Below, piece after piece: positions 1 to 64,000 of a stretch of DNA of 64,000 nucleotides (the stretch's first letter is position 1; every line of letters begins with the position of its first letter). This DNA comes from Sphingomonas sp. TZW2008. Its GTDB lineage: Bacteria > Pseudomonadota > Alphaproteobacteria > Sphingomonadales > Sphingomonadaceae. The position numbers and the translations under genes were made by a program. The notes beneath the pieces were generated by a model, which saw only the letters and a list, made by a program, of their open reading frames with translations, was not told the DNA's origin and made no database searches. The DNA is taken from contig NZ_BDJB01000008.1 in assembly GCF_002117915.1 (NCBI RefSeq), positions 310,001 to 374,000 of the forward strand. Direction: 5' to 3'.

Positions 1-2
1 TC

Positions 3-2240
<2,238 letters not shown>

Positions 2241-2312
2241 TCCGGCAGGGCGCGCGGACGGTCGAGACGACGCCGCGCGCCACGCCTTGAACTTCTACAT
2301 GAGCGGTTTGCC

Positions 2313-3842
2313 ATGATCCTCTCTCCTGGCGCGGTCGGCTATGCCGGCTGGCGCGCCATTTATAGCGGCGCGACGCCGCGGCTCGATCCCGCCTGCCACC
2401 CGGCGATCGCCGAAAGTGCCGCGGCGGTCGCGCGGATCGTCGCGAACGGCGCGCCCGTCTACGGGATCAACACCGGCTTCGGTAAGCTCGCCAGCGTGCG
2501 CATCCATGCCGAAGATCTGGCGACGCTCCAGCGCAACATCGTGCTCAGCCATGCCGCCGGCGTCGGCGATCCGATGCCGGTTCCGGTTGCGCGGCTGATG
2601 ATGGCGCTGAAGCTCGCCAGCCTCGCCCAGGGCGCGTCGGGTGTCCGTCCGGAAACGATCGCGCTGCTCGAAGCGCTTCTGGCGAAAGGGCTGACGCCGC
2701 TCGTCCCTGCGCAGGGTTCGGTCGGTGCGAGCGGCGATCTCGCGCCGCTCGCGCATATGGCCGCGACGATGATCGGCGTCGGCGAGATGATCGTCGACGG
2801 CGCCGTCGTTCCTGCCGACCGCGGGCTTGAGCACGCTGGCCTTATCCCGCTATCGCTCGGGCCCAAGGAGGGGCTGGCACTGCTCAACGGCACGCAGTTC
2901 AGCACCGCCTACGCGCTCGCGGCGCTCTTCGAAGCCGAACGGCTGTACCGATCGGCGCTCGTCACCGGCATCGTCGCGACCGAGGCGGCGAAGGGATCGG
3001 ACGCACCGTTCGATCCGCGGATCCACGCGCTACGCCGCCACCGCGGCCAGATCGATACCGCCGACGCGCTGCGCCGGTTGATGGAAGGCTCGGCGATCCG
3101 CGCCAGTCACCGGATCGACGATGCACGGGTGCAGGACCCTTATTGCCTGCGCTGCCAGCCGCAGGTGATGGGTGCCGTGCTCGATCTGCTGCGCCAGGCG
3201 GCGGCGACGCTCGTCACCGAGGCGAACGGCGTCAGCGACAATCCGCTGATCTTCGCCGGTGTGGACGGCGCGAGCGACGAGGCACTGTCTGGCGGCAACT
3301 TCCATGCCGAGCCGGTTGCGTTCGCCGCCGACATGATCGCGCTTGCGTTGTGCGAGATCGGCAGCCTCGCCGAACGCCGCATCGCGATGCTCGTTGATCC
3401 GGCGCTGTCCGGCCTCCCCGCCTTCCTCACGCCGAAGCCCGGGCTAAACTCGGGGTTCATGATCCCGCAGGTCACCGCCGCAGCGCTCGTCAGCGAGAAC
3501 AAGCAGCGCGCCTATCTTGCCAGCGTCGACTCGATTCCGACCTCCGCCAATCAGGAGGATCACGTGTCGATGGCCGCGCACGGCGCGCGCCGGCTGATGC
3601 CGATGGTCGCGAACGTCGACGCGATCCTGGGCATCGAACTGCTCGCCGCGGCGCAGGGCTGCGATTTCCACGCGCCATTCACGTCGAGCGCGCCGGTAGA
3701 GGCAATACGCGCTGCGCTGCGCCGTCGCGTACCAACCTTGATCGACGACCGTCACATGGCACCCGATATGGCCGCTGCGACCGACCTCGTCGCCACCGGC
3801 GCCCTGGTCACGCTTGCCGGCGTGCTACCCGGGCTAGACTAG
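2313..3842 (+). CDS. hutH: Histidine ammonia-lyase
   Basis: Deaminates L-histidine to urocanate and ammonia, the first step of histidine utilisation in the cytoplasm. The 509-residue protein has the usual length. The self-processed MIO triad Ala-Ser-Gly is at residues 139-141 within [12 protein letters not shown], and the N-terminal [10 protein letters not shown] block carries the catalytic Tyr (Y50). The LSHAAGVG segment places His80 where histidine-specific enzymes have His; tyrosine and phenylalanine lyases differ there. The ribosome-binding site before ATG 2313 is poor. No hutU, hutI, hutG or hutC is adjacent: the neighbours are gyrB and a convergent secreted-protein gene one base away (3842/3844). 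Confidence 0.93.
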
Positions 3843-3843
3843 A

Positions 3844-4374
3844 TCAGTTTAGCGCGCGGCCGAGCGCCGTCACTGCCCGGTCGAGCGACGCGGCGCGCGT
3901 GCATGTGCCGTCGCACTGTGCCTGCTGTGTGCGCAACGTGTCCAATATCCCGCGCGCTGCCGCTTGGTTGCCGAGCTTCAACTCGGCAGCGGCGAGGCCG
4001 GTGAGATACGCCGGTTCGCGATAATTGTCGGCGCGCGCGGCCTGTCGGAAGTTGCGCCGCGCCGCATTGGCATCACCGAGCGCGAGCAGTGATACGCCCT
4101 TCAGGAAGCGCGTGTCCTTGCCCTGCACGACGCCCGGACTGGACAATATTCGCGCCGCCTCCGCATAGCGACCGGCATCGATCATCGCGCGTGCCGATCG
4201 CGTCGGCCCCACCCACCTGCCGCCAGCGTTGGGATCGACCTGCGTCGAAAGCTGCGCACTAGGGTTCGCTGAGCCGCCGAAATTCCCGGGGTAGCCATAA
4301 CCCGGCGCGATCGTCTGCGCCGCCGCCGGCGCCGCGGCCACCATCGCCAGTGACATCCAAACCGCGATCCGCAT
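3844..4374 (-). CDS. Secreted helical-repeat (TPR-like) protein of unknown function
   Basis: A 176-residue exported protein of unknown function. I chose ATG 4374 because GAGGAGG lies at ideal spacing upstream and the product starts with a clean signal peptide (MRIAVWMSLAMVAAAPAAAQ). An in-frame start 21 codons upstream lacks these. After a Gly/Pro/Ser-rich linker the protein has alternating Ala-rich helices (ARAMIDAGRYAEAARIL, FLKGVSLLALGDANAARRNF, LTGLAAAELKLGNQAAA), the pattern of tetratricopeptide repeats. Two Cys near the C-terminus (QAQCDGTCTRA) could form a disulfide in the periplasm. It is convergent with hutH and apparently transcribed alone. Confidence 0.75.
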   Translation of the reverse strand: MRIAVWMSLAMVAAAPAAAQTIAPGYGYPGNFGGSANPSAQLSTQVDPNAGGRWVGPTRSARAMIDAGRYAEAARILSSPGVVQGKDTRFLKGVSLLALGDANAARRNFRQAARADNYREPAYLTGLAAAELKLGNQAAARGILDTLRTQQAQCDGTCTRAASLDRAVTALGRALN

Positions 4375-4824
4375 AACAGCCTCCTCACCGCCGGCGAGCA
4401 GTCGCCGCTGCAGGACTAAAGCATTAAACTGCAACACGTTCCATAATCAGGCAGTTAACTACTTATGGCTCTGCGCGGGTTCACGGAACTAGATGGTCAC
4501 GCCTCGCTCCGGCATTTGCGTTGATCGCTGTGACGCTCGGTCAGATGATCGCGGCCCGTGGCAAAGGACGACGCAGGCCTTGGCAATCTGTCGCCCACGT
4601 GAATCACGACAAGATGTCGTTTGGCGACGGACTGCCGCCGATCCACGTTTCTGCCGATATTTTCCATTGCCGGGTGGCACGGCGCCCGAAACACTGCCTC
4701 CGATGCTTTGATGTTCACCGAACCCGTGGCCGGCGCATGGCCGCAGAACGGCATCCCGAAAATAACGGCCTTCGATAGCCAATATCCGGGCGGTGCAAGC
4801 CGCGCCGCCCGGATTATCAGGCGG
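4375..4824. other. 450-bp region without a supported gene
   Basis: Short open frames exist on both strands, but none has a convincing ribosome-binding site, a recognisable family or a composition typical of the neighbouring genes. The region presumably carries the promoter of the secreted repeat protein (minus strand, starting at 4374) and the 3' flank of the fasciclin gene. Confidence 0.5.
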
Positions 4825-5379
4825 TTACGGCATCAGCACGCCGTCGACGACGTGAATCACGCCGTTGGACTGCTTGACGTCCGCGATCGTCACATGGCTC
4901 ATGCCGCCCTTCGCATCGGTCAGCATGATGCGCTTGCCCATCATCGATGCGGTCAGCGGCTCGCCCTGCACCGTGGTGAGCGTCGCCTTGCCGTTGCCGG
5001 CCTTGATCGCCTTGGCGAGATCCTTCGACGTCATCGTGCCGGAGACGACATGATAGGTCAGGATGTTCGTCAGCTGCGCCTTGTTTTCCGGCTTCACCAG
5101 CGTGTCGACGGTGCCCGCGGGCAGCTTGGCAAAGGCGGCGTTGGTCGGCGCGAACACGGTGAACGGGCCGGGGCCGGACAGCGTTTCGGCGAGGCCCGCC
5201 GCCTGCACCGCGGCGACCAGCGTCGTATGGTCCTTCGATTGCGCCGCATTCTCGACGATCGTCTTGGTCGGATACATCGCTGCGCCGCCGACCATCGGGT
5301 TCTTCGGGGCCGCGGGTGCGGGGCCGGCGGCCAGCAGGGCGGCGGCCGCGATCGCGCCGCGCAGAGTGAACTTCGTCAT
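4825..5379 (-). CDS. Secreted fasciclin-domain protein
   Basis: A 184-residue protein with one FAS1 domain, an extracytoplasmic adhesion or carbohydrate-interaction fold. It has an N-terminal signal peptide (residues 1-23, ending APAAP) and then both conserved FAS1 boxes: GPFTVFAPTNAAFAKLP (H1-like) and the terminal SNGVIHVVDGVLMP (H2-like), with the YHVV segment between them. ATG 5379 is preceded by AAGGAA at good spacing. Such single-domain proteins are common in sphingomonads, and the partner is unknown. About 265 bp of non-coding sequence separates it from the divergent SDR gene. Confidence 0.9.
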   Translation of the reverse strand: MTKFTLRGAIAAAALLAAGPAPAAPKNPMVGGAAMYPTKTIVENAAQSKDHTTLVAAVQAAGLAETLSGPGPFTVFAPTNAAFAKLPAGTVDTLVKPENKAQLTNILTYHVVSGTMTSKDLAKAIKAGNGKATLTTVQGEPLTASMMGKRIMLTDAKGGMSHVTIADVKQSNGVIHVVDGVLMP

Positions 5380-5644
5380 CAGGCTTTCCTTGTTTCTCGC
5401 GCCGGGGGGTTGCGACGCTGAAGCGAGATACGTTCGAAACGGCCATTTAGAGGCGCGCGAAGAAAAATTAATTTAGGTCAATTTCTGTCGCCACACTCGC
5501 ATTGTTCGCGATCGATCGCGACCCGCGGCATAGCCGCCGGAAGGTATCCAGCTTTCGCCGATTGCACGGTGAATGCGCCAGACAACTGGCATCGCGCCGT
5601 TTTCCGCGGCTAGGGTATCGCCAGAACAAACAGGAGAGTTGACC

Positions 5645-6427
5645 ATGGCCTATGCCCCTTTCGATCTGACCGGCAAGGTCGCGCTGATCACCGGCGGGAA
5701 TGGCGGCATCGGCATCGGCATGGCGGACGCGCTGGCGCAGGCCGGCGCGGCGGTGGTCGTCTGGGGTAACAATCCGGCGAAGAACGCGGCGGCCGAGGCG
5801 CGTCTGTCCGCGCACGGCGGCCGCGTCCACGTCGAGCGTGTCGAAGTGTCGGACGAGGCCGCGGTGGACGCGGCGGTCGATCGCGCCGCCGAAATGTTCG
5901 GCCGTTTGGACTTCGTCGCGGCGAACGCCGGTGTGGGCGAAGGTGCGCCGTCGTTTCACGAGATGACGACCGATCTGTGGCGGCGCGTGCTCGCGGTGAA
6001 CCTCGACGGCGTGTTCTGGACGCTGCGCGCCGCCGCCCGCCACATGGTGGCACGCGCCGAGAAGGGTGACCGCGGCGGCTCGCTGCTCGCGACATCGTCT
6101 ACCTCGGCGATCCACGGTGCGCCGCGCAACCAGGCCTATGCCGCGACCAAGGGCGCGCTGCTGCCGATGATCCGCGGGCTCGCTGTCGAGTACGCCCGGT
6201 ATGAGATCCGCGCCAACGCCGTCCTTCCCGGCTGGATCGCCACCGACATGACCGCGCGCGCACAGGGCAACGATAAGTTCAATGATAAGGTAATCGGCCG
6301 CGTGCCGATGCGCCGCTGGGGCGAGCCGGAGGATTTTGGCGGCCTCGCGGTCTATCTCGCCTCCGACGCGTCGCGCTTCCACACCGGCGATACGTTCACG
6401 GTCGACGGCGGCTACACGATCTTCTGA
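5645..6427 (+). CDS. Short-chain dehydrogenase/reductase (SDR)
   Basis: A 260-residue classical SDR that uses NAD(P)(H) on an unidentified alcohol or carbonyl substrate. The glycine-rich nucleotide-binding motif is TGGNGGIG near the N-terminus. NAG follows in the middle, then the catalytic Ser-Tyr-Lys set (SST..., YAATKGAL) and the C-terminal VDGGY typical of FabG-like members. Start ATG 5645 is chosen because AGGAGAG lies just upstream; the open frame itself extends 24 codons further. It lies 52 bp before the aguB-like amidase on the same strand, so the two may be co-transcribed. Confidence 0.9.
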   Translation: MAYAPFDLTGKVALITGGNGGIGIGMADALAQAGAAVVVWGNNPAKNAAAEARLSAHGGRVHVERVEVSDEAAVDAAVDRAAEMFGRLDFVAANAGVGEGAPSFHEMTTDLWRRVLAVNLDGVFWTLRAAARHMVARAEKGDRGGSLLATSSTSAIHGAPRNQAYAATKGALLPMIRGLAVEYARYEIRANAVLPGWIATDMTARAQGNDKFNDKVIGRVPMRRWGEPEDFGGLAVYLASDASRFHTGDTFTVDGGYTIF

Positions 6428-6479
6428 TAGCCGTCGCCGGAGGTGGCGGGCGTCAGCGGCATCGCCTACATGGCCGCGC

Positions 6480-7340
<861 letters not shown>

Positions 7341-7351
7341 GCGGGGGACGC

Positions 7352-7427
7352 TGGTGGGTCCGCCGGGGCTCGAACCCGGGACCTCTCGATTAAAAGTCGC
7401 TTGCTCTACCGACTGAGCTACGGACCC
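7352..7427 (-). tRNA. tRNA-Lys (anticodon UUU)
   Basis: Read on the minus strand this is a 76-nt cloverleaf with acceptor arm GGGTCCG/CGGACCC, a D-arm with TAGCTC, anticodon loop CTTTTAA giving UUU, a T-arm with GGTTCGAGCC, and an encoded CCA end. The first ten bases overlap the 3' end of folK on the same strand. The UAG formed by tRNA bases 8-10 is the folK stop codon. Confidence 0.97.
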
Positions 7428-7927
7428 GCACCAGCGAAGTCGCGCCTAGGGAGCGCGCGGCGGCGGGTCAACCGGGCGTGAAGCTGACGCACGCTCAGGC
7501 CTGTGATCGGATCGCGCCAATGGGGCGCGATATCGAGCAGCGGACGCAGCACGAAATCGCGGTCGCGGAACAGGCGGTGCGGGATCACCAGCTCGGCAGC
7601 GCGGAACGCCCCGCCCGACCAGAGGACGATGTCGAGATCGATCACCCGCGCCGACCAACGCGCGCCGCGCCGCCGCCCGAACGCGCGCTCGATCGCCTTC
7701 AGCCGGCGCAGCATGTCGCGCGGTTCGTCGGCGCTGCGGACGATCGCGACCGCGTTGCAGAACCGGCGCAGCGACGGACCGATCGGCGCGCTGGTGATCG
7801 TGCGCGACGCCGTGACCGTGCCGATCGCCCGCAAAGCGTCGAGCGCTGCCGCCACTTCCGCTACCGGCCCACCATGCCGGCCGTGCCGATTCGAGCCGAG
7901 CGCGACGACATAGGTTGAGCGGGTCAT
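7418..7927 (-). CDS. folK: 2-amino-4-hydroxy-6-hydroxymethyldihydropteridine diphosphokinase
   Basis: Transfers pyrophosphate from ATP to 6-hydroxymethyl-dihydropterin in folate synthesis. The 169-residue protein carries the N-terminal VVALGSN, the RRGARWSARVIDLDIVLW block with the Mg-binding Asp pair, and IPHRLFRDRDFVLRPLLDIAP. ATG 7927 is chosen because the family starts directly before the first strand; the open frame extends 12 codons further. Its stop codon TAG (7418-7420) lies inside the downstream tRNA-Lys gene. The divergent glycosylase gene starts 23 bp away, so both promoters must overlap the opposite gene or each other. Confidence 0.93.
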   Translation of the reverse strand: MTRSTYVVALGSNRHGRHGGPVAEVAAALDALRAIGTVTASRTITSAPIGPSLRRFCNAVAIVRSADEPRDMLRRLKAIERAFGRRRGARWSARVIDLDIVLWSGGAFRAAELVIPHRLFRDRDFVLRPLLDIAPHWRDPITGLSVRQLHARLTRRRALPRRDFAGAGP

Positions 7928-7950
7928 GCCGCGCGGCGTATCGCACCGCG

Positions 7951-8628
7951 ATGAACTTCGCACCCTCCCCGCTTCCCGCTACCGAGCCGCCGCGCGATTG
8001 CCCGCGCTGCCCGCGCCTCGTCGCCTTTCGCCACACGTTGCAGGCCGACTATCCGGATTGGTGGAACGCCCCCGTCCCCGCCTTCGGCGATCCCGACGCC
8101 TGGCTCGTCATCGTCGGTCTCGCCCCGGGCAAGCACGGCGCCAACCGCACCGGCCGCCCCTTCACCGGCGATTATGCGGGAGAGCTGCTCTACGCCACGC
8201 TCGCCAAGTTCGGGTTCAGCGAGGGAGTATTCGACGCACGGCCCGACGATGGCCTCGTCCTGAGACAGGCAATGCTGGTCAATGCCGTCCGCTGCCTTCC
8301 GCCCGAGAACAAGCCGACGCCCGAGGAAATTCGCACCTGCCGCCCCTTTCTTGAATCGCCGCTGGCTGCGCTGCCGAACGCGCGGGTGTTCATCGCGCTC
8401 GGCCAGATCGCGCACCAGTCGGCGGTAAAGGCACTCGGCGGCAAGTTGCCCAAAGCCAAGTTCGGCCACCTCGCCGAGCACCGCATGCCCGACGGGCGGA
8501 TCCTGATCGATAGCTATCATTGCTCGCGCTACAATCAGAACACCGGCCGCCTCACCGCCGACATGTTCGAAGCCGTCTTCGCCCGCGCGATCGCGCTACG
8601 CGATACCCCCGCCTTGTCGCCCGCCTGA
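7951..8628 (+). CDS. Family 5 uracil-DNA glycosylase (UDGb)
   Basis: Removes uracil and possibly other deaminated bases from DNA. The 225-residue protein shows the family-5 active-site motif GLAPGKHGANRTGRPFTGD (residues 56-74), NAVRCLPPENKPTPEE in the middle, and the His-containing DSYHCSRYN loop near the C-terminus. Cys17, Cys20 and later Cys residues fit the [4Fe-4S] cluster of this family. The first motif lacks the Asp used by family 1 and family 4 enzymes, as expected for UDGb. Start ATG 7951 is close to the divergent folK start. A second, unrelated UDG-fold enzyme (UdgX) is encoded at 53.3 kb. Confidence 0.9.
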   Translation: MNFAPSPLPATEPPRDCPRCPRLVAFRHTLQADYPDWWNAPVPAFGDPDAWLVIVGLAPGKHGANRTGRPFTGDYAGELLYATLAKFGFSEGVFDARPDDGLVLRQAMLVNAVRCLPPENKPTPEEIRTCRPFLESPLAALPNARVFIALGQIAHQSAVKALGGKLPKAKFGHLAEHRMPDGRILIDSYHCSRYNQNTGRLTADMFEAVFARAIALRDTPALSPA

Positions 8629-9732
<1,104 letters not shown>

Positions 9733-9733
9733 G

Positions 9734-10702
9734 ATGATCGGGCAGCCCTATGACCTTGCCGGCAAGCGCGTGTTCGTCGCCGGGCACCGCGGCATGGTCG
9801 GCTCGGCGATCGTGCGCCGGCTCGCGTCCGAACACTGCGAAGTGCTCACCGCCGGGCGCGCAGAGCTCGACCTCAAGGACCAGGCGGCGGTGCGCGCGTG
9901 GTTCGCGGCGAACCAGCCCGACGCGGTGTTCCTCGCGGCTGCCAAGGTCGGCGGGATCCTCGCGAACGACAGCTTTCCGGCCGACTTCCTCTACGACAAC
10001 CTCATGATCGAGGCGAACGTGATCGAGGCGGCGCACGTGCACGGCGTCGAGAAGCTGCTGTTCCTCGGTTCCTCGTGCATCTACCCCAAGATGGCCCCCC
10101 AGCCGATCACCGAGGACGCGCTGCTCACCGGCCCGCTCGAGCCGACCAACGAATGGTATGCGATCGCCAAGATCGCCGGGATCAAGCTCGCGCAGGCGTA
10201 CCGCCGCCAGCACGGGCGTGATTTCATCTCGGCGATGCCGACCAACCTCTACGGGCCCGGCGACAATTACGACCTGAAAGGCAGCCACGTCCTGCCCGCG
10301 CTGATCCGCAAGGCGCACGAGGCGAAGCTGGCCGGTGCCGACAGCATCGAGATCTGGGGCACCGGCACGCCGCGACGCGAGTTCCTCCACGTCGACGACC
10401 TTGCCGACGCCTGCGTGTTCCTGATGCGCACCTATTCCGACGACGGCCACGTCAACGTCGGCTCGGGCAGCGACGTCACCATCTTCGAACTCGCGCAGAT
10501 GGTATGCGACGCCATCGGCTTCACCGGCCGCATCGTCACCGATCCCACCAAACCCGACGGCACACCGCGCAAGCTGATGGATAGCGCACTGCTCACCAAC
10601 CAGGGCTGGCACCGGCGCATCGCCCTCCCCGACGGCATCGCGAGCGCGTACGCCGCGTTCTTGCGCGACCAGCCGGCGAGTGGCGCCGCCACGCCGCGAT
10701 GA
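9734..10702 (+). CDS. fcl: GDP-L-fucose synthase
   Basis: NADPH-dependent epimerase-reductase that turns GDP-4-keto-6-deoxymannose into GDP-L-fucose. The 322-residue protein carries [14 protein letters not shown] (Rossmann motif), the LGSSCIYPK segment, the catalytic [14 protein letters not shown] and the NLYGPGDNY substrate loop. Its start lies one base after the gmd stop. Its own stop overlaps the start of the following LacI-type regulator (ATGA). Which polysaccharide receives the fucose cannot be seen here: no glycosyltransferases are nearby. Confidence 0.95.
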
Positions 10703-11727
10703 TCCGCCGTACGACCTCGCGCGACGTCGCCGCCGCGGCCGGGGTGTCGCAACCCACCGTGTCACGCGCGCTGCGCGACGATCCTTCCGTCAGCGCCGAA
10801 ACGCGGGCGCGCGTCGCCGAGGCGGCGCGGCAGCTTGACTACCGGCTCGACCGGCGCGGATCGAAGCTGCGCTTCGGCAAGACGGGGGTCCTCGCCGTCG
10901 TCATCCTCGGCATGCCCGATCAGCCGCGCGCAGCGGCCAACCCCTTCTACCTCGTCCTGCTCGGCGCGATCGCCGCGGCGGCGGCCGAGCGCGGCTACGA
11001 TACACTAGTATCGTTTCAGAGTTCACCCGACACGTTCCGCGCCGGCTTTCGCCAGGGCGGCGACGCCGACGGGATCATCGTGGTCGGCAGCGCTCGCAAC
11101 GATGCCGCCTGGACATTCTATGCCGGCGCAGCGGCGGCCGGCGAGCATGTCGTCTGCTGGGGCGCACCCGATGACGCCCTGCCGACCGTGCGATGCGACA
11201 ATCGCAGCGGCGCCGCGATGGCAGTTCAGCACATGATCGACGGCGGTCGGACGCGGATCGCGTTCCTCGGCGGCGGATGGGAACGACAGACGGCCTATGC
11301 CGACCGGCGGCAAGGCTATTTCGACGCGCTCCAACGATCGAAGATGGATCTCATTGAAGCGCCCCACCGGCCCGCTTCGTCACGCGAGGAAGAAGGCTGC
11401 GCGGCAACGCTGGCGTTGCTCGCCGCGCACCCGCGGATCGATGCGATCTTCGCGGCCTCCGATCTGCTGGCGATCGGCGCGATCCGGGCCGCCCGGTTGA
11501 GCGAAAAGGCGATTCCCGCCGATATCGCGCTAGTCGGGTTTGACGGCATCCTGTCGGCCAGCCACGTCTCGCCGCCGCTCACCACCGTCGAGCAGGACAG
11601 CGCCGCGGCGGGAGCCGCACTGGTTGCGACGCTCATCAGCCTCATCGAGGACCAGCCGCCACCGTCGCCGAGCGTCCCGATGCGACTGGTCATCCGCGAG
11701 AGCAGCGCGCCGTCGGCTACGCGCTGA
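10699..11727 (+). CDS. LacI/GalR-family transcriptional regulator
   Basis: A 342-residue repressor-type protein. The N-terminal LacI helix-turn-helix is at residues 4-45 ([20 protein letters not shown]), followed by the [13 protein letters not shown] hinge and a periplasmic-binding-protein-like effector domain ending [18 protein letters not shown] 10699 overlaps the fcl stop by four bases (ATGA), which implies coupled translation with the GDP-fucose genes. The effector is unknown. Coupling to a nucleotide-sugar pathway, with no sugar-uptake genes nearby, is unusual for this family. Confidence 0.9.
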
Positions 11728-11880
11728 GACACACGCTTCCTTCCGCCATCCGCCCCGCCTGCATCGCGCGAGCGCTTGCGTCGGCCCGAGGCTTTGAATA
11801 GAGGCGGATCGACCGGCCAGCACCTGTCAGCGGCGGCCACCGGTATCACCGGTGCGAATAGCTGACATGGCTTGGCGCGC

Positions 11881-11954
11881 GCGGGTGTAGCTCAATGGTA
11901 GAGCAGAAGCTTCCCAAGCTTACGACGAGGGTTCGATTCCCTTCACCCGCTCCA
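11881..11954 (+). tRNA. tRNA-Gly (anticodon CCC)
   Basis: A 74-nt cloverleaf with acceptor GCGGGTG/CACCCGC, D-arm GCTC...GAGC, anticodon loop TTCCCAA giving CCC, T-arm with GGTTCGATT and an encoded CCA. The first anticodon-stem pair (G27-A43) is a mismatch in my fold. A broken tyrosine recombinase reads into its 3' end from the other strand. An 11-bp copy of its last bases recurs at 18213-18223, suggesting it served as an integration site. Confidence 0.95.
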
Positions 11955-12480
11955 CGGCAGATTTGAGCCATTTCTGATACCCGTCACTAGCTTCAAGGGT
12001 GGGCCGCTTGTGGTGGCGACGCGGTAATATGCACCGGTCGCGAGCGCGAAGATCTCGTCGATGATCTCTTCGTCAGCCGCGAGAGCCAGTCCGAATTTGG
12101 CCGGATCGGGCAGCGCGTAGATGTCGCTGATGCTGGCTTCGACGTGCCTGAGCATCATCTCGCGCTTACGCCAGCTGGCCTCGCCGATTCAGCGTCGGCA
12201 CAGCGTCGCCATCGATCGACGGATCAGCTTGATGCCGGCTTCCCCGCGTTCGGCCAGCAAGCCGATCTGAGCGTGCATCTTGTCCCACGACGCTCGCATG
12301 GTGCTGACCGTCATATACATCGCCCATCGCATCGAGAAACGGCGCGAACTGCCGCGCGATGGGGATGCGGCCGCGGCACTTGCGCGTCTGGCGACGGCCC
12401 GGCGGATCGAGAGCTAGCACTTGCGCCTCGGGAATCCATCGCCCTACCCGCAAGTCGAAGATCTCCTCCGCCGTGCCTAA
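11943..12480 (-). pseudogene. Broken tyrosine recombinase (integrase) C-terminal part
   Basis: Minus-strand remnant of a phage-type integrase. From about 12453 one frame reads VLALDPPGRRQTRKCRGRIP, a typical core-domain stretch. After a frameshift near 12320 a second frame reads GIKLIRRSMATLCRR, the Arg-box region. An in-frame TGA lies at about 12190, after which the same frame continues LRHVEASISDIYALPDP, giving the His and the catalytic Tyr nine residues later. The C-terminus runs into tRNA-Gly. The N-terminal domain is absent. With one frameshift, one stop and no N-terminus the gene cannot be functional. Confidence 0.8.
11945..11955 (+). repeat. Candidate att site, tRNA-side copy
   Basis: The bases acccgctccac at the 3' end of tRNA-Gly recur exactly at 18213-18223, in the same orientation, at the far end of the accessory stretch. 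This is the arrangement left by tyrosine-recombinase integration into a tRNA gene. Only 11 bp are identical, so chance cannot be excluded. Confidence 0.45.
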
Positions 12481-12674
12481 GTGGCGACCGCCACGCGCAG
12501 ATAAGCGATCAAGCGCTCGCGCCCGAGGATCCCCATCGCGAAACCGAACATCGCCGCCAGCTTTGCGACGCCGGCGCGATACCGCGGCGACCCCGCAACA
12601 GCCTTTGGCAGCTCGGCCTGGAACTGTGCTGCCCGGCCCGGCGTCGCGTAGATCGCGGCGGCGAGCTCGCGCAC
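12477..12674 (-). other. Small open frame of unknown function, possible gene remnant
   Basis: A 65-residue frame with a protein-like composition (AAAIYATPGRAAQFQAELP, VAKLAAMFGFAMGILG) but no clear ribosome-binding site. An overlapping upstream frame carries EPMGLALAVEHVAQSDLNV, also protein-like, before a stop near 12739. Together they suggest one frameshifted ancestral gene over about 12477-12850. I do not recognise a family. Confidence 0.35.
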
Positions 12675-12820
12675 GCCTGAATTTGCCGTCCGGCGAAACG
12701 ACCGGCTTATCCGCCAGCCATCTGCGAAAGCCGTCGACCTAGCGGCCGTCGATCGCCGCGCACGTCACGTTCAGATCGCTCTGCGCGACATGCTCAACGG
12801 CGAGTGCGAGGCCCATCGGC

Positions 12821-13135
12821 TCATGGACGGTCTTCTGGGCTGTCGTTCGGCCCGTAAGTGCCGGGCGCGATCTTCCATGCCTTCCTGATCGGGGCAAGCA
12901 TCGCGTGAGCTTCGTGAATATGCTGCTGCGCATCGAAAGCCGCATTCACCGCGGTGCGCATCTGTTCTAGGATCGGCGCGCCGAAGCTTGCATCGGGCAT
13001 ACGAGCCTTGGCCCTCGCCTCGACCATGATTGCGAGCGCCTCGAGCATCGAGATGGAACTGCGAACGGACTGCGCCTTTGCGGGCAAGAAGGCGGTCGCG
13101 ATGTCAGCAGCAACTTGATGGCGTGTTGTCGGCAT
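12821..13135 (-). CDS. Small hypothetical protein of the accessory island
   Basis: 104 residues, Ala- and Met-rich and mostly helical by appearance, with no signal peptide and no domain I recognise. ATG 13135 is chosen because AAGGAG lies about 8 bases upstream, the best ribosome-binding site in the island. The alternative start 8 codons upstream lacks one. It sits on the same strand as the HTH regulator that begins at 13739, and a shared transcript is possible. Confidence 0.6.
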   Translation of the reverse strand: MPTTRHQVAADIATAFLPAKAQSVRSSISMLEALAIMVEARAKARMPDASFGAPILEQMRTAVNAAFDAQQHIHEAHAMLAPIRKAWKIAPGTYGPNDSPEDRP

Positions 13136-13169
13136 GTGCGTGCTCCTTCGCCGGAGCAACGCTCCGACG

Positions 13170-13739
13170 TTATCGAGGATGGCTAATCGGATTCAGTTGG
13201 TCGGCTACGCGCTGCATGCCGTCGAAGACCGCGAACGCCAGGACGTAGCTCGAGAAGATCGCAACAGTGAGATGAGCGATCGCAATAAGACGCGATTTTG
13301 TGGTCAAGTCATTTCGTCGGCTCCACCGGAAGAGGATGGGCGATATCCGCTCACCTTCGAGCGGAACGTCGCCGCCGGAACCATCGTCCGGCGGTGATCC
13401 GGATAGAGGGGGCGGCGCTCGTTCCTCCATTACCCATTCCGGGTTAACCCGCCTTGGATGAGGTGGGTTGACCCGCCTTGGGTGAGGGCCAGCCCTGTCG
13501 GGGAAGATCAGCCCGGCAATCACGTGATCTGGCATCTGCAATTTGCGACGGGCTGACGCGAGTTGGGATTTGAGCGTGTTCTCCGAGATCCCGAGCTTGC
13601 TAGCGGCGCGGCCTCGATGTCCCTGCTCGAGATACATGCGAACCGCTTCATACTCGCGCTTGGTGAGCTTCTGCAGCGGAGTGTCGGCGGCACCCCGAAG
13701 CGCCGCCCGATCAACCAAAAGCTTTCGATGCTCTGCCAT
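13170..13739 (-). CDS. LuxR-type HTH regulator with C-terminal membrane anchor
   Basis: A 189-residue protein. Residues about 25-68 form a LuxR/GerE-type helix-turn-helix (LTKREYEAVRMYLEQG, then ASKLGISENTLKSQLASARRKL). A Pro/Arg/Gly-rich linker follows, containing two copies of an eight-residue unit (HPRRVNPx). Near the C-terminus one hydrophobic span (LIAIAHLTVAIFSSYVLAFA) is long enough to cross the membrane. This order, cytoplasmic HTH then a single membrane segment, suggests a membrane-tethered one-component regulator. Signal and targets are unknown. The ribosome-binding site before ATG 13739 is weak (GGGGG directly adjacent). Confidence 0.65.
   Translation of the reverse strand: MAEHRKLLVDRAALRGAADTPLQKLTKREYEAVRMYLEQGHRGRAASKLGISENTLKSQLASARRKLQMPDHVIAGLIFPDRAGPHPRRVNPPHPRRVNPEWVMEERAPPPLSGSPPDDGSGGDVPLEGERISPILFRWSRRNDLTTKSRLIAIAHLTVAIFSSYVLAFAVFDGMQRVADQLNPISHPR
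13442..13489. repeat. 24-bp tandem repeat, two copies, inside the HTH gene
   Basis: Two adjacent copies with a 24-bp period, the first starting ggttaacccgccttggatga at 13442 and the second ggttgacccgccttgggtga at 13466. They encode the in-frame octapeptide repeat HPRRVNPP/HPRRVNPE in the linker of the HTH regulator. The copies differ at two positions in 22. Confidence 0.8.
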
Positions 13740-13849
13740 CCCCCGCCCGTGTTAGGCACCCCAGCCCGAATCGGCCGGATTGGATTGCAAAGCCTCTCTC
13801 ATGACTTGGCAATGATAATTCATGCTAGCTGCAGACGCGCCGTTCATTG

Positions 13850-14082
13850 CAACGAGACGGCATCCCGCTGTCGGCTTCGCCGAGGTCTCGCGCCAAGCCG
13901 GCGGCGGCGCCGGGTTTGGGCTCCTGACCACCGAGCTGAACTCGCTGTTGGTGGCGGTCCATCCAAAGGGGATGCCGGCGCTGCTGCACGATGAGGATGA
14001 GGAAGCGTAGCGGCGCGCACCGATCGAGGCGGCGATGCGACTGGTAGCGCCCGACCCGGCAAAGCTACCGCACTTGCGTTGA
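13850..14082 (+). pseudogene. C-terminal remnant of an SRAP/YedK (HMCES-like) protein
   Basis: The plus-strand frame reads GFGLLTTELNSLLVAVHPKGMPALLHDEDEEA. This matches the conserved block of SRAP proteins in which TTEPN, the HPKAMP active-site His segment and a Leu-His-x-x-Asp run follow each other. The frame is then cut by TAG at 14008 where the family usually has Trp, and continues in frame with RRAPIEAAMRLVAP to a TGA at 14080. The N-terminal catalytic Cys region is absent. It is therefore a decayed fragment of a DNA abasic-site crosslinking protein. Confidence 0.65.
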
Positions 14083-14152
14083 TGCGTATCAAAATGTTGC
14101 CGTAGGCAGTATTGCTCAAAGAAGCTAAGACGCGGCCATCCTTGGGGGAGGG

Positions 14153-14416
14153 ATGATCGTGCTGCCGATTCGAAAAGCAGGTCCTGTGGGAGCTGCTCTC
14201 AACTTTAGTGATTGTGAAGCCAAGGCTTTTGTCGACGTCTGCTATCATGCGATGTTCGGCCGTGCGCCGGACGCTTCGGGCCTGAAGCACTACCGGGACT
14301 TGATTTTGAAGGCACCGAACCGCGAAACATTGATCGCTGTGGTTCGCTCGATGACGATGAGCGAAGAGGCAAGCAAGTTTCGAGAGCATCACCTGTCGAT
14401 GCAGAACCGGCGCTGA
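14153..14416 (+). CDS. DUF4214-like small protein
   Basis: 87 residues with a segment resembling the DUF4214 repeat: FVDVCYHAMFGRAPDASGLKHY, then a helix and SMTMSEEASKF. This repeat is common in secreted or surface proteins, but here there is no signal peptide and only one copy. GGGGGAGGG lies directly before ATG 14153. The 3' end overlaps the convergent hypothetical gene at 14389. The role is unknown. Confidence 0.6.
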   Translation: MIVLPIRKAGPVGAALNFSDCEAKAFVDVCYHAMFGRAPDASGLKHYRDLILKAPNRETLIAVVRSMTMSEEASKFREHHLSMQNRR

Positions 14417-14583
14417 TTGAAAGTCTTGTTGATAACGCCGGCGACGGGAGCTGCTTCTGCCCCACGTAAATGCTCGACCACCAGGCGGAGATCCTTGCCA
14501 GTAAGATGGCCGACCTCATCGTCATTCCACGATTGGCTGAATGCATGAAGCCGCTCGATCGTGGCCTGCAGTTCCTCGGTCAT
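14389..14583 (-). CDS. Small hypothetical protein
   Basis: 64 residues from ATG 14583 (MTEELQATIERLHAFSQSWNDDEVGHL), an acidic, helical-looking small protein that ends RRFCIDR. The composition is protein-like and unlike its antisense frames, but no family is recognised and the ribosome-binding site is only moderate. It overlaps the end of the DUF4214-like gene by 28 bp in convergent orientation. Confidence 0.45.
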   Translation of the reverse strand: MTEELQATIERLHAFSQSWNDDEVGHLTGKDLRLVVEHLRGAEAAPVAGVINKTFNQRRFCIDR

Positions 14584-14709
14584 CGAGCTGTCCCCGCGCT
14601 GCCATGGCGAACCATCAGCCCGCCGGTCTGCGCGCAAGCCGGGCTAGACGATTAGTATTCCGGCGCGAAGCTCGCGCGATAGAAGCGGGGCGCCAAGGAG
14701 GAGACTGCC

Positions 14710-15138
14710 ATGTCCACCCGTTCCGCCATCATACCTTGTCTGCGGTATGAGGATGCACCGCGCGCAATCGACTTCCTCTGCGCTGCTTTCGGTTTCGAAC
14801 GCCACGCCGTCTTCGTGGATCCGCAGAACGCCCGCATTATCCACCACGCTCAACTGGTCCGCGACGGCCAGATGATCATGCTGACTACCGCGCAGGACGG
14901 AGGCTTTAGTAGGGCGGCGCCCATGGTGTCGGTGGCCGCGGCGGGCGGAAACGCGCAGTCAGCCTATGTGGTTGTCGAAGACGTCGATGCGCACGCCGTA
15001 CGCGCCCGGGCTGCCGGAGCGGTCATCTTCATGGAACCGAGCGATCAGGATTACGGTGGCCGCGGGTACGGCGCCCGTGATCCGGAGGGTAACGCCTGGA
15101 GCTTTGGCAGCTACGATCCCTTTGCGCCCGCCGGATGA
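14710..15138 (+). CDS. VOC-family (glyoxalase/bleomycin-resistance-like) protein
   Basis: 142 residues with a vicinal-oxygen-chelate fold: an N-terminal half PCLRYEDAPRAIDFLCAAFGFE and a C-terminal half with AYVVVEDVDAHAVRARAAGA, ending GYGARDPEGNAWSFGSYDP. The last block is typical of PhnB/YdcE-like VOC proteins, and the GARDPEGN Glu is a usual metal ligand. AAGGAGGA lies 8 bases before ATG 14710. It is intact and is one of the few island genes that look functional. The substrate is unknown. Confidence 0.85.
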   Translation: MSTRSAIIPCLRYEDAPRAIDFLCAAFGFERHAVFVDPQNARIIHHAQLVRDGQMIMLTTAQDGGFSRAAPMVSVAAAGGNAQSAYVVVEDVDAHAVRARAAGAVIFMEPSDQDYGGRGYGARDPEGNAWSFGSYDPFAPAG

Positions 15139-15398
15139 AACAGAAGCAGTTACAGAGCGCCCCGCCAATTTCTGTATTCTGCTGATCGTTCATCGTGTGG
15201 CTTGACCGCGTCCTGCGCCCTGCCCCGTTCTCTGAGCGGCTTGAGACTTCAAACTTGCGGTATCGCCGGCTTGCGGTGCCCGAATTGGTACTTGCGCTTC
15301 GTTCAGGCTGGGGTCGTCGGCAGCGACGTGCTCTCGTCCAATGCCGATCAGCTTGCCGCTGCGCCGCCATGGCTTCCGCCCTTCGTTCGATCGAAGGA
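15139..15398. other. 260-bp non-coding stretch
   Basis: Lies between the convergent VOC gene and the channel remnant. I see no supported gene, no strong hairpin and no repeat here. Confidence 0.4.
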
Positions 15399-16325
15399 TC
15401 AATTTGCGGCGGCTGCCTGTGTCGCAGCAGTCCGTCTATCGATCTCCGGCAACGCGTAGCCAAGCGTTGGAGCAACACGCCGGACGAGCGGTTCCCAATC
15501 GAGGCGCAAGGCGACATATGCTTGGACGCCTTCCGGCTGCGTCGTGATCTTGGCCCCGGCGAGTGTCCGGATCGCCGCATCGTAGCTCTGGCGGAGCGGC
15601 CACGCCTCGGTCGCGGCGTCGGCGCGATCGCGGACAGTCGGAAAGTGGGAGTCGAGCGTCTCGAGCAGCAGTCGGGCACCACGGCGGACCGCCGCGACGG
15701 GCGCAGAGGCCGCGAGTGCGCGATAGCGGGCACGATCGAGCGCGGTATCGATCAGCGTCGTCGCATCGAGAAGGACGAAGCTGAACCTGGACACGGCGTA
15801 CAGCGGCTCTTCGAAGCGAAAGTAGAAGAGCAACGGATAGAAATGATGCGCCTCCTTGGTTGCCGCGAGGGAGCGGACGAGATTGCCGAGTTCGCCCGTT
15901 GCGTCACTCGCCTCCCCTTCCGGTAAGAGCTTGGCCAGCATCACGGCCGCGTCGCCAGTGCCGTCGGTTATCAGGTCGACCGCAAGCGCCAGTGCGTTGC
16001 GCTCCCGGAGAGCCGAATACACTTGGACAAGATAGCTCAGCACCAGCGACAGCACCGACGCGCCAATCAGCGAGTTAAGAAGGAAGAGCAGGCGCGTACC
16101 GGTCGTGTGCGGCGAATAGTCGCCGCCGCCGACTATCGACAGGCTGTTTCCCGCAACCAACAGCGCGGTGACGAAGTCAGTGGACGCCCGGCCGCTTGCG
16201 GGACGGATCGCGGTGCCGAGCTCGGGCTGGACGATAAGCGCCGCGCCAAGCGCCAAGCCGATTGCCCAGAATCCGATCAGTAAGACGACAATGAGCGGAC
16301 CGGCAAACGTGAGAACCGTGCCTCC
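15399..16325 (-). pseudogene. N-terminally truncated two-TM ion-channel protein
   Basis: The minus-strand frame preserves the second half of a potassium-channel-like protein: a membrane segment (TFAGPLIVVLLIGFWAIGLAL), a degenerate pore region with SIVGGGDYSPHT in place of TVGYGD, a second membrane segment (LLNSLIGASVLSLVLSYLVQ) and a long helical cytoplasmic tail (NALALAVDLITDGTGDAAVML). The similarity runs upstream past the nominal TTG start at 16256 to about 16325 and stops at the aldo/keto reductase junction. The first membrane helix and any start region are missing, so the gene was cut by a rearrangement. The 3' two-thirds (284 codons) remain open. Confidence 0.6.
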
Positions 16326-17146
16326 GCGCTTGCCAGCCAGCTTGGCAACGCTGCATCGATCCGGTCAAGCTCGGCCTCCGTTAGGCGCAGCGGGCCGGCG
16401 CCGGCGTTGTCGGCAGCATGTTCCGGGTTTGACGCCTTGGGGATAGCAACGGTGGACGATCGCCGGACCAGGAAACGCAGCGCCACCTGACGAGCGGTTG
16501 CGCCGTGATCGGCAGCGATCTCCTCCAGCACCTGACCGCCTGCCGAGCGAAGAGCCGGAAAGCGGCCGTGGCCGAACGGGCTGTACGCAACGACGGCGAT
16601 GCCGTGCTGCTCGCACCATGGCAGTACGGCGTACTCGATGGCGCGCTCCTCAAGGTGATAGAGGAGCTGGTTGCAGGCGATCCGGCCCTCGCCGCCAGCG
16701 GCCCAGGCCTCCTCAAGGTCCGGAACGTCGAAGTTGCTGACACCCCAGGACAGGATCTTGCCCTGCTCGCAGAGCCGCTCGAAGGCCTGGAAGGTCTCGT
16801 CCAGCGGGTACGACCCGCGCCAGTGCAGCAGGTAGCAGTCCAGCCGATCGGTGCGCAGACGCGCCAGCGAGCGTTCGCAGGCGGCGATCGTTCCCCGCGC
16901 GGAGGCGTTGCCGGGGAGGACTTTGGAGACGAGGAAGACCTCGTCGCGCCTACCTGCGATCGCCTCGCCGATCACCAGCTCGGCGTCGCCATACATCTCC
17001 GCAGTGTCGATGTGGCTCATGCCGAGGTCTAGCCCTCGACGCAGCGCCGCGACCGCCGTGGGCTGGTGCGCGTCGTCAATGTACCAGCTACCCTGGCCGA
17101 TCACGGGCACGTCGCCTGGCAGGGAACCGAAGCGGCGCCGTTCCAT
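16277..17146 (-). CDS. Aldo/keto reductase, C-terminus altered by fusion
   Basis: A 289-residue NADPH-dependent aldo/keto reductase. The catalytic tetrad is visible: Asp and Tyr in HIDTAEMYGDAELV, Lys in FLVSKVLP and His in CYLLHWRG. The cofactor region WGVSNFDVPDLEE and VAIPKASNPEHAADN are also present. The normal C-terminus ends near LTEAELDRIDAALP (about nt 16345); the last 20 or so residues are read out of frame from the truncated channel gene downstream. ATG 17146 is chosen for the family N-terminus (MERRRFGSL); the upstream extension is unsupported. It may still be active. Confidence 0.8.
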   Translation of the reverse strand: MERRRFGSLPGDVPVIGQGSWYIDDAHQPTAVAALRRGLDLGMSHIDTAEMYGDAELVIGEAIAGRRDEVFLVSKVLPGNASARGTIAACERSLARLRTDRLDCYLLHWRGSYPLDETFQAFERLCEQGKILSWGVSNFDVPDLEEAWAAGGEGRIACNQLLYHLEERAIEYAVLPWCEQHGIAVVAYSPFGHGRFPALRSAGGQVLEEIAADHGATARQVALRFLVRRSSTVAIPKASNPEHAADNAGAGPLRLTEAELDRIDAALPSWLASAEARFSRLPVRSLSSY

Positions 17147-17277
17147 GCCCTCCGGTTCCGGCCCGGACGTCACCCGCTGCGCGGCGCTGGTGACAGCGGC
17201 CGTCACGCGTCCCCCGCCTGCGGCAACCGCGCACGGGCAGTCGAGACTAACGCTGCGATCGTGTTGCGGTCTGGGCA

Positions 17278-17563
17278 ACTCGGTATTTTTGGCGGCACGT
17301 CACTTAATGTGGCTTGGGGTAACGGCGTGTCCTACGCGTTCACAAACCCTCGTGCAGAGAGCGGCGATAGTGGCGTTCGCGGGGTGGGGACGAAGCAGTT
17401 TCAGTATTACATGAACTTTGAAACCGAGTTGACCGACTCCAGTGCGCCAAACGTCCATCTCGTGCTTCGGCTCAACCACCGCTCGGGCGTCTATGGTTTG
17501 ATCAGTTCGCAACGCACGGGGTCGAACTATCTGGGTGCGGGGCTTCGCTTCGATTTTAAGTAG
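17278..17563 (+). pseudogene. C-terminal fragment of an outer-membrane beta-barrel protein
   Basis: The last about 95 codons of a plus-strand frame end QYYMNFETELTD..., VHLVLRLNHRSGVYGLIS, NYLGAGLRFDFK. Alternating hydrophobic residues and the HRSGVYGL segment resemble the C-terminal strands of acyloxyacyl-hydrolase-like or similar barrel proteins. The frame has no start of its own: upstream it runs into the 5' region of the aldo/keto reductase on the other strand. Only the tail of the gene survives. The family assignment is tentative. Confidence 0.45.
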
Positions 17564-18226
17564 GTCTTGGTTCGATAGTAAGCAGACATATACCAGCGCA
17601 AATTGACGCGCATGATCCGTACCAATGCGCTAGTCATGGTGCATCGAGAGCTAAGCGATTGGATGCTCGCGGCTGGTAGACTTTGTGCTCTTGCCTGACG
17701 GCTGAAGCAGCAAACCGCGCGGTATCTTTTCCGTTCACGACGGTCGAAGTTTTCCGATCTTCTGGGCACATATCTGCCGAATCGTGGAATAGCGAAGCGA
17801 TCCGACGCTCTTCCAACTGACATTCTTAGGGCCGGAAGCGCCCACCGGTGTGAAGGATCTGGTGACCAAACGATGACTACCTGAAACGCTGCGGTCGATA
17901 GCGGGCGCACCGCACGGTCGAGCCGACACGCTCCAACTATCTACGTGTAAGAGGGCTGCCAGGTAGAGCGCATTATGTACTCAGAGTTGCTACTGTTCGC
18001 CAGTGATCTTGAGGTTGCCGCAAAGTTCCTCGACCTGCCGTCATCTGTCATGGCTCAGACCGCGTCGGAAGGTATGTAAACCTGCGTACAATTCCCGCAA
18101 ATTGAGCGTGCGCGGAATGGCTGCTTTTACGAGCGGCAGCGCGATTGTTAACACATCTCGGAAGGCCTGCGATCGCGCCTTCAGCCAACTACACTCTTGG
18201 CGTGTGCCTGAAACCCGCTCCACTAA
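17564..18226. other. 660-bp non-coding end of the island
   Basis: Noticeably lower in GC than the flanking genes and interrupted by stops in all frames. Open frames of 60-130 codons exist on both strands, but none shows a ribosome-binding site or recognisable sequence. The stretch contains the candidate att copy at 18213-18223 and ends at the glgX stop. Confidence 0.5.
18213..18223 (+). repeat. Candidate att site, distal copy
   Basis: Exact copy (acccgctccac) of the last ten bases of tRNA-Gly plus the next base, in the same orientation, four bases from the glgX stop codon. It marks the right boundary of the anomalous stretch. It is short, so support comes mainly from its position. Confidence 0.45.
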
Positions 18227-19947
18227 TCAGCTAAACGTCACCCGACGGGCAGGCCGATCGAACGAGATCGCGTCTTCGGCTTCGCCCGCAGCGACGCGCA
18301 TCACCACACCGTCGGCACGAGACCAATCTTGCTCGGCCATCGGCTGACCATCGTTGGTTGACCAGCGTATATCGTGACGCACGCGCACGTCCGGGATGTC
18401 GTGATGCGCGCGGCGCCATTGCGCCAGATGCGCGACATGGCCGACGAGATCATGGTCGATCGCTCCCCAATCGATCCATGAGGTCGCATTGTCCTGCGCG
18501 TAGGCGTTGTTGTTGCCGTGCTGCGTGCGGCCCATCTCGTCGCCGGCCGCGATCATGATCGTCCCGCGCGACGCGAACAATGTCGCGAGCAGCGCACGGA
18601 CGTCGGCGCCTGGCGTCGCGCTGATCCAGCTTACCTCGTGCGCATGACCGTCGCGGTTGCTCTCGCCGTTCGCCTCGTTGTGGCGCGTCGCGTAGCGGAC
18701 CGTGTCGGCAAGCGTGAATCCGTCGTGCGACGCCATGAAATTGACGCTCCGCGTCCGTTCGTCGCCGAAGATATCGGTTGATCCGGCCAGCCGCGTTGCG
18801 AGCGCTCCGACGCTGCCATCGCCGCGCCAGAAGCGCCGCACGTCGTCGCGATAACGATCGTTCCATTCAAGCCAGGACGCGGGAAACTGGCCGAGCCGGT
18901 AACCGCCGGGGCCGATATCCCACGGCTCGGCGATCATGATCCGGTCGGCAAGCAGCGGATCGGCCGCGATGGCAGCGAAGATCGGCGCGTCGGGTGCGAA
19001 TCCCGGCGATCGTGCCAGGACGGTGGCGAGATCGAAGCGGAAGCCGTCCACCCCCGCCTGTCCGACGAAGTGTCGCAGCGTCGCCAAGACGAGATCACGC
19101 GTCGGGGGATAGCCGAAGTCGAGCGTGTTGCCCGTTCCCGTATCGTTGATCAGCGCACCGTCGGGCGCGCGGGCATAGTGGCGATCGTCGAGCCCCCGCA
19201 GCGACAGCGTCGGCCCCTCGGCATCGCTCTCGCCGGTATGATTGAAGACGAGGTCGAGAATCACGCCGATGCCTGCGCCGCGCAGCGTCGCCACCGTGTC
19301 GCGCAACTCAGCCATGCCGCCGGGGCACAGCCGCGGATCGAGCGCCATCGGCACGACGGGATTGTATCCCCACGCGTTGCGCAGGCCGAGCGGCGGCAGG
19401 TGGCGCTCGTCGATCCAGGCGACAATCGGCATCAGCTCGACCGCATCGACGCAGATCGTTCGCAGATGCTCGATCACCGCGGGATGCGCCAGCGCCGACA
19501 CCGTGCCACGGATTGCGGGGGGCAGATCCAGATGGAGGTTGGTGAAGCCGCGGACGTTCAGCTCGTAGATGAGGCCGCCCGCCCGAAACACCGGCGGCGC
19601 GGGCACAACCGGCGGAAGCGGATCGACGACGACCGCCTTGGGCACCAGCGCGGCGGTATCCGCGCCGAACATGGCGAGCCGCGCATCATACTCGAACGGC
19701 CTGTCGAGGTGCGTCGCATAAGGATCGACGAGGAGCTTGGCGGGATCGAACGGGGGTGGCCCGGCGGCGCGGAAGCCGTAGCGCTGATGCCGAACGATCG
19801 GCGCGTGGGCCACCCAGGTCTCCCCATCGCGATCCATTGCGACCCGGGTTTCGCGGTCAGCGTCATCGAACGGGCACAGCCACACGCTCGCCGCGTCCGG
19901 CGCGCGTACGCTGAACCGGCGCGTGGTGCCGTCCGGGCTTGCCAGCA

Positions 19948-19948
<1 letters not shown>
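18227..19948 (-). CDS. glgX: Glycogen debranching enzyme (GlgX), short form
   Basis: A GH13 isoamylase-type enzyme that hydrolyses alpha-1,6 branches left after phosphorylase action. The 573-residue protein has an N-terminal CBM48-like domain and the GH13 barrel motifs LDLVFNHT, GFRFDLAT (nucleophile Asp), IAEPWD (acid Glu) and MASHDGFT (third Asp). It lacks much of the C-terminal domain of E. coli GlgX (about 657 residues). Its stop lies four bases from the island boundary repeat, so the C-terminus may have been trimmed or replaced. ATG 19948 overlaps the pgm stop by one base (TGATG); a GTG one codon earlier is the alternative. Last gene of the glg operon. Confidence 0.9.
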
Positions 19949-22994
<3,046 letters not shown>

Positions 22995-23016
22995 GCGGCG
23001 TCTGCGCAGCAGGCGA

Positions 23017-24276
23017 TCAGACCAGCCGATCGATCATCGGCTTGGTGATAAGGCACACGCCGCCATCGGTGCGGCGAAACCGCTTCGCGTCGAGAGCGGA
23101 ATCTTCGCCCACAACCAGGTTGTCGGGGATCTCCACGCCGCGATCGATCACCACCTTACGCAGGCGCGCGCCCCGGCCGACGTGGACGTACGGCAGCACC
23201 ACCGCCTCGTCGAGCATCGAGAAACTGTGCGCGCGCACGCCGGTAAACAGCAAAGATCGGTGCACCGACGAGCCCGAGACGATGCAGTCGCCCGATACAA
23301 GGCTCGACACCGCGCAGCCGCGCCGCCCGTCGATATCGTGCACGAACTTCGCCGGCGGCGTCAGCTCGGAATAGGTCGAGATCGGCCAGGAACGATCGTA
23401 GAGGTCGAGCGCCGGCACGACATCGGTCAGATCGATATTGGCTTCCCAATAAGCGTCAACGGTACCGACGTCGCGCCAATAGGCCGAATCTTCGTTCGAC
23501 GAGCGGACGCACGACTGGCTGAACTGATGCGCCACCGCCTTGCCGTGCTGCACCAGCCAGGGGATGATGTCCTTGCCGAAGTCGCGGTTCGATCCGGGCG
23601 TTTCCGCGTCGCGGCGCAGCTGGTCGATCAGCAACGCGGTCTTGAAAACGTAGATGCCCATCGAGGCGAGCGCGACGTCGGGCTTGCCCGGCATCGCAGG
23701 CGGATCGGCGGGCTTCTCGACGAAATCGACGATTCGTCCGGTCTCGTCGATATGCATCACGCCGAAGGCCGTCGCCTCCATCCGCGGCACTTCCATGCAC
23801 GCGACGGTGACGTCGGCCGCCTGGTCGCAATGCTGCTGGAGCATCAGCTCGTAATCCATCTTGTAGATGTGATCGCCGGCCAGGATGACCATATATTCGG
23901 GACCGTAGCTCTCGATGATGTCGATGTTCTGGAACACCGCATCGGCCGTGCCCTCATACCATTGGAACTCGCTGACGCGCTGCGACGCGGGCAGGATGTC
24001 GAAGCTTTCGTTGCGCTCGGGGCGAAGGAAGTTCCAGCCGCGCTGCAGGTGGCGGATCAGCGAGTGCGCCTTGTACTGCGTCGCGACGCCGATCCGGCGG
24101 ATGCCCGAGTTGATCGCGTTCGACAGCGCGAAATCGATGATCCGGCTCTTGCCGCCGAAATAGACCGCTGGCTTGGCGCGCGTGTCGGTCAGCTCGGCGA
24201 GCCGGCTGCCACGCCCGCCGGCGAGCACGTACGCCATCGCATCGCGCGCAAGCGGCTGTCCTTTTCGGTGATCCAT
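23017..24276 (-). CDS. glgC: Glucose-1-phosphate adenylyltransferase
   Basis: Makes ADP-glucose from ATP and glucose-1-phosphate, the committed and allosterically controlled step of bacterial glycogen synthesis. The 419-residue protein has [20 protein letters not shown] (nucleotide-binding loop), [11 protein letters not shown], the GTADAVFQN block and a C-terminal left-handed beta-helix region ([18 protein letters not shown]). ATG 24276 is chosen because AAGGAG lies 9 bases upstream; an in-frame TTG 11 codons earlier would overlap glgB. The glgB stop is 17 bp away. Confidence 0.95.
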
Positions 24277-24292
24277 CCTCTCGCGCCGCTCC

Positions 24293-26449
24293 TTATCGAT
24301 CAAATTCAAGCATGATGGTCGCGAGCGGCGGTAGCGTGACCATCGCCGCGCCGTCGCGTGCCACGACGCCGCCGAGATTGCCCAGCCCCGAGCCCCAGTA
24401 ATCGTGCGCGTCGGAATTGAGGATCTCGCGCCAGCGCCCGTCGTGCGGCAGCGGCACGCGATACGGCGCGCGCGCGACTGGCGTCATGTTGCAGATCACC
24501 GCGATCGGCTTCGCGTCCGGCGCCTTGCGCAGCCAGACGAACACCGAGTTCGCCGAATCGTCGGCGACGATCCACTCGAAGCCTTCGGGTTCGCAGTCGC
24601 GCGCGTGGAGCGCCGGCCGGCTGCGATAGAGGCGGTTCAGATCGCGCACGAGCTTGCGCACCCCATCATGCGCCGCGGAATGGCAGAGTTCCCAGTCGAG
24701 CGCTCGCTCCTCGCTCCACTCGCGCCGCTGCGCGAACTCCTGCCCCATGAACAGCAGCTTCTTGCCGGGATAGCCCCACATCATCGCATAATAGGCGCGC
24801 AGATTGGCGAACTGCTGCCAATCGTCGCCGCTCATCTTGGCGAGCAGCGAACCCTTGCCGTGCACCACCTCATCGTGGCTGAGCGGCAGGACGTAATTCT
24901 CGCTGAAGGCGTACATCAGCCCGAAGGTGATGTCCTGGTGATGGTATTTCCGGTGCACCGCATCGGTCGCCATGTACTTCAGCGTATCGTGCATGAAGCC
25001 CATGTTCCACTTGAAGCCGAAGCCGAGCCCGCCGTCGTACGGCGGGTGCGTCACCCCCGGCCAGGCGGTCGATTCCTCGGCGACGGTGAACACGCCGGGA
25101 TGCGCGGCGTAGACCGCCGAATTGACCGACTGGAGGAAGGCCGCCGCTTCCCAATTCTCACGGCCGCCCTCTCGGTTGGGGATCCACTCGCCCGGTTTGC
25201 GGCTGTAATCACGGTACAGCATCGAGGCGACCGCATCGACGCGCAGCCCGTCGATATGATAGCGCTCGGCCCAGAACAGCGCGTTGTTGACGAGGAACGC
25301 CGCCACCTCGCGCCGCCCGAAATTGTAGATCGCGGTGTTCCAGTCGGGGTGGAACCCGAGCCGCGGATCCTCGTGCTCGTACAGCGCCGTGCCGTCGAAG
25401 CGGGCGAGGCCGAAGGCGTCGGTCGGAAAATGCGCCGGCACCCAGTCGAGCAGCACGCCGATGCCGGCGCGGTGCGCCCCGTCGACGAACCGCGCGAACC
25501 CCTCGACGTCGCCGAACCGCGCCGACGGAGCGTAGAGCCCGGTGGTCTGATACCCCCATGACGGGTCGAAGGGATGTTCCGAGATCGGCAGCAATTCGAT
25601 GTGCGTGAAGCCCATCTCGACCGCATAGGGGATCAGCCGATCGGCCAGTGCGTCCCATGGCAGGAACCAGCCATCCGCATCGCGTTGCCACGAGCCGGCG
25701 TGCACCTCATAGATGCTGATCGGCACGCGCCGCGGATCGACCGCCGCCCAGCTCGCACGATGTTCGGCATCGCCCCAGATATGCGTCGGCTGACTGGTGG
25801 TGACCGATGCCGTGCCGGGTCGCAATTCGGTGGCGAAGGCGTAGGGGTCGGCCTTGAGCGGCTGAAGCTCGCCGTCCGCGCCGACGATTTCGTACTTGTA
25901 GTTTTGCCCCGCCCCGACGCCGGGCAGGAAGATCTCCCACACACCCACGTCGCCGCGCCGGCGCATGACGTGGCGGCTGCCGTCCCAGTCGTTGAAATCG
26001 CCGACCACCGATACGCGCCGTGCGTTCGGCGCCCACACGGCGAAATGCATGCCGCGCGCGCCCTCGTGTTCGATCAGATGCGCACCAAGCTTGTCGTGAA
26101 GGCGAAAATGCGTGCCTTCCGCCATCAGCAGATCGTCGACCGGCCCCAGCACCGGCCCGAAGCTATAGGGATCGGTGATCCACCAATCCGCGTCGTCGCC
26201 ACCGGATGCGCGCAGCCGAAGCGGCTGCGGCGCGCCGGCAATCGGCCCCTCGAACACGCCGCGCGGATCGGTCCGCACGAGCTTGCCCAGCAGCGTACCG
26301 GCCAGATCGTGCGCCGAGACCGAGTGCGCGCCGGGGACCAGCGCGCGCGCGAACGTCCCTTCGGGCCCTGCATGCGCGCCGAGCAGCGAGAAGGGATCGT
26401 CGTGCCGCCCGGCGAGAAGCGCCGCGATCGCGGCCTCGGGCGGCTTCAC
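24293..26449 (-). CDS. glgB: 1,4-alpha-glucan branching enzyme
   Basis: Forms alpha-1,6 branches in glycogen. The 718-residue protein has an N-terminal N1/CBM48 region ([19 protein letters not shown]), then the GH13 catalytic motifs [19 protein letters not shown] (nucleophile Asp), AEESTAWPG (acid Glu) and [12 protein letters not shown]. The C-terminus ends in an all-beta domain. The start GTG 26449 overlaps the glgP stop as GTGA, which fits both the family N-terminus and the coupling seen throughout this operon. Confidence 0.96.
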
Positions 26450-28878
26450 CCGACGCCCCAGATGTCGCGCGCATATTCGCCGATTGTCCGATCGGACGAG
26501 AACCAGCCCATCTTGGCAACGTTGCGGATCGCTGCCGCCTGCCACGCAGGCCGATCGCCCCAGCGTGCGTCGACATCGCGCTGTGCCGCGGCGTAGCTGT
26601 CGAAATCGGCGGTGACCATGAACCAGTCGCCGTCGTACAGCCCCTGCATCAATCCCTTGTAACGATCCGGATCGTCGGGCGAAAAGACCCCGGAGGCGAT
26701 GTTGCGTACCGCCTGCGCAAGCTCGGGACTCTCCTCGATCGTGCGCCGTGGGTCATATCCCCCCGCGCGCTTCGCCGCCACTTCATCCGCGGTCAGGCCG
26801 AAAATCACGATATTATCGGCGCCGACGTGGTCGCGGATCTCGACGTTGGCGCCGTCAAGCGTACCGATCGTCAGCGCGCCGTTCATCGCGAACTTCATGT
26901 TACCCGTGCCCGACGCTTCCATCCCGGCCGTCGAAATTTGTTCGGACAAGTCCGCCGCGGGCACGATACGTTCCGCCAGGCTGACGTTGTAATTCGGCAG
27001 AAAGGCGACCTTCAGCAGCCCGCCGACGCTGGGATCGCCATTGACCCGGCGCGCCACATCGTTGGCGAGTTTGATGATCAGTTTCGCATTATGGTAGCTC
27101 GAGGCCGCCTTGCCCGCGAACAGCTTTACCCGCGGCGTCCACTCACGCTCCGGGTGGCTGCGAATCTGATCGTACAGCGCCACCGTTTCGATGATGTTGA
27201 GCAACTGGCGCTTGTATTCGTGAATGCGCTTGATCTGGACGTCAAACAGCGCGTCCGGATCAAGCCGCAGCCCCGTCTCCCCCTTTATATACTGCGTCAA
27301 TGCCACCTTGTTGCAACGTTTCACCCCGGCGAAACGCTCCCGGAAAGCAGCATCTTGCGCAAAAGGCAGCAACGCCTCAAGCGCGGCGGCATCGTCGCGG
27401 AAGGCCCGGCCGATCGCTTCCTCGATCAGCGCGGTAAGCCCCGGGTTGCACGCCAGCAGCCAGCGTCGCGGCGTGATGCCGTTGGTCTTATTGTTGATCC
27501 GCTGCGGGTACAGCCGGTGCAGATCCGAGAAGACGGTCTGCTTCATCAGATCGGTGTGGAGCGCGGCGACGCCGTTGACGCTGTGGCTGCCGACGAACGC
27601 CAGATTGGCCATCCGCACGCGCCGCGCGCCGTTCTCGTCGATCAGGCTGATCGCGCTCACTGCCGCATCGTCGATGCCATCCGCCTGCCGCGCCTCGCGC
27701 AGCACCGCCGCATTGATCGCGTAGATCAGCTGCATGTGACGCGGCAGCAGCCGTTCGAACAGCGGCAGCGGCCAACTCTCCAGCGCTTCGGGCAGCAGCG
27801 TGTGGTTGGTGTAGCCGAAGGTGCGGCGCGTGATCGCCCACGCCTCGTCGAATGCCAGATCGTGATAGTCGATCAGCAGCCGCATCAGCTCCGCCACCGA
27901 CACCGCGGGATGCGTATCGTTGAGGTGGATCGCCGCCTTTTCGGGCAGCGTGCGAATATCTCCGAAATACTGGACGTGGCGGCGCACGATGTCCTGGATC
28001 GAGGCGGAGGAGAAAAAATATTCCTGCCGCAGCCGAAGCTCCTGCCCCGAAGCCACCGAGTCGCTGGGGTAGAGGACGCGCACCAGCGTCTCGGCGCGCG
28101 CCTGCCCGGCGAGCGCACCGATATGGTCGCCGGCGTTGAACGCATCGAGCCGGATCGGATCGAACGCGCGTGCGCTCCACAGTCGCAGCGTGTTGACGCG
28201 CGTCCCGCGCCAACCGACGACCGGCGTATCATAGGCGACCGCCTCCACCGCCTCCGCCGGCTTCCAGTGCACCAGCCCGTTGTCGCTGCTCGTCACCTCG
28301 CCGCCGAAGCCGACGAAATACGCGCTCTCGCGCCGCTCGAACTCCCAAGGATTGCCATGCGCCAGCCACGTCTCGGGCAGCTCGACCTGCCAGCCGTCGT
28401 CGATCCGCTGGCGGAACATGCCGTTCACGTAGCGGATGCCGTAGCCGTAGGCCGGCAGGTCGAGCGTCGCGAGGCTCTCCATGAAACATGCCGCGAGCCG
28501 GCCGAGACCGCCGTTGCCGAGCGCGGCATCGGGCTCGATCTCCTCGATCGCGGCGAGATCGACGCCGAGCGAGCGCAGCGCCTCGCCAACCTCGGCATTG
28601 CGGCCAAGGTTCGACAGCGCATCGCGCAGCAGCCGACCGATAAGGAATTCGAGGCTGAGGTAATAGACCCGCTTCGCGCCCGCCGCGTGCGCCGCGCGGG
28701 TCGACGCCATCCACTTGTCGATGATCTCGTCGCGCAGCGTCAGGATCGTCGCTTCGAGCCAATCGTGCTGGCGGGCCGCACGCTCGTCCTTGCCGATACG
28801 ATGGATCAGCGTGTCGACGATACGGGTGGCAAGCGCCGAACGGGGCGCGGCGGCGTCGGGTGCAGCGAGGGATGTCAT
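26446..28878 (-). CDS. glgP: Glycogen phosphorylase
   Basis: Pyridoxal-phosphate-dependent GT35 enzyme that releases glucose-1-phosphate from glycogen. The 810-residue protein has normal length. The PLP-lysine block [21 protein letters not shown] lies near the C-terminus, and [19 protein letters not shown] near the N-terminus. First gene of the order glgP-glgB-glgC-glgA-pgm-glgX, so degradation and synthesis enzymes are co-expressed. No good ribosome-binding site is seen before ATG 28878, and only 61 bp separate it from the end of the SUF operon on the same strand. Confidence 0.95.
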
Positions 28879-28939
28879 CGTGACGGCAGCTTAACGATGC
28901 TCGCCCGCGAGTCACGCGCCGAACCGCGCGCACACCGTT

Positions 28940-29293
28940 TTAGACGGTGAAGCTTTCCCCGCAGCCGCACGCGCCCTTGGCATTCGGATTGTTGAACACG
29001 AAGCCCGCGGTGAAATCGTCCTCAACCCAGTCCATCGTCGATCCGATGAGGTACAGGATCGATCCGCCATCGACGTAGAGCGTGCCGCCGTCAGTCTCGA
29101 TCTTCTCGTCGAACGGCTTCGCTTCGGTGACATAGTCGACCGAATAGGCGAGGCCCGAGCAGCCGCGGCGCGGGGTCGACAGCTTGACGCCGACCGCGTC
29201 CGCCGGTGCCTTCGCCATCAGCGAGGCGATCCGCGCCTTGGCGGTGTCCGTCAGGATCAACGCCGCGGGACGTGCGCGTACCGTCGTCGCCAT
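28940..29293 (-). CDS. sufA: SufA/IscA-type iron-sulfur carrier protein
   Basis: An A-type carrier that receives Fe-S clusters from the SufBCD scaffold and passes them to apoproteins. The 117-residue protein has three conserved Cys: one in GCSGLAYSVDY and two in the C-terminal GACGCGESF. ATG 29293 overlaps the upstream sufT stop by one base (TGATG). It is the last gene of the SUF operon. Confidence 0.93.
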   Translation of the reverse strand: MATTVRARPAALILTDTAKARIASLMAKAPADAVGVKLSTPRRGCSGLAYSVDYVTEAKPFDEKIETDGGTLYVDGGSILYLIGSTMDWVEDDFTAGFVFNNPNAKGACGCGESFTV

Positions 29294-29763
29294 CACAGCA
29301 TCCCCAGTTCGAGCCGCGCCTCGTCGGACATCTTGGCGGGATCCCACGGCGGATCCCATACCAAATTGACGTCCGCAATCGCGATGCCGGGCACCGATCC
29401 GACGCGCAGCTCGACCTCGGCGGGCATCGATTCGGCGACGGGGCAGTGCGGCGTCGTCAGCGTCATGGTGACGACAGCGTGGCCGCCGTCGGTCACCTCG
29501 ACGTTGTAGATCAGCCCGAGCTCGTAGATGTTCACCGGGATTTCGGGATCGTAGATCTCCTTCAGCGCGTCGATCACCGCCTCGTACAGCGCGCCGCCCG
29601 GCTCGTGCGCATTCTCGCCCTGCGGCTTCTGCGCGAGAAATCCCTCGAGATAGTCGCGCTTGCGGGCGAACGTCTCCGCGGGAGTCTCGACCGCGTCGTC
29701 GACGCGCGCGCGCGGCGGCTTCGTCTCGGCGTCCACTTCCTCGACGCGGATCGACTCGCTCAT
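29293..29763 (-). CDS. sufT: SufT-type DUF59/MIP18 family protein
   Basis: 156-residue protein of the MIP18/PaaD-like family that assists Fe-S maturation in SUF systems. The N-terminal 50 residues form a charged linker (EEVDAETKPPRARVDDAVE). The DUF59 core follows with DPEIPVNIYELGLIYNVEV and the Cys-containing TLTTPHCPVAESMP. ATG 29763 lies 10 bp after the sufS stop; the open frame extends six codons further. Confidence 0.9.
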   Translation of the reverse strand: MSESIRVEEVDAETKPPRARVDDAVETPAETFARKRDYLEGFLAQKPQGENAHEPGGALYEAVIDALKEIYDPEIPVNIYELGLIYNVEVTDGGHAVVTMTLTTPHCPVAESMPAEVELRVGSVPGIAIADVNLVWDPPWDPAKMSDEARLELGML

Positions 29764-29773
29764 CCGACTATTC

Positions 29774-30997
29774 CTATCCAAAGATCCGACTCACTCTCTC
29801 GATGCCCCTCGCCAGCGCTTCGACATCGGCAGGCCCATTGTAGACGCCGAAGCTCGCGCGCGCGGTCGCTTCGACGCCCAGCGTTTCCATCAGCGGCTGC
29901 GCGCAATGATGGCCGGCGCGGATCGCGACCTTCGCTTCGTCCAAGATGGTGCCGATGTCGTGCGGATGCACCCCCTCGATCGCGAACGATACGATCCCGG
30001 CGCTGTCCTCCGGCCCGAACAGGCGGACGGAGTTGATCGCAGACAGCGCCTCGCGCGTTTGGCGGACCAGCGCGGTCTCATGCGCGTGAATGCGATCGAG
30101 GCCGATCGCCTCGACATAATCGATCGCCGCGTGCAGCCCGAGCACGCCGACGATATGCGGCGTTCCCGCCTCGAACCGCGTCGGCGGCGGGGCGTAGGTC
30201 GTCCTGGCGAACGTCACACGGTCGATCATCGACCCGCCGCCCTGATAGGGCGGCATCGCGTCGAGCAGTTCTGCCCGGCCCCACAGTACGCCGAGGCCAG
30301 TCGGGCCGTACAGCTTGTGCGCGGAGAAAACGTAAAAATCGCAGTCGAGATCGACGACGTCGACCGGCAGCCGCGGGACCGCCTGGCACCCGTCGATCAG
30401 GATCTTCGCGCCCACACCATGCGCCAGCGCCGCCGCACGCTTCGCGTCGAGCACCGATCCCAGCACGTTCGACACGTGCGCGAGCGCAATCAATTTGTGC
30501 GCCGGCGTCAGCATCGCCGCCATTGCGTCGAGATCGATGCGATGATCAGCAGTCAGCGGCACGACGTCGATCGCCGCGCCGACCCGCTCGGCCACCATCT
30601 GCCACGGCACGATGTTCGAATGATGCTCCAGCGCCGATAGTAGGATGCGATCGCCGGCCTTGAGCTGCGTTCCCGCCCAGCTGTGCGCAACGAGGTTGAT
30701 CGCCTCCGTCGCGCCGCGGACGAACACGACTTCTTCTTCCGCGCCGCCGATGAAGCTCGCCACGCGTCGCCGCGCCGCCTCATAGGCCAGCGTCATGTCC
30801 GCCGACCGCTGGTACACGCCGCGGTGGACCGTCGCATAGGTCGTGTCATAGCCGCGCGTGATCGCGTCGATCACCGGTCGCGGCTTCTGCGCCGTCGCGG
30901 CGGTATCGAGATACGCCCAGCCCGCCGGGATCGCGAGGAAGTCGGCCAGCACGTCGAGCGGGCGGGCAGCGTCGAGGATCGTGTCCGTCTGCGTCAC
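29774..30997 (-). CDS. sufS: Cysteine desulfurase SufS
   Basis: PLP enzyme that takes sulfur from cysteine for cluster assembly. The 407-residue class-V aminotransferase fold has Lys in FSAHKLYGPTG for PLP and the active Cys in RAGHHCAQPLM, plus LEHHSNIVPWQ typical of the SufS group. GTG 30997 overlaps the sufD stop as GTGA; the long frame upstream is inside sufD and not coding. No SufE is in the window. Confidence 0.95.
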   Translation of the reverse strand: MTQTDTILDAARPLDVLADFLAIPAGWAYLDTAATAQKPRPVIDAITRGYDTTYATVHRGVYQRSADMTLAYEAARRRVASFIGGAEEEVVFVRGATEAINLVAHSWAGTQLKAGDRILLSALEHHSNIVPWQMVAERVGAAIDVVPLTADHRIDLDAMAAMLTPAHKLIALAHVSNVLGSVLDAKRAAALAHGVGAKILIDGCQAVPRLPVDVVDLDCDFYVFSAHKLYGPTGLGVLWGRAELLDAMPPYQGGGSMIDRVTFARTTYAPPPTRFEAGTPHIVGVLGLHAAIDYVEAIGLDRIHAHETALVRQTREALSAINSVRLFGPEDSAGIVSFAIEGVHPHDIGTILDEAKVAIRAGHHCAQPLMETLGVEATARASFGVYNGPADVEALARGIERVSRIFG

Positions 30998-32070
30998 TGC
31001 AGCGCCGCCTCCAGCCAGACATCGGCATCCGCCTCGAACGCCGCGCGCACCGTCTCGTCCCCGATCCGCTCGAGCGCATCGGCGACGAACGCCCGCGTCA
31101 GGATCGCCTCGGCACGCGCCCGCGGAATGCCGCGGCTCTGCATGTAGAACAGCCCGCGCTGGTCGAGCTCGCCGACTGTCGCGCCATGCGCGCACTTCAC
31201 GTCGTCGGCGAAAATCTCGAGCTCGGGCTTCAGGTTCACCGTCGCGGTGCGATCGAGCAGTAGGCCGCGCAGGCTCTGCTCGCCGTCGGTTTTCTGCGCA
31301 TGACGCGCGACCTCGACCGCAGCGGCGAGGCTCACCTGCGAGCGATCGGCGGCCACGGCGCGCCACACCTGACGCGACGCGCCGTTGGGCTGCGCGTGAT
31401 TGACGCGGACGGCGCACTCCTGGCGCTGCTCGGCAGCGGTCAGCAGCGCACCGCCATATTCGACGAACGCCCCCTCACCGGCCATCGTCAGCTGCGCGTC
31501 GATCCGGCTCCCCTGCCCGCCGGCGCCCAGGAACGTCGCGACAAGGCTCGCCGCCTCGCCGACCTCCGCCGCCTCGCGCAGCGATACGAAGCCCGCCGTC
31601 TGAAGCAGTCGTACGGCGCGCATCAAACGCGCGCCGCGCCCGAGCCGGGTGCGCGTGAAGCGGTTCTGCCAACCGGCGCCGACGAACGTCTCGATGACCG
31701 TCGCGACCGCATTGTCGGCCAGCACGACTTCCGCCGGAAGGTGGTTCTCGCCCGCCGTCGCGACATGAACGATCTGCACCGGATCGGCCGCCGCCGCGGC
31801 ATCGAGGTGGAGCGACCAGCCAACACCGCGCGCGTGCCGCCCGAGCGCGTGATCGTCGCCGACCAGGTCGGTGATCGTCACGCGTTGGAGGTCACTGCGC
31901 CCGTGATCGAGCACGCCATCGACGAACAGTAGGCGCGCGCCGGGCAGGTCGAGAAACTCGCTCGCCGGTGCCGCGATCGGCGCGAGCGCGGCAGCCGCGG
32001 TCAGCGCGCCGAGATCGGCCCAGCGCCATGCCTCGACGCGGGTCGAGGGGAGATCGAGCAGCGCGCTCAT
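30994..32070 (-). CDS. sufD: Fe-S assembly protein SufD
   Basis: 358-residue beta-helix partner of SufB in the SufBC2D scaffold. The C-terminal half carries LKPELEIFADDVKCAHGATVG, the conserved Cys/His region at the SufB-SufD interface, then QSRGIPRARAEAIL. The N-terminal half is short and divergent, as is common in sphingomonads. ATG 32070 overlaps the sufC stop by one base (TGATG). Confidence 0.93.
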   Translation of the reverse strand: MSALLDLPSTRVEAWRWADLGALTAAAALAPIAAPASEFLDLPGARLLFVDGVLDHGRSDLQRVTITDLVGDDHALGRHARGVGWSLHLDAAAAADPVQIVHVATAGENHLPAEVVLADNAVATVIETFVGAGWQNRFTRTRLGRGARLMRAVRLLQTAGFVSLREAAEVGEAASLVATFLGAGGQGSRIDAQLTMAGEGAFVEYGGALLTAAEQRQECAVRVNHAQPNGASRQVWRAVAADRSQVSLAAAVEVARHAQKTDGEQSLRGLLLDRTATVNLKPELEIFADDVKCAHGATVGELDQRGLFYMQSRGIPRARAEAILTRAFVADALERIGDETVRAAFEADADVWLEAALQ

Positions 32071-32813
32071 CAGGCTGCGATCTCCGTATAGCCTTCGCGC
32101 TCGAGCTGATGCGCAAGCTCCGCGCCGCCCGAGCGGGTGATGCGGCCGTCGGCGAGCACGTGGACGAAGTCGGGCTTCACGTAATCAAGTAGGCGCTGAT
32201 AGTGGGTGATCAGCAGCACGGCCTTCGCGGGCTTGCGCATGATGCGGTTGATGCCGTCGCCGACGATGCGCAGCGCGTCGATGTCGAGGCCGCTATCGGT
32301 CTCGTCGAGGATCGCGAACTTGGGATCGATGATGCCCATCTGCACCATCTCGTTGCGCTTCTTCTCACCGCCCGAGAAGCCGACGTTGACCGGGCGCTTG
32401 AGCATGTCCTGATCAAGCCCGAGCGCATCTGCCTGGCCGCGCGCGAGCTTCAGGAACTCTCCGCCCGAGAGCGGCTTCTCACCGCGGCCGGCGCGCTGGG
32501 CGTTGAGGCTCTCGCGCAGGAACTGGACGTTCGATACGCCCGGGATCTCCACCGGATATTGGAAGCCGAGGAACAGCCCCGCCGCGGCGCGCTCATGCGG
32601 TTCCAGCTCGAGCAGGTCGACGCCATCAAAGGTCACGCTGCCTTCGGTCACTTCATAGCCGGGACGCCCGCCAAGCACATAGCCGAGCGTCGACTTGCCG
32701 GCGCCGTTCGGCCCCATGATCGCGTGGATCTCGCCCGCGTTTACGGAGAGGCTTAGGCCCTTGAGGATCGGCTTGCCGTCGATCTCGGCGTGAAGATTTT
32801 CGATTTTAAGCAT
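32070..32813 (-). CDS. sufC: Fe-S assembly ATPase SufC
   Basis: ABC-type ATPase of the SufBCD complex. 247 residues with Walker A GPNGAGKS, the Q-loop FQYPVEIPG, signature SGGEKKRNE and Walker B FAILDETDSGLDID. I chose ATG 32813 (MLKIENLHAEI) from the family N-terminus; ATG 32819 is two codons earlier. A short hairpin sits in the 64-bp gap after sufB. Confidence 0.95.
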   Translation of the reverse strand: MLKIENLHAEIDGKPILKGLSLSVNAGEIHAIMGPNGAGKSTLGYVLGGRPGYEVTEGSVTFDGVDLLELEPHERAAAGLFLGFQYPVEIPGVSNVQFLRESLNAQRAGRGEKPLSGGEFLKLARGQADALGLDQDMLKRPVNVGFSGGEKKRNEMVQMGIIDPKFAILDETDSGLDIDALRIVGDGINRIMRKPAKAVLLITHYQRLLDYVKPDFVHVLADGRITRSGGAELAHQLEREGYTEIAA

Positions 32814-32833
32814 GGTCATTCCGAAAAGGAGGC

Positions 32834-32850
32834 GGTCGGCGCTGCCGACC
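32834..32850. other. Hairpin in the sufB-sufC gap
   Basis: Perfect 7-bp inverted repeat ggtcggc/gccgacc with a 3-base loop, flanked by two direct copies of ccgaaaagg (about 32821 and 32851). There is no T-run, so it is unlikely to be a full terminator. It could set transcript processing or the sufB/sufC ratio. Confidence 0.5.
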
Positions 32851-32877
32851 CGAAAAGGTGAGTGAGCGAAGCGCGGG

Positions 32878-34341
32878 TCATCCCACCGAACCCTCAAGGC
32901 TGATGCCAAGCAGCTTCTGCGCCTCGACGGCGAATTCCATCGGCAGCTGCTGCAGCACCTCGCGGGCGAAGCCGTTGACGATCAGCGCCACGGCGGCTTC
33001 CTGATCGAGGCCGCGCGACATGGCGTAGAATAGCTGGTCCTCGCTGATCTTCGACGTGGTCGCCTCATGCTCGATCTGCGCCGAGGGGTTGCGCACCTCA
33101 ATGTACGGTACAGTGTGCGCGCCGCACTGGTCGCCCAGCAGCAAGCTGTCGCACTGCGTGAAGTTGCGCACGCCCTCCGCAGTTGGCGCAACGCGCACGA
33201 GCCCGCGATAGGTGTTGTCCGATCGCCCGGCGCTGATCCCCTTTGACACGATGGTCGAGCGAGTATTTTTGCCGAGGTGGATCATCTTGGTGCCGGTGTC
33301 CGCCTGCTGGCGGTTGTTGGTCACCGCGACGGAGTAGAACTCACCCACGCTGCCATCGCCCAGCAACACGCAGGACGGATATTTCCACGTTACCGCGCTG
33401 CCGGTCTCGACCTGAGTCCAGCTTACCTTGCTGTTCTTGCCCTGACACAGCGCCCGCTTGGTGACGAAATTGTAGATACCGCCGACGCCGTTCTCGTCGC
33501 CGGGGTACCAGTTCTGCACCGTCGAATATTTGATCTCGGCATCGTCCAGCGCGACCAGCTCGACCACCGCGGCGTGCAGCTGATTCTCGTCACGCATCGG
33601 GGCGGTGCAGCCCTCAAGATACGAGACGTAAGCACCCTTGTCAGCGACGATCAGTGTGCGCTCGAACTGGCCGGTGTTCTCGGCATTGATGCGGAAATAG
33701 GTGCTGAGCTCCATCGGGCAGCGCACGCCCTCCGGAATGTAGACGAACGTCCCGTCGGAGAAGACGGCGCTGTTGAGCGTGGCGAAGTAATTGTCGTGCT
33801 GCGGCACGACCTTGCCAAGCCACTTCTTCACCAGATCCGGATATTCGCGGATCGCCTCGCTGATCGAGCGGAAGATGACGCCGGCGGCCTCGAGTTCCTT
33901 GCGGAAGGTGGTGGCGACCGAGACGCTGTCGAAAACCGCATCGACCGCGACGCGGCGCGCGCCCTCGACGCCCGCGAGCACTTCCTGCTCAGCGATCGGG
34001 ATGCCCAGCTTCTCGTAGGTGCGGCGGATTTCGGGATCGAGCTCGTCGAGCGACGCGATGGTCTTCTTCTGCTTTGGCTCCGCGTAGTAATAGGCGTCCT
34101 GATAGTCGATCGGCGGAATATTGAGCTTCGCCCAATCCGGCGACTCCATCGTCAGCCACTTGGCGTACGCCTTCAACCGCCAGTCGAGCATCCATTCCGG
34201 CTCGCCCTTCTTGGCGGAGATGTAGCGAACCGTTTCCTCGCTCAGTCCTTTGGGCGCGAAGTCCTGCTCGATGTCGGTCGCGAAACCCCATTCGTATTTC
34301 TTGGATACGGCGGCGAGCGCCTCGGCGTTCTTCGTGGCCAT
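32878..34341 (-). CDS. sufB: Fe-S assembly protein SufB
   Basis: The scaffold subunit on which nascent clusters form. 487 residues, near the family norm. Conserved stretches include [59 protein letters not shown] (with the Cys) and [23 protein letters not shown] 34341 is one base after the regulator stop, so it is translated as part of the same operon. Confidence 0.97.
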
Positions 34342-34342
34342 G

Positions 34343-34807
34343 TCAGGCTTCCATCTTCATCATGTTCGGGGCGCGGCCGGCAGCGGCCGAAGGCGATGGC
34401 GCGGTCGCCGTGAGGTGCGTCAGCGCAATGCCCGCGAGCGCGTCGCGCACCGTGCGATTGACAAGCGACCAATGCGGGCGGACGAGGCAGGTGCCGTCGA
34501 GTGCGCAATCGTGCCGGTCGGTATCGACGCAGGTCGTCAATGCGATCGGGCCCTCGACTGCCTCGATCACATCGACGAGGCTGATCGCCGACGGCGGACG
34601 CGACAGGCGAAAGCCGCCGCCGGTGCCGCGCGTGCTTTCGATCAGCCCTGCTGCGGATAGCCGGCTGACAAGCTTCTGCGCCGTCGGCAGCGGCACGCCG
34701 GTCTCCTGCGCGAGGCTCGTCGCGTTGACGCGCGCCATCCCGCCGCAATGGCGCGCCGCGGCCGTCATCAGGACGATCGCATAGTCGGCAAGGCTGGACA
34801 GGCGCAT
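34343..34807 (-). CDS. sufR: Rrf2-family Fe-S-sensing regulator of the SUF operon
   Basis: 154-residue winged-helix regulator of the IscR/Rrf2 type that likely senses cluster status and controls this operon. The N-terminal [14 protein letters not shown] and HTH ([21 protein letters not shown]) are followed by [11 protein letters not shown] (wing). Three Cys at residues 93, 101 and 107 are the expected cluster ligands; the first spacing is seven residues, longer than in E. coli IscR. ATG 34807 is chosen from the family start. A 23-bp palindrome lies immediately upstream. It is not homologous to cyanobacterial SufR; the symbol follows its place in the operon. Confidence 0.9.
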
Positions 34808-34824
34808 GTTGCGAGCGGTTCTCA

Positions 34825-34847
34825 AATCAGACTGATTTCGTCTGATT
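34825..34847. promoter_or_regulatory. Candidate operator before the SUF operon
   Basis: Perfect 8-bp inverted repeat aatcagac - 7 bases - gtctgatt, centred 29 bp upstream of the regulator start. The size and dyad symmetry suit binding of an Rrf2-type dimer, and autoregulation is typical of this family. Its AT-rich composition stands out from the GC-rich surroundings. Confidence 0.65.
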
Positions 34848-34885
34848 GGCAGATGGGCGCGCGCGCCGGGGAAATCAACCGGTGA

Positions 34886-35743
34886 TCACGTGTCTGAGAT
34901 GATTGGGTGGACCTGACCGTGCAGCGCGTGCCGCTGGCTAATCGTGAGCTGCGCGAGCAGCGTCGGGCGCTCGCGCAGCTGCCGCGGCGTCATGCCGGTA
35001 AACCGTTTCAATTCGCGTATGAGATGCGACTGATCGTAGAACCCCTCCGCAAGCAGTTCGTCGAGCGATGCACTGCCGCTGGCGAGCGCTGACGCGGCAC
35101 GCAGTGCGCGATACTTGCGGGCGAGCACCCTTGGCGGCGCGCCGTATAGCGCGTTGCAGCGGCGCTCGACCTGTCGCCGTGACAGCCCGGTCATTGCGAC
35201 GAGTTCGACCACATTGGGTGATGCGCTGCCGGCGAGCCAAGCGTCGATCCTTGCGGCGAACTCGGTCGAGCAGCGCGCGCCGATCGCGACAGCACGGCGG
35301 ACGAAGCTCGCCGCGATGTCGATCCGCGCATCGATGTCGTTCACCGCGCGCATCGCCGCCGCGGCATCGACGACGCCGACGCTCAAGAGGTCGCAGGCAT
35401 CCGCCGCGCGATCGATCATCGCCGATGCCTCGATCCCGATCAGCGCGTGCCAACCCGCCGGCTGCAGACCCATACCGACGAGTTCGATCGGGCCCTCGGC
35501 ACGGGTGCGAATCGCGCCCGTCGTCGGCCCGATGACGTGCAGCATCGGCGAAGGCTGGCAGCGCCCGTCGGCAAAGCGGTAGCTCGCCTCCGCCCCCGAT
35601 CGCAGCCGAAAGCGCAGTTGCGCGTGATCGGCGCGCTCGACATCGTCGAACACGGCAAGATCGGCGCGAAAATGGTAGAATAGCGTGACGTACGGCCGAA
35701 GGTCCTCGGGCGGCACCCGATAGTCGAGCTGAACGACATCCAC
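34886..35743 (-). CDS. AraC-family transcriptional regulator
   Basis: 285 residues with an N-terminal effector domain (RPYVTLFYHFRADL, then VIGPTTGAIRTRAEGP) and a C-terminal AraC HTH domain: VELVAMTGLSRRQVERRCNALYG followed by ELLAEGFYDQSHLIRELKRFTGMTPRQ. The only suitable start is GTG 35743, preceded by A-A-G plus a run of nine G on the coding strand that probably supplies the ribosome-binding site. Targets are unknown; it is divergent from pyrD. Confidence 0.85.
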   Translation of the reverse strand: MDVVQLDYRVPPEDLRPYVTLFYHFRADLAVFDDVERADHAQLRFRLRSGAEASYRFADGRCQPSPMLHVIGPTTGAIRTRAEGPIELVGMGLQPAGWHALIGIEASAMIDRAADACDLLSVGVVDAAAAMRAVNDIDARIDIAASFVRRAVAIGARCSTEFAARIDAWLAGSASPNVVELVAMTGLSRRQVERRCNALYGAPPRVLARKYRALRAASALASGSASLDELLAEGFYDQSHLIRELKRFTGMTPRQLRERPTLLAQLTISQRHALHGQVHPIISDT

Positions 35744-35750
35744 AGTTGCG

Positions 35751-35759
35751 CCCCCCCCC
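35751..35759. repeat. Nine-C homopolymer before the AraC-type start codon
   Basis: On the coding (minus) strand this is a run of nine G between 8 and 16 bases before the GTG start, at the position of the Shine-Dalgarno sequence. Slippage here would change ribosome-binding-site spacing rather than the reading frame. Confidence 0.6.
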
Positions 35760-35841
35760 TTCCGGCCGCGTCGGGAAGAATAGCGCTTTGTCTGACCCGG
35801 TGCAAAGCGGCCCGGTCGCCGCTGGCGCCGGGCCGTAGGTT

Positions 35842-35864
35842 AGAACCCGCAAACCGCGGGTTCT
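35842..35864. other. Hairpin in the AraC-pyrD divergent region
   Basis: Inverted repeat agaacccgc/gcgggttct with a 5-base loop, about 130 bp before pyrD and about 100 bp before the AraC-type gene start. No T-run follows on either strand. It may be a regulator site, or a terminator stem for an unseen leader transcript. Confidence 0.45.
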
Positions 35865-35992
35865 TCAGGTCGCGAGCACAATAGGCCCTCGAATCGCGAC
35901 GATGTATTGTATGGAATCGCCGCCGCGTACGGTGGACCAATAATGATGAAAGGGCGCTTGATTCCGGCGGTGCCTGTGGCACCGGGCGCGGC

Positions 35993-37021
35993 ATGACCTT
36001 TGCGCTGCGTCCCGCCCTTTTCGCTCTTCATCCCGAACGGGCGCATCGTTTGACGATCCGTGGCCTTGCCGCTTGGGGGGCGATTGGCACGCCTGGAGCG
36101 CGACGGTTCGACGATCCGATGCTCGCGACACGCGTCGCCGACATCGACTTCGGCAATCCGCTGGGCGTTGCAGCCGGGGTCGACAAGGACGGCGAAGCAG
36201 TGGCGGGATTGCACGCGCTTGGCTTCGGCGCGGTCGAGGTCGGCACGCTGACACCACTACCGCAAGCCGGCAACGCCAAGCCGCGCCTGTTCCGGCTCGT
36301 CGCCGATCGCGGCGTGATCAACCGCATGGGCTTCAACAACGGTGGCCTCGACGGGGGGCTCGCCCGACTGCCGGCAAAGCGGCGCGGTGTGCTTGGCTTG
36401 AACGTCGGCGCGAACAAGGACGCGGCGGATCGCATCGCCGATTACGTCACGGGCGTCGGCAAAGCGGCGGCGATCACGGACTATGTCACGATCAACGTCA
36501 GCTCGCCGAACACGCCGGGGCTGCGCGATCTTCAGCACGGGCAGCCGCTGCGCGATCTGCTCGCTGCGACCCGCGCCGCGGCTGGTACGCGGCCGCTGTT
36601 CCTCAAGGTCGCGCCCGATCTCACGCCCGCGGCGATCGACGATATCGCGCGGGCGGTCATCGACCACCGCCTCGACGCGCTGATCGTCGGCAACACGACG
36701 GTGTCACGGCCCCCGCTCGCCTCGCCGGCGCGCAACGAGATGGGCGGTCTATCGGGCGCGCCGCTCGCCGCGCTCGCCGCGGAGCGGCTGGGCGATTTTC
36801 GGCGAGCAACGGGCGGCGCAATCCCGCTGATCGCCGCCGGTGGCATCGACAGCGGCGAAGAGGCCTATGCCCGCATCCGCGCAGGTGCGAGCCTGGTCCA
36901 GCTCTACTCGGCGATGGTCTATGCCGGACCGGGGTTGCCGCAGCGGCTGCTGCGCGATTTGGCAGCGCTGCTGCGCCGCGACGGCTTTGCCTCTGTCGGT
37001 GAGGCGGTGGGCACCGGTTGA
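35993..37021 (+). CDS. pyrD: Dihydroorotate dehydrogenase (quinone), class 2
   Basis: FMN enzyme at the inner membrane that oxidises dihydroorotate to orotate with quinone as acceptor, in pyrimidine synthesis. The 342-residue protein has PLGVAAGVDKDGEAV, NRMGFNN, the catalytic-Ser segment NVSSPNTPGLR, and C-terminal IAAGGIDSGEEAYARIRAGAS. The N-terminal helical extension (MTFALRPALFALHPERAHRL) identifies the membrane-associated class 2. It is followed 31 bp later by ggt. Confidence 0.95.
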   Translation: MTFALRPALFALHPERAHRLTIRGLAAWGAIGTPGARRFDDPMLATRVADIDFGNPLGVAAGVDKDGEAVAGLHALGFGAVEVGTLTPLPQAGNAKPRLFRLVADRGVINRMGFNNGGLDGGLARLPAKRRGVLGLNVGANKDAADRIADYVTGVGKAAAITDYVTINVSSPNTPGLRDLQHGQPLRDLLAATRAAAGTRPLFLKVAPDLTPAAIDDIARAVIDHRLDALIVGNTTVSRPPLASPARNEMGGLSGAPLAALAAERLGDFRRATGGAIPLIAAGGIDSGEEAYARIRAGASLVQLYSAMVYAGPGLPQRLLRDLAALLRRDGFASVGEAVGTG

Positions 37022-37052
37022 CGCCGCGGAAGGCGCCGATAGGGTCCGCGGC

Positions 37053-38819
37053 ATGACCAGAACGCTGGCGCTCGCCGCCTTGCTCGCCCCGCTTGCCGCC
37101 CCAATCCCCGCCCTTGCGCAGGTAGCCGCAACTACCCGCACTGCGTCGCCAGGCATGGTGACGTCCGCCGATCCCCGCGCAACCGAAGCCGGCGCGGAGA
37201 TCCTGCGCGCGGGCGGTTCGGCGGCGGACGCGGCGATGGCGATGATGCTCGCGCTTACGGTAGTCGAGCCGCAGTCGAGTGGGATCGGCGGCGGTGGCTT
37301 CCTGCTGCATCAAAGCGCGGGCGGTCCGCTGGAAACGATCGACGGGCGTGAAAAGGCGCCGGCTGCCGCGACGCCGCAGCGTTTCCTCGGGCCGGACGGC
37401 AAGCCGGTGCCGCACATTCAGGCGTTTCCCGGCGGCAAGTCGGTCGGCGTGCCGGGCAACGTGCGGCTGATGGCGCTGGCGACGAAGAAATGGGGCAAGC
37501 TGCCGTGGCGCGCCCTGTTCGCGCCCGCAATCCGCCTCGCCGAGCAGGGCTATCGCGTCACGCGACCGATGGCCGCGGCGAGCGCCAACCTGTCGCCGCT
37601 ATGGGCGGGCGGCAGCACCGCGGTCGCCGGGCCCGAAGGCGGCGCGTCGACCGGGACCGGCGCCGCGAGCGGGCGCTTTCCGGACGTCGCCGCGCTCTAC
37701 ACGCAGAACGGCAAGCCGCTGGTCGAGGGTGCGACCGTCCGCAATCCCGCGCTTGCCAAGCTGCTGCGGCAACTCGCCGCCCGCGGCCCCGATGCCTTCT
37801 ACAAGGGCCAGAACGCGACCGCGCTGATCAAGGCGGTGACGACCACCAGCGTCGCACCGAGCGACATGACGCGCGCCGATCTCGCCGCCTATCAGGCGAA
37901 GGAACGCGCACCGGTGTGCGGCAGCTATCGCGGCTATCGCGTGTGCGGCATGGGCCCACCCTCGTCGGGCGCGACGACCGTGCTTCAGATCCTGGGGATG
38001 CTCGAACGGTTCGATCTCGCCAAGCTCGGCCAGGCATCGCCGGTCGCGTGGCACCTCATCGCCGAGGCGATGCAACTCGCCTATGCCGATCGCGAGACCT
38101 ATCTCGGCGACCCCGATTTCGTCGCGGTGCCGGTCGCCGGGCTAATCGATCGCGGCTATATCGCGCAGCGTTCGGGGCTGATCGCGGCGGACCGCACGCT
38201 TGGCCGTTATCCGCCCGGCACGCCGCCCGGCGCCGCGCCGCGCACCATGGCAGTCCAGCCCGACCGGCCGGGGACGACGCACTTCATCGCGATCGATCGC
38301 GCAGGCGACATCGCGACGATAACGTCGACGGTCGAAGGGCCGTTCGGCAGCCAGCTGATCGCCAACGGCTACGTCCTCAACAACGAACTGACCGATTTCA
38401 CGCTGGCGCCCGAGCGCAACGGTGCGCCCGTCGCCAATCGTGTAGAGGGCGGCAAGCGGCCGCTGTCGTCGATGGCGCCGACGATCGTCTACGATGCCGC
38501 GGGCCAGCCGGTGTTCACGGTCGGCGCGGCGGGCGGCAAAACGATTATCATGCAGGTCGCCAAGGCAATTATCGCGCATGTCGACTGGAAGATGCCGGCG
38601 CGTGAGGCAATCGGGCTCGGGCTCGTCTTCTTCAACCAGGAAGGGTTGGTGCTCGAACAGGGGACGAGCCTCGTCGCGATGCAGCCGGCACTGGAAAAGC
38701 TGGGGCACACGGTGAGCGTCGGGCGATTGGGACTAAAGGCGAACGCCGCAGAGAAGACCGTCGATGGCTGGGTTGGCGCGGCCGATCCGCGCGGCGTCGG
38801 CACCGCGCTGCGGCAGTAA
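37053..38819 (+). CDS. ggt: Gamma-glutamyltransferase
   Basis: Periplasmic N-terminal-nucleophile hydrolase that removes gamma-glutamyl groups from glutathione. The 588-residue precursor has a signal peptide (residues 1-22, LAAPIPALA). It cleaves itself before Thr408 in PGTTHFIAIDRAG, the TTH nucleophile motif, into large and small subunits. SSIGGGGFL-type glycine loops (SGIGGGGFLLH) and the downstream RPLSSMAPTIVYD are present. ATG 37053 is chosen for the signal peptide; the open frame upstream overlaps pyrD. Confidence 0.94.
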   Translation: MTRTLALAALLAPLAAPIPALAQVAATTRTASPGMVTSADPRATEAGAEILRAGGSAADAAMAMMLALTVVEPQSSGIGGGGFLLHQSAGGPLETIDGREKAPAAATPQRFLGPDGKPVPHIQAFPGGKSVGVPGNVRLMALATKKWGKLPWRALFAPAIRLAEQGYRVTRPMAAASANLSPLWAGGSTAVAGPEGGASTGTGAASGRFPDVAALYTQNGKPLVEGATVRNPALAKLLRQLAARGPDAFYKGQNATALIKAVTTTSVAPSDMTRADLAAYQAKERAPVCGSYRGYRVCGMGPPSSGATTVLQILGMLERFDLAKLGQASPVAWHLIAEAMQLAYADRETYLGDPDFVAVPVAGLIDRGYIAQRSGLIAADRTLGRYPPGTPPGAAPRTMAVQPDRPGTTHFIAIDRAGDIATITSTVEGPFGSQLIANGYVLNNELTDFTLAPERNGAPVANRVEGGKRPLSSMAPTIVYDAAGQPVFTVGAAGGKTIIMQVAKAIIAHVDWKMPAREAIGLGLVFFNQEGLVLEQGTSLVAMQPALEKLGHTVSVGRLGLKANAAEKTVDGWVGAADPRGVGTALRQ

Positions 38820-38877
38820 CCGCCGGCAAATCGATACTCCCCGGCAGCGGGAGATTTTGGCAGAGAGGACCGCGGCG

Positions 38878-40665
38878 TTGCGTAAGCTCGAGCATTTTCC
38901 CAACCTCGTGACGATGTTCTTCACCCGCGCGGCGGAGAAGGGCGACGCGCCGTTCCTGTGGGCGAAGCGCAACGGCGCGTGGCGGGCGACCAGCTGGGCC
39001 GAGGCGGCGCGGCAGGTGGCGAGCCTTGCCACGGCGCTCAAGGCGCAGGGGGTGCAGCCCGGCGACCGCGTGATGCTGGTGAGCGAGAACCGCCCCGAAT
39101 GGTGCCTGAGCGACCTCGCGATCATGGCCGCGGGCGCGATCACCGTGCCGACCTACACTACCAATACCGAGCGCGATCACGCGCACATCATCGAGAATTC
39201 GGGCGCACGCGCCGTCATCGTCTCGACGCAGAAGCTCGCCGACGTGCTGCTGAAGGCGGTGCTGCGCACGACGCATATCGAAACCGTCATCGCGATCGAG
39301 CCACTGCGCCCGCGCCCGTCGGGGGTGCGCAGCTGCAACTGGCACGGCCTAATCGAGGATCATCCCGCCGATCCGGCGACGATCGCGGCACAGGCGACGT
39401 TCGCGCGCAGCGATACCGCCTGCATCATCTATACCTCGGGCACCGGCGGCGCGCCGCGCGGCGTGATGCAGCATCACGGCGCGATCCTGCACAACGTCGC
39501 GGGGTGCGCCGACGTCATTTCGGAGGATCTCGGCTGGGACGACGAGGTATTTCTATCGTTCCTGCCGTTAAGCCACGCGTACGAGCATACCGGCGGGCAG
39601 TTCGTGCCGATCGGCATGGGCGGGCAGATCTACTATGCCGAGAGCCTGGAGAAGCTCGCCGCGAACATGGAGGAAGCGCAGCCGACGATCATGTTCGTCG
39701 TGCCGCGTCTGTTCGAGGTGCTGCGCACCCGCATCAGCAAGACGATCGCCAAGCAGGGCGGCCTGTCGCAAAAGCTGCTCGGTGCGGCGATCGAGATTGG
39801 CGAGAAGCGCGCCGCGGGGACGTTGCGCCTGGCAGATCGCCCCAAGGCGCTGGTCGTCGACCGCCTGTTCAAGCCCAAGATCGCCAAGCGGTTCGGCGGC
39901 CGGATGAAGGCGATGGTATCGGGCGGCGCGCCGCTGACGCCCGAGGTCGGCATCTTCTTCCAGTCGCTCGGCGTCCGCTTCCTACAAGGCTACGGCCAGA
40001 CCGAGGCTGGGCCGGTGATTTCGTGCAACCGGCCAAAGGTGGGCGTGACGGTCGACAGCGTCGGCCCGCCGCTGCCCGCGACTGAGGTGCGGATTGCCGA
40101 CGACGGCGAGATCCTGGTCCGCGGCGAGCTCGTCATGCACGGCTATTGGCGCAATCCCGCCGAGACGGAGCGCGTGCTGCAGGACGGCTGGCTGCATACC
40201 GGCGATATCGGCGTGTTCGACGCGGCGGGGCGGATCAAGATCACCGACCGTAAGAAGGATCTCATCATCAACGACAAGGGCGACAATATCGCCCCTCAGA
40301 AGGTCGAGGGGATGCTGACGCTGCAGCCCGAGATCCTGCAGGCGATGATCGCCGGCGATCGCAAGCCGCACATGGTGGCGGTGATCGTGCCCGATCCGGA
40401 ATGGACGCAGGAATGGTGCGCGGCGAGCGGCACACGGTGCGATTTCACGACGCTGGCGCAGAACAGCGATTATCGCACCGCGATCGGCCGCGCGGTCGAG
40501 CGGACCAACAAGGAATTGTCGGTAATCGAGCGCGTCCGCCGCTTCATCCTCGCCGACGCGCAATTCACGATCGAGAACGAGCAAATGACGCCGAGCATGA
40601 AGATCCGCCGCCACGTGCTGCGGCAGGTGTACGGCGAGCGGCTCGATGCGCTCTACAAGAACTGA
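38878..40665 (+). CDS. AMP-binding long-chain acyl-CoA ligase
   Basis: 595-residue adenylate-forming enzyme that activates fatty acids to acyl-CoA. Motifs in order are IIYTSGTGGAPRGVMQHH (P-loop), GYGQTEAGPVIS, GWLHTGDIGVFDAAG and KDLIINDKGDNIAPQKVE (C-terminal hinge with Lys). The start is inferred as TTG 38878 because AGAGAGGA precedes it and the family begins just before LEHFPNLVTMFFTRA; in-frame ATG 38764 lies inside ggt. This long insert-containing type resembles FadD15/AMP-forming ligases. Confidence 0.88.
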   Translation: MRKLEHFPNLVTMFFTRAAEKGDAPFLWAKRNGAWRATSWAEAARQVASLATALKAQGVQPGDRVMLVSENRPEWCLSDLAIMAAGAITVPTYTTNTERDHAHIIENSGARAVIVSTQKLADVLLKAVLRTTHIETVIAIEPLRPRPSGVRSCNWHGLIEDHPADPATIAAQATFARSDTACIIYTSGTGGAPRGVMQHHGAILHNVAGCADVISEDLGWDDEVFLSFLPLSHAYEHTGGQFVPIGMGGQIYYAESLEKLAANMEEAQPTIMFVVPRLFEVLRTRISKTIAKQGGLSQKLLGAAIEIGEKRAAGTLRLADRPKALVVDRLFKPKIAKRFGGRMKAMVSGGAPLTPEVGIFFQSLGVRFLQGYGQTEAGPVISCNRPKVGVTVDSVGPPLPATEVRIADDGEILVRGELVMHGYWRNPAETERVLQDGWLHTGDIGVFDAAGRIKITDRKKDLIINDKGDNIAPQKVEGMLTLQPEILQAMIAGDRKPHMVAVIVPDPEWTQEWCAASGTRCDFTTLAQNSDYRTAIGRAVERTNKELSVIERVRRFILADAQFTIENEQMTPSMKIRRHVLRQVYGERLDALYKN

Positions 40666-40675
40666 TCCGTCGCGA

Positions 40676-40703
40676 TCCCGCCCCGGCCGTCACCGGGGCG
40701 GGA
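40676..40703. terminator. Bidirectional terminator hairpin
   Basis: Perfect 11-bp inverted repeat tcccgccccgg/ccggggcggga with a 6-base loop, between the convergent acyl-CoA ligase and M16 peptidase genes. There is no T-run on either side, as is frequent in GC-rich alphaproteobacteria. Confidence 0.7.
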
Positions 40704-40708
40704 CCGCA

Positions 40709-43639
40709 TCACTTCGCGGCGGTCTTCGGTAGCACCACTAGCGTCCAATCCTTGTCGGGGCGCAGATACTTCGCCGCCGTCGCCTGAAGGATCGCTGGCG
40801 TGATCGACATATAGTCGCTCACCAGCGTGCTCGCCCCGGCGAGACGCTTGGGATCATACGCACCGCCGCTCGTTTGGATCAGCCAGAACTGGTTCCCCGA
40901 CGAGGCGCGCGACAGATATTGCATCATCGGCCCGATCGCGCGGCGAAGCTCGTCCTGATCGACCGGCTTGGCGACGAGCTCGGCGGCGATCTCGCGGCTT
41001 AGCTTGTAGAACAGATCGACGTTGGCGGGCGCGACCTGGCCGACGGCGATGAACCGCCCGCCCGATTGCAGGCCGAGCGGCCACTGGCTCGCCGCGCTCG
41101 GGCTGTAGCTTGCACCGGCGACCGACCGCAGCCGGTCGAACAGCCGGTCGCCGAAGATTGCCGACAGAATGTCGAGGCGGCGGCTCTCCGCGATGCCGTC
41201 CGTCCCGCCGCCGGTCGGCCATGCGATGACGGCGGCGGCCTGCGTATCCGCGCCATTGTGGGTAAGGACGACGGGCTGCGCGTTGTGCGCCGGGAACGCG
41301 GCGGTCGGTGCGACGACGGGCGCCTCGGTGCGCGGTTTCAACGCCCCGAACGTCCGTGCCACGGCGGCGATCGCCTCGTCCGCCTTCACGTCGCCGAACA
41401 CGTCGACCTCGACCGGCCCGGTCGCGAGCAGCGGTTCCCACAGCTTGCGGAACGCCTCGGGCGTCAGCGCGTCGATCTCGGCGCGGGTCGGCGGGCCCCA
41501 CCGCGGATCGCCGGCGCGGATCAACCGCTCGAGATCGCGCGAAAGGACGCCGTCGGGCGACGATTCGAACCCGGCGTATCCTGCCAGCGCGCCCGCCTTG
41601 GCGCGCAGCACCGGCGCCGGATCCCAGCGCGGCGCGACGAGCTTCGCCGCCATCAACGCGAGGTTGTCGGCATAATCCCCCGGCGTCGTCATCGCGCTCA
41701 TCACGAAGGCATCATCGGTCAGATCGAAGTCGAGCCCCATGCGCCGCCCGGTGGTGAGCGCGTCGAGATCGCCCTGGCTCCATTTGCCGATGCCGCTCTG
41801 CACCAACGCCGAATCCGCCGCCCACGCCGCCGTCGAGCGGTTACTCGGCAGCGCGGACTGGCCGCGCCCGAAGCGCACGCGCAGGTAGACGCGCCCGGTT
41901 TCCGACGAGTTCGCGTAGAGCAGCATGCGCGTGCCGTTGGCGAAGGTGACCTTCTCGACTCCCGGATCGCTCACCGCCTCACGCACGGTGACGGTGCCCG
42001 GCTTGCCGAGCTTGGGCAGATCCTTGAAATCGACCTTCGCCTGCTGCGCGCGGCGCCCGGCGAGCTTCGACACGTCCGCGGACAGCGCCGCGGCGAGCTT
42101 GGCGGCGGCGGTCGGATCCGCGGCGCGCGTGTTGAGCAACGCGCGTTCGGCATCGCCCTTGAACACGCGGCGCGTCGATTCGAGGATGCCGGCGGCGGAG
42201 AACATGCCCTTCTGCCGCGCGGCGAGGAAAATGTTGTACGATTCCTGCGGGCCGGCAACCGTCTCGCGGATGTCGAGCGCCTGCACCATGTCGTCGGCCT
42301 GTTTCGCGCCAGCCTCGACGCGGGCAGTCTCGACGTCGTTCTTCATCGCCCCGTCGAACTCGGCGGTCTCGCGATCAACCTCGGCCTGCGTCGGCGCGGT
42401 CGCCATCGCATCTGCGATCACCGCGCGCACATCCTTTACCGCGGCCTCCCAATCATCGCCGATCGGCAGGATGCTGGTGAAGGTGCCGTTCGCCGAGCGC
42501 GCGACGTCGTCGAGGCTGACGCTCGCCTGCAGGAAGCTGCCGCCGGCACGCGCGCGCGTCTCGAGCCGGCGGTTGATCACGCGCATCGCGACGAGGTCGA
42601 CGAGCCGCTTCTGGTTGAAGATCACCGTGTCGTCGCGATACGTCCACGGGCGCAGCGTCGCGGCAATGACGAGCGGCGGCAGCGACGCCTCGCTGATCGC
42701 TGCGGTCTTGGTGGCGTTGGGATCGGGCTTGCCGAAGTCTGGCTCGGCGGGATCGGGGCCGACGCCTTTCCAGCCGCCGAAGTTCTTGACGACGAGCCGC
42801 GCCGCGATTGCCGGATCGATGTCGCCCGAGATGATCACCACCGTCTTCGACGGACGATACCAGCGATCGTGGAACGCCTTCACGCTCCCGGCGGTCGCCG
42901 CCTCGAGCGTCTTGACGTTACCGATCGGCGAACGATCCGCGAGCGGCTGGCCGGCGAAGAACAAGGCGTTGCGCGCGTCCGACAGCCGCACCTGCGGCCC
43001 CGGCGCCTCGCGCTGCTCGGCAAGCACGGCGGGGCGCTCGGCGGCGAGCCCCTGGTCGTTGATGCCGGGTTCGGACATCATGCCGGCGAAAATCTTGAGG
43101 CTCTCGTCGAGGTTGGTCTCGGTCGCGGCCGGGAGGTCGAGCTTGTAGACGGTCTGCGTCGGTGTGGTGGAGGCGTTCGAATCCGAGCCGAAGGTGGCGC
43201 CGAAGCGCTGCCACACGCGCTTCGCCTCGCCGTCCGGCACGTATTTCGATCCCCGGAACGAGAGGTGCTCGATGAGGTGCGCGTAACCGCGCTCGCTGTC
43301 GGTCTCGTTGAGCGACCCGGCGTCGATCCTTACGCGCACCGCGACCTGCCCGGGCGGCACGCCGTTCTTGCGCACCGCGTAGCGCAGCCCGTTGGGCAGC
43401 GCACCGAAGTTCCACGCCGGATCGGGCGGAATGTCCGACCCTTTGAACAGCCACGGCGCAGTGTCGACGCGGATCGTGGAGGGATCGACCACAGTGGTCT
43501 GCGAAGGCGCCGGCGGCGCCGCGGCCGGCGCTGCTGGCCGGACGGGCTTGCGGGCTGCCTGCTGGCCGATGGCGGGAACGACGGCAAGGAGCGAGACGGC
43601 GGCGAACGACGCGCCGAGCGCGCGCGGGAAAGCGATCAT
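40709..43639 (-). CDS. Large secreted M16 zinc peptidase
   Basis: 976-residue pitrilysin-type metalloprotease with a signal peptide (residues 1-25, VPAIGQ) and a Pro/Ala-rich linker. The inverted zinc motif is HLIEH (H121, E124, H125), and FDGAM.../YRPSKTVVIISGDID follows within the first M16 unit. A second, catalytically degenerate M16 unit occupies the C-terminal half (RMLLYANSSETGRVYLRVRFGRGQ onward). ATG 43639 is chosen for the signal peptide. Its periplasmic or surface substrate is unknown. Confidence 0.9.
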   Translation of the reverse strand: MIAFPRALGASFAAVSLLAVVPAIGQQAARKPVRPAAPAAAPPAPSQTTVVDPSTIRVDTAPWLFKGSDIPPDPAWNFGALPNGLRYAVRKNGVPPGQVAVRVRIDAGSLNETDSERGYAHLIEHLSFRGSKYVPDGEAKRVWQRFGATFGSDSNASTTPTQTVYKLDLPAATETNLDESLKIFAGMMSEPGINDQGLAAERPAVLAEQREAPGPQVRLSDARNALFFAGQPLADRSPIGNVKTLEAATAGSVKAFHDRWYRPSKTVVIISGDIDPAIAARLVVKNFGGWKGVGPDPAEPDFGKPDPNATKTAAISEASLPPLVIAATLRPWTYRDDTVIFNQKRLVDLVAMRVINRRLETRARAGGSFLQASVSLDDVARSANGTFTSILPIGDDWEAAVKDVRAVIADAMATAPTQAEVDRETAEFDGAMKNDVETARVEAGAKQADDMVQALDIRETVAGPQESYNIFLAARQKGMFSAAGILESTRRVFKGDAERALLNTRAADPTAAAKLAAALSADVSKLAGRRAQQAKVDFKDLPKLGKPGTVTVREAVSDPGVEKVTFANGTRMLLYANSSETGRVYLRVRFGRGQSALPSNRSTAAWAADSALVQSGIGKWSQGDLDALTTGRRMGLDFDLTDDAFVMSAMTTPGDYADNLALMAAKLVAPRWDPAPVLRAKAGALAGYAGFESSPDGVLSRDLERLIRAGDPRWGPPTRAEIDALTPEAFRKLWEPLLATGPVEVDVFGDVKADEAIAAVARTFGALKPRTEAPVVAPTAAFPAHNAQPVVLTHNGADTQAAAVIAWPTGGGTDGIAESRRLDILSAIFGDRLFDRLRSVAGASYSPSAASQWPLGLQSGGRFIAVGQVAPANVDLFYKLSREIAAELVAKPVDQDELRRAIGPMMQYLSRASSGNQFWLIQTSGGAYDPKRLAGASTLVSDYMSITPAILQATAAKYLRPDKDWTLVVLPKTAAK

Positions 43640-43824
43640 GCGGACGATTGTAGCCACCCGCGTGCATCGTTGCCACACCCCGGCGCGATCTTTCGAGCAA
43701 CGCGTCGATGCCACGTTTTCGTCGCGAATCGACTCTAAGCGACGGCGCGAAGCCGCAAATTTGGTCGGCCGCCCTTGCAATGCGCGGCTCAACGATGCGC
43801 GTGCGGCGCCGGACGGATATCAGG

Positions 43825-44730
43825 ATGGCAGGCACGATCAGTAGCGCGCGGCCGCAATTGCGGCAGGATCACGGCGACATCGCCGTGCGCCGCGGTGCCG
43901 ACGACGTGCCCGTCGATCAGCGCCCTGCCCCCTGCGCCGCGCCCCTGCCGATCGCCGATCCGCTCGTCGGCGACATACCCGCACCGCCGCGCCCGTTGGC
44001 GATCCGCGCAAGCAAGTGGATGCGCCGCGGCCTCGATCGCGTGATCGCCGCGTCGTCGCTGGTGCCCAACACACCGGTGCTCGACGTCCGTGCCTTTCCC
44101 TGGACCCAGGCACTGCGCGACAATTGGCACGCGATCCGCGACGAGGCGGTGGAGGTCGCGCTAGCCGGGCAAGCGAGCCCGAGCCTCGCCGCCATCTCGC
44201 CCGACCACCGCCGGATCGCGGCGCGCGGCATGTGGCGCTCGTTTTTCCTGTGGGGGCATCGCGAGCGGATCGACGAGAATGCCGCCCGCTGCCCGGTGAC
44301 GAGCGCGCTGGTCGGCGCGATCCCGGGATTGAACAGCGCGTTCTTCTCGATTCTGGCGCCCGGCACGCGCATCCCGGCGCATCGCGGGCTCACCAAGGGG
44401 CTGATCACCTGTCACCTGGCGCTGGTGGTACCGCGCGACGGCGACGCGCGGATGCGGATCGCCGACCGCGTCGTGCGCTGGGCCGAGGGCGAGACGCTGG
44501 TGTTCGACGATACCTACCCGCATGAGGTGTGGAACGACACCGCCGGCACGCGCGTGGTGCTGCTGCTGCAGGTCGCCCGGCCGCTGCGTAATCCGGGGCG
44601 TTGGATCGCCGAGCGTTTCGTCGCGGCGGTGCGCGGCTCGGCATCGGTGCGGCACGTGCGCGAGAACATCGCCGCCTGGAATGCCGCGGTCGCGCAGCGC
44701 GATCGCCGCGCCGCCCGTCAGCCGCTCTGA
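43825..44730 (+). CDS. Aspartyl/asparaginyl beta-hydroxylase-like (AspH/LpxO) protein
   Basis: Fe(II)/2-oxoglutarate dioxygenase of the AspH/LpxO family, about 301 residues. Iron ligands are visible in PAHRGLTKGLITCHL (first His) and YPHEVWNDTAGTRVVLLLQ (second His and the 2OG-binding region). The start is uncertain: ATG 43825 follows a weak atatcagg, while ATG 43795 and longer versions are possible. There is no membrane segment. In other bacteria LpxO hydroxylates acyl chains of lipid A. Sphingomonads carry 2-hydroxy fatty acids on sphingolipids, so a lipid substrate is conceivable but unproven. Confidence 0.8.
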   Translation: MAGTISSARPQLRQDHGDIAVRRGADDVPVDQRPAPCAAPLPIADPLVGDIPAPPRPLAIRASKWMRRGLDRVIAASSLVPNTPVLDVRAFPWTQALRDNWHAIRDEAVEVALAGQASPSLAAISPDHRRIAARGMWRSFFLWGHRERIDENAARCPVTSALVGAIPGLNSAFFSILAPGTRIPAHRGLTKGLITCHLALVVPRDGDARMRIADRVVRWAEGETLVFDDTYPHEVWNDTAGTRVVLLLQVARPLRNPGRWIAERFVAAVRGSASVRHVRENIAAWNAAVAQRDRRAARQPL

Positions 44731-45881
44731 GGCCGCACCAGCACCGCGCCGAGCCCAAGCCAGTCTGCCACCTGCTCCAACGCCGCGCCGAGCCGATCCG
44801 ACGTCTCCGGCGGCGCGCCCGGCTCGAGGTGGCACGATTGCACGCGCAGCCGGGAATGCGCGCGGTCGGCCTTCAGGTCGACGCGCGCGACGAGCCGGTC
44901 GCCGAGCAGGAACGGCAGGACGTAATAGCCATGCAGGCGCTTCGCGGCGGGCACGTAAATTTCGATGCGGTAGCGGAAACCGAACAGCCGCTCCGCCCGC
45001 GCGCGCTCCCAGATCAGCGGATCGAACGGCGCGAGCAGCGCCTGCGCCTCGATCCGGCGCGACCGGCGTGCGCGGTGGTGGAGGAACGCCGGCGGCCAGC
45101 CATCGACCGAGACGGGCACCAGCGTGCCTTCGGAAACGAGCCGCGCGATCGCGGCAGTGCCCTCGGCCGGCGAAAGGCGAAAATAGTCGCGCAGCTCGCC
45201 CGCGGTGGCGACCCCAAGCGCGCGCGCTGCCCGCTCGACTAGCGCCGCCTGTGCGCTCGCCGCGTCGGGCGTCGGTAGGTCGAGGATGGCGCGCGGCAGG
45301 ACGCGCTCGGGAAGATCGTAGACGCGCTCGAACCCACGGCGGCGCGAGGCGGTGGTGATGTGGCCGGCATAGAACAGCCATTCGAGCGCCTGTTTCGCGC
45401 CGCTCCACGCCCACCAGCCGGTGCGCCCCGTCTCGATGTCGGACGCGGCGAGCGGTCCGTCCGCGCGGATGCGATCGAGCAGCACCATCGCCTCGCCGCG
45501 GCGCTCGGTCGCGAACGCGCGCATCGCGGCCGAGCGCATCTCGCCGCGATCGGCACGCGCCATGCGCCAGCGCAGCAGCGGATGGAGGTCGAGCGGCAGG
45601 AGCGATGCCTCGTGCGCCCAATATTCGAACATCCCTCGCTGCCGCCCCCTGCCCCACGCGGCGCGATCGAACGTTGCGGTGTCGTACGCGCCGAGGCGCG
45701 AGAACGCCGGCAGATAATGCGCCCGCGCGAGCACGTTGACGCTGTCGATCTGGTGCAGCGCGAGCCGATCGAGCGTACGCCGCAGATGGCCGTCGGTGAC
45801 GCGCGCGGGCTTGCGCGTACCGAACCCCTGCGCGGCTAGCGCAATGCGACGGGCGGCGGCAGGACTGATCCGTTCGGTCAT
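44718..45881 (-). CDS. YcaQ/AlkX-type DNA crosslink-repair glycosylase
   Basis: 387-residue winged-helix HTH_42 protein. Members of this family unhook interstrand crosslinks or alkylated bases. The N-terminal LALHQIDSVNVLARAHYLPAFSRLG carries the catalytic Gln-x-Asp (Q44-I45-D46), the AlkX/YcaQ variant rather than the Gln-x-Gln of AlkZ. LLAPFDPLIWERARAERLFGF is the conserved C-terminal block. ATG 45881 is chosen from the family start (MTERISPAAARRIAL). The 3' ends of this gene and the hydroxylase gene overlap by 13 bp in convergent orientation. Confidence 0.87.
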   Translation of the reverse strand: MTERISPAAARRIALAAQGFGTRKPARVTDGHLRRTLDRLALHQIDSVNVLARAHYLPAFSRLGAYDTATFDRAAWGRGRQRGMFEYWAHEASLLPLDLHPLLRWRMARADRGEMRSAAMRAFATERRGEAMVLLDRIRADGPLAASDIETGRTGWWAWSGAKQALEWLFYAGHITTASRRRGFERVYDLPERVLPRAILDLPTPDAASAQAALVERAARALGVATAGELRDYFRLSPAEGTAAIARLVSEGTLVPVSVDGWPPAFLHHRARRSRRIEAQALLAPFDPLIWERARAERLFGFRYRIEIYVPAAKRLHGYYVLPFLLGDRLVARVDLKADRAHSRLRVQSCHLEPGAPPETSDRLGAALEQVADWLGLGAVLVRPQSG

Positions 45882-45984
45882 GATCGCGCCACACCTAGGC
45901 CAGGCAGCCGAGCTGCGCGACGGGAAACCATTCCTTTCGCCGCTGGCGCTTGATCGCCCGCCGCACGCGGGCCACATGGCGGCC

Positions 45985-46557
45985 ATGCTGATCGAGACCG
46001 AACCGACCCCCAATCCGGCAACGCTGAAGTTTCTGCCGGGACAAACCGTGATGGACGCCGGCACGCGCGATTTCGCGACGCCGGAAGAGGCCGAAGCCTC
46101 GCCGCTGGCCGATGCGCTGTTCGGCCTGGGAGACGTGACAGGCGTGTTCTTCGGGCGCGACTTCGTGTCGGTCACCGCGGCGCCGGGCGTCGACTGGCGC
46201 GGGCTGAAGCCCGACGTGCTGGCGATCCTGATGGACCATTTCAGTGCGCAGATGCCGCTGTTCCGCGCGCCGTCCGCCGGCTTCTCGGTGCCGGCCGCCG
46301 AGGAGGCCTTCGCAGATGATCCCGCGGACGCCGAGATCGTCGAGCAGATCAAGGACTTGATCGACACGCGCGTACGCCCGGCGGTGGCGAACGATGGCGG
46401 CGACATCGTCTATCGCGGCTTCGACAAGGGCAAGGTGTTCCTGCGCATGCAGGGCGCCTGCGCCGGCTGCCCATCGTCCACCGCGACGCTGAAGAACGGG
46501 ATCGAGCAGCTGCTGCGCTACTACGTGCCTGAAGTGACCGAGGTTCGCGCGGTCTGA
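45985..46557 (+). CDS. nfuA: NfuA-type Fe-S cluster carrier
   Basis: 190-residue protein with an Nfu N-terminal domain (IETEPTPNPATLKFLPG) and a C-terminal NifU-like domain with the CxxC cluster ligands in MQGACAGCPSSTATLKNGIE. It delivers 4Fe-4S clusters to target enzymes. Start at ATG 45985; ATG 45976 three codons earlier is equally possible. It lies apart from the SUF operon and is divergent from the glycosylase gene. Confidence 0.92.
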   Translation: MLIETEPTPNPATLKFLPGQTVMDAGTRDFATPEEAEASPLADALFGLGDVTGVFFGRDFVSVTAAPGVDWRGLKPDVLAILMDHFSAQMPLFRAPSAGFSVPAAEEAFADDPADAEIVEQIKDLIDTRVRPAVANDGGDIVYRGFDKGKVFLRMQGACAGCPSSTATLKNGIEQLLRYYVPEVTEVRAV

Positions 46558-46589
46558 TCCGCCGTTCAGCATCTGCCCGGAGTTCATCG

Positions 46590-47183
46590 ATGACTACCCC
46601 GCTCGACGACGTCGCTCTCGATCGCCTCTTCCGCGAGGGCCGCACCTATAACGGCTTCACCGACGAGCCGGTGACCGAGGCGCAGCTCCGCGCGCTCTGG
46701 GATCTCGTCAAGATGGGGCCGACGAGCGCGAACCAGCTACCAGCACGGTTCGTGTGGTGCGTGAGTCAGGAGGCGAAGGAGAAGCTCGCGGCGTGCGCGA
46801 GCGACAGCAACGCCGACAAGATCCGCCGCGCGCCCGTGTCGGTGGTGATCGGCATGGACACCAACTTTCACGAGCACCTGCCCGAGCTGTTCCCGCACGC
46901 CGATGCGAAGAGCTGGTTCGACGGCAATGCCGAGCTGCGCGAGGCGTCCGCGTTCCGCAATTCCTCGCTCCAGGGTGGCTATTTCATCCTCGCCGCGCGC
47001 GCACTCGGGCTCGATACGGGGCCGATGAGCGGGTTCGACGGCGGCGCGGTCGATAAGGCTTTCTTCGCCGATCAGCCCGGCGTGCGGGTGAACTTCATCT
47101 CCACGCTCGGCCACGGTGATCCGGCGACGATCTTCGATCGCAGCCCGCGGCCCGCTTTCGAAAAGTTCAACCGCATCGCCTGA
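46590..47183 (+). CDS. Nitroreductase-family protein, RutE/HadB-like malonic semialdehyde reductase
   Basis: 197-residue FMN-dependent flavoprotein. The N-terminus RTYNGFTDEPVTEAQL and MGPTSANQLPARFVWC, and AFRNSSLQGGYFILAARALGLDTGPMSG, match the RutE-type reductases that act on 3-oxopropanoate (malonic semialdehyde). No other rut genes are adjacent. It starts 33 bp after nfuA. Confidence 0.85.
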   Translation: MTTPLDDVALDRLFREGRTYNGFTDEPVTEAQLRALWDLVKMGPTSANQLPARFVWCVSQEAKEKLAACASDSNADKIRRAPVSVVIGMDTNFHEHLPELFPHADAKSWFDGNAELREASAFRNSSLQGGYFILAARALGLDTGPMSGFDGGAVDKAFFADQPGVRVNFISTLGHGDPATIFDRSPRPAFEKFNRIA

Positions 47184-47223
47184 AACGGGTTGAGCGTCGC
47201 GCGGCCGGTGGCAAAGGAGCGGC

Positions 47224-47841
47224 ATGTCGCGCACGCTCGTCATCGAAACCGCCACCGCCGCCTGCTCGGTCGCGCTGCTGGAAGACGGCGCGCTGATCGC
47301 CGCGCGCCACGAAGTGGTCGGCCGCGGGCATGCGGAACGATTGGTGCCGATGATCGCGGAGCTTCCCGAAGGCGGTCGCGCCGCCGCGATCCTCGTCGAC
47401 GTCGGGCCGGGTAGCTTTACCGGCATCCGCGTCGGCATTGCGGCGGCGCGCGGACTGGCGCTCGGCTGGGGCGTGCCAGTATGCGGCTATTCCTCGATGA
47501 GCGTGGTGGCCGCTGGCGCGTTCGCGCGCGGCATGGCGAGTCCGCTTGCCGTCGTGCTGGAAGGCGGGCACGGTGAGGTGTTCATGCAGGGATACGTCGC
47601 CTCCCCGATCGTTCCGTTCGATACGCTGGTCTCGCTTCGCCCCGAGGCCGCGATCGCGGCGCTGGGCGGGCGGTCTGCGATAGGCAGCGGGGCACGCCGG
47701 CTGCTCGCCATCGATGGCGCGTTGGACGTGTGCGATGCTTTGCCGGATGCCGCCAACGCGCGGCTGTTGCCGCCGGACCTTACCGATCTGCCGCCGCGCC
47801 CGCTTTACGGCCGCGCGCCCGATGCGAAACTGCCGGCGTGA
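47224..47841 (+). CDS. tsaB: tRNA threonylcarbamoyladenosine biosynthesis protein TsaB
   Basis: 205-residue partner of TsaD in t6A modification of ANN-decoding tRNAs. It keeps the ASKHA-type LVIETATAACSVALLEDG, VDVGPGSFTGIRVGIAAARGLA and the helix after it. It has a typically short, divergent C-terminus. AAAGGAG precedes ATG 47224. Its stop overlaps the rimI start as GTGA, a common pairing. Confidence 0.93.
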   Translation: MSRTLVIETATAACSVALLEDGALIAARHEVVGRGHAERLVPMIAELPEGGRAAAILVDVGPGSFTGIRVGIAAARGLALGWGVPVCGYSSMSVVAAGAFARGMASPLAVVLEGGHGEVFMQGYVASPIVPFDTLVSLRPEAAIAALGGRSAIGSGARRLLAIDGALDVCDALPDAANARLLPPDLTDLPPRPLYGRAPDAKLPA

Positions 47842-48314
47842 GCACCGGCCTGCGCATGGTGGAATTGGTCACAGGGAGCGCGGCCGATATCGCCGCCGTC
47901 GAACGCGTCATGCAGGAAGCGTTCGAACCGCGCTTCGGTGAGGCGTGGACGCGCACGCAATGCCTCGGCATCCTCGGCATGCCGGGCATTTGGCTGACGA
48001 TGGCGCGCGTGGACGGCGCGATCGTCGGCTTCGCGCTGGCGCGGCTGATCCTCGACGAGGCGGAGCTGCTGCTGCTCGCGATCTCGCCCCGCTACCGTCG
48101 TCGCGGGATCGGCGCAGCGCTGCTGCGCAGCGTGATCGCCGAGGCGCGCGGGCGCGGCGTGACCGTCGTTCACCTTGAGGTGCGCGCGGGCAACGGGGCG
48201 ATCGCGCTCTACCAGGCGCACGGCTTCAAAAAGACGGGCGAGCGACGCGACTATTATCGCGGGCGCGGCGGCGAGAGCTTCGACGCGCACAGCTACGCCG
48301 TCACGCTGGCCTGA
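47838..48314 (+). CDS. rimI: Ribosomal-protein-S18-alanine N-acetyltransferase
   Basis: 158-residue GNAT acetyltransferase. Acetyl-CoA-binding motif A is LLLLAISPRYRRRGIGAALL, and LEVRAGNGAIALYQAHGFKKTGERRDYY is the RimI-type C-terminal block. The start GTG 47838 overlaps the tsaB stop; ATG 47856 is a possible internal start. Confidence 0.9.
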   Translation: MSTGLRMVELVTGSAADIAAVERVMQEAFEPRFGEAWTRTQCLGILGMPGIWLTMARVDGAIVGFALARLILDEAELLLLAISPRYRRRGIGAALLRSVIAEARGRGVTVVHLEVRAGNGAIALYQAHGFKKTGERRDYYRGRGGESFDAHSYAVTLA

Positions 48315-48341
48315 TCTGGCGGACGCAATTAGCGGCTTATC

Positions 48342-48377
48342 GCTTGTTGCGAGTCGGTAGCGCTTTTCGCAACAAGC
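48342..48377. promoter_or_regulatory. 11-bp inverted repeat before the fur-like gene
   Basis: Perfect arms gcttgttgcga/tcgcaacaagc with a 14-base spacer, ending 12 bp before the ATG of the Fur-family gene and starting 27 bp after the rimI stop. The position fits an autoregulatory operator. A terminator role for rimI is possible but there is no T-run. Confidence 0.6.
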
Positions 48378-48389
48378 CCGCGCCACTAC

Positions 48390-48821
48390 ATGAACGGCAT
48401 GCCACGCAAGATTGACCTCGAGACCCTGTGCCAGGAAAAGGGCCTGCGCATCACCGAGCAGCGCCGCGTCATCGCGCGCGTCCTGTCCGAGGCGGACGAT
48501 CATCCCGACGTGGAAAAGGTGTACGAGCGCGCATCGTCGATCGATCCGGGGATCTCGATCGCGACGGTGTACCGCACCGTGCGCTTGTTCGAGGAAGCCG
48601 GCATTCTCGACCGGCACGATTTCGGCGATGGCCGTGCGCGCTATGAGCCCTCGCCCGAGGCGCACCACGATCATTTGATTGATGTGGAAACCGGCCGCGT
48701 GATCGAATTCGTCGATCCCGAACTCGAGCTGCTTCAGAAGCAGATCGCCGAACGCCTGGGCTTCCGCCTCGTCGATCATCGCATGGAGCTCTACGGCGTC
48801 AGCCTGAGCCGAAACGACTGA
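48390..48821 (+). CDS. fur: Fur-family metalloregulator
   Basis: 143-residue winged-helix repressor sensing iron or a similar metal. The N-terminal HTH is in KGLRITEQRRVIARVL and SIATVYRTVRLFEEAGIL. The metal site includes EPSPEAHHDHLIDVETGRVIEF. The C-terminal Cys pairs of E. coli Fur (structural zinc) are absent, as in alphaproteobacterial Fur/Mur proteins, so the sensed metal may be iron or manganese. The Irr heme motif is not seen. Start at ATG 48390 or 48399. Confidence 0.9.
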   Translation: MNGMPRKIDLETLCQEKGLRITEQRRVIARVLSEADDHPDVEKVYERASSIDPGISIATVYRTVRLFEEAGILDRHDFGDGRARYEPSPEAHHDHLIDVETGRVIEFVDPELELLQKQIAERLGFRLVDHRMELYGVSLSRND

Positions 48822-48828
48822 CGCCGGC

Positions 48829-48850
48829 GGGCGCGCGCCACGGCGCGCCC
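48829..48850. terminator. Hairpin between fur-like gene and sodC
   Basis: Perfect 8-bp arms gggcgcgc/gcgcgccc with a 6-base loop between two convergent genes, followed on the plus strand by ctccctt. Likely a shared terminator. Confidence 0.6.
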
Positions 48851-48863
48851 CTCCCTTCAAACA

Positions 48864-49403
48864 TCAGGACGCTTGAAATACACCGCAGGCAAGCCGGCCG
48901 CCGCTGTTGCCCGACGGGTCGGTTTTTAGATCGTCCGGCCCGGCATGAACGATGAACGCCGCGCCGTCGGTGTCGAGCAACCCGGCCATCGTTGCGCCCG
49001 GCACGGTGGCAGCGACGGTGCCGCGGCCGCCCGAATCGACGATCAGATTGGGAATGTCGCCTTGGTGCGGCCCCTGCGGGTTCATCGATCCATGCTTCAT
49101 CGCCGTGGGGTTCCAATGCCCGCCCGCGGTCTCGAACGTCGGCGCGTCGCAGCGACCCGTGGTATGGACGTGAACGCCATGCGTGCCCGCGGGCATTCCA
49201 GACACGTCGACTGTGAAGCGCAGGCCACCGGCGACCTCGGTCGCGGTGGCGCGGCCGGCGTCGGCACCCGCCGCCGTCTTCAGCATTGCGCTCGCCCCGG
49301 CACCGCCGGCCACCGGCATGCCGGTTTCCAGCTTGTCCTCGTTGCACGCGCCCAGTGCCAGGGTGCACGCGCCGACACCGGCGACCATCATCAGACGGAT
49401 CAT
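48864..49403 (-). CDS. sodC: Cu/Zn superoxide dismutase, lipoprotein type
   Basis: 179-residue periplasmic enzyme that dismutates superoxide. A lipobox (LALGAC, Cys20) follows a short signal peptide, so it is probably membrane-anchored. Metal ligands are in THGVHVHTTGRCDAP and GGHWNPTAMKHG, then GPHQGDIPNL and FIVHAGPDDL. GGRLACGV supplies the second Cys of the disulfide. ATG 49403 has GGGAG at 6-base spacing; the ATG two codons upstream has none. Confidence 0.92.
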   Translation of the reverse strand: MIRLMMVAGVGACTLALGACNEDKLETGMPVAGGAGASAMLKTAAGADAGRATATEVAGGLRFTVDVSGMPAGTHGVHVHTTGRCDAPTFETAGGHWNPTAMKHGSMNPQGPHQGDIPNLIVDSGGRGTVAATVPGATMAGLLDTDGAAFIVHAGPDDLKTDPSGNSGGRLACGVFQAS

Positions 49404-49456
49404 CTTCATCTCCCGTTACGCGGGGGCAACGAGGGTCGCGACTGCTGGTTCCGCCA

Positions 49457-49912
49457 TCAGCCGGCGGGGCGCGCCATCATCAACGCCGCGCGCGTCGTGC
49501 GGCAGACGACCTCGTCACGCTGATTCAGCCCGACGTGCTCGAAGGTAACGATGCCCTGCCCCGGCCGCGACGCCGACGGGCGCAGCGCCTTCACCTCGGT
49601 TTCGACGCGGATCGTGTCGCCGGCGAACACCGGCTTGGGAAACACCGTTTCGCTCATGCCGAGATTGGCGATGGTCGTGCCGAAGGTCGTGTCCTGCACG
49701 CTAAGGCCGATGACGAGGCCGAGCGTGAAGAGCGAGTTGATCAGCGGGCGGCCGAATTCGGTCGTCTCGGCATAAGCGTGATCGATGTGCAGCGCGGCGG
49801 GATTGTAGGTCAGCGCGGAGAACAGCATGTTGTCCGCCTCGATCACCGTCCGGCGGATCTCGTGGACGAAGCGCTGCCCGATCTCGAACTGCTCGAACCA
49901 GAGCCCGGCCAT
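49457..49912 (-). CDS. MaoC-family hydratase
   Basis: 151-residue hot-dog-fold (R)-specific hydratase/dehydratase. NPAALHIDHAYAETTEFGRPLINSLFTLGLV contains the hydratase-2 Asp/His pair, followed by VFAGDTIRVETEV. The exact substrate is unknown; the sequence resembles acyl-CoA hydratases of the mesaconyl-CoA type. ATG 49912 overlaps the stop of the CDP-alcohol phosphatidyltransferase gene by one base (TGATG), so the two are translated together. Confidence 0.85.
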   Translation of the reverse strand: MAGLWFEQFEIGQRFVHEIRRTVIEADNMLFSALTYNPAALHIDHAYAETTEFGRPLINSLFTLGLVIGLSVQDTTFGTTIANLGMSETVFPKPVFAGDTIRVETEVKALRPSASRPGQGIVTFEHVGLNQRDEVVCRTTRAALMMARPAG

Positions 49913-50787
49913 CAGCCGCGCGCCCGGGCGATGAGGCGGATCAGGCGGCGGCATTGCGCGCGCTGACGCACGATGCCGGTGACGAGCAGGACGTTGAGCA
50001 CGGTGATCTCCACCAGAAAGAACCAGATCGGGCTGCCGGCCAGCATGCTGAGCCCGAGCATGACGGTGCGCGGATTGGCGCCTAGCGCCGCCGGAATGCC
50101 GAGGATCGCGGGGCCGCTTTCCCGCGCGAGCCGGGCGATCCGCTGCCGCTCGTGCGGATCGATCTCCGCGCCAGCGACCAGCGCGTTGACGCGGTCGGTC
50201 GCGCCGGTGACGAGGCCCGAGAGCAGCAGGTAGAGCGCGCTGAACGCTCGGCCAGGCCCGCGCGGCACGCCGCGATTGTGCTGCAGCCACGGCACGCCAT
50301 AGGCCCACCATTGATAGCTGCGTCGCGAGCTTTCCGCGAACACCGACTGCATCACGCGCGACAGCCCGGCGGCGACCGCGAGCACCCACGCGCCGATCCC
50401 GATCGTGTCGTCCAGCGCGGTGGCGAGCAGGACGTAGAGGATGATGTGCCCGCCGTAATCGCACAGCCCATCGACGAGCTCGCCAATCGGGCTCGCCCGC
50501 CCCGTCATCCGCGCCAGATCGCCGTCCGCCCCGTCGACGACGTGCCACAGCAGGTGGAGCAGGAACCCGCCGGCGATCGCGGCCGGCGTGCCGACGCGCG
50601 CGTAGAGGATGCCTGTCGTCACCACCATCGCGGCGCCGAACAGCGACACCATGTTGGGCGTTACCGGCGTACGCGCGAGCGCGGTCGCGAGCCGGCGCGC
50701 CGCGGGATGATATAGAACGCGATTCAAAAAGCCTTGCAGTTCGCGCGGCTTTCCCGTCACAGTCGGTCGCAATTCGATCGTCGCCAC
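49912..50787 (-). CDS. CDP-alcohol phosphatidyltransferase-family enzyme, possibly CDP-inositol-dependent
   Basis: 291-residue integral membrane enzyme that transfers a phospho-alcohol from a CDP-activated donor. The full family signature D-G-x2-A-R-x8-G-x3-D-x3-D is at residues 88-110 (DGDLAR...GELVDGLCD). Several membrane segments surround it (AAMVVTTGILYARVG, HIILYVLLATAL, IWFFLVEITVLNVLLV). The PVTPNMVSLF segment before the signature resembles the synthase half of archaeal di-myo-inositol-phosphate enzymes. Start GTG 50787 follows AAGGGGG at 8-base spacing. It is divergent from ino1 with 131 bp between. Product unproven: phosphatidylinositol-type lipid, inositol phosphoceramide or a diester solute are options. 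Confidence 0.85.
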   Translation of the reverse strand: MATIELRPTVTGKPRELQGFLNRVLYHPAARRLATALARTPVTPNMVSLFGAAMVVTTGILYARVGTPAAIAGGFLLHLLWHVVDGADGDLARMTGRASPIGELVDGLCDYGGHIILYVLLATALDDTIGIGAWVLAVAAGLSRVMQSVFAESSRRSYQWWAYGVPWLQHNRGVPRGPGRAFSALYLLLSGLVTGATDRVNALVAGAEIDPHERQRIARLARESGPAILGIPAALGANPRTVMLGLSMLAGSPIWFFLVEITVLNVLLVTGIVRQRAQCRRLIRLIARARG

Positions 50788-50918
50788 TTTTCGCGCCCCC
50801 TTGGGCGTGCCCCTAGCACTGCCATGCGTCGCTTGACAGGCGTCGCGCATCTGTCACGACGCTGCCATTCTTTTGTCATCGCCGGGCGGTTCCCCGGCGC
50901 TCGGGGGTTTGCATAGAA

Positions 50919-52025
50919 ATGGCGACGATCAAGGTTGCGGTTATCGGGGTCGGCAATTGCGCGTCGAGCCTGGTACAGGGCAAGTATCACTATGCCTCCA
51001 GCAACACGGCGCACGGCCTGATCCACGAGGAGATCGGCGGCTATCGCGTGTCCGACCTCGATTTCGTCGCGGCGTTCGACGTGGATTCGCGCAAGGTCGG
51101 TCAGGATCTCGGCAAGGCGATCTTTGCCAAGCCGAACTGCACAAAGGTGTTCCACGCCGACGTGCCCGATACGGGCACGGTCGTGAAGATGGGCGCGAAG
51201 CTCGATGGCGTCGCCAAGCACATGCTGACCGCGGCGAACGATCGCGGCTTCGAGATCGATGACACGCGCGACGCGTCGAAGGCCGAGATCATCGCCGAGC
51301 TGAAGGCGTCGGGTGCGGAGATCCTCGTCAACTTCCTGCCCGTCGGCAGCCAGGATGCGACCGAATTCTATATGGAATGCGCGCTCGAGGCGGGCGTCGG
51401 CGTCGTCAACTGCATGCCGGTTTTCATCGCCAGCCGACCGGAGTGGGAGAAGAAGTTCGCCGACGCCGGGCTGCCGATCATCGGCGACGACGTAAAGGCG
51501 CAGGTCGGCGCGACGATCGTCCACCGCGTGCTGTCGAACCTGTTCCGCCAGCGGGGCGTGACGATCGATCACACCTACCAGCTCAACACTGGCGGCAACA
51601 CCGACTTCATGAACATGCTCGACCGCAATCGCCTGTCGAGCAAGAAGGAGTCGAAAACCGAGGCAGTGCAGGCGGTGCTCGCCGAGCGGCTGGCGGACGA
51701 GAACATCCACGTCGGGCCGTCGGACTACATTCCGTGGCTGCACGACAACAAACTGTGCTTCCTGCGGCTCGAGGGCAATTTGTTCGGCGATGTGCCGATG
51801 AACCTCGAACTGCGCCTGTCGGTGGAGGATTCGCCCAATTCCGCGGCGGTCGTGGTCGATGCGATCCGCTGCGTGAAGGTGGCGCTCGATCGCGGCACCG
51901 GCGGCGCGCTGACCGGCCCGTCGGCGTTCTTCTGCAAGCACCCGCCCGAGCAGTTCACCGATGACATCGCCGCGCAGCTGACCGACGAGTTCATCCACGC
52001 CGACGCGCGCCTCGCCGCCGAGTAA
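50919..52025 (+). CDS. ino1: Myo-inositol-1-phosphate synthase
   Basis: 368-residue NAD-dependent isomerase that cyclises glucose-6-phosphate to inositol 3-phosphate. It has the Rossmann motif VAVIGVGNCASSLVQG and NCMPVFIASRP. The C-terminal part contains VGATIVHRVLSNLFRQRG, QLNTGGNTDFMNMLDRNRL and SKKESKTEAVQ. The sequence is of the short bacterial/archaeal type. A 27-bp gap leads to the cytidylyltransferase gene, and a 131-bp divergent promoter region faces the CDP-alcohol enzyme. Confidence 0.94.
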   Translation: MATIKVAVIGVGNCASSLVQGKYHYASSNTAHGLIHEEIGGYRVSDLDFVAAFDVDSRKVGQDLGKAIFAKPNCTKVFHADVPDTGTVVKMGAKLDGVAKHMLTAANDRGFEIDDTRDASKAEIIAELKASGAEILVNFLPVGSQDATEFYMECALEAGVGVVNCMPVFIASRPEWEKKFADAGLPIIGDDVKAQVGATIVHRVLSNLFRQRGVTIDHTYQLNTGGNTDFMNMLDRNRLSSKKESKTEAVQAVLAERLADENIHVGPSDYIPWLHDNKLCFLRLEGNLFGDVPMNLELRLSVEDSPNSAAVVVDAIRCVKVALDRGTGGALTGPSAFFCKHPPEQFTDDIAAQLTDEFIHADARLAAE

Positions 52026-52052
52026 GCGGGCGGCGCGACCCAGGGCAGCGCA

Positions 52053-52745
52053 GTGAAGGCGCTCATTGTCGCGGCCGGCTATGGCAGCCGGCTGCGATCG
52101 ATCTCCCCGTCGAAGCCGCTGACCGCGGTCGCCGGCGTGCCGCTGATCGCGCGCGTGATCGCCGCGGCGCGAGCGGGCGGCGCGACCGGGTTCGTCGTGG
52201 TTACCGGGCACGAGGGCGCTCAGTTGACCGCCTTCCTCGATGCGCTCGATCCGGCGATTACCTGCGTCGCGACGCCCGATTGGAACCTCGCCAACGGCCA
52301 CTCGGTGCTGACCGGTGCGGCGGTGATCGGCGCCGCACCTCACCTGCTGATGATGGCGGATCATCTGTTCGACCCCGCGATCGTCCGCACGACCATCGCT
52401 GCCCCCGCAGCGGCGTTGACGCTGGCGGTCGATCGCCGCCTCGCCAATCCGCTGGTCGACCTCGACGACGTCACGCGCGTCCGCACCGACGGCGATCGTA
52501 TCGTCGCGATCGGCAAGCATCTTCCCGACTATGACGCCTATGACTGCGGCGTGTTCGCCGTCGATGGGCGGTTCCATGACGCGTTACGGTGCTCGATCGC
52601 CACCGGCGGGCCGGGATCGATCTCCGCCGGTGTCGAGGCGCTGGCGGCGCGCGGCGAGGCACGCGTCATCGACGTCGGCGACAAGTGGTGGCTCGACGTC
52701 GACGATCCGCGCGCATTGGCACAGGCTGAAGCGGCACTCGCCTGA
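52053..52745 (+). CDS. Nucleotidyltransferase, probable inositol-phosphate cytidylyltransferase
   Basis: 230-residue NTP-transferase. The nucleotide loop AAGYGSRL is at residues 7-14 with SKPL (Lys21) following. NLANGHSVLTGA and MMADHLFDP (Asp103) correspond to the N-G-x-S and Asp-His segments of inositol-phosphate cytidylyltransferases in archaeal bifunctional enzymes. Start GTG 52053 lies 27 bp after ino1. Context (inositol-phosphate synthase upstream, CDP-alcohol transferase divergent) supports CDP-inositol as product, by inference. Other nucleotide sugars cannot be ruled out. Confidence 0.75.
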   Translation: MKALIVAAGYGSRLRSISPSKPLTAVAGVPLIARVIAAARAGGATGFVVVTGHEGAQLTAFLDALDPAITCVATPDWNLANGHSVLTGAAVIGAAPHLLMMADHLFDPAIVRTTIAAPAAALTLAVDRRLANPLVDLDDVTRVRTDGDRIVAIGKHLPDYDAYDCGVFAVDGRFHDALRCSIATGGPGSISAGVEALAARGEARVIDVGDKWWLDVDDPRALAQAEAALA

Positions 52746-52828
52746 CCCTTCGATGCGAAGCGATCGCAAGTGAAACAAGCCGCCACGTGACCGGTTCTAC
52801 TGTCCGAACCTTGAAGGACGGGCAAACG

Positions 52829-53314
52829 ATGACGACGGCGCAAATCTATCGCGACCTGAAGGCCGATCACGACAAGCAGCGCGCGATGCTCAAATCACTC
52901 GGCGAGCTTCGCGGCGATACCGACAAGCGCAAGCAGCTGTTCGAGGAATTCCGGCTCGAGCTGCAAAGCCATGCCGCGGCGGAGGAGGAATCGCTCTACG
53001 CCGTGATGCTCGGCAAGCCCGATCTGCGCGACGACGCGCGCCACTCGGTCGCCGAGCACAAGGAGGTCGACGACCTGCTCGGCGAGCTGATGGACATCGA
53101 TTTCGGATCGGACGAATGGGAGTCGAAATTCTTCCACATGCGCCACCGCTACGAACATCATATCGAGGAAGAAGAGGAAGAGATGTTCCCGGCGGCCGAC
53201 GCCGCGCTCGACGACAAGGTCGAGGCGGAGATGGCGGACACCTACGAGGAGCGTAAGCCCAAGGAGCTCGAGCTCGCGCGTGACAATCCGCCAGGCAGCG
53301 ACGAGCGCGACTGA
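52829..53314 (+). CDS. Hemerythrin-domain protein
   Basis: 161-residue helical protein with a hemerythrin HHE domain: LKADHDKQRAMLKSL, LELQSHAAAEEESLYAVML, HSVAEHKEVDDLLGEL and MRHRYEHHIEEEEEEMFP contain the His/Glu ligands of a di-iron centre. The tail is very acidic and ends PPGSDERD. It may sense or store O2 or NO, or protect iron. ATG 52829 is chosen because GAAGGACGG precedes it. It is followed by udgX after 23 bp on the same strand. Confidence 0.9.
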   Translation: MTTAQIYRDLKADHDKQRAMLKSLGELRGDTDKRKQLFEEFRLELQSHAAAEEESLYAVMLGKPDLRDDARHSVAEHKEVDDLLGELMDIDFGSDEWESKFFHMRHRYEHHIEEEEEEMFPAADAALDDKVEAEMADTYEERKPKELELARDNPPGSDERD

Positions 53315-53337
53315 ACGACGCGGCGGCGCACGGCGCG

Positions 53338-54723
53338 ATGCGTCTCGTAACCCTGGCGACGCCCGACGATTTTGACGCGTGGCGCGATCAGGCGCGCGCG
53401 CTGGCGAGCGACGACGTGCCGCCGGAAGACATCGTATGGCAGGTGGGATCGCAAGTCGGCGACCTGTTTGCCGCCGGCGCGACGCCGCGCCACGATGCCG
53501 TCGGCGCGCCGCTCAAGGTGCCGCGCGGCTTTATCGATCTCGCGCGCAACGCCATTCTGCACCGCGATCCTGAACGGTTCGCGCTGCTCTACACGCTGCT
53601 CACCCGGCTGCGGCGCGAGACGGGACTGATTGAGGATCACGCCGATCCGCTGGTGCGCCGGCTGGAGGGCCTTGCAAAGCACGTGCGCCGCGACATCCAC
53701 AAGATGCGCGCCTTTGTCCGGTTCCGCGAGGTCGTAGACCAGGGCGACAGCCGCTATGTCGCATGGTTCGAGCCCGATCACCATATCGTGCGCGCCAACG
53801 CCGCCTTCTTCGTCAATCGCTTCGCCAGCATGCGCTGGTCGATCCTGACGCCCGAGGTATCGCTGCACTGGGATGGCGCCGCGCTCAGCGAAGGACCAGG
53901 CGCGACCAAGGCGGATGCGCCCGACGGCGATCCGATCGAGGAGGTGTGGAAAACCTATTATGCGTCGATCTTCAACCCGGCGCGCGTCAAGGTCGGCGCG
54001 ATGCTGAAGGAGATGCCGCGCAAATACTGGAAGAACATGCCCGAAACCGCGCTCGTCCCCGGACTGCTCGCGCAGGCGCAGGCACGGGAGAGCGGGATGA
54101 TCGAGAAGGCACGGACAACGCCCGGCGGCAACAGCGAGATCGCATGGGACGCGCTGCGCGAGGAGGCGCTGGGGTGCACGCGCTGCCATCTCTATCGCCC
54201 AGCGACGCAGACGGTGTTCGGCGAAGGGCCGGTATCGGCCGCGATCATGTTCGTCGGCGAACAGCCGGGTGATCAGGAGGATCTGGCCGGGCGCCCGTTC
54301 GTCGGCCCCGCGGGGCAGGTATTCGATCGGGCGCTCGGCGAGGCCGGGATCGACCGCGCCGAAACCTACGTCACCAACGCGGTGAAGCACTTCAAGTTCG
54401 AGCCGCGCGGCAAGCGGCGCATTCACGCCAAGCCCGACGCAGGCGAGATCGAGGCGTGCCGCTGGTGGATCGAGCAGGAGCAGATGCTGGTCCGGCCAAA
54501 GGTGACGGTGGCGCTCGGCGCCACCGCCGCGCGATCCTTGTTCGGCAAGACGATGACGATCAGCCGCGAGCGCGGCCGTGCGCTCGCCCTGCCCGAAGGC
54601 GGCGAGGCGTGGATCACGGTGCATCCGAGCTACCTGCTGCGGCTGCCCGACGAGGCCGCGCGGACGGCAGAATATGCCCGCTTCGTCGAGGATTTGAAAC
54701 TGGCCAAGGCGGCTGCCGCCTAG
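53338..54723 (+). CDS. udgX: DUF4130-UdgX fusion, uracil-DNA crosslinking protein
   Basis: 461-residue fusion. Residues 1 to about 250 form a DUF4130 domain (MRAFVRFREVVD..., HIVRANAAFFVNRFASMRWSILTPEVSLHWDG, KTYYASIFNPARVKVGAMLKEMPRKYWKN). Residues about 270-461 are a family-4-like uracil-DNA-glycosylase domain with GCTRCHLY cluster Cys, MFVGEQPGDQEDLAGRPFVGPAGQ, the UdgX hallmark loop KRRIH (His363) and VHPSYLLRL. In characterised UdgX this His bonds covalently to the abasic sugar left by uracil, so the protein stays on the DNA. The radical-SAM partner often found beside DUF4130 is not in the window. Confidence 0.93.
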   Translation: MRLVTLATPDDFDAWRDQARALASDDVPPEDIVWQVGSQVGDLFAAGATPRHDAVGAPLKVPRGFIDLARNAILHRDPERFALLYTLLTRLRRETGLIEDHADPLVRRLEGLAKHVRRDIHKMRAFVRFREVVDQGDSRYVAWFEPDHHIVRANAAFFVNRFASMRWSILTPEVSLHWDGAALSEGPGATKADAPDGDPIEEVWKTYYASIFNPARVKVGAMLKEMPRKYWKNMPETALVPGLLAQAQARESGMIEKARTTPGGNSEIAWDALREEALGCTRCHLYRPATQTVFGEGPVSAAIMFVGEQPGDQEDLAGRPFVGPAGQVFDRALGEAGIDRAETYVTNAVKHFKFEPRGKRRIHAKPDAGEIEACRWWIEQEQMLVRPKVTVALGATAARSLFGKTMTISRERGRALALPEGGEAWITVHPSYLLRLPDEAARTAEYARFVEDLKLAKAAAA

Positions 54724-54849
54724 CGCCGGCTTTCACGAAGCGATCGGCACGGCAGTTCGCCGATCAGACCGCCACGCGATCCGCGACGTTTCGTTACCCG
54801 GCCGCTCCCCGGATTGACCGGCGCTGCGGCTTCACGCAGGGCGCGCGCC

Positions 54850-55479
54850 ATGATCGAGAAGATTATCGCGGCACTGTTCGTCTTCGTGGTGGGAGTCATC
54901 CGCGCGGGTGGCTATTGGGGCGTTGCCCTGCTGATGGCGATCGAGAGCGCGTGCATCCCGCTGCCGTCGGAGATCATCATGCCGTTCGCCGGCTATCTCG
55001 CGTCGACGGGCGAGATGAACCTCTATCTCGCCGCGACGGCGGGCGCGCTCGGCTGCAATCTGGGCTCGATCGTCGCCTATGAGGTCGGGCGCCGCGGCGG
55101 GCGGCCGATGGCGGAGAGATGGGGCAAGTACGTGCTCGTCGGTCCGGCTGAGCTCGATCTCGCCGATCGCTTCTTCAACCGCTGGGGCGCGGCGGCGATC
55201 CTGATCGGGCGGATGCTGCCGGTGATCCGCACCTTTATCGCCTTCCCCGCCGGCGTCGCGCGGATGAAGCTGATCCCGTTCCACGTCTATACGTTCATCG
55301 GCTCATGGCCGTTCTGCTACCTGCTCGCCTGGGTCGGCGCGAAGCTGGGCAGCGCGTGGCATACCGATCCGCGGCTGAAAGCGGCGTTCCATCAGGCGCA
55401 TATCGTCATCGGCGTCGCGATCGTCGCCGCCGGCGCATTCTACCTGTGGCACAAGTTCCACGGGCTGAAGAAGCACTGA
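54850..55479 (+). CDS. DedA-family inner-membrane protein
   Basis: 209-residue membrane protein. ESACIPLPSEIIMPFAGYLAS is the family's re-entrant-loop motif. EVGRRGGRPMAERWGKYVLV, then FFNRWGAAAILIGRMLPVIRTFIAFPAGVARM, has the conserved G-x-x-x-P-x-x-R. Hydrophobic spans VALLMAIESACIP, AATAGALGCNLGSIVAY and IVIGVAIVAAGAFYLW fit about four or five passes. DedA proteins flip lipid carriers or phosphatidylethanolamine-like lipids and support envelope integrity. ATG 54850 is chosen; the frame extends 12 codons upstream. Confidence 0.88.
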   Translation: MIEKIIAALFVFVVGVIRAGGYWGVALLMAIESACIPLPSEIIMPFAGYLASTGEMNLYLAATAGALGCNLGSIVAYEVGRRGGRPMAERWGKYVLVGPAELDLADRFFNRWGAAAILIGRMLPVIRTFIAFPAGVARMKLIPFHVYTFIGSWPFCYLLAWVGAKLGSAWHTDPRLKAAFHQAHIVIGVAIVAAGAFYLWHKFHGLKKH

Positions 55480-55525
55480 TCGCGATCGGCGGCGCTGCAC
55501 CGCCGCCGGTTGCACCGCCGCCAGT

Positions 55526-56158
55526 TCAGCGCAGGCCGAGCATCTTGTGCGTCTGCAACGACAGGCGCCAGCGCGGCCGCTCCATCACCAGCGCCATCGC
55601 CGCTGCCTGGTTCGCCGCGGCGTTCGCGTCGTCGAGCGGCTGGATCAAATGGTGGTGGAAATCCCACCCCTCCATCGCCGCGACGTCGCTGCCCGGCTGC
55701 GGCCACACCAGCTTCAGCTCGTTGCCTCGTCGCTGCACCGTCGTGCTGCCCGCCTTGGGGCTGATGCACACCCAGTCGATCTCAGGATGGACGGGCAGCG
55801 TGCCGTTGCTCTCGATCGCGATGAAGAAGCCCGCGGCGTGCAGCGCATCGACCAGCGCGTCGTCGACCTGCAACATCGGCTCGCCCCCGGTCAGCACGAC
55901 GAAGCGATCCGCCTCACCGCCGTCCCACATCTTGACGGCGGCCTCGGCGAGCCCGGCGGCATCGGCGAAGCGCCCGCCGCCCAGCCCGTCGATCCCGACG
56001 AAATCGGTGTCGCAAAAGCGGCAGATCGCGCTCGCGCGATCCTGCTCGCGCCCCGACCACAAATTGCATCCGGCGAAGCGAACAAACACCGCGCGTCGTC
56101 CGGCCTGCGCGCCCTCACCCTGCAGGGTGAGGAACATTTCCTTGACCGCGTAGCTCAT
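55526..56158 (-). CDS. queE: 7-carboxy-7-deazaguanine synthase
   Basis: 210-residue radical-SAM enzyme that contracts 6-carboxy-tetrahydropterin to CDG in queuosine synthesis. The cluster motif is the CX14CX2C form seen in some QueE (FAGCNLWSGREQD..., CRFCDTDFVG), with VVLTGGEPMLQ and SNGTLPVHPEIDWVCISPKAG following. ATG 56158 overlaps the queC stop by one base (TGATG). Confidence 0.93.
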   Translation of the reverse strand: MSYAVKEMFLTLQGEGAQAGRRAVFVRFAGCNLWSGREQDRASAICRFCDTDFVGIDGLGGGRFADAAGLAEAAVKMWDGGEADRFVVLTGGEPMLQVDDALVDALHAAGFFIAIESNGTLPVHPEIDWVCISPKAGSTTVQRRGNELKLVWPQPGSDVAAMEGWDFHHHLIQPLDDANAAANQAAAMALVMERPRWRLSLQTHKMLGLR

Positions 56159-56871
56159 CAGGGTGCCGGCGGGGTGACCGCATAGGCGGTGGGATCGGCG
56201 ATCTCGGCGTCGTCGAAACCCTTGTGACGCAACCGGCAGCTGTCGCACAGCCCGCAGTGGAGCCCGCCCGGCGCGGGATCGTAGCACGACCAGCTGATCC
56301 CGAGATCGAGGCCGAGCCTTGTGCCCTCGCGCACGATATCGGCCTTCGTCATGCTCTGCAGCGGCGCATGGATGCGGAACGGCTTCCCCTCGACGCCGGC
56401 CTTGGTGGCGAGTTCGGCCAGCGTCTCAAAGCCGGCGATGAACTCAGGCCGGCAATCGGGATAGCCCGAATAATCGAGCGCATTGACGCCGATGTAGAGC
56501 GAACGCGCACCCGACGCCTCGGCCCAGGCGAGTGCGAGGCTGAGGAACACGGTGTTGCGCGCCGGCACGTAGGTGACGGGAATGTCGCTGCCCACGCCGT
56601 CCTTCGGCACCTCGATATCCGCCGTCAGCGCCGAGCCGCCGAACGCCGACAGATCGATCGGCAGGACGACGTGGCGCGTTGCGCCGAGCAGCCGAGCGAT
56701 GCGGCGGGCGGCGGCAAGCTCGACTTGGTGGCGCTGATTATAGTCGATCGAGAGCGCGAGCAGCGGATGCCCCGCCTCGCGCGCGAGCGCGGCGGACACC
56801 ATCGAATCGAGCCCGCCCGATACGAGCACGACGGCCGGCGCGAGCGCGGCAGAGGATTGATCGCTTGTCAT
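56158..56871 (-). CDS. queC: 7-cyano-7-deazaguanine synthase
   Basis: 237-residue ATP-dependent ligase that turns CDG into preQ0. PP-loop motif [15 protein letters not shown] is at the N-terminus, [11 protein letters not shown] and [18 protein letters not shown] in the middle, and a zinc site of four Cys near the C-terminus ([21 protein letters not shown]). ATG 56871; a perfect terminator upstream isolates this two-gene operon from the next gene. Confidence 0.94.
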
Positions 56872-56911
56872 GATCGCGGCGCGGCTAGGCCGATTGGCCC
56901 CGCGTTGCAAG

Positions 56912-56940
56912 AAAAAGGCCGCTCGAGCGATCGAGCGGCC
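56912..56940 (-). terminator. Rho-independent terminator
   Basis: 10-bp perfect stem ggccgctcga/tcgagcggcc with a 4-base loop, followed on the minus strand by five T and TCTTGC. It stops transcription of the DUF3617-like gene at 57028 before queC. It is the clearest intrinsic terminator in the window. Confidence 0.9.
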
Positions 56941-57027
56941 AGGCTGCCCGCAAGGGCAAAAATCTAGAGAGGGTCATGCTCGGCTAGAAGCATGTGACAC
57001 CATAACGCGCGAAGCGTTAAAGAGACG

Positions 57028-57435
57028 CTAATTCCTGTCGGATGCGGCGCACGTTCCGTCGCGCTGCGCCGCATATTCCACGTCGAACGGCGCGCCGCGC
57101 GCCAGCCCCTGCGTTGCGATACGCACCCGGCTCGGCGCTTCGACGGTTAGCGTGGTGCGGCCGTGGCCGGCACCCGGGCACGTATAATGGACGGTGACGG
57201 CACGCGGCTCGTCCGCCACCACGAAGCGTGCGCACGACAAACCGGGATGGTGGATCTGGAGCAGCGCACCGGCATCCCGCACGCACAAGGCGCGGTCCGG
57301 CCCGCGTGATCCGATCTCGTGCAGCATCCAATTGCCCGGCGACAGCTGGTCGATCGCTGCGCGCGGTGCTTGCGCGCTCGCGGCGGCGGCAAAGGCAACG
57401 AGCCCGGCCAGGCCCAGGCGCGACGAACGAAGCAT
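57028..57435 (-). CDS. Secreted DUF3617-like protein
   Basis: 135-residue protein with a signal peptide (residues 1-21, AAAASAQA). It has a DUF3617-like pattern: NWMLHEIGS, then CVRDAGALLQIHH...CARFVVADE, VHYTCPGAGHGRTTLTVEAPS and a C-terminal GTCA. Four Cys probably form two disulfides. Function unknown. It is transcribed alone, ending at the strong terminator at 56912-56940. Confidence 0.75.
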   Translation of the reverse strand: MLRSSRLGLAGLVAFAAAASAQAPRAAIDQLSPGNWMLHEIGSRGPDRALCVRDAGALLQIHHPGLSCARFVVADEPRAVTVHYTCPGAGHGRTTLTVEAPSRVRIATQGLARGAPFDVEYAAQRDGTCAASDRN

Positions 57436-57523
57436 GGTCTCTATCCCCTGCCCCGGCGGCCTTGCGTTCCTCAGGTCTCTGGCGGGCGAATCGCTATAGC
57501 AGATCCGTTACGCCCACGTATCA

Positions 57524-58441
57524 TCAATCGACATGCGGCGTTGCGAGATCGGCGACCCGGATCGGGAAAACCGTCGAGCAGAACGCGCAATCGACCCCGA
57601 TCACGCCATTCTCGTCCGCCATCGCGCGCCGCTCGTCGACCGGAAACTTCGCCAGCACCGAACAAATGTGATCGATCGAGCAGCGACACCCCTTCACCAT
57701 CGCGGTGCTGGCGATGACACGCACGTCATCCTCCTCGTTGAACAATCGCCAGATGAGCGTCTCGAGCGACAAGGCCGCGTCGGCAAGCTCGTCGGTCCCC
57801 ATCGTCGCGCCGAGCGCCGCAACATGCTCCCATTCGGGATGGTCGAGCTTGGTATGGAGCCGCTCGCGCCCTTCCTCGCCTTCGGGCAGATGCTGGAGCA
57901 GCAATCCGCCGGCGACGCACCCGCCGGCGTCCTTGGCGAAACCGACGCGAACGTGCGTCGGGATCTGTTCGGACTGCGCGAAATAGCTCTGCACCGCGTC
58001 GGCCAGCCGATCGCCGTCGAGCGGTACGATCCCCTGATACCGCTCGCCCGACGCCGCGAGATCGAAGGTGATCGCGAGATACGCCTTGCCGAACAGCGCG
58101 AACAGCGTCGGGTCGGACGGCGCCTCGGCCAGCCGATCGGCGTCATATTGCACGTAGCCGCGCAGCTCGCCGCCGCGATAGTCGCAAACCAGTAGGCGCA
58201 CGACGCCCTGGTCGCTCTGCGTTTGCATCGTCAGCTGGCCGTCGGCGTCCTTCAACGTCGCGCCGACCAGCGCCGTCAGCGTCAGCGCTTCGGCGAGCAG
58301 CGCCTCGATCGCCGGTGGATAGGCGTGCGCCGCGAGGATCTCGTCGAGCACCGGGCCGAGGCGGACGATACGGCCGCGGGCGTGGTGCTGGGGAATCGCG
58401 AAGCCGATCGCGCGATCGATGTCTCGGATGGTGGCGTGCAT
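57524..58441 (-). CDS. hslO: Redox-regulated chaperone Hsp33
   Basis: 305-residue holdase chaperone activated by oxidation. The C-terminal redox switch is CRCSIDHICSVL and CAFCSTVFPI, i.e. C-x-C and C-x2-C zinc ligands. The N-terminal MQTQSDQGVVRLLVCDYRGGELRGYVQYD is characteristic. It follows argF by 112 bp on the same strand, as commonly seen in sphingomonads. Confidence 0.93.
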   Translation of the reverse strand: MHATIRDIDRAIGFAIPQHHARGRIVRLGPVLDEILAAHAYPPAIEALLAEALTLTALVGATLKDADGQLTMQTQSDQGVVRLLVCDYRGGELRGYVQYDADRLAEAPSDPTLFALFGKAYLAITFDLAASGERYQGIVPLDGDRLADAVQSYFAQSEQIPTHVRVGFAKDAGGCVAGGLLLQHLPEGEEGRERLHTKLDHPEWEHVAALGATMGTDELADAALSLETLIWRLFNEEDDVRVIASTAMVKGCRCSIDHICSVLAKFPVDERRAMADENGVIGVDCAFCSTVFPIRVADLATPHVD

Positions 58442-58553
58442 TGCGTCCGTTCGGGCTGGGCCGATCGCGACACGCGGTTCGATGCCGAGGGCGGCAGCCG
58501 GACGCGGCAGCGAGCAGGCAGGAGCCGACTAGATGGCTATTGCCGGGTCGAGA

Positions 58554-59474
58554 TCAACCGATCTGGCCGAAGCACCAGCGGAGGATCGATTTCTGCGCGT
58601 GAAGCCGGTTCTCCGCTTCCCCCCAGATCAGCGACTGCGGCCCGTCGATGACCTCGGCCGTCACTTCCTCTCCGCGGTGTGCCGGCAGGCAGTGGAGGAA
58701 GTGCGCGTCGGGCTTCGCCTGCGCCATCAGCGCGGCGTCCGCCTGGAACGGCAGCATCGCGGCGAGCTTCGTCTCGGCGTGCGCCTGCCCCATCGAGATC
58801 CACGTATCGGTGGCAACGATGTCCGCCCCCTCCACCGCCTCGCGTGCGGTGCCGACGACGCGCGCACGGCCCTTGCCGCGCGCCAGATCGGCGTCGGACG
58901 GCTGAAACCCCTGCGGGCACGCGGCGACGACGTCGAAGTGCAGTAGCCCGGCTGCCTCGATGATCGAGGCGAGCACGTTGTTGCCGTCGCCCAGCCACGC
59001 CACCTTGAGCCCGGGCAGCGCCTTGCCCTGCTCGATGATCGTCAGCAGGTCGGCGACGATCTGGCACGGGTGCGACGCGTCGGTGAGGCCGTTGATGACG
59101 GGTACCGAGGCATGTGCCGCCATCTCCTCGACCTTGGCATGATCGTCGGTGCGGATCATGATCGCGTCGACGTAGCCCGACAGGACGCGCGCGGTATCCG
59201 CCACCGTCTCGCCGCGGCCGAGCTGCATCTGCCCCGCCTCCATCACGATCGACTGGCCGCCCAGCTGGCGCACCGCCATGTCGAACGATACGCGGGTGCG
59301 CGTCGAATTCTTCTCAAAGATCATGCCCAGCACGTGGCCGGCCAGCGGCGCATCGGCATCGACCCGCCCCTTCGTCCAACCGGCGCGCGCGGCCTTCCGA
59401 TCGAGCGCGTCGGCGAGGATCGCAGCGAGCCCGTCGCCGCCGGCATCAGAGAGGTTAAGGAAATGGCGGTTCAT
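58554..59474 (-). CDS. argF: Ornithine carbamoyltransferase
   Basis: 306-residue arginine-biosynthesis enzyme that makes citrulline from ornithine and carbamoyl phosphate. The carbamoyl-phosphate loop is [30 protein letters not shown] follows, and the ornithine-binding [11 protein letters not shown] is near the C-terminus. ATG 59474 overlaps the stop of the preceding small gene (TGATG). Confidence 0.96.
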
Positions 59475-59695
59475 CACAGCTCGTCCTCGGGCGGCATGAC
59501 GGAGAGGCGCAGGATCGCGCGCTCTGGCACATAATGATCGCTCGGTTGGCCGGGATGCCGATACCGTAGCAGCCCGCCGCCCAAATGCTCGATCTCCGAG
59601 ATCGGCGCGCCAGCGAGCGTCGTCGTTTCCAGGTGAACGCGGCGGCCGCGCGTGAACCCGTCCGCCGCTACCGTCACGATCGAATCCGCGAGCAT
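59474..59695 (-). CDS. Small protein between argD and argF
   Basis: 73 residues from ATG 59695 ([29 protein letters not shown]), with GGGGAGA about 8 bases upstream. A beta-rich look, with [23 protein letters not shown] in the second half and a short acidic end. Translationally coupled to argF. No family recognised. The frame upstream overlaps argD and is not likely translated. Confidence 0.65.
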
Positions 59696-59736
59696 GCCGT
59701 CATTCTCCCCCAAGAGATGTTGGTATTCTTTCCCGC

Positions 59737-60927
59737 TCAGTCGTCGCTGACGGGCACGTAGACGCGCGCCGCCTCGCTCAGCCGCTCGACGCATTCCGTG
59801 ATGTGGCTCTCGTCGATCACCAGCGGCGGCAAGATGCGCACGACGTTCTCACCTGCCGACACGAGCAGCAGGCCATGATTGTCGCGCGCGAACTCGACGA
59901 AGCGGCGGCTGTCGCTCTTGAGCTTGAGGCCGAGCATCAGGCCGTGGCCGCGCACGCTGTCGAACAGGTGATCGTGGTTGGGGATCATCTGCTCGAGGCT
60001 GGAGCGGAGCCGGTCACCCATCCGCGCGACATTATCGAGGAAACCGTCGCCGAGGATGACGTCGAGCACCGCCTCGCCCGCCGCCATCGCCAACGGGTTG
60101 CCGCCATAGGTCGAGCCGTGCGTGCCAAACACCATGCCCTTGGCCGCTTCCTCGGTGGCGAGACACGCACCGAGCGGGAAACCGCCGCCGATGCCCTTCG
60201 CCACTGCCATGATATCGGGCGTGATACCGTAGAGCTCGTGGGCGAACAGCTTGCCGGTGCGACCGTAGCCCGCCTGCACCTCGTCGAGCACCAGCAACAG
60301 CCCGTGCTCGTCGCACGCCTTGCGCAGGCCCTGCAGGAATTCCGGCGTCGCCGCGCGGATGCCGCCCTCACCCTGGATCGGCTCGACCATGAAGCCCGCA
60401 GTATGCTCGTCGATCAGCGCCAGCGCGCCCTCAAGATCGTTGAACTCGGCGTATTCGAAGCCCGGCAGCAGCGGCTCGAACCCGTCGCGCATCTTGGCCT
60501 GGTTGGTCGCCGAGATCGTGCCGATCGTGCGACCGTGGAACGCCATCGAAAAGGTGATGAGATCGTGCCGCTCGGGATTGCCGTTGGCGAAATGGTAGCG
60601 CCGCGCGGTCTTGATCGCGCACTCCACCGCCTCTGCGCCGGAATTGGTGAAAAACACCGTGTCCGCAAACGTGTTGTCGACCAGCCGCTGCGCGAAATGC
60701 TCGCCCTGCGGGCTGCCGTACAGGTTGCTGACGTGCATCAACGTTGCCGCCTGATCCGCGATCGCCTTGGTCAGCGCAGGGTGGCCATGCCCCAGCGCGT
60801 TCACCGCGATGCCGCTGGCGAAATCCAGGTAGCGCGATCCGTCCTCGCCGATCAGGTGGCAGCCCTCGCCTCGCACCGGCCGCACCCCGCAGCGGGGATA
60901 GACGGGCATGAGCGCGGTGATCGACAC
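59737..60927 (-). CDS. argD: Acetylornithine aminotransferase
   Basis: 396-residue PLP class-III aminotransferase of arginine synthesis. Motifs are FFTNSGAEAVECAIKTARRYH, LVLDEVQAGYGRTGKLF and the PLP lysine in MAVAKGIGGGFPLGA. GTHGSTYGGNPLAMAAG follows. AGGAG lies 10 bases before ATG 60927. First gene of argD-small gene-argF, probably continuing to hslO. Confidence 0.95.
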   Translation of the reverse strand: MSITALMPVYPRCGVRPVRGEGCHLIGEDGSRYLDFASGIAVNALGHGHPALTKAIADQAATLMHVSNLYGSPQGEHFAQRLVDNTFADTVFFTNSGAEAVECAIKTARRYHFANGNPERHDLITFSMAFHGRTIGTISATNQAKMRDGFEPLLPGFEYAEFNDLEGALALIDEHTAGFMVEPIQGEGGIRAATPEFLQGLRKACDEHGLLLVLDEVQAGYGRTGKLFAHELYGITPDIMAVAKGIGGGFPLGACLATEEAAKGMVFGTHGSTYGGNPLAMAAGEAVLDVILGDGFLDNVARMGDRLRSSLEQMIPNHDHLFDSVRGHGLMLGLKLKSDSRRFVEFARDNHGLLLVSAGENVVRILPPLVIDESHITECVERLSEAARVYVPVSDD

Positions 60928-60950
60928 GGAACGTCTCCTGAAAACAGCAA

Positions 60951-60974
60951 GGGCGGCCCGGAAAAGGACCGCCC
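60951..60974 (-). terminator. Terminator-like hairpin upstream of argD
   Basis: Imperfect stem gggcgg/ccgccc plus inner cc/gg with one mismatch, followed on the minus strand by ttgctgtttt. It lies 40 bp after the stop of the minus-strand gene at 61015 and before argD. A plausible terminator for the former. Confidence 0.55.
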
Positions 60975-61014
60975 GCCATTTCTCAATAAAGAACCCGGCC
61001 GGGCAGCGTCAACA

Positions 61015-62100
61015 TCAGCGCAGCACCGTTTGCGCGTCCACAACCGTCACATCATGCATCATATCGAGATACGCGTCGAAATACTGTTTGTGCGACGCGC
61101 CGACGATCGTCAGCAGCCGCGCGCCCGGTTGCTTGGCGAGCACGGCGCGGATGTTGGCGACCATCCGAAGATTGCGCGTTTCCCACCAGCCGGCGTAGCG
61201 TCGCCCGTAGCGTTGCGGCGATGCTTCGTTGAGCGCTGCGCCATAGTCGCTGCGGTACACCGTCTCCGCTTCCGCCGGATCGTTGTAGGCGCGGTACAGC
61301 GCCAGCATCCCGCCTGGCTGCGCGAGCGCCGCTGTAAACGCCGCGTCCTTCGCCATGCGCTGCTTGGTATAGGCATTGTCCCACGCCGCCCCGACCGCCT
61401 TGCCGTAGCTTGGCTCGGCGCTGACCGCATCGTCCGCGGTGTGGTCATCGGTCGGATAGACGCGCTCGAGCCCCAGCCGTGTTGCGAGTGCGGCGGCGAT
61501 CTGCACATTCTCATTGCGACGCGCCTGCGCTTTCGTGACGATCGCGACCAGCGCGTCGTCCAGCCCATCGCCCGCGCGCCGCTCCTTCGCCGGCAGCCGC
61601 AGCCACTGCACGACCGCCGACGTCGGATCGCCGCCCGCGAGGAACAGCGCGGCGAGCCGCCTACGCTGGCTCGCGCTAGGCGCTGCCGGCCACGCCCGCA
61701 GCATCGCGTCGGCGGCGAGCGTCGCCCCCGCCATGTCGAGCCCGAGCGCGCGCTGCGCCGCAGACGGATCGGGGCAGTAATCCTTTGCTGGATTGTCGTG
61801 GAGCGCCGCGTAGCGCCGCAGATACTCGCACTGCGGCCCCGACAGCGCCTCGATCGTCACCAGTTGCGGTTTCCAAGCGGCGAGCCGGTCGAGCAACGGC
61901 TCCAGCAGCTCGGGCCGGAATGTGTCGGGCAGGCCCGACAGATGCGGCGTGCCGAGCACCAGCACCTGCGACGCGGGGCCGGCAAAGTCCCGGTACTGCC
62001 GCGGATCGAACCGCGCCGGCTGCGCCTGCGCTGCCAGCGATGCCACGACACCTCCGATTGCCAACGCCGCGCCCACCACCCGCCTAAATCTCGCCCGCAT
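61015..62100 (-). CDS. Secreted DUF5694/TraB-like protein
   Basis: 361-residue exported protein with a signal peptide (residues 1-27). QVLVLGTPHLSGLPDTF near the N-terminus and LLTIVGASHKQYFDAYLDMM near the C-terminus give two conserved G-x-x-H segments, as in the TraB/TIKI-like and DUF5694 proteins. PQLVTIEALSGPQCEYL has a conserved Glu. If the relation holds it would be a metal-dependent hydrolase. Function unknown. Confidence 0.65.
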   Translation of the reverse strand: MRARFRRVVGAALAIGGVVASLAAQAQPARFDPRQYRDFAGPASQVLVLGTPHLSGLPDTFRPELLEPLLDRLAAWKPQLVTIEALSGPQCEYLRRYAALHDNPAKDYCPDPSAAQRALGLDMAGATLAADAMLRAWPAAPSASQRRRLAALFLAGGDPTSAVVQWLRLPAKERRAGDGLDDALVAIVTKAQARRNENVQIAAALATRLGLERVYPTDDHTADDAVSAEPSYGKAVGAAWDNAYTKQRMAKDAAFTAALAQPGGMLALYRAYNDPAEAETVYRSDYGAALNEASPQRYGRRYAGWWETRNLRMVANIRAVLAKQPGARLLTIVGASHKQYFDAYLDMMHDVTVVDAQTVLR

Positions 62101-62179
62101 GATAGCCCTTCCCCTCGTATCGATCGTTCGGCTAACAGACGTGTGTTAGTTGATCAACACAGGTGGAGTGAGAGACGCC

Positions 62180-63010
62180 ATGACCGCAGGACCCTGGTCG
62201 CATCACGCCCGCTCCGGCGTGTCGGACGACATCGATTTCGAGATCAAGGGGCAGGAACTGCAATTCGTCGAGATCGAGCTCGATCCGGGCGAGAGCGCGG
62301 TCGCCGAGGCGGGCGCGTTCGTCTGGAAGGATGCGTCGATCGAGATGACGACGGTGTTCGGCGACGGCTCGGGCGGCAGCGACGGCGGGTTCATGGGCAA
62401 GCTGCTCGGCGCCGGGCGGCGGCTGGTGACGGGCGAGAGCCTGTTCACCACCGTCTTCACGCATCGCGGGCGCGGCAAGGCGCGGGTCGCGTTCGCCAGT
62501 CCCACACCGGGATCGATCCTGCCGATCCGCCTCGCCGACGTCGGCGGCACGCTGATCTGCCAGAAGGACAGCTTCCTCGCCGCCGCGAAGGGCGTGTCGA
62601 TCGGCGTCTTCTTCCAGCGGCGCATGATGACCGGGCTGTTCGGCGGCGAGGGCTTCGTCATGCAGAAGCTCGACGGCGACGGCTGGGTCTTCGTCCAAAT
62701 GGGCGGGACGCTGGTCGAGCGCGAACTCGCCCCAGGCGAGCAGCTTCACGTCGATACCGGCTGCCTCGCCGCTTTCACGCCCTCGGTCGACTTCGATCTG
62801 GAGATGGTGCGCGGCGTGAAGAGCATGATCTTCGGCGGCGAGGGCGTGTTCTACGCGCGGCTCACCGGGCCGGGCAAGGTATGGATCCAGTCGCTGCCGT
62901 TTGCACGGCTCGCGGGCCGCATGCTCGCCGCCGCAGGCGGTACCGGCGGCAATCGCGGCGAGGGATCGGTGCTCGGCGGGCTCGGCGACATCATCGGCGG
63001 GAACAACTGA
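62180..63010 (+). CDS. AIM24/TIGR00266-family protein
   Basis: 276-residue beta-rich protein of the AIM24 family, function unclear. DIDFEIKGQELQFVEIELDPGESAVAEAGAFVWKD begins the domain. FMGKLLGAGRRLVTGESLFTTVF, FLAAAKGVSIGVFFQ and DTGCLAAFTPSVDFDLEMVRGVKSMIFGGEGVF follow. The C-terminus is Gly-rich with NN at the end. ATG 62180 is chosen; GGAGTGAGAG lies upstream. Confidence 0.88.
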   Translation: MTAGPWSHHARSGVSDDIDFEIKGQELQFVEIELDPGESAVAEAGAFVWKDASIEMTTVFGDGSGGSDGGFMGKLLGAGRRLVTGESLFTTVFTHRGRGKARVAFASPTPGSILPIRLADVGGTLICQKDSFLAAAKGVSIGVFFQRRMMTGLFGGEGFVMQKLDGDGWVFVQMGGTLVERELAPGEQLHVDTGCLAAFTPSVDFDLEMVRGVKSMIFGGEGVFYARLTGPGKVWIQSLPFARLAGRMLAAAGGTGGNRGEGSVLGGLGDIIGGNN

Positions 63011-63020
63011 TCGGCGGAAG

Positions 63021-63046
63021 GGGCGCCGGCGAGCCAGCCGGCGCCT
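63021..63046. terminator. Hairpin between convergent genes
   Basis: Perfect 9-bp arms ggcgccggc/gccggcgcc with a 6-base loop, between the AIM24 gene and the convergent thioesterase gene. Likely a shared terminator without a T-run. Confidence 0.65.
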
Positions 63047-63058
63047 CAGCCCTGATCG

Positions 63059-63487
63059 TCAGCCCTGCGCGGCGTCGATCACCGCGGCAGTCATGCGTGA
63101 GAGGCAGACGAGCTTGCCGGCATCGTCCTCGATCCGGATCGTCCACACCTGCGTCGTGCGCCCGATCTGCTCGGCGGTCGCGGTGGCGTGGACGTAACCG
63201 TCGCGCGCGGCACGCACGTGATTGGCGTTGATGTCTAGCCCGACCGTCACCTTGCCCTCAGGCACCGCCATTGCGCCGGCGACCGACGCTACCGTCTCGG
63301 CGAGGACGACCGACGCGCCGCCGTGGAGTCGCCCGAACGGCTGGTGCACCTTCCTGCCGACCGGCATGCGTGCCCGGATCCAGTCGTCACCGTAGGCGGT
63401 GAACTCGATCTCGAGCAGGCCCGGCAGCACGCCGTCACCCAGCGCCGTCAGCTGCGCCAGATCGATCGGTCGGGTCCACACCGCCAT
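63059..63487 (-). CDS. PaaI-family hot-dog thioesterase
   Basis: 142-residue acyl-CoA thioesterase. QPFGRLHGGASVVLAETVASVAG is the conserved HGG block with Glu. LDINANHVRAARDGYVHATA is the second strand pair, and TRPIDLAQLTALGDGVLPGLLEIEF the N-terminus. Substrate unknown. ATG 63487 overlaps the proS stop by one base (TGATG), so it depends on the proS transcript. Confidence 0.9.
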   Translation of the reverse strand: MAVWTRPIDLAQLTALGDGVLPGLLEIEFTAYGDDWIRARMPVGRKVHQPFGRLHGGASVVLAETVASVAGAMAVPEGKVTVGLDINANHVRAARDGYVHATATAEQIGRTTQVWTIRIEDDAGKLVCLSRMTAAVIDAAQG

Positions 63488-64000
63488 CAGTAGGACCGCC
63501 CGATCAGCACGCGCTCGACCGCGGGCGCGCCGGTGAAGATGCACGGCGCGCCGGGATGGCCGGTCTGCCCCATCGGCGCGTTGCGGATGGTAAGCTTCAG
63601 TGCCTTCAGCCGCTCGACCACCGCATCGAGCGCGGCGCCGGTCGGCTTCGACCACGCGACGTCCGCCCAGCCGGGCTTACGCGCATCGTCGCCGAACATT
63701 GCCTCGACGCCGGCCCAATCGTCGACCGGCGCGATGTTGCTCTTCAGCCGTGCGGTCGCCTCTTCGTGCAGCGTCGCCTGCACGCCATCGAGCTGCGCCG
63801 CCACCTCGGCGACGAAGCCGTCACGACCGACGATCTGGCTGTCGAGCTTGCCGTCGGCGCGATACAAGCGATCGCGGCGCAGCACGGAAACGTTGCCGCC
63901 CACCATGTCGCGCGGGCCCACCTCGACGATGATCGGCGCGCCCTTCTTCACCCAGCCCCAGCGCTTGGTGGCGGCCTTGGCAGGCTTTAGATCGAGCAGC
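63487..64000 (-). CDS. proS: Prolyl-tRNA synthetase, 3' part only
   Basis: C-terminal about 170 residues of a class-II proline-tRNA ligase. At the window edge it reads KRWGWVKKGAPIIVEVGPRDMVGGNVSVLRRD, the conserved anticodon-binding domain, then a helical region and the C-terminal GRSY end with a final Tyr, as in the archaeal/type-3 ProS. The catalytic domain lies beyond base 64000. Cys in HPGAPCIFTG may be part of the zinc-like C-terminal domain. Confidence 0.88.
   Translation of the reverse strand, partial: LLDLKPAKAATKRWGWVKKGAPIIVEVGPRDMVGGNVSVLRRDRLYRADGKLDSQIVGRDGFVAEVAAQLDGVQATLHEEATARLKSNIAPVDDWAGVEAMFGDDARKPGWADVAWSKPTGAALDAVVERLKALKLTIRNAPMGQTGHPGAPCIFTGAPAVERVLIGRSY

Follow-up and report, generated by a model that had tools for sequence, protein, structure and literature searches.

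The window, a 64,000-nt stretch of the Sphingomonas sp. TZW2008 genome, contains an intact open reading frame at 53338–54723 (+) that encodes a DUF4130–UdgX fusion protein of 461 aa. Residues 8–237 of the product (53359–54048, +) match the NCBIfam model TIGR03915 (DUF4130) at 214.7 bits, against a curated cut-off of 112.25, and residues 239–455 (54052–54702, +) match TIGR03914 (UdgX) at 322.2 bits, against a curated cut-off of 189.95. Pfam assigns PF13566 (138 bits) and PF03167 (116.5 bits) to the same protein, both above their cut-offs. The preliminary description of this DNA had joined DUF4130 to UdgX in one polypeptide, and the two NCBIfam matches bear this out. The neighbours it named are likewise recovered: a hemerythrin-domain gene (PF01814; 52787–53314, +) lies 23 nt upstream of the fusion, and a DedA/VTT-family gene (PF09335; 54814–55479, +) lies downstream. 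QueE (55526–56287, −; TIGR04508, 334.2 bits) and QueC (56158–56910, −; TIGR00364) are encoded on the opposite strand. QueE is the only radical-SAM gene seen in the window, so the earlier statement that the window holds no radical-SAM protein is inexact as worded, though QueE, a TIGR04508 equivalog and queuosine-pathway enzyme, is ruled out as the partner of the fusion.

The UdgX half aligns with Mycobacterium UdgX structures (phmmer, 6ail and others, E 1e-51) across the GEQPG, KRRIH and HPS motifs. PMC10359453 supplies our list of UdgX features (motif A GEQPG, a KRRIH-type loop with a histidine, and motif B HPS..LLR) and gives roles for E52, Q53, N91, H109, H178 and R184 of Mycobacterium smegmatis UdgX. 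All of the listed features are present in the fusion: motif A at residues 307–311 (54256–54270, +), the KRRIH R-loop at residues 359–363 (54412–54426, +) and motif B, HPSYLLR, at residues 429–435 (54622–54642, +). The six catalytic residues are identical and correspond to E308, Q309, N347, H363, H429 and R435, respectively. Because the motifs align, H363 is equivalent to H109 of the mycobacterial enzyme, and the preliminary description was right to take the KRRIH loop with His363 as diagnostic of UdgX.

Conservation was assessed in a 26-row diverse alignment that drew on three of 80 fusion relatives (at most 88% identical; 61 of the 80 were used in one row selection) and 22 of the 30 loci L091–L120. 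Twenty-four of these rows have H363; of the remaining two, one has no UdgX domain and one comes from a frameshifted gene. C280, C283 and C374, considered with regard to the 4Fe–4S cluster of UdgX, are conserved in 24–25 of the 26. With the domain call and the diagnostic histidine in place, the C-terminal half is best predicted to capture uracil covalently, with the bond formed through His363, and the fusion probably traps uracil-containing DNA. The matched crystallised chains differ from the fusion in that they are 205–229 aa long and have no DUF4130 domain.

The DUF4130 part has 18 invariant positions in the same alignment, including H121, R128, E145, R161 and R216. A PDB sequence search with this part returned no convincing structure (best match E 0.011). 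An AlphaFold2 model built from 62 sequences reached a pLDDT of 76.8, although most of the conserved C-terminal part (residues 198–226 and 231–240) lies below 50. Foldseek with this model found nothing at E ≤ 0.001 (best E 0.01), while VIA gave Z scores of up to 8.0, with RecJ at 7.1–7.5, in a range (Z ≤ 8) that the tool itself rates as common. The best 50 VIA rows are what we take to be DHH/DHHA1-type proteins and their relatives, namely RecJ, Cdc45, family II pyrophosphatase and the C-Ala domain of AlaRS. Profile–profile comparison of 25 DUF4130 with 30 DHHA1 sequences found no relation (probability 0.06), and hmmscan of 26 DUF4130 relatives found no DHHA1. DUF4130 may be a very divergent DHHA1-like DNA-binding fold, which we offer as no more than a lead.

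The preliminary description presented the fusion as lacking its radical-SAM partner. A TIGR03916 search of the whole genome (3.50 Mb, 23 contigs, completeness 100) overturns this: one strong match lies on another contig, at C14:88307–89503, with 573.4 bits against a cut-off of 343.5 (573.7 for the protein alone). TIGR03916 is presumably the same family as COG4277. The open reading frame holds the sequence CIFDCHYC, a CX3CX2C cluster motif. The fusion is ~105 kb and the partner ~88 kb from the nearer end of their respective contigs; because both are so far from the ends, their separation does not reflect an assembly cut between neighbours. In the genome search, Pfam Radical_SAM scored this true partner at 28.5 bits, under its cut-off of 29.5, so that a look with Pfam only could miss it. 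A helix–hairpin–helix at the C terminus of the partner is possible; a PDB sequence search returned weak matches only, among them a ComEA-type protein for residues 328–382 (E 0.6), and a model of the L008 copy reached a pLDDT of 57 and a pTM of 0.44.

To place the pair in a wider context, we surveyed 101 genomes drawn from the genus and 249 drawn from the phylum. In the genus draw, the partner and DUF4130 score above cut-off in the same 93 genomes. The phylum draw contains 60 genomes with the partner, all of which have DUF4130, and 63 with DUF4130, 60 of which have the partner; the three that do not (G258, G269 and G317) belong to one genus. Both genes are intact in Sphingomonas sp. TZW2008, and their two families co-occur almost without exception. 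The link of UdgX to DUF4130 is looser, because 16 of the 63 DUF4130 genomes, 15 of them with the partner, have no UdgX above cut-off and, of the 57 phylum genomes with UdgX above cut-off, 47 have DUF4130 and 10 do not. In 46 of the 63, the two domains are fused or abut (taking the frameshifted G234 as abutting and G254, with its contig break, as not), which makes the fusion the majority architecture in this draw. The DUF4130–UdgX gene of G234 (L105) is frameshifted in its UdgX half, possibly by an assembly error.

The partner lies upstream of DUF4130, on the same strand and within 6 kb, in 83 of the 93 genus genomes, in keeping with the earlier remark that DUF4130 is often next to a radical-SAM gene; the two are apart in the other 10, which include Sphingomonas sp. 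TZW2008 and one single-contig genome (G016). In the phylum draw the partner adjoins DUF4130 in 59 of 60 genomes, the sole exception being Sphingomonas sp. TZW2008. Trees were built with eight of the 10 genomes in which the genes are apart (all except G006 and G090) and without L077, whose radical-SAM gene has a broken frame; five further rows were dropped from the radical-SAM tree. In the fusion tree, the label 'split' on these eight genomes needs five changes, three of them forced by starred branches, and Sphingomonas sp. TZW2008 (G000) groups with the split genomes G073, G016 and G001 and with three relatives that have no partner in the fetched locus. In 32 of 70 relatives it is the hemerythrin gene that separates the partner from the fusion, and this gene may therefore be an accessory of the cluster; the match of its product to the PA2171 persister family is under cut-off. 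Side observations from these loci are that the broken frame of L077 may be an assembly error, and that the fusion and partner copies of L027 and L066 resemble those of Sphingomonas although the records are titled Microvirga sp. and Bacillus sp., which makes these titles probably wrong.

The sequence GAAC-N7-GAAC stands directly before the partner start in 69 of the 70 relatives with both genes in the locus, and the remaining one (L079) departs from it by a single base. We take this sequence to be of the GTTC-N7-GTTC type, the alphaproteobacterial LexA box. The start and box comparison in the relatives' loci used plus-strand matches, and boxes were sought without mismatches. A longer radical-SAM start at L004:8272 was dropped in favour of 8293, because relatives lack the upstream ATG and the stretch is taken up by the box. 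From the aligned sequence, the radical-SAM gene reads as leaderless, with the box apparently over the −10 element. The box is found at the partner in all eight split genomes examined (at C14:88275–88289 in Sphingomonas sp. TZW2008), and what precedes the partner gene looks like a DNA-damage switch. In these eight genomes the 700 nt upstream of the fusion contain no exact box, nor does one occur over the same distance in 10 relatives without a partner in the locus, two of which had less than 140 nt of upstream sequence. In Sphingomonas sp. TZW2008 the 1.5 kb preceding the fusion are free of exact boxes, and the whole window has none on either strand, with 1.6 expected by chance.

The Sphingomonas sp. 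TZW2008 genome holds 110 copies of GAAC-N7-GAAC, compared with 27 of the backward control. We fetched 20 box regions from 100 listed places (of the 110 counted); 15 of them showed an open reading frame of at least 100 aa near the box, and eight proteins were scanned. Five boxes lie before recognised repair genes, one before a lipase-like gene, and the rest before no clear gene, a share near SOS genes that is biased upward because AT-rich spacers were the main criterion for choosing regions. One copy precedes uvrA by 7 nt, two precede imuA-like genes by 25 and 19 nt, and another separates a DinB-like gene (at 1 nt) from radA (at 65 nt); the matches to ImuA and DinB score under their NCBIfam cut-offs. 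The two imuA-like genes of Sphingomonas sp. TZW2008 with a box 19–25 nt before the start are in L181 (C3) and L193 (C15).

Four phylum genomes (G258, G269, G317 and G170, the first three sharing a genus) have DUF4130 sequence and no partner above cut-off. G258 has an intact fusion at L126:1170–2675, with a divergent imuA-like neighbour and a box between them. In G269, DUF4130 is degenerate (R128 changed and the conserved C-terminal part lost) and UdgX is complete at the tested residues; in G317, DUF4130 is truncated and no UdgX was found in the stretch; and in G170, only the last part of DUF4130 remains and the UdgX frame is open. DUF4130 has thus decayed in three of the four, and UdgX is intact in three of the four. 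Although the sample is small and mostly of one genus, the direction of decay is what would be expected if the radical-SAM protein and DUF4130 formed a core from which UdgX can be separated; the dependence of DUF4130 on the partner is not absolute, since G258 keeps an intact fusion with no partner detected. The same family includes four genomes with the partner (G134, G207, G236 and G319) that likewise have a divergent imuA-like neighbour (ImuA 35 bits, cut-off 150) with a box in the gap; three of the partner-less loci would accordingly appear to derive from this layout by loss of the radical-SAM gene. In all, seven genomes of one family (L126, L127, L128 and L226–L229) have an imuA-like gene divergent from the module with one GAAC-N7-GAAC between, and this shared box ties the module to a translesion cassette.

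We consider it probable that the fusion is one half of a repair pair, linked to the SOS response and made up of the radical-SAM protein and DUF4130, to which UdgX adds a uracil-capturing arm. DNA damage would lift LexA repression, leading to production of the radical-SAM protein, which would join the DUF4130 domain in acting on a lesion in the DNA. The UdgX domain would excise uracil and hold the abasic sugar covalently through His363, and it could thereby shield the captured abasic site or tether the complex there. The radical-SAM/DUF4130 pair would form the core, to which UdgX can be attached. For Sphingomonas sp. TZW2008, this would mean that the fusion is made outside direct SOS control and is joined by its SOS-induced partner.

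The preliminary description had instead allowed for a self-contained uracil-capture protein, in which DUF4130 would be a DNA-binding or regulatory appendage of UdgX. UdgX is active alone in published work (PMC10359453), the fusion persists away from the partner and the partner's box in the split genomes tested, and G258 has an intact fusion with no partner detected. Yet the partner is present in the Sphingomonas sp. TZW2008 genome, a finding that the preliminary description had itself listed as counting against its idea, the sets of genomes with DUF4130 and with the partner are identical in the genus draw, nearly all DUF4130 genomes without UdgX have the partner, and DUF4130 has decayed in most partner-less genomes. 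With DUF4130 nearly always accompanied by the partner across the 101 genus and 249 phylum genomes, the proposal is not supported for this locus and we regard it as unlikely; it may apply in G258, with its intact fusion and no detected partner.

A further reading, quite unlikely in our estimate, combines capture and repair at one site: the SOS-induced radical-SAM/DUF4130 pair would process sites covalently captured by UdgX, and capture would mark or shield them until the radical enzyme arrives with the SOS response. Split genomes would then hold a standing trap and an inducible processor, and DUF4130 might in addition be DHHA1-like. About as unlikely is the proposal that the radical-SAM protein cuts or rearranges the UdgX–DNA adduct and so turns suicide capture into a repair cycle. 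The frequent fusion or abutment of DUF4130 and UdgX speaks for it, as does the strictness with which DUF4130 and the partner are paired, but the partner is kept in 15 of the 16 DUF4130 genomes without UdgX, and 10 of the 57 UdgX genomes have no DUF4130; as each occurs without the other in some genomes, neither UdgX nor the DUF4130/partner pair needs the other everywhere. That the fusion is a decaying remnant of a broken-up gene cluster, as its distance from the partner and the lack of an exact box within 1.5 kb upstream might suggest, is highly improbable, given its intact frame, two domains above cut-off, retention of all 18 invariant positions of DUF4130 and of the catalytic residues of UdgX, and the survival of the fusion in the related split genomes G001, G016 and G073.

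The NCBIfam names of TIGR03914, TIGR03915 and TIGR03916 (UDG_fam_dom, SAM_7_link_chp and rSAM_link_UDG) themselves record the link between radical-SAM protein, DUF4130 and UDG; the fusion is a match for TIGR03914 and TIGR03915, and the C14 gene for TIGR03916. The TIGR03915/TIGR03916 pair differs here in lying on different contigs, whereas it is adjacent in the other 59 partner-bearing phylum genomes. In PMC3765255, DUF4130 is linked to SplB-like radical-SAM proteins and uracil glycosylases and predicted to be a mutagenesis-related enzyme; the same grouping is found here, and there it is a prediction only. PMC8565304 describes a COG1573–COG4277 operon of Bacteroidetes under LexA-type (SOS) control and mentions a uracil-DNA-glycosylase system in Alphaproteobacteria reported earlier as SOS-regulated. 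That operon resembles the present genes in pairing a uracil-glycosylase-family gene with a second gene under SOS regulation, and differs in its box sequence (here GAAC-N7-GAAC) and in that the genes here are apart. Modification of thymines by the radical-SAM/DUF4130 pair is a guess already in print; the domain architecture and the SOS link have been published too. The separated arrangement, with an exact SOS-type box on the radical-SAM half only, appears mildly new, no such arrangement having been found in print within an incomplete coverage of the literature, and so does the pattern of decay, which links DUF4130 with the radical-SAM protein.

What looked like an oddity, a partnerless fusion, becomes an ordinary member of a widespread DNA-damage module, in which DUF4130 belongs with the radical-SAM protein and UdgX is detachable. 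The action of the radical-SAM/DUF4130 pair on DNA is now easier to test, and natural test cases are at hand in the genomes with the genes apart, the UdgX-only genomes, the candidate SOS promoter and the G258 fusion without a detected partner, the last being the best natural test of a self-contained fusion. As to an anti-phage role, PADLOC gave no match for the fusion, the partner or the hemerythrin protein, and PHROGs gave only a weak radical-SAM match, for the partner. The genome as a whole contains five PF03167 matches, and the window itself carries a second UDG-superfamily gene at 7915–8628 (+), which scores 93.1 bits with PF03167, above cut-off, and 57.6 with the family-4 UDG model, under cut-off.
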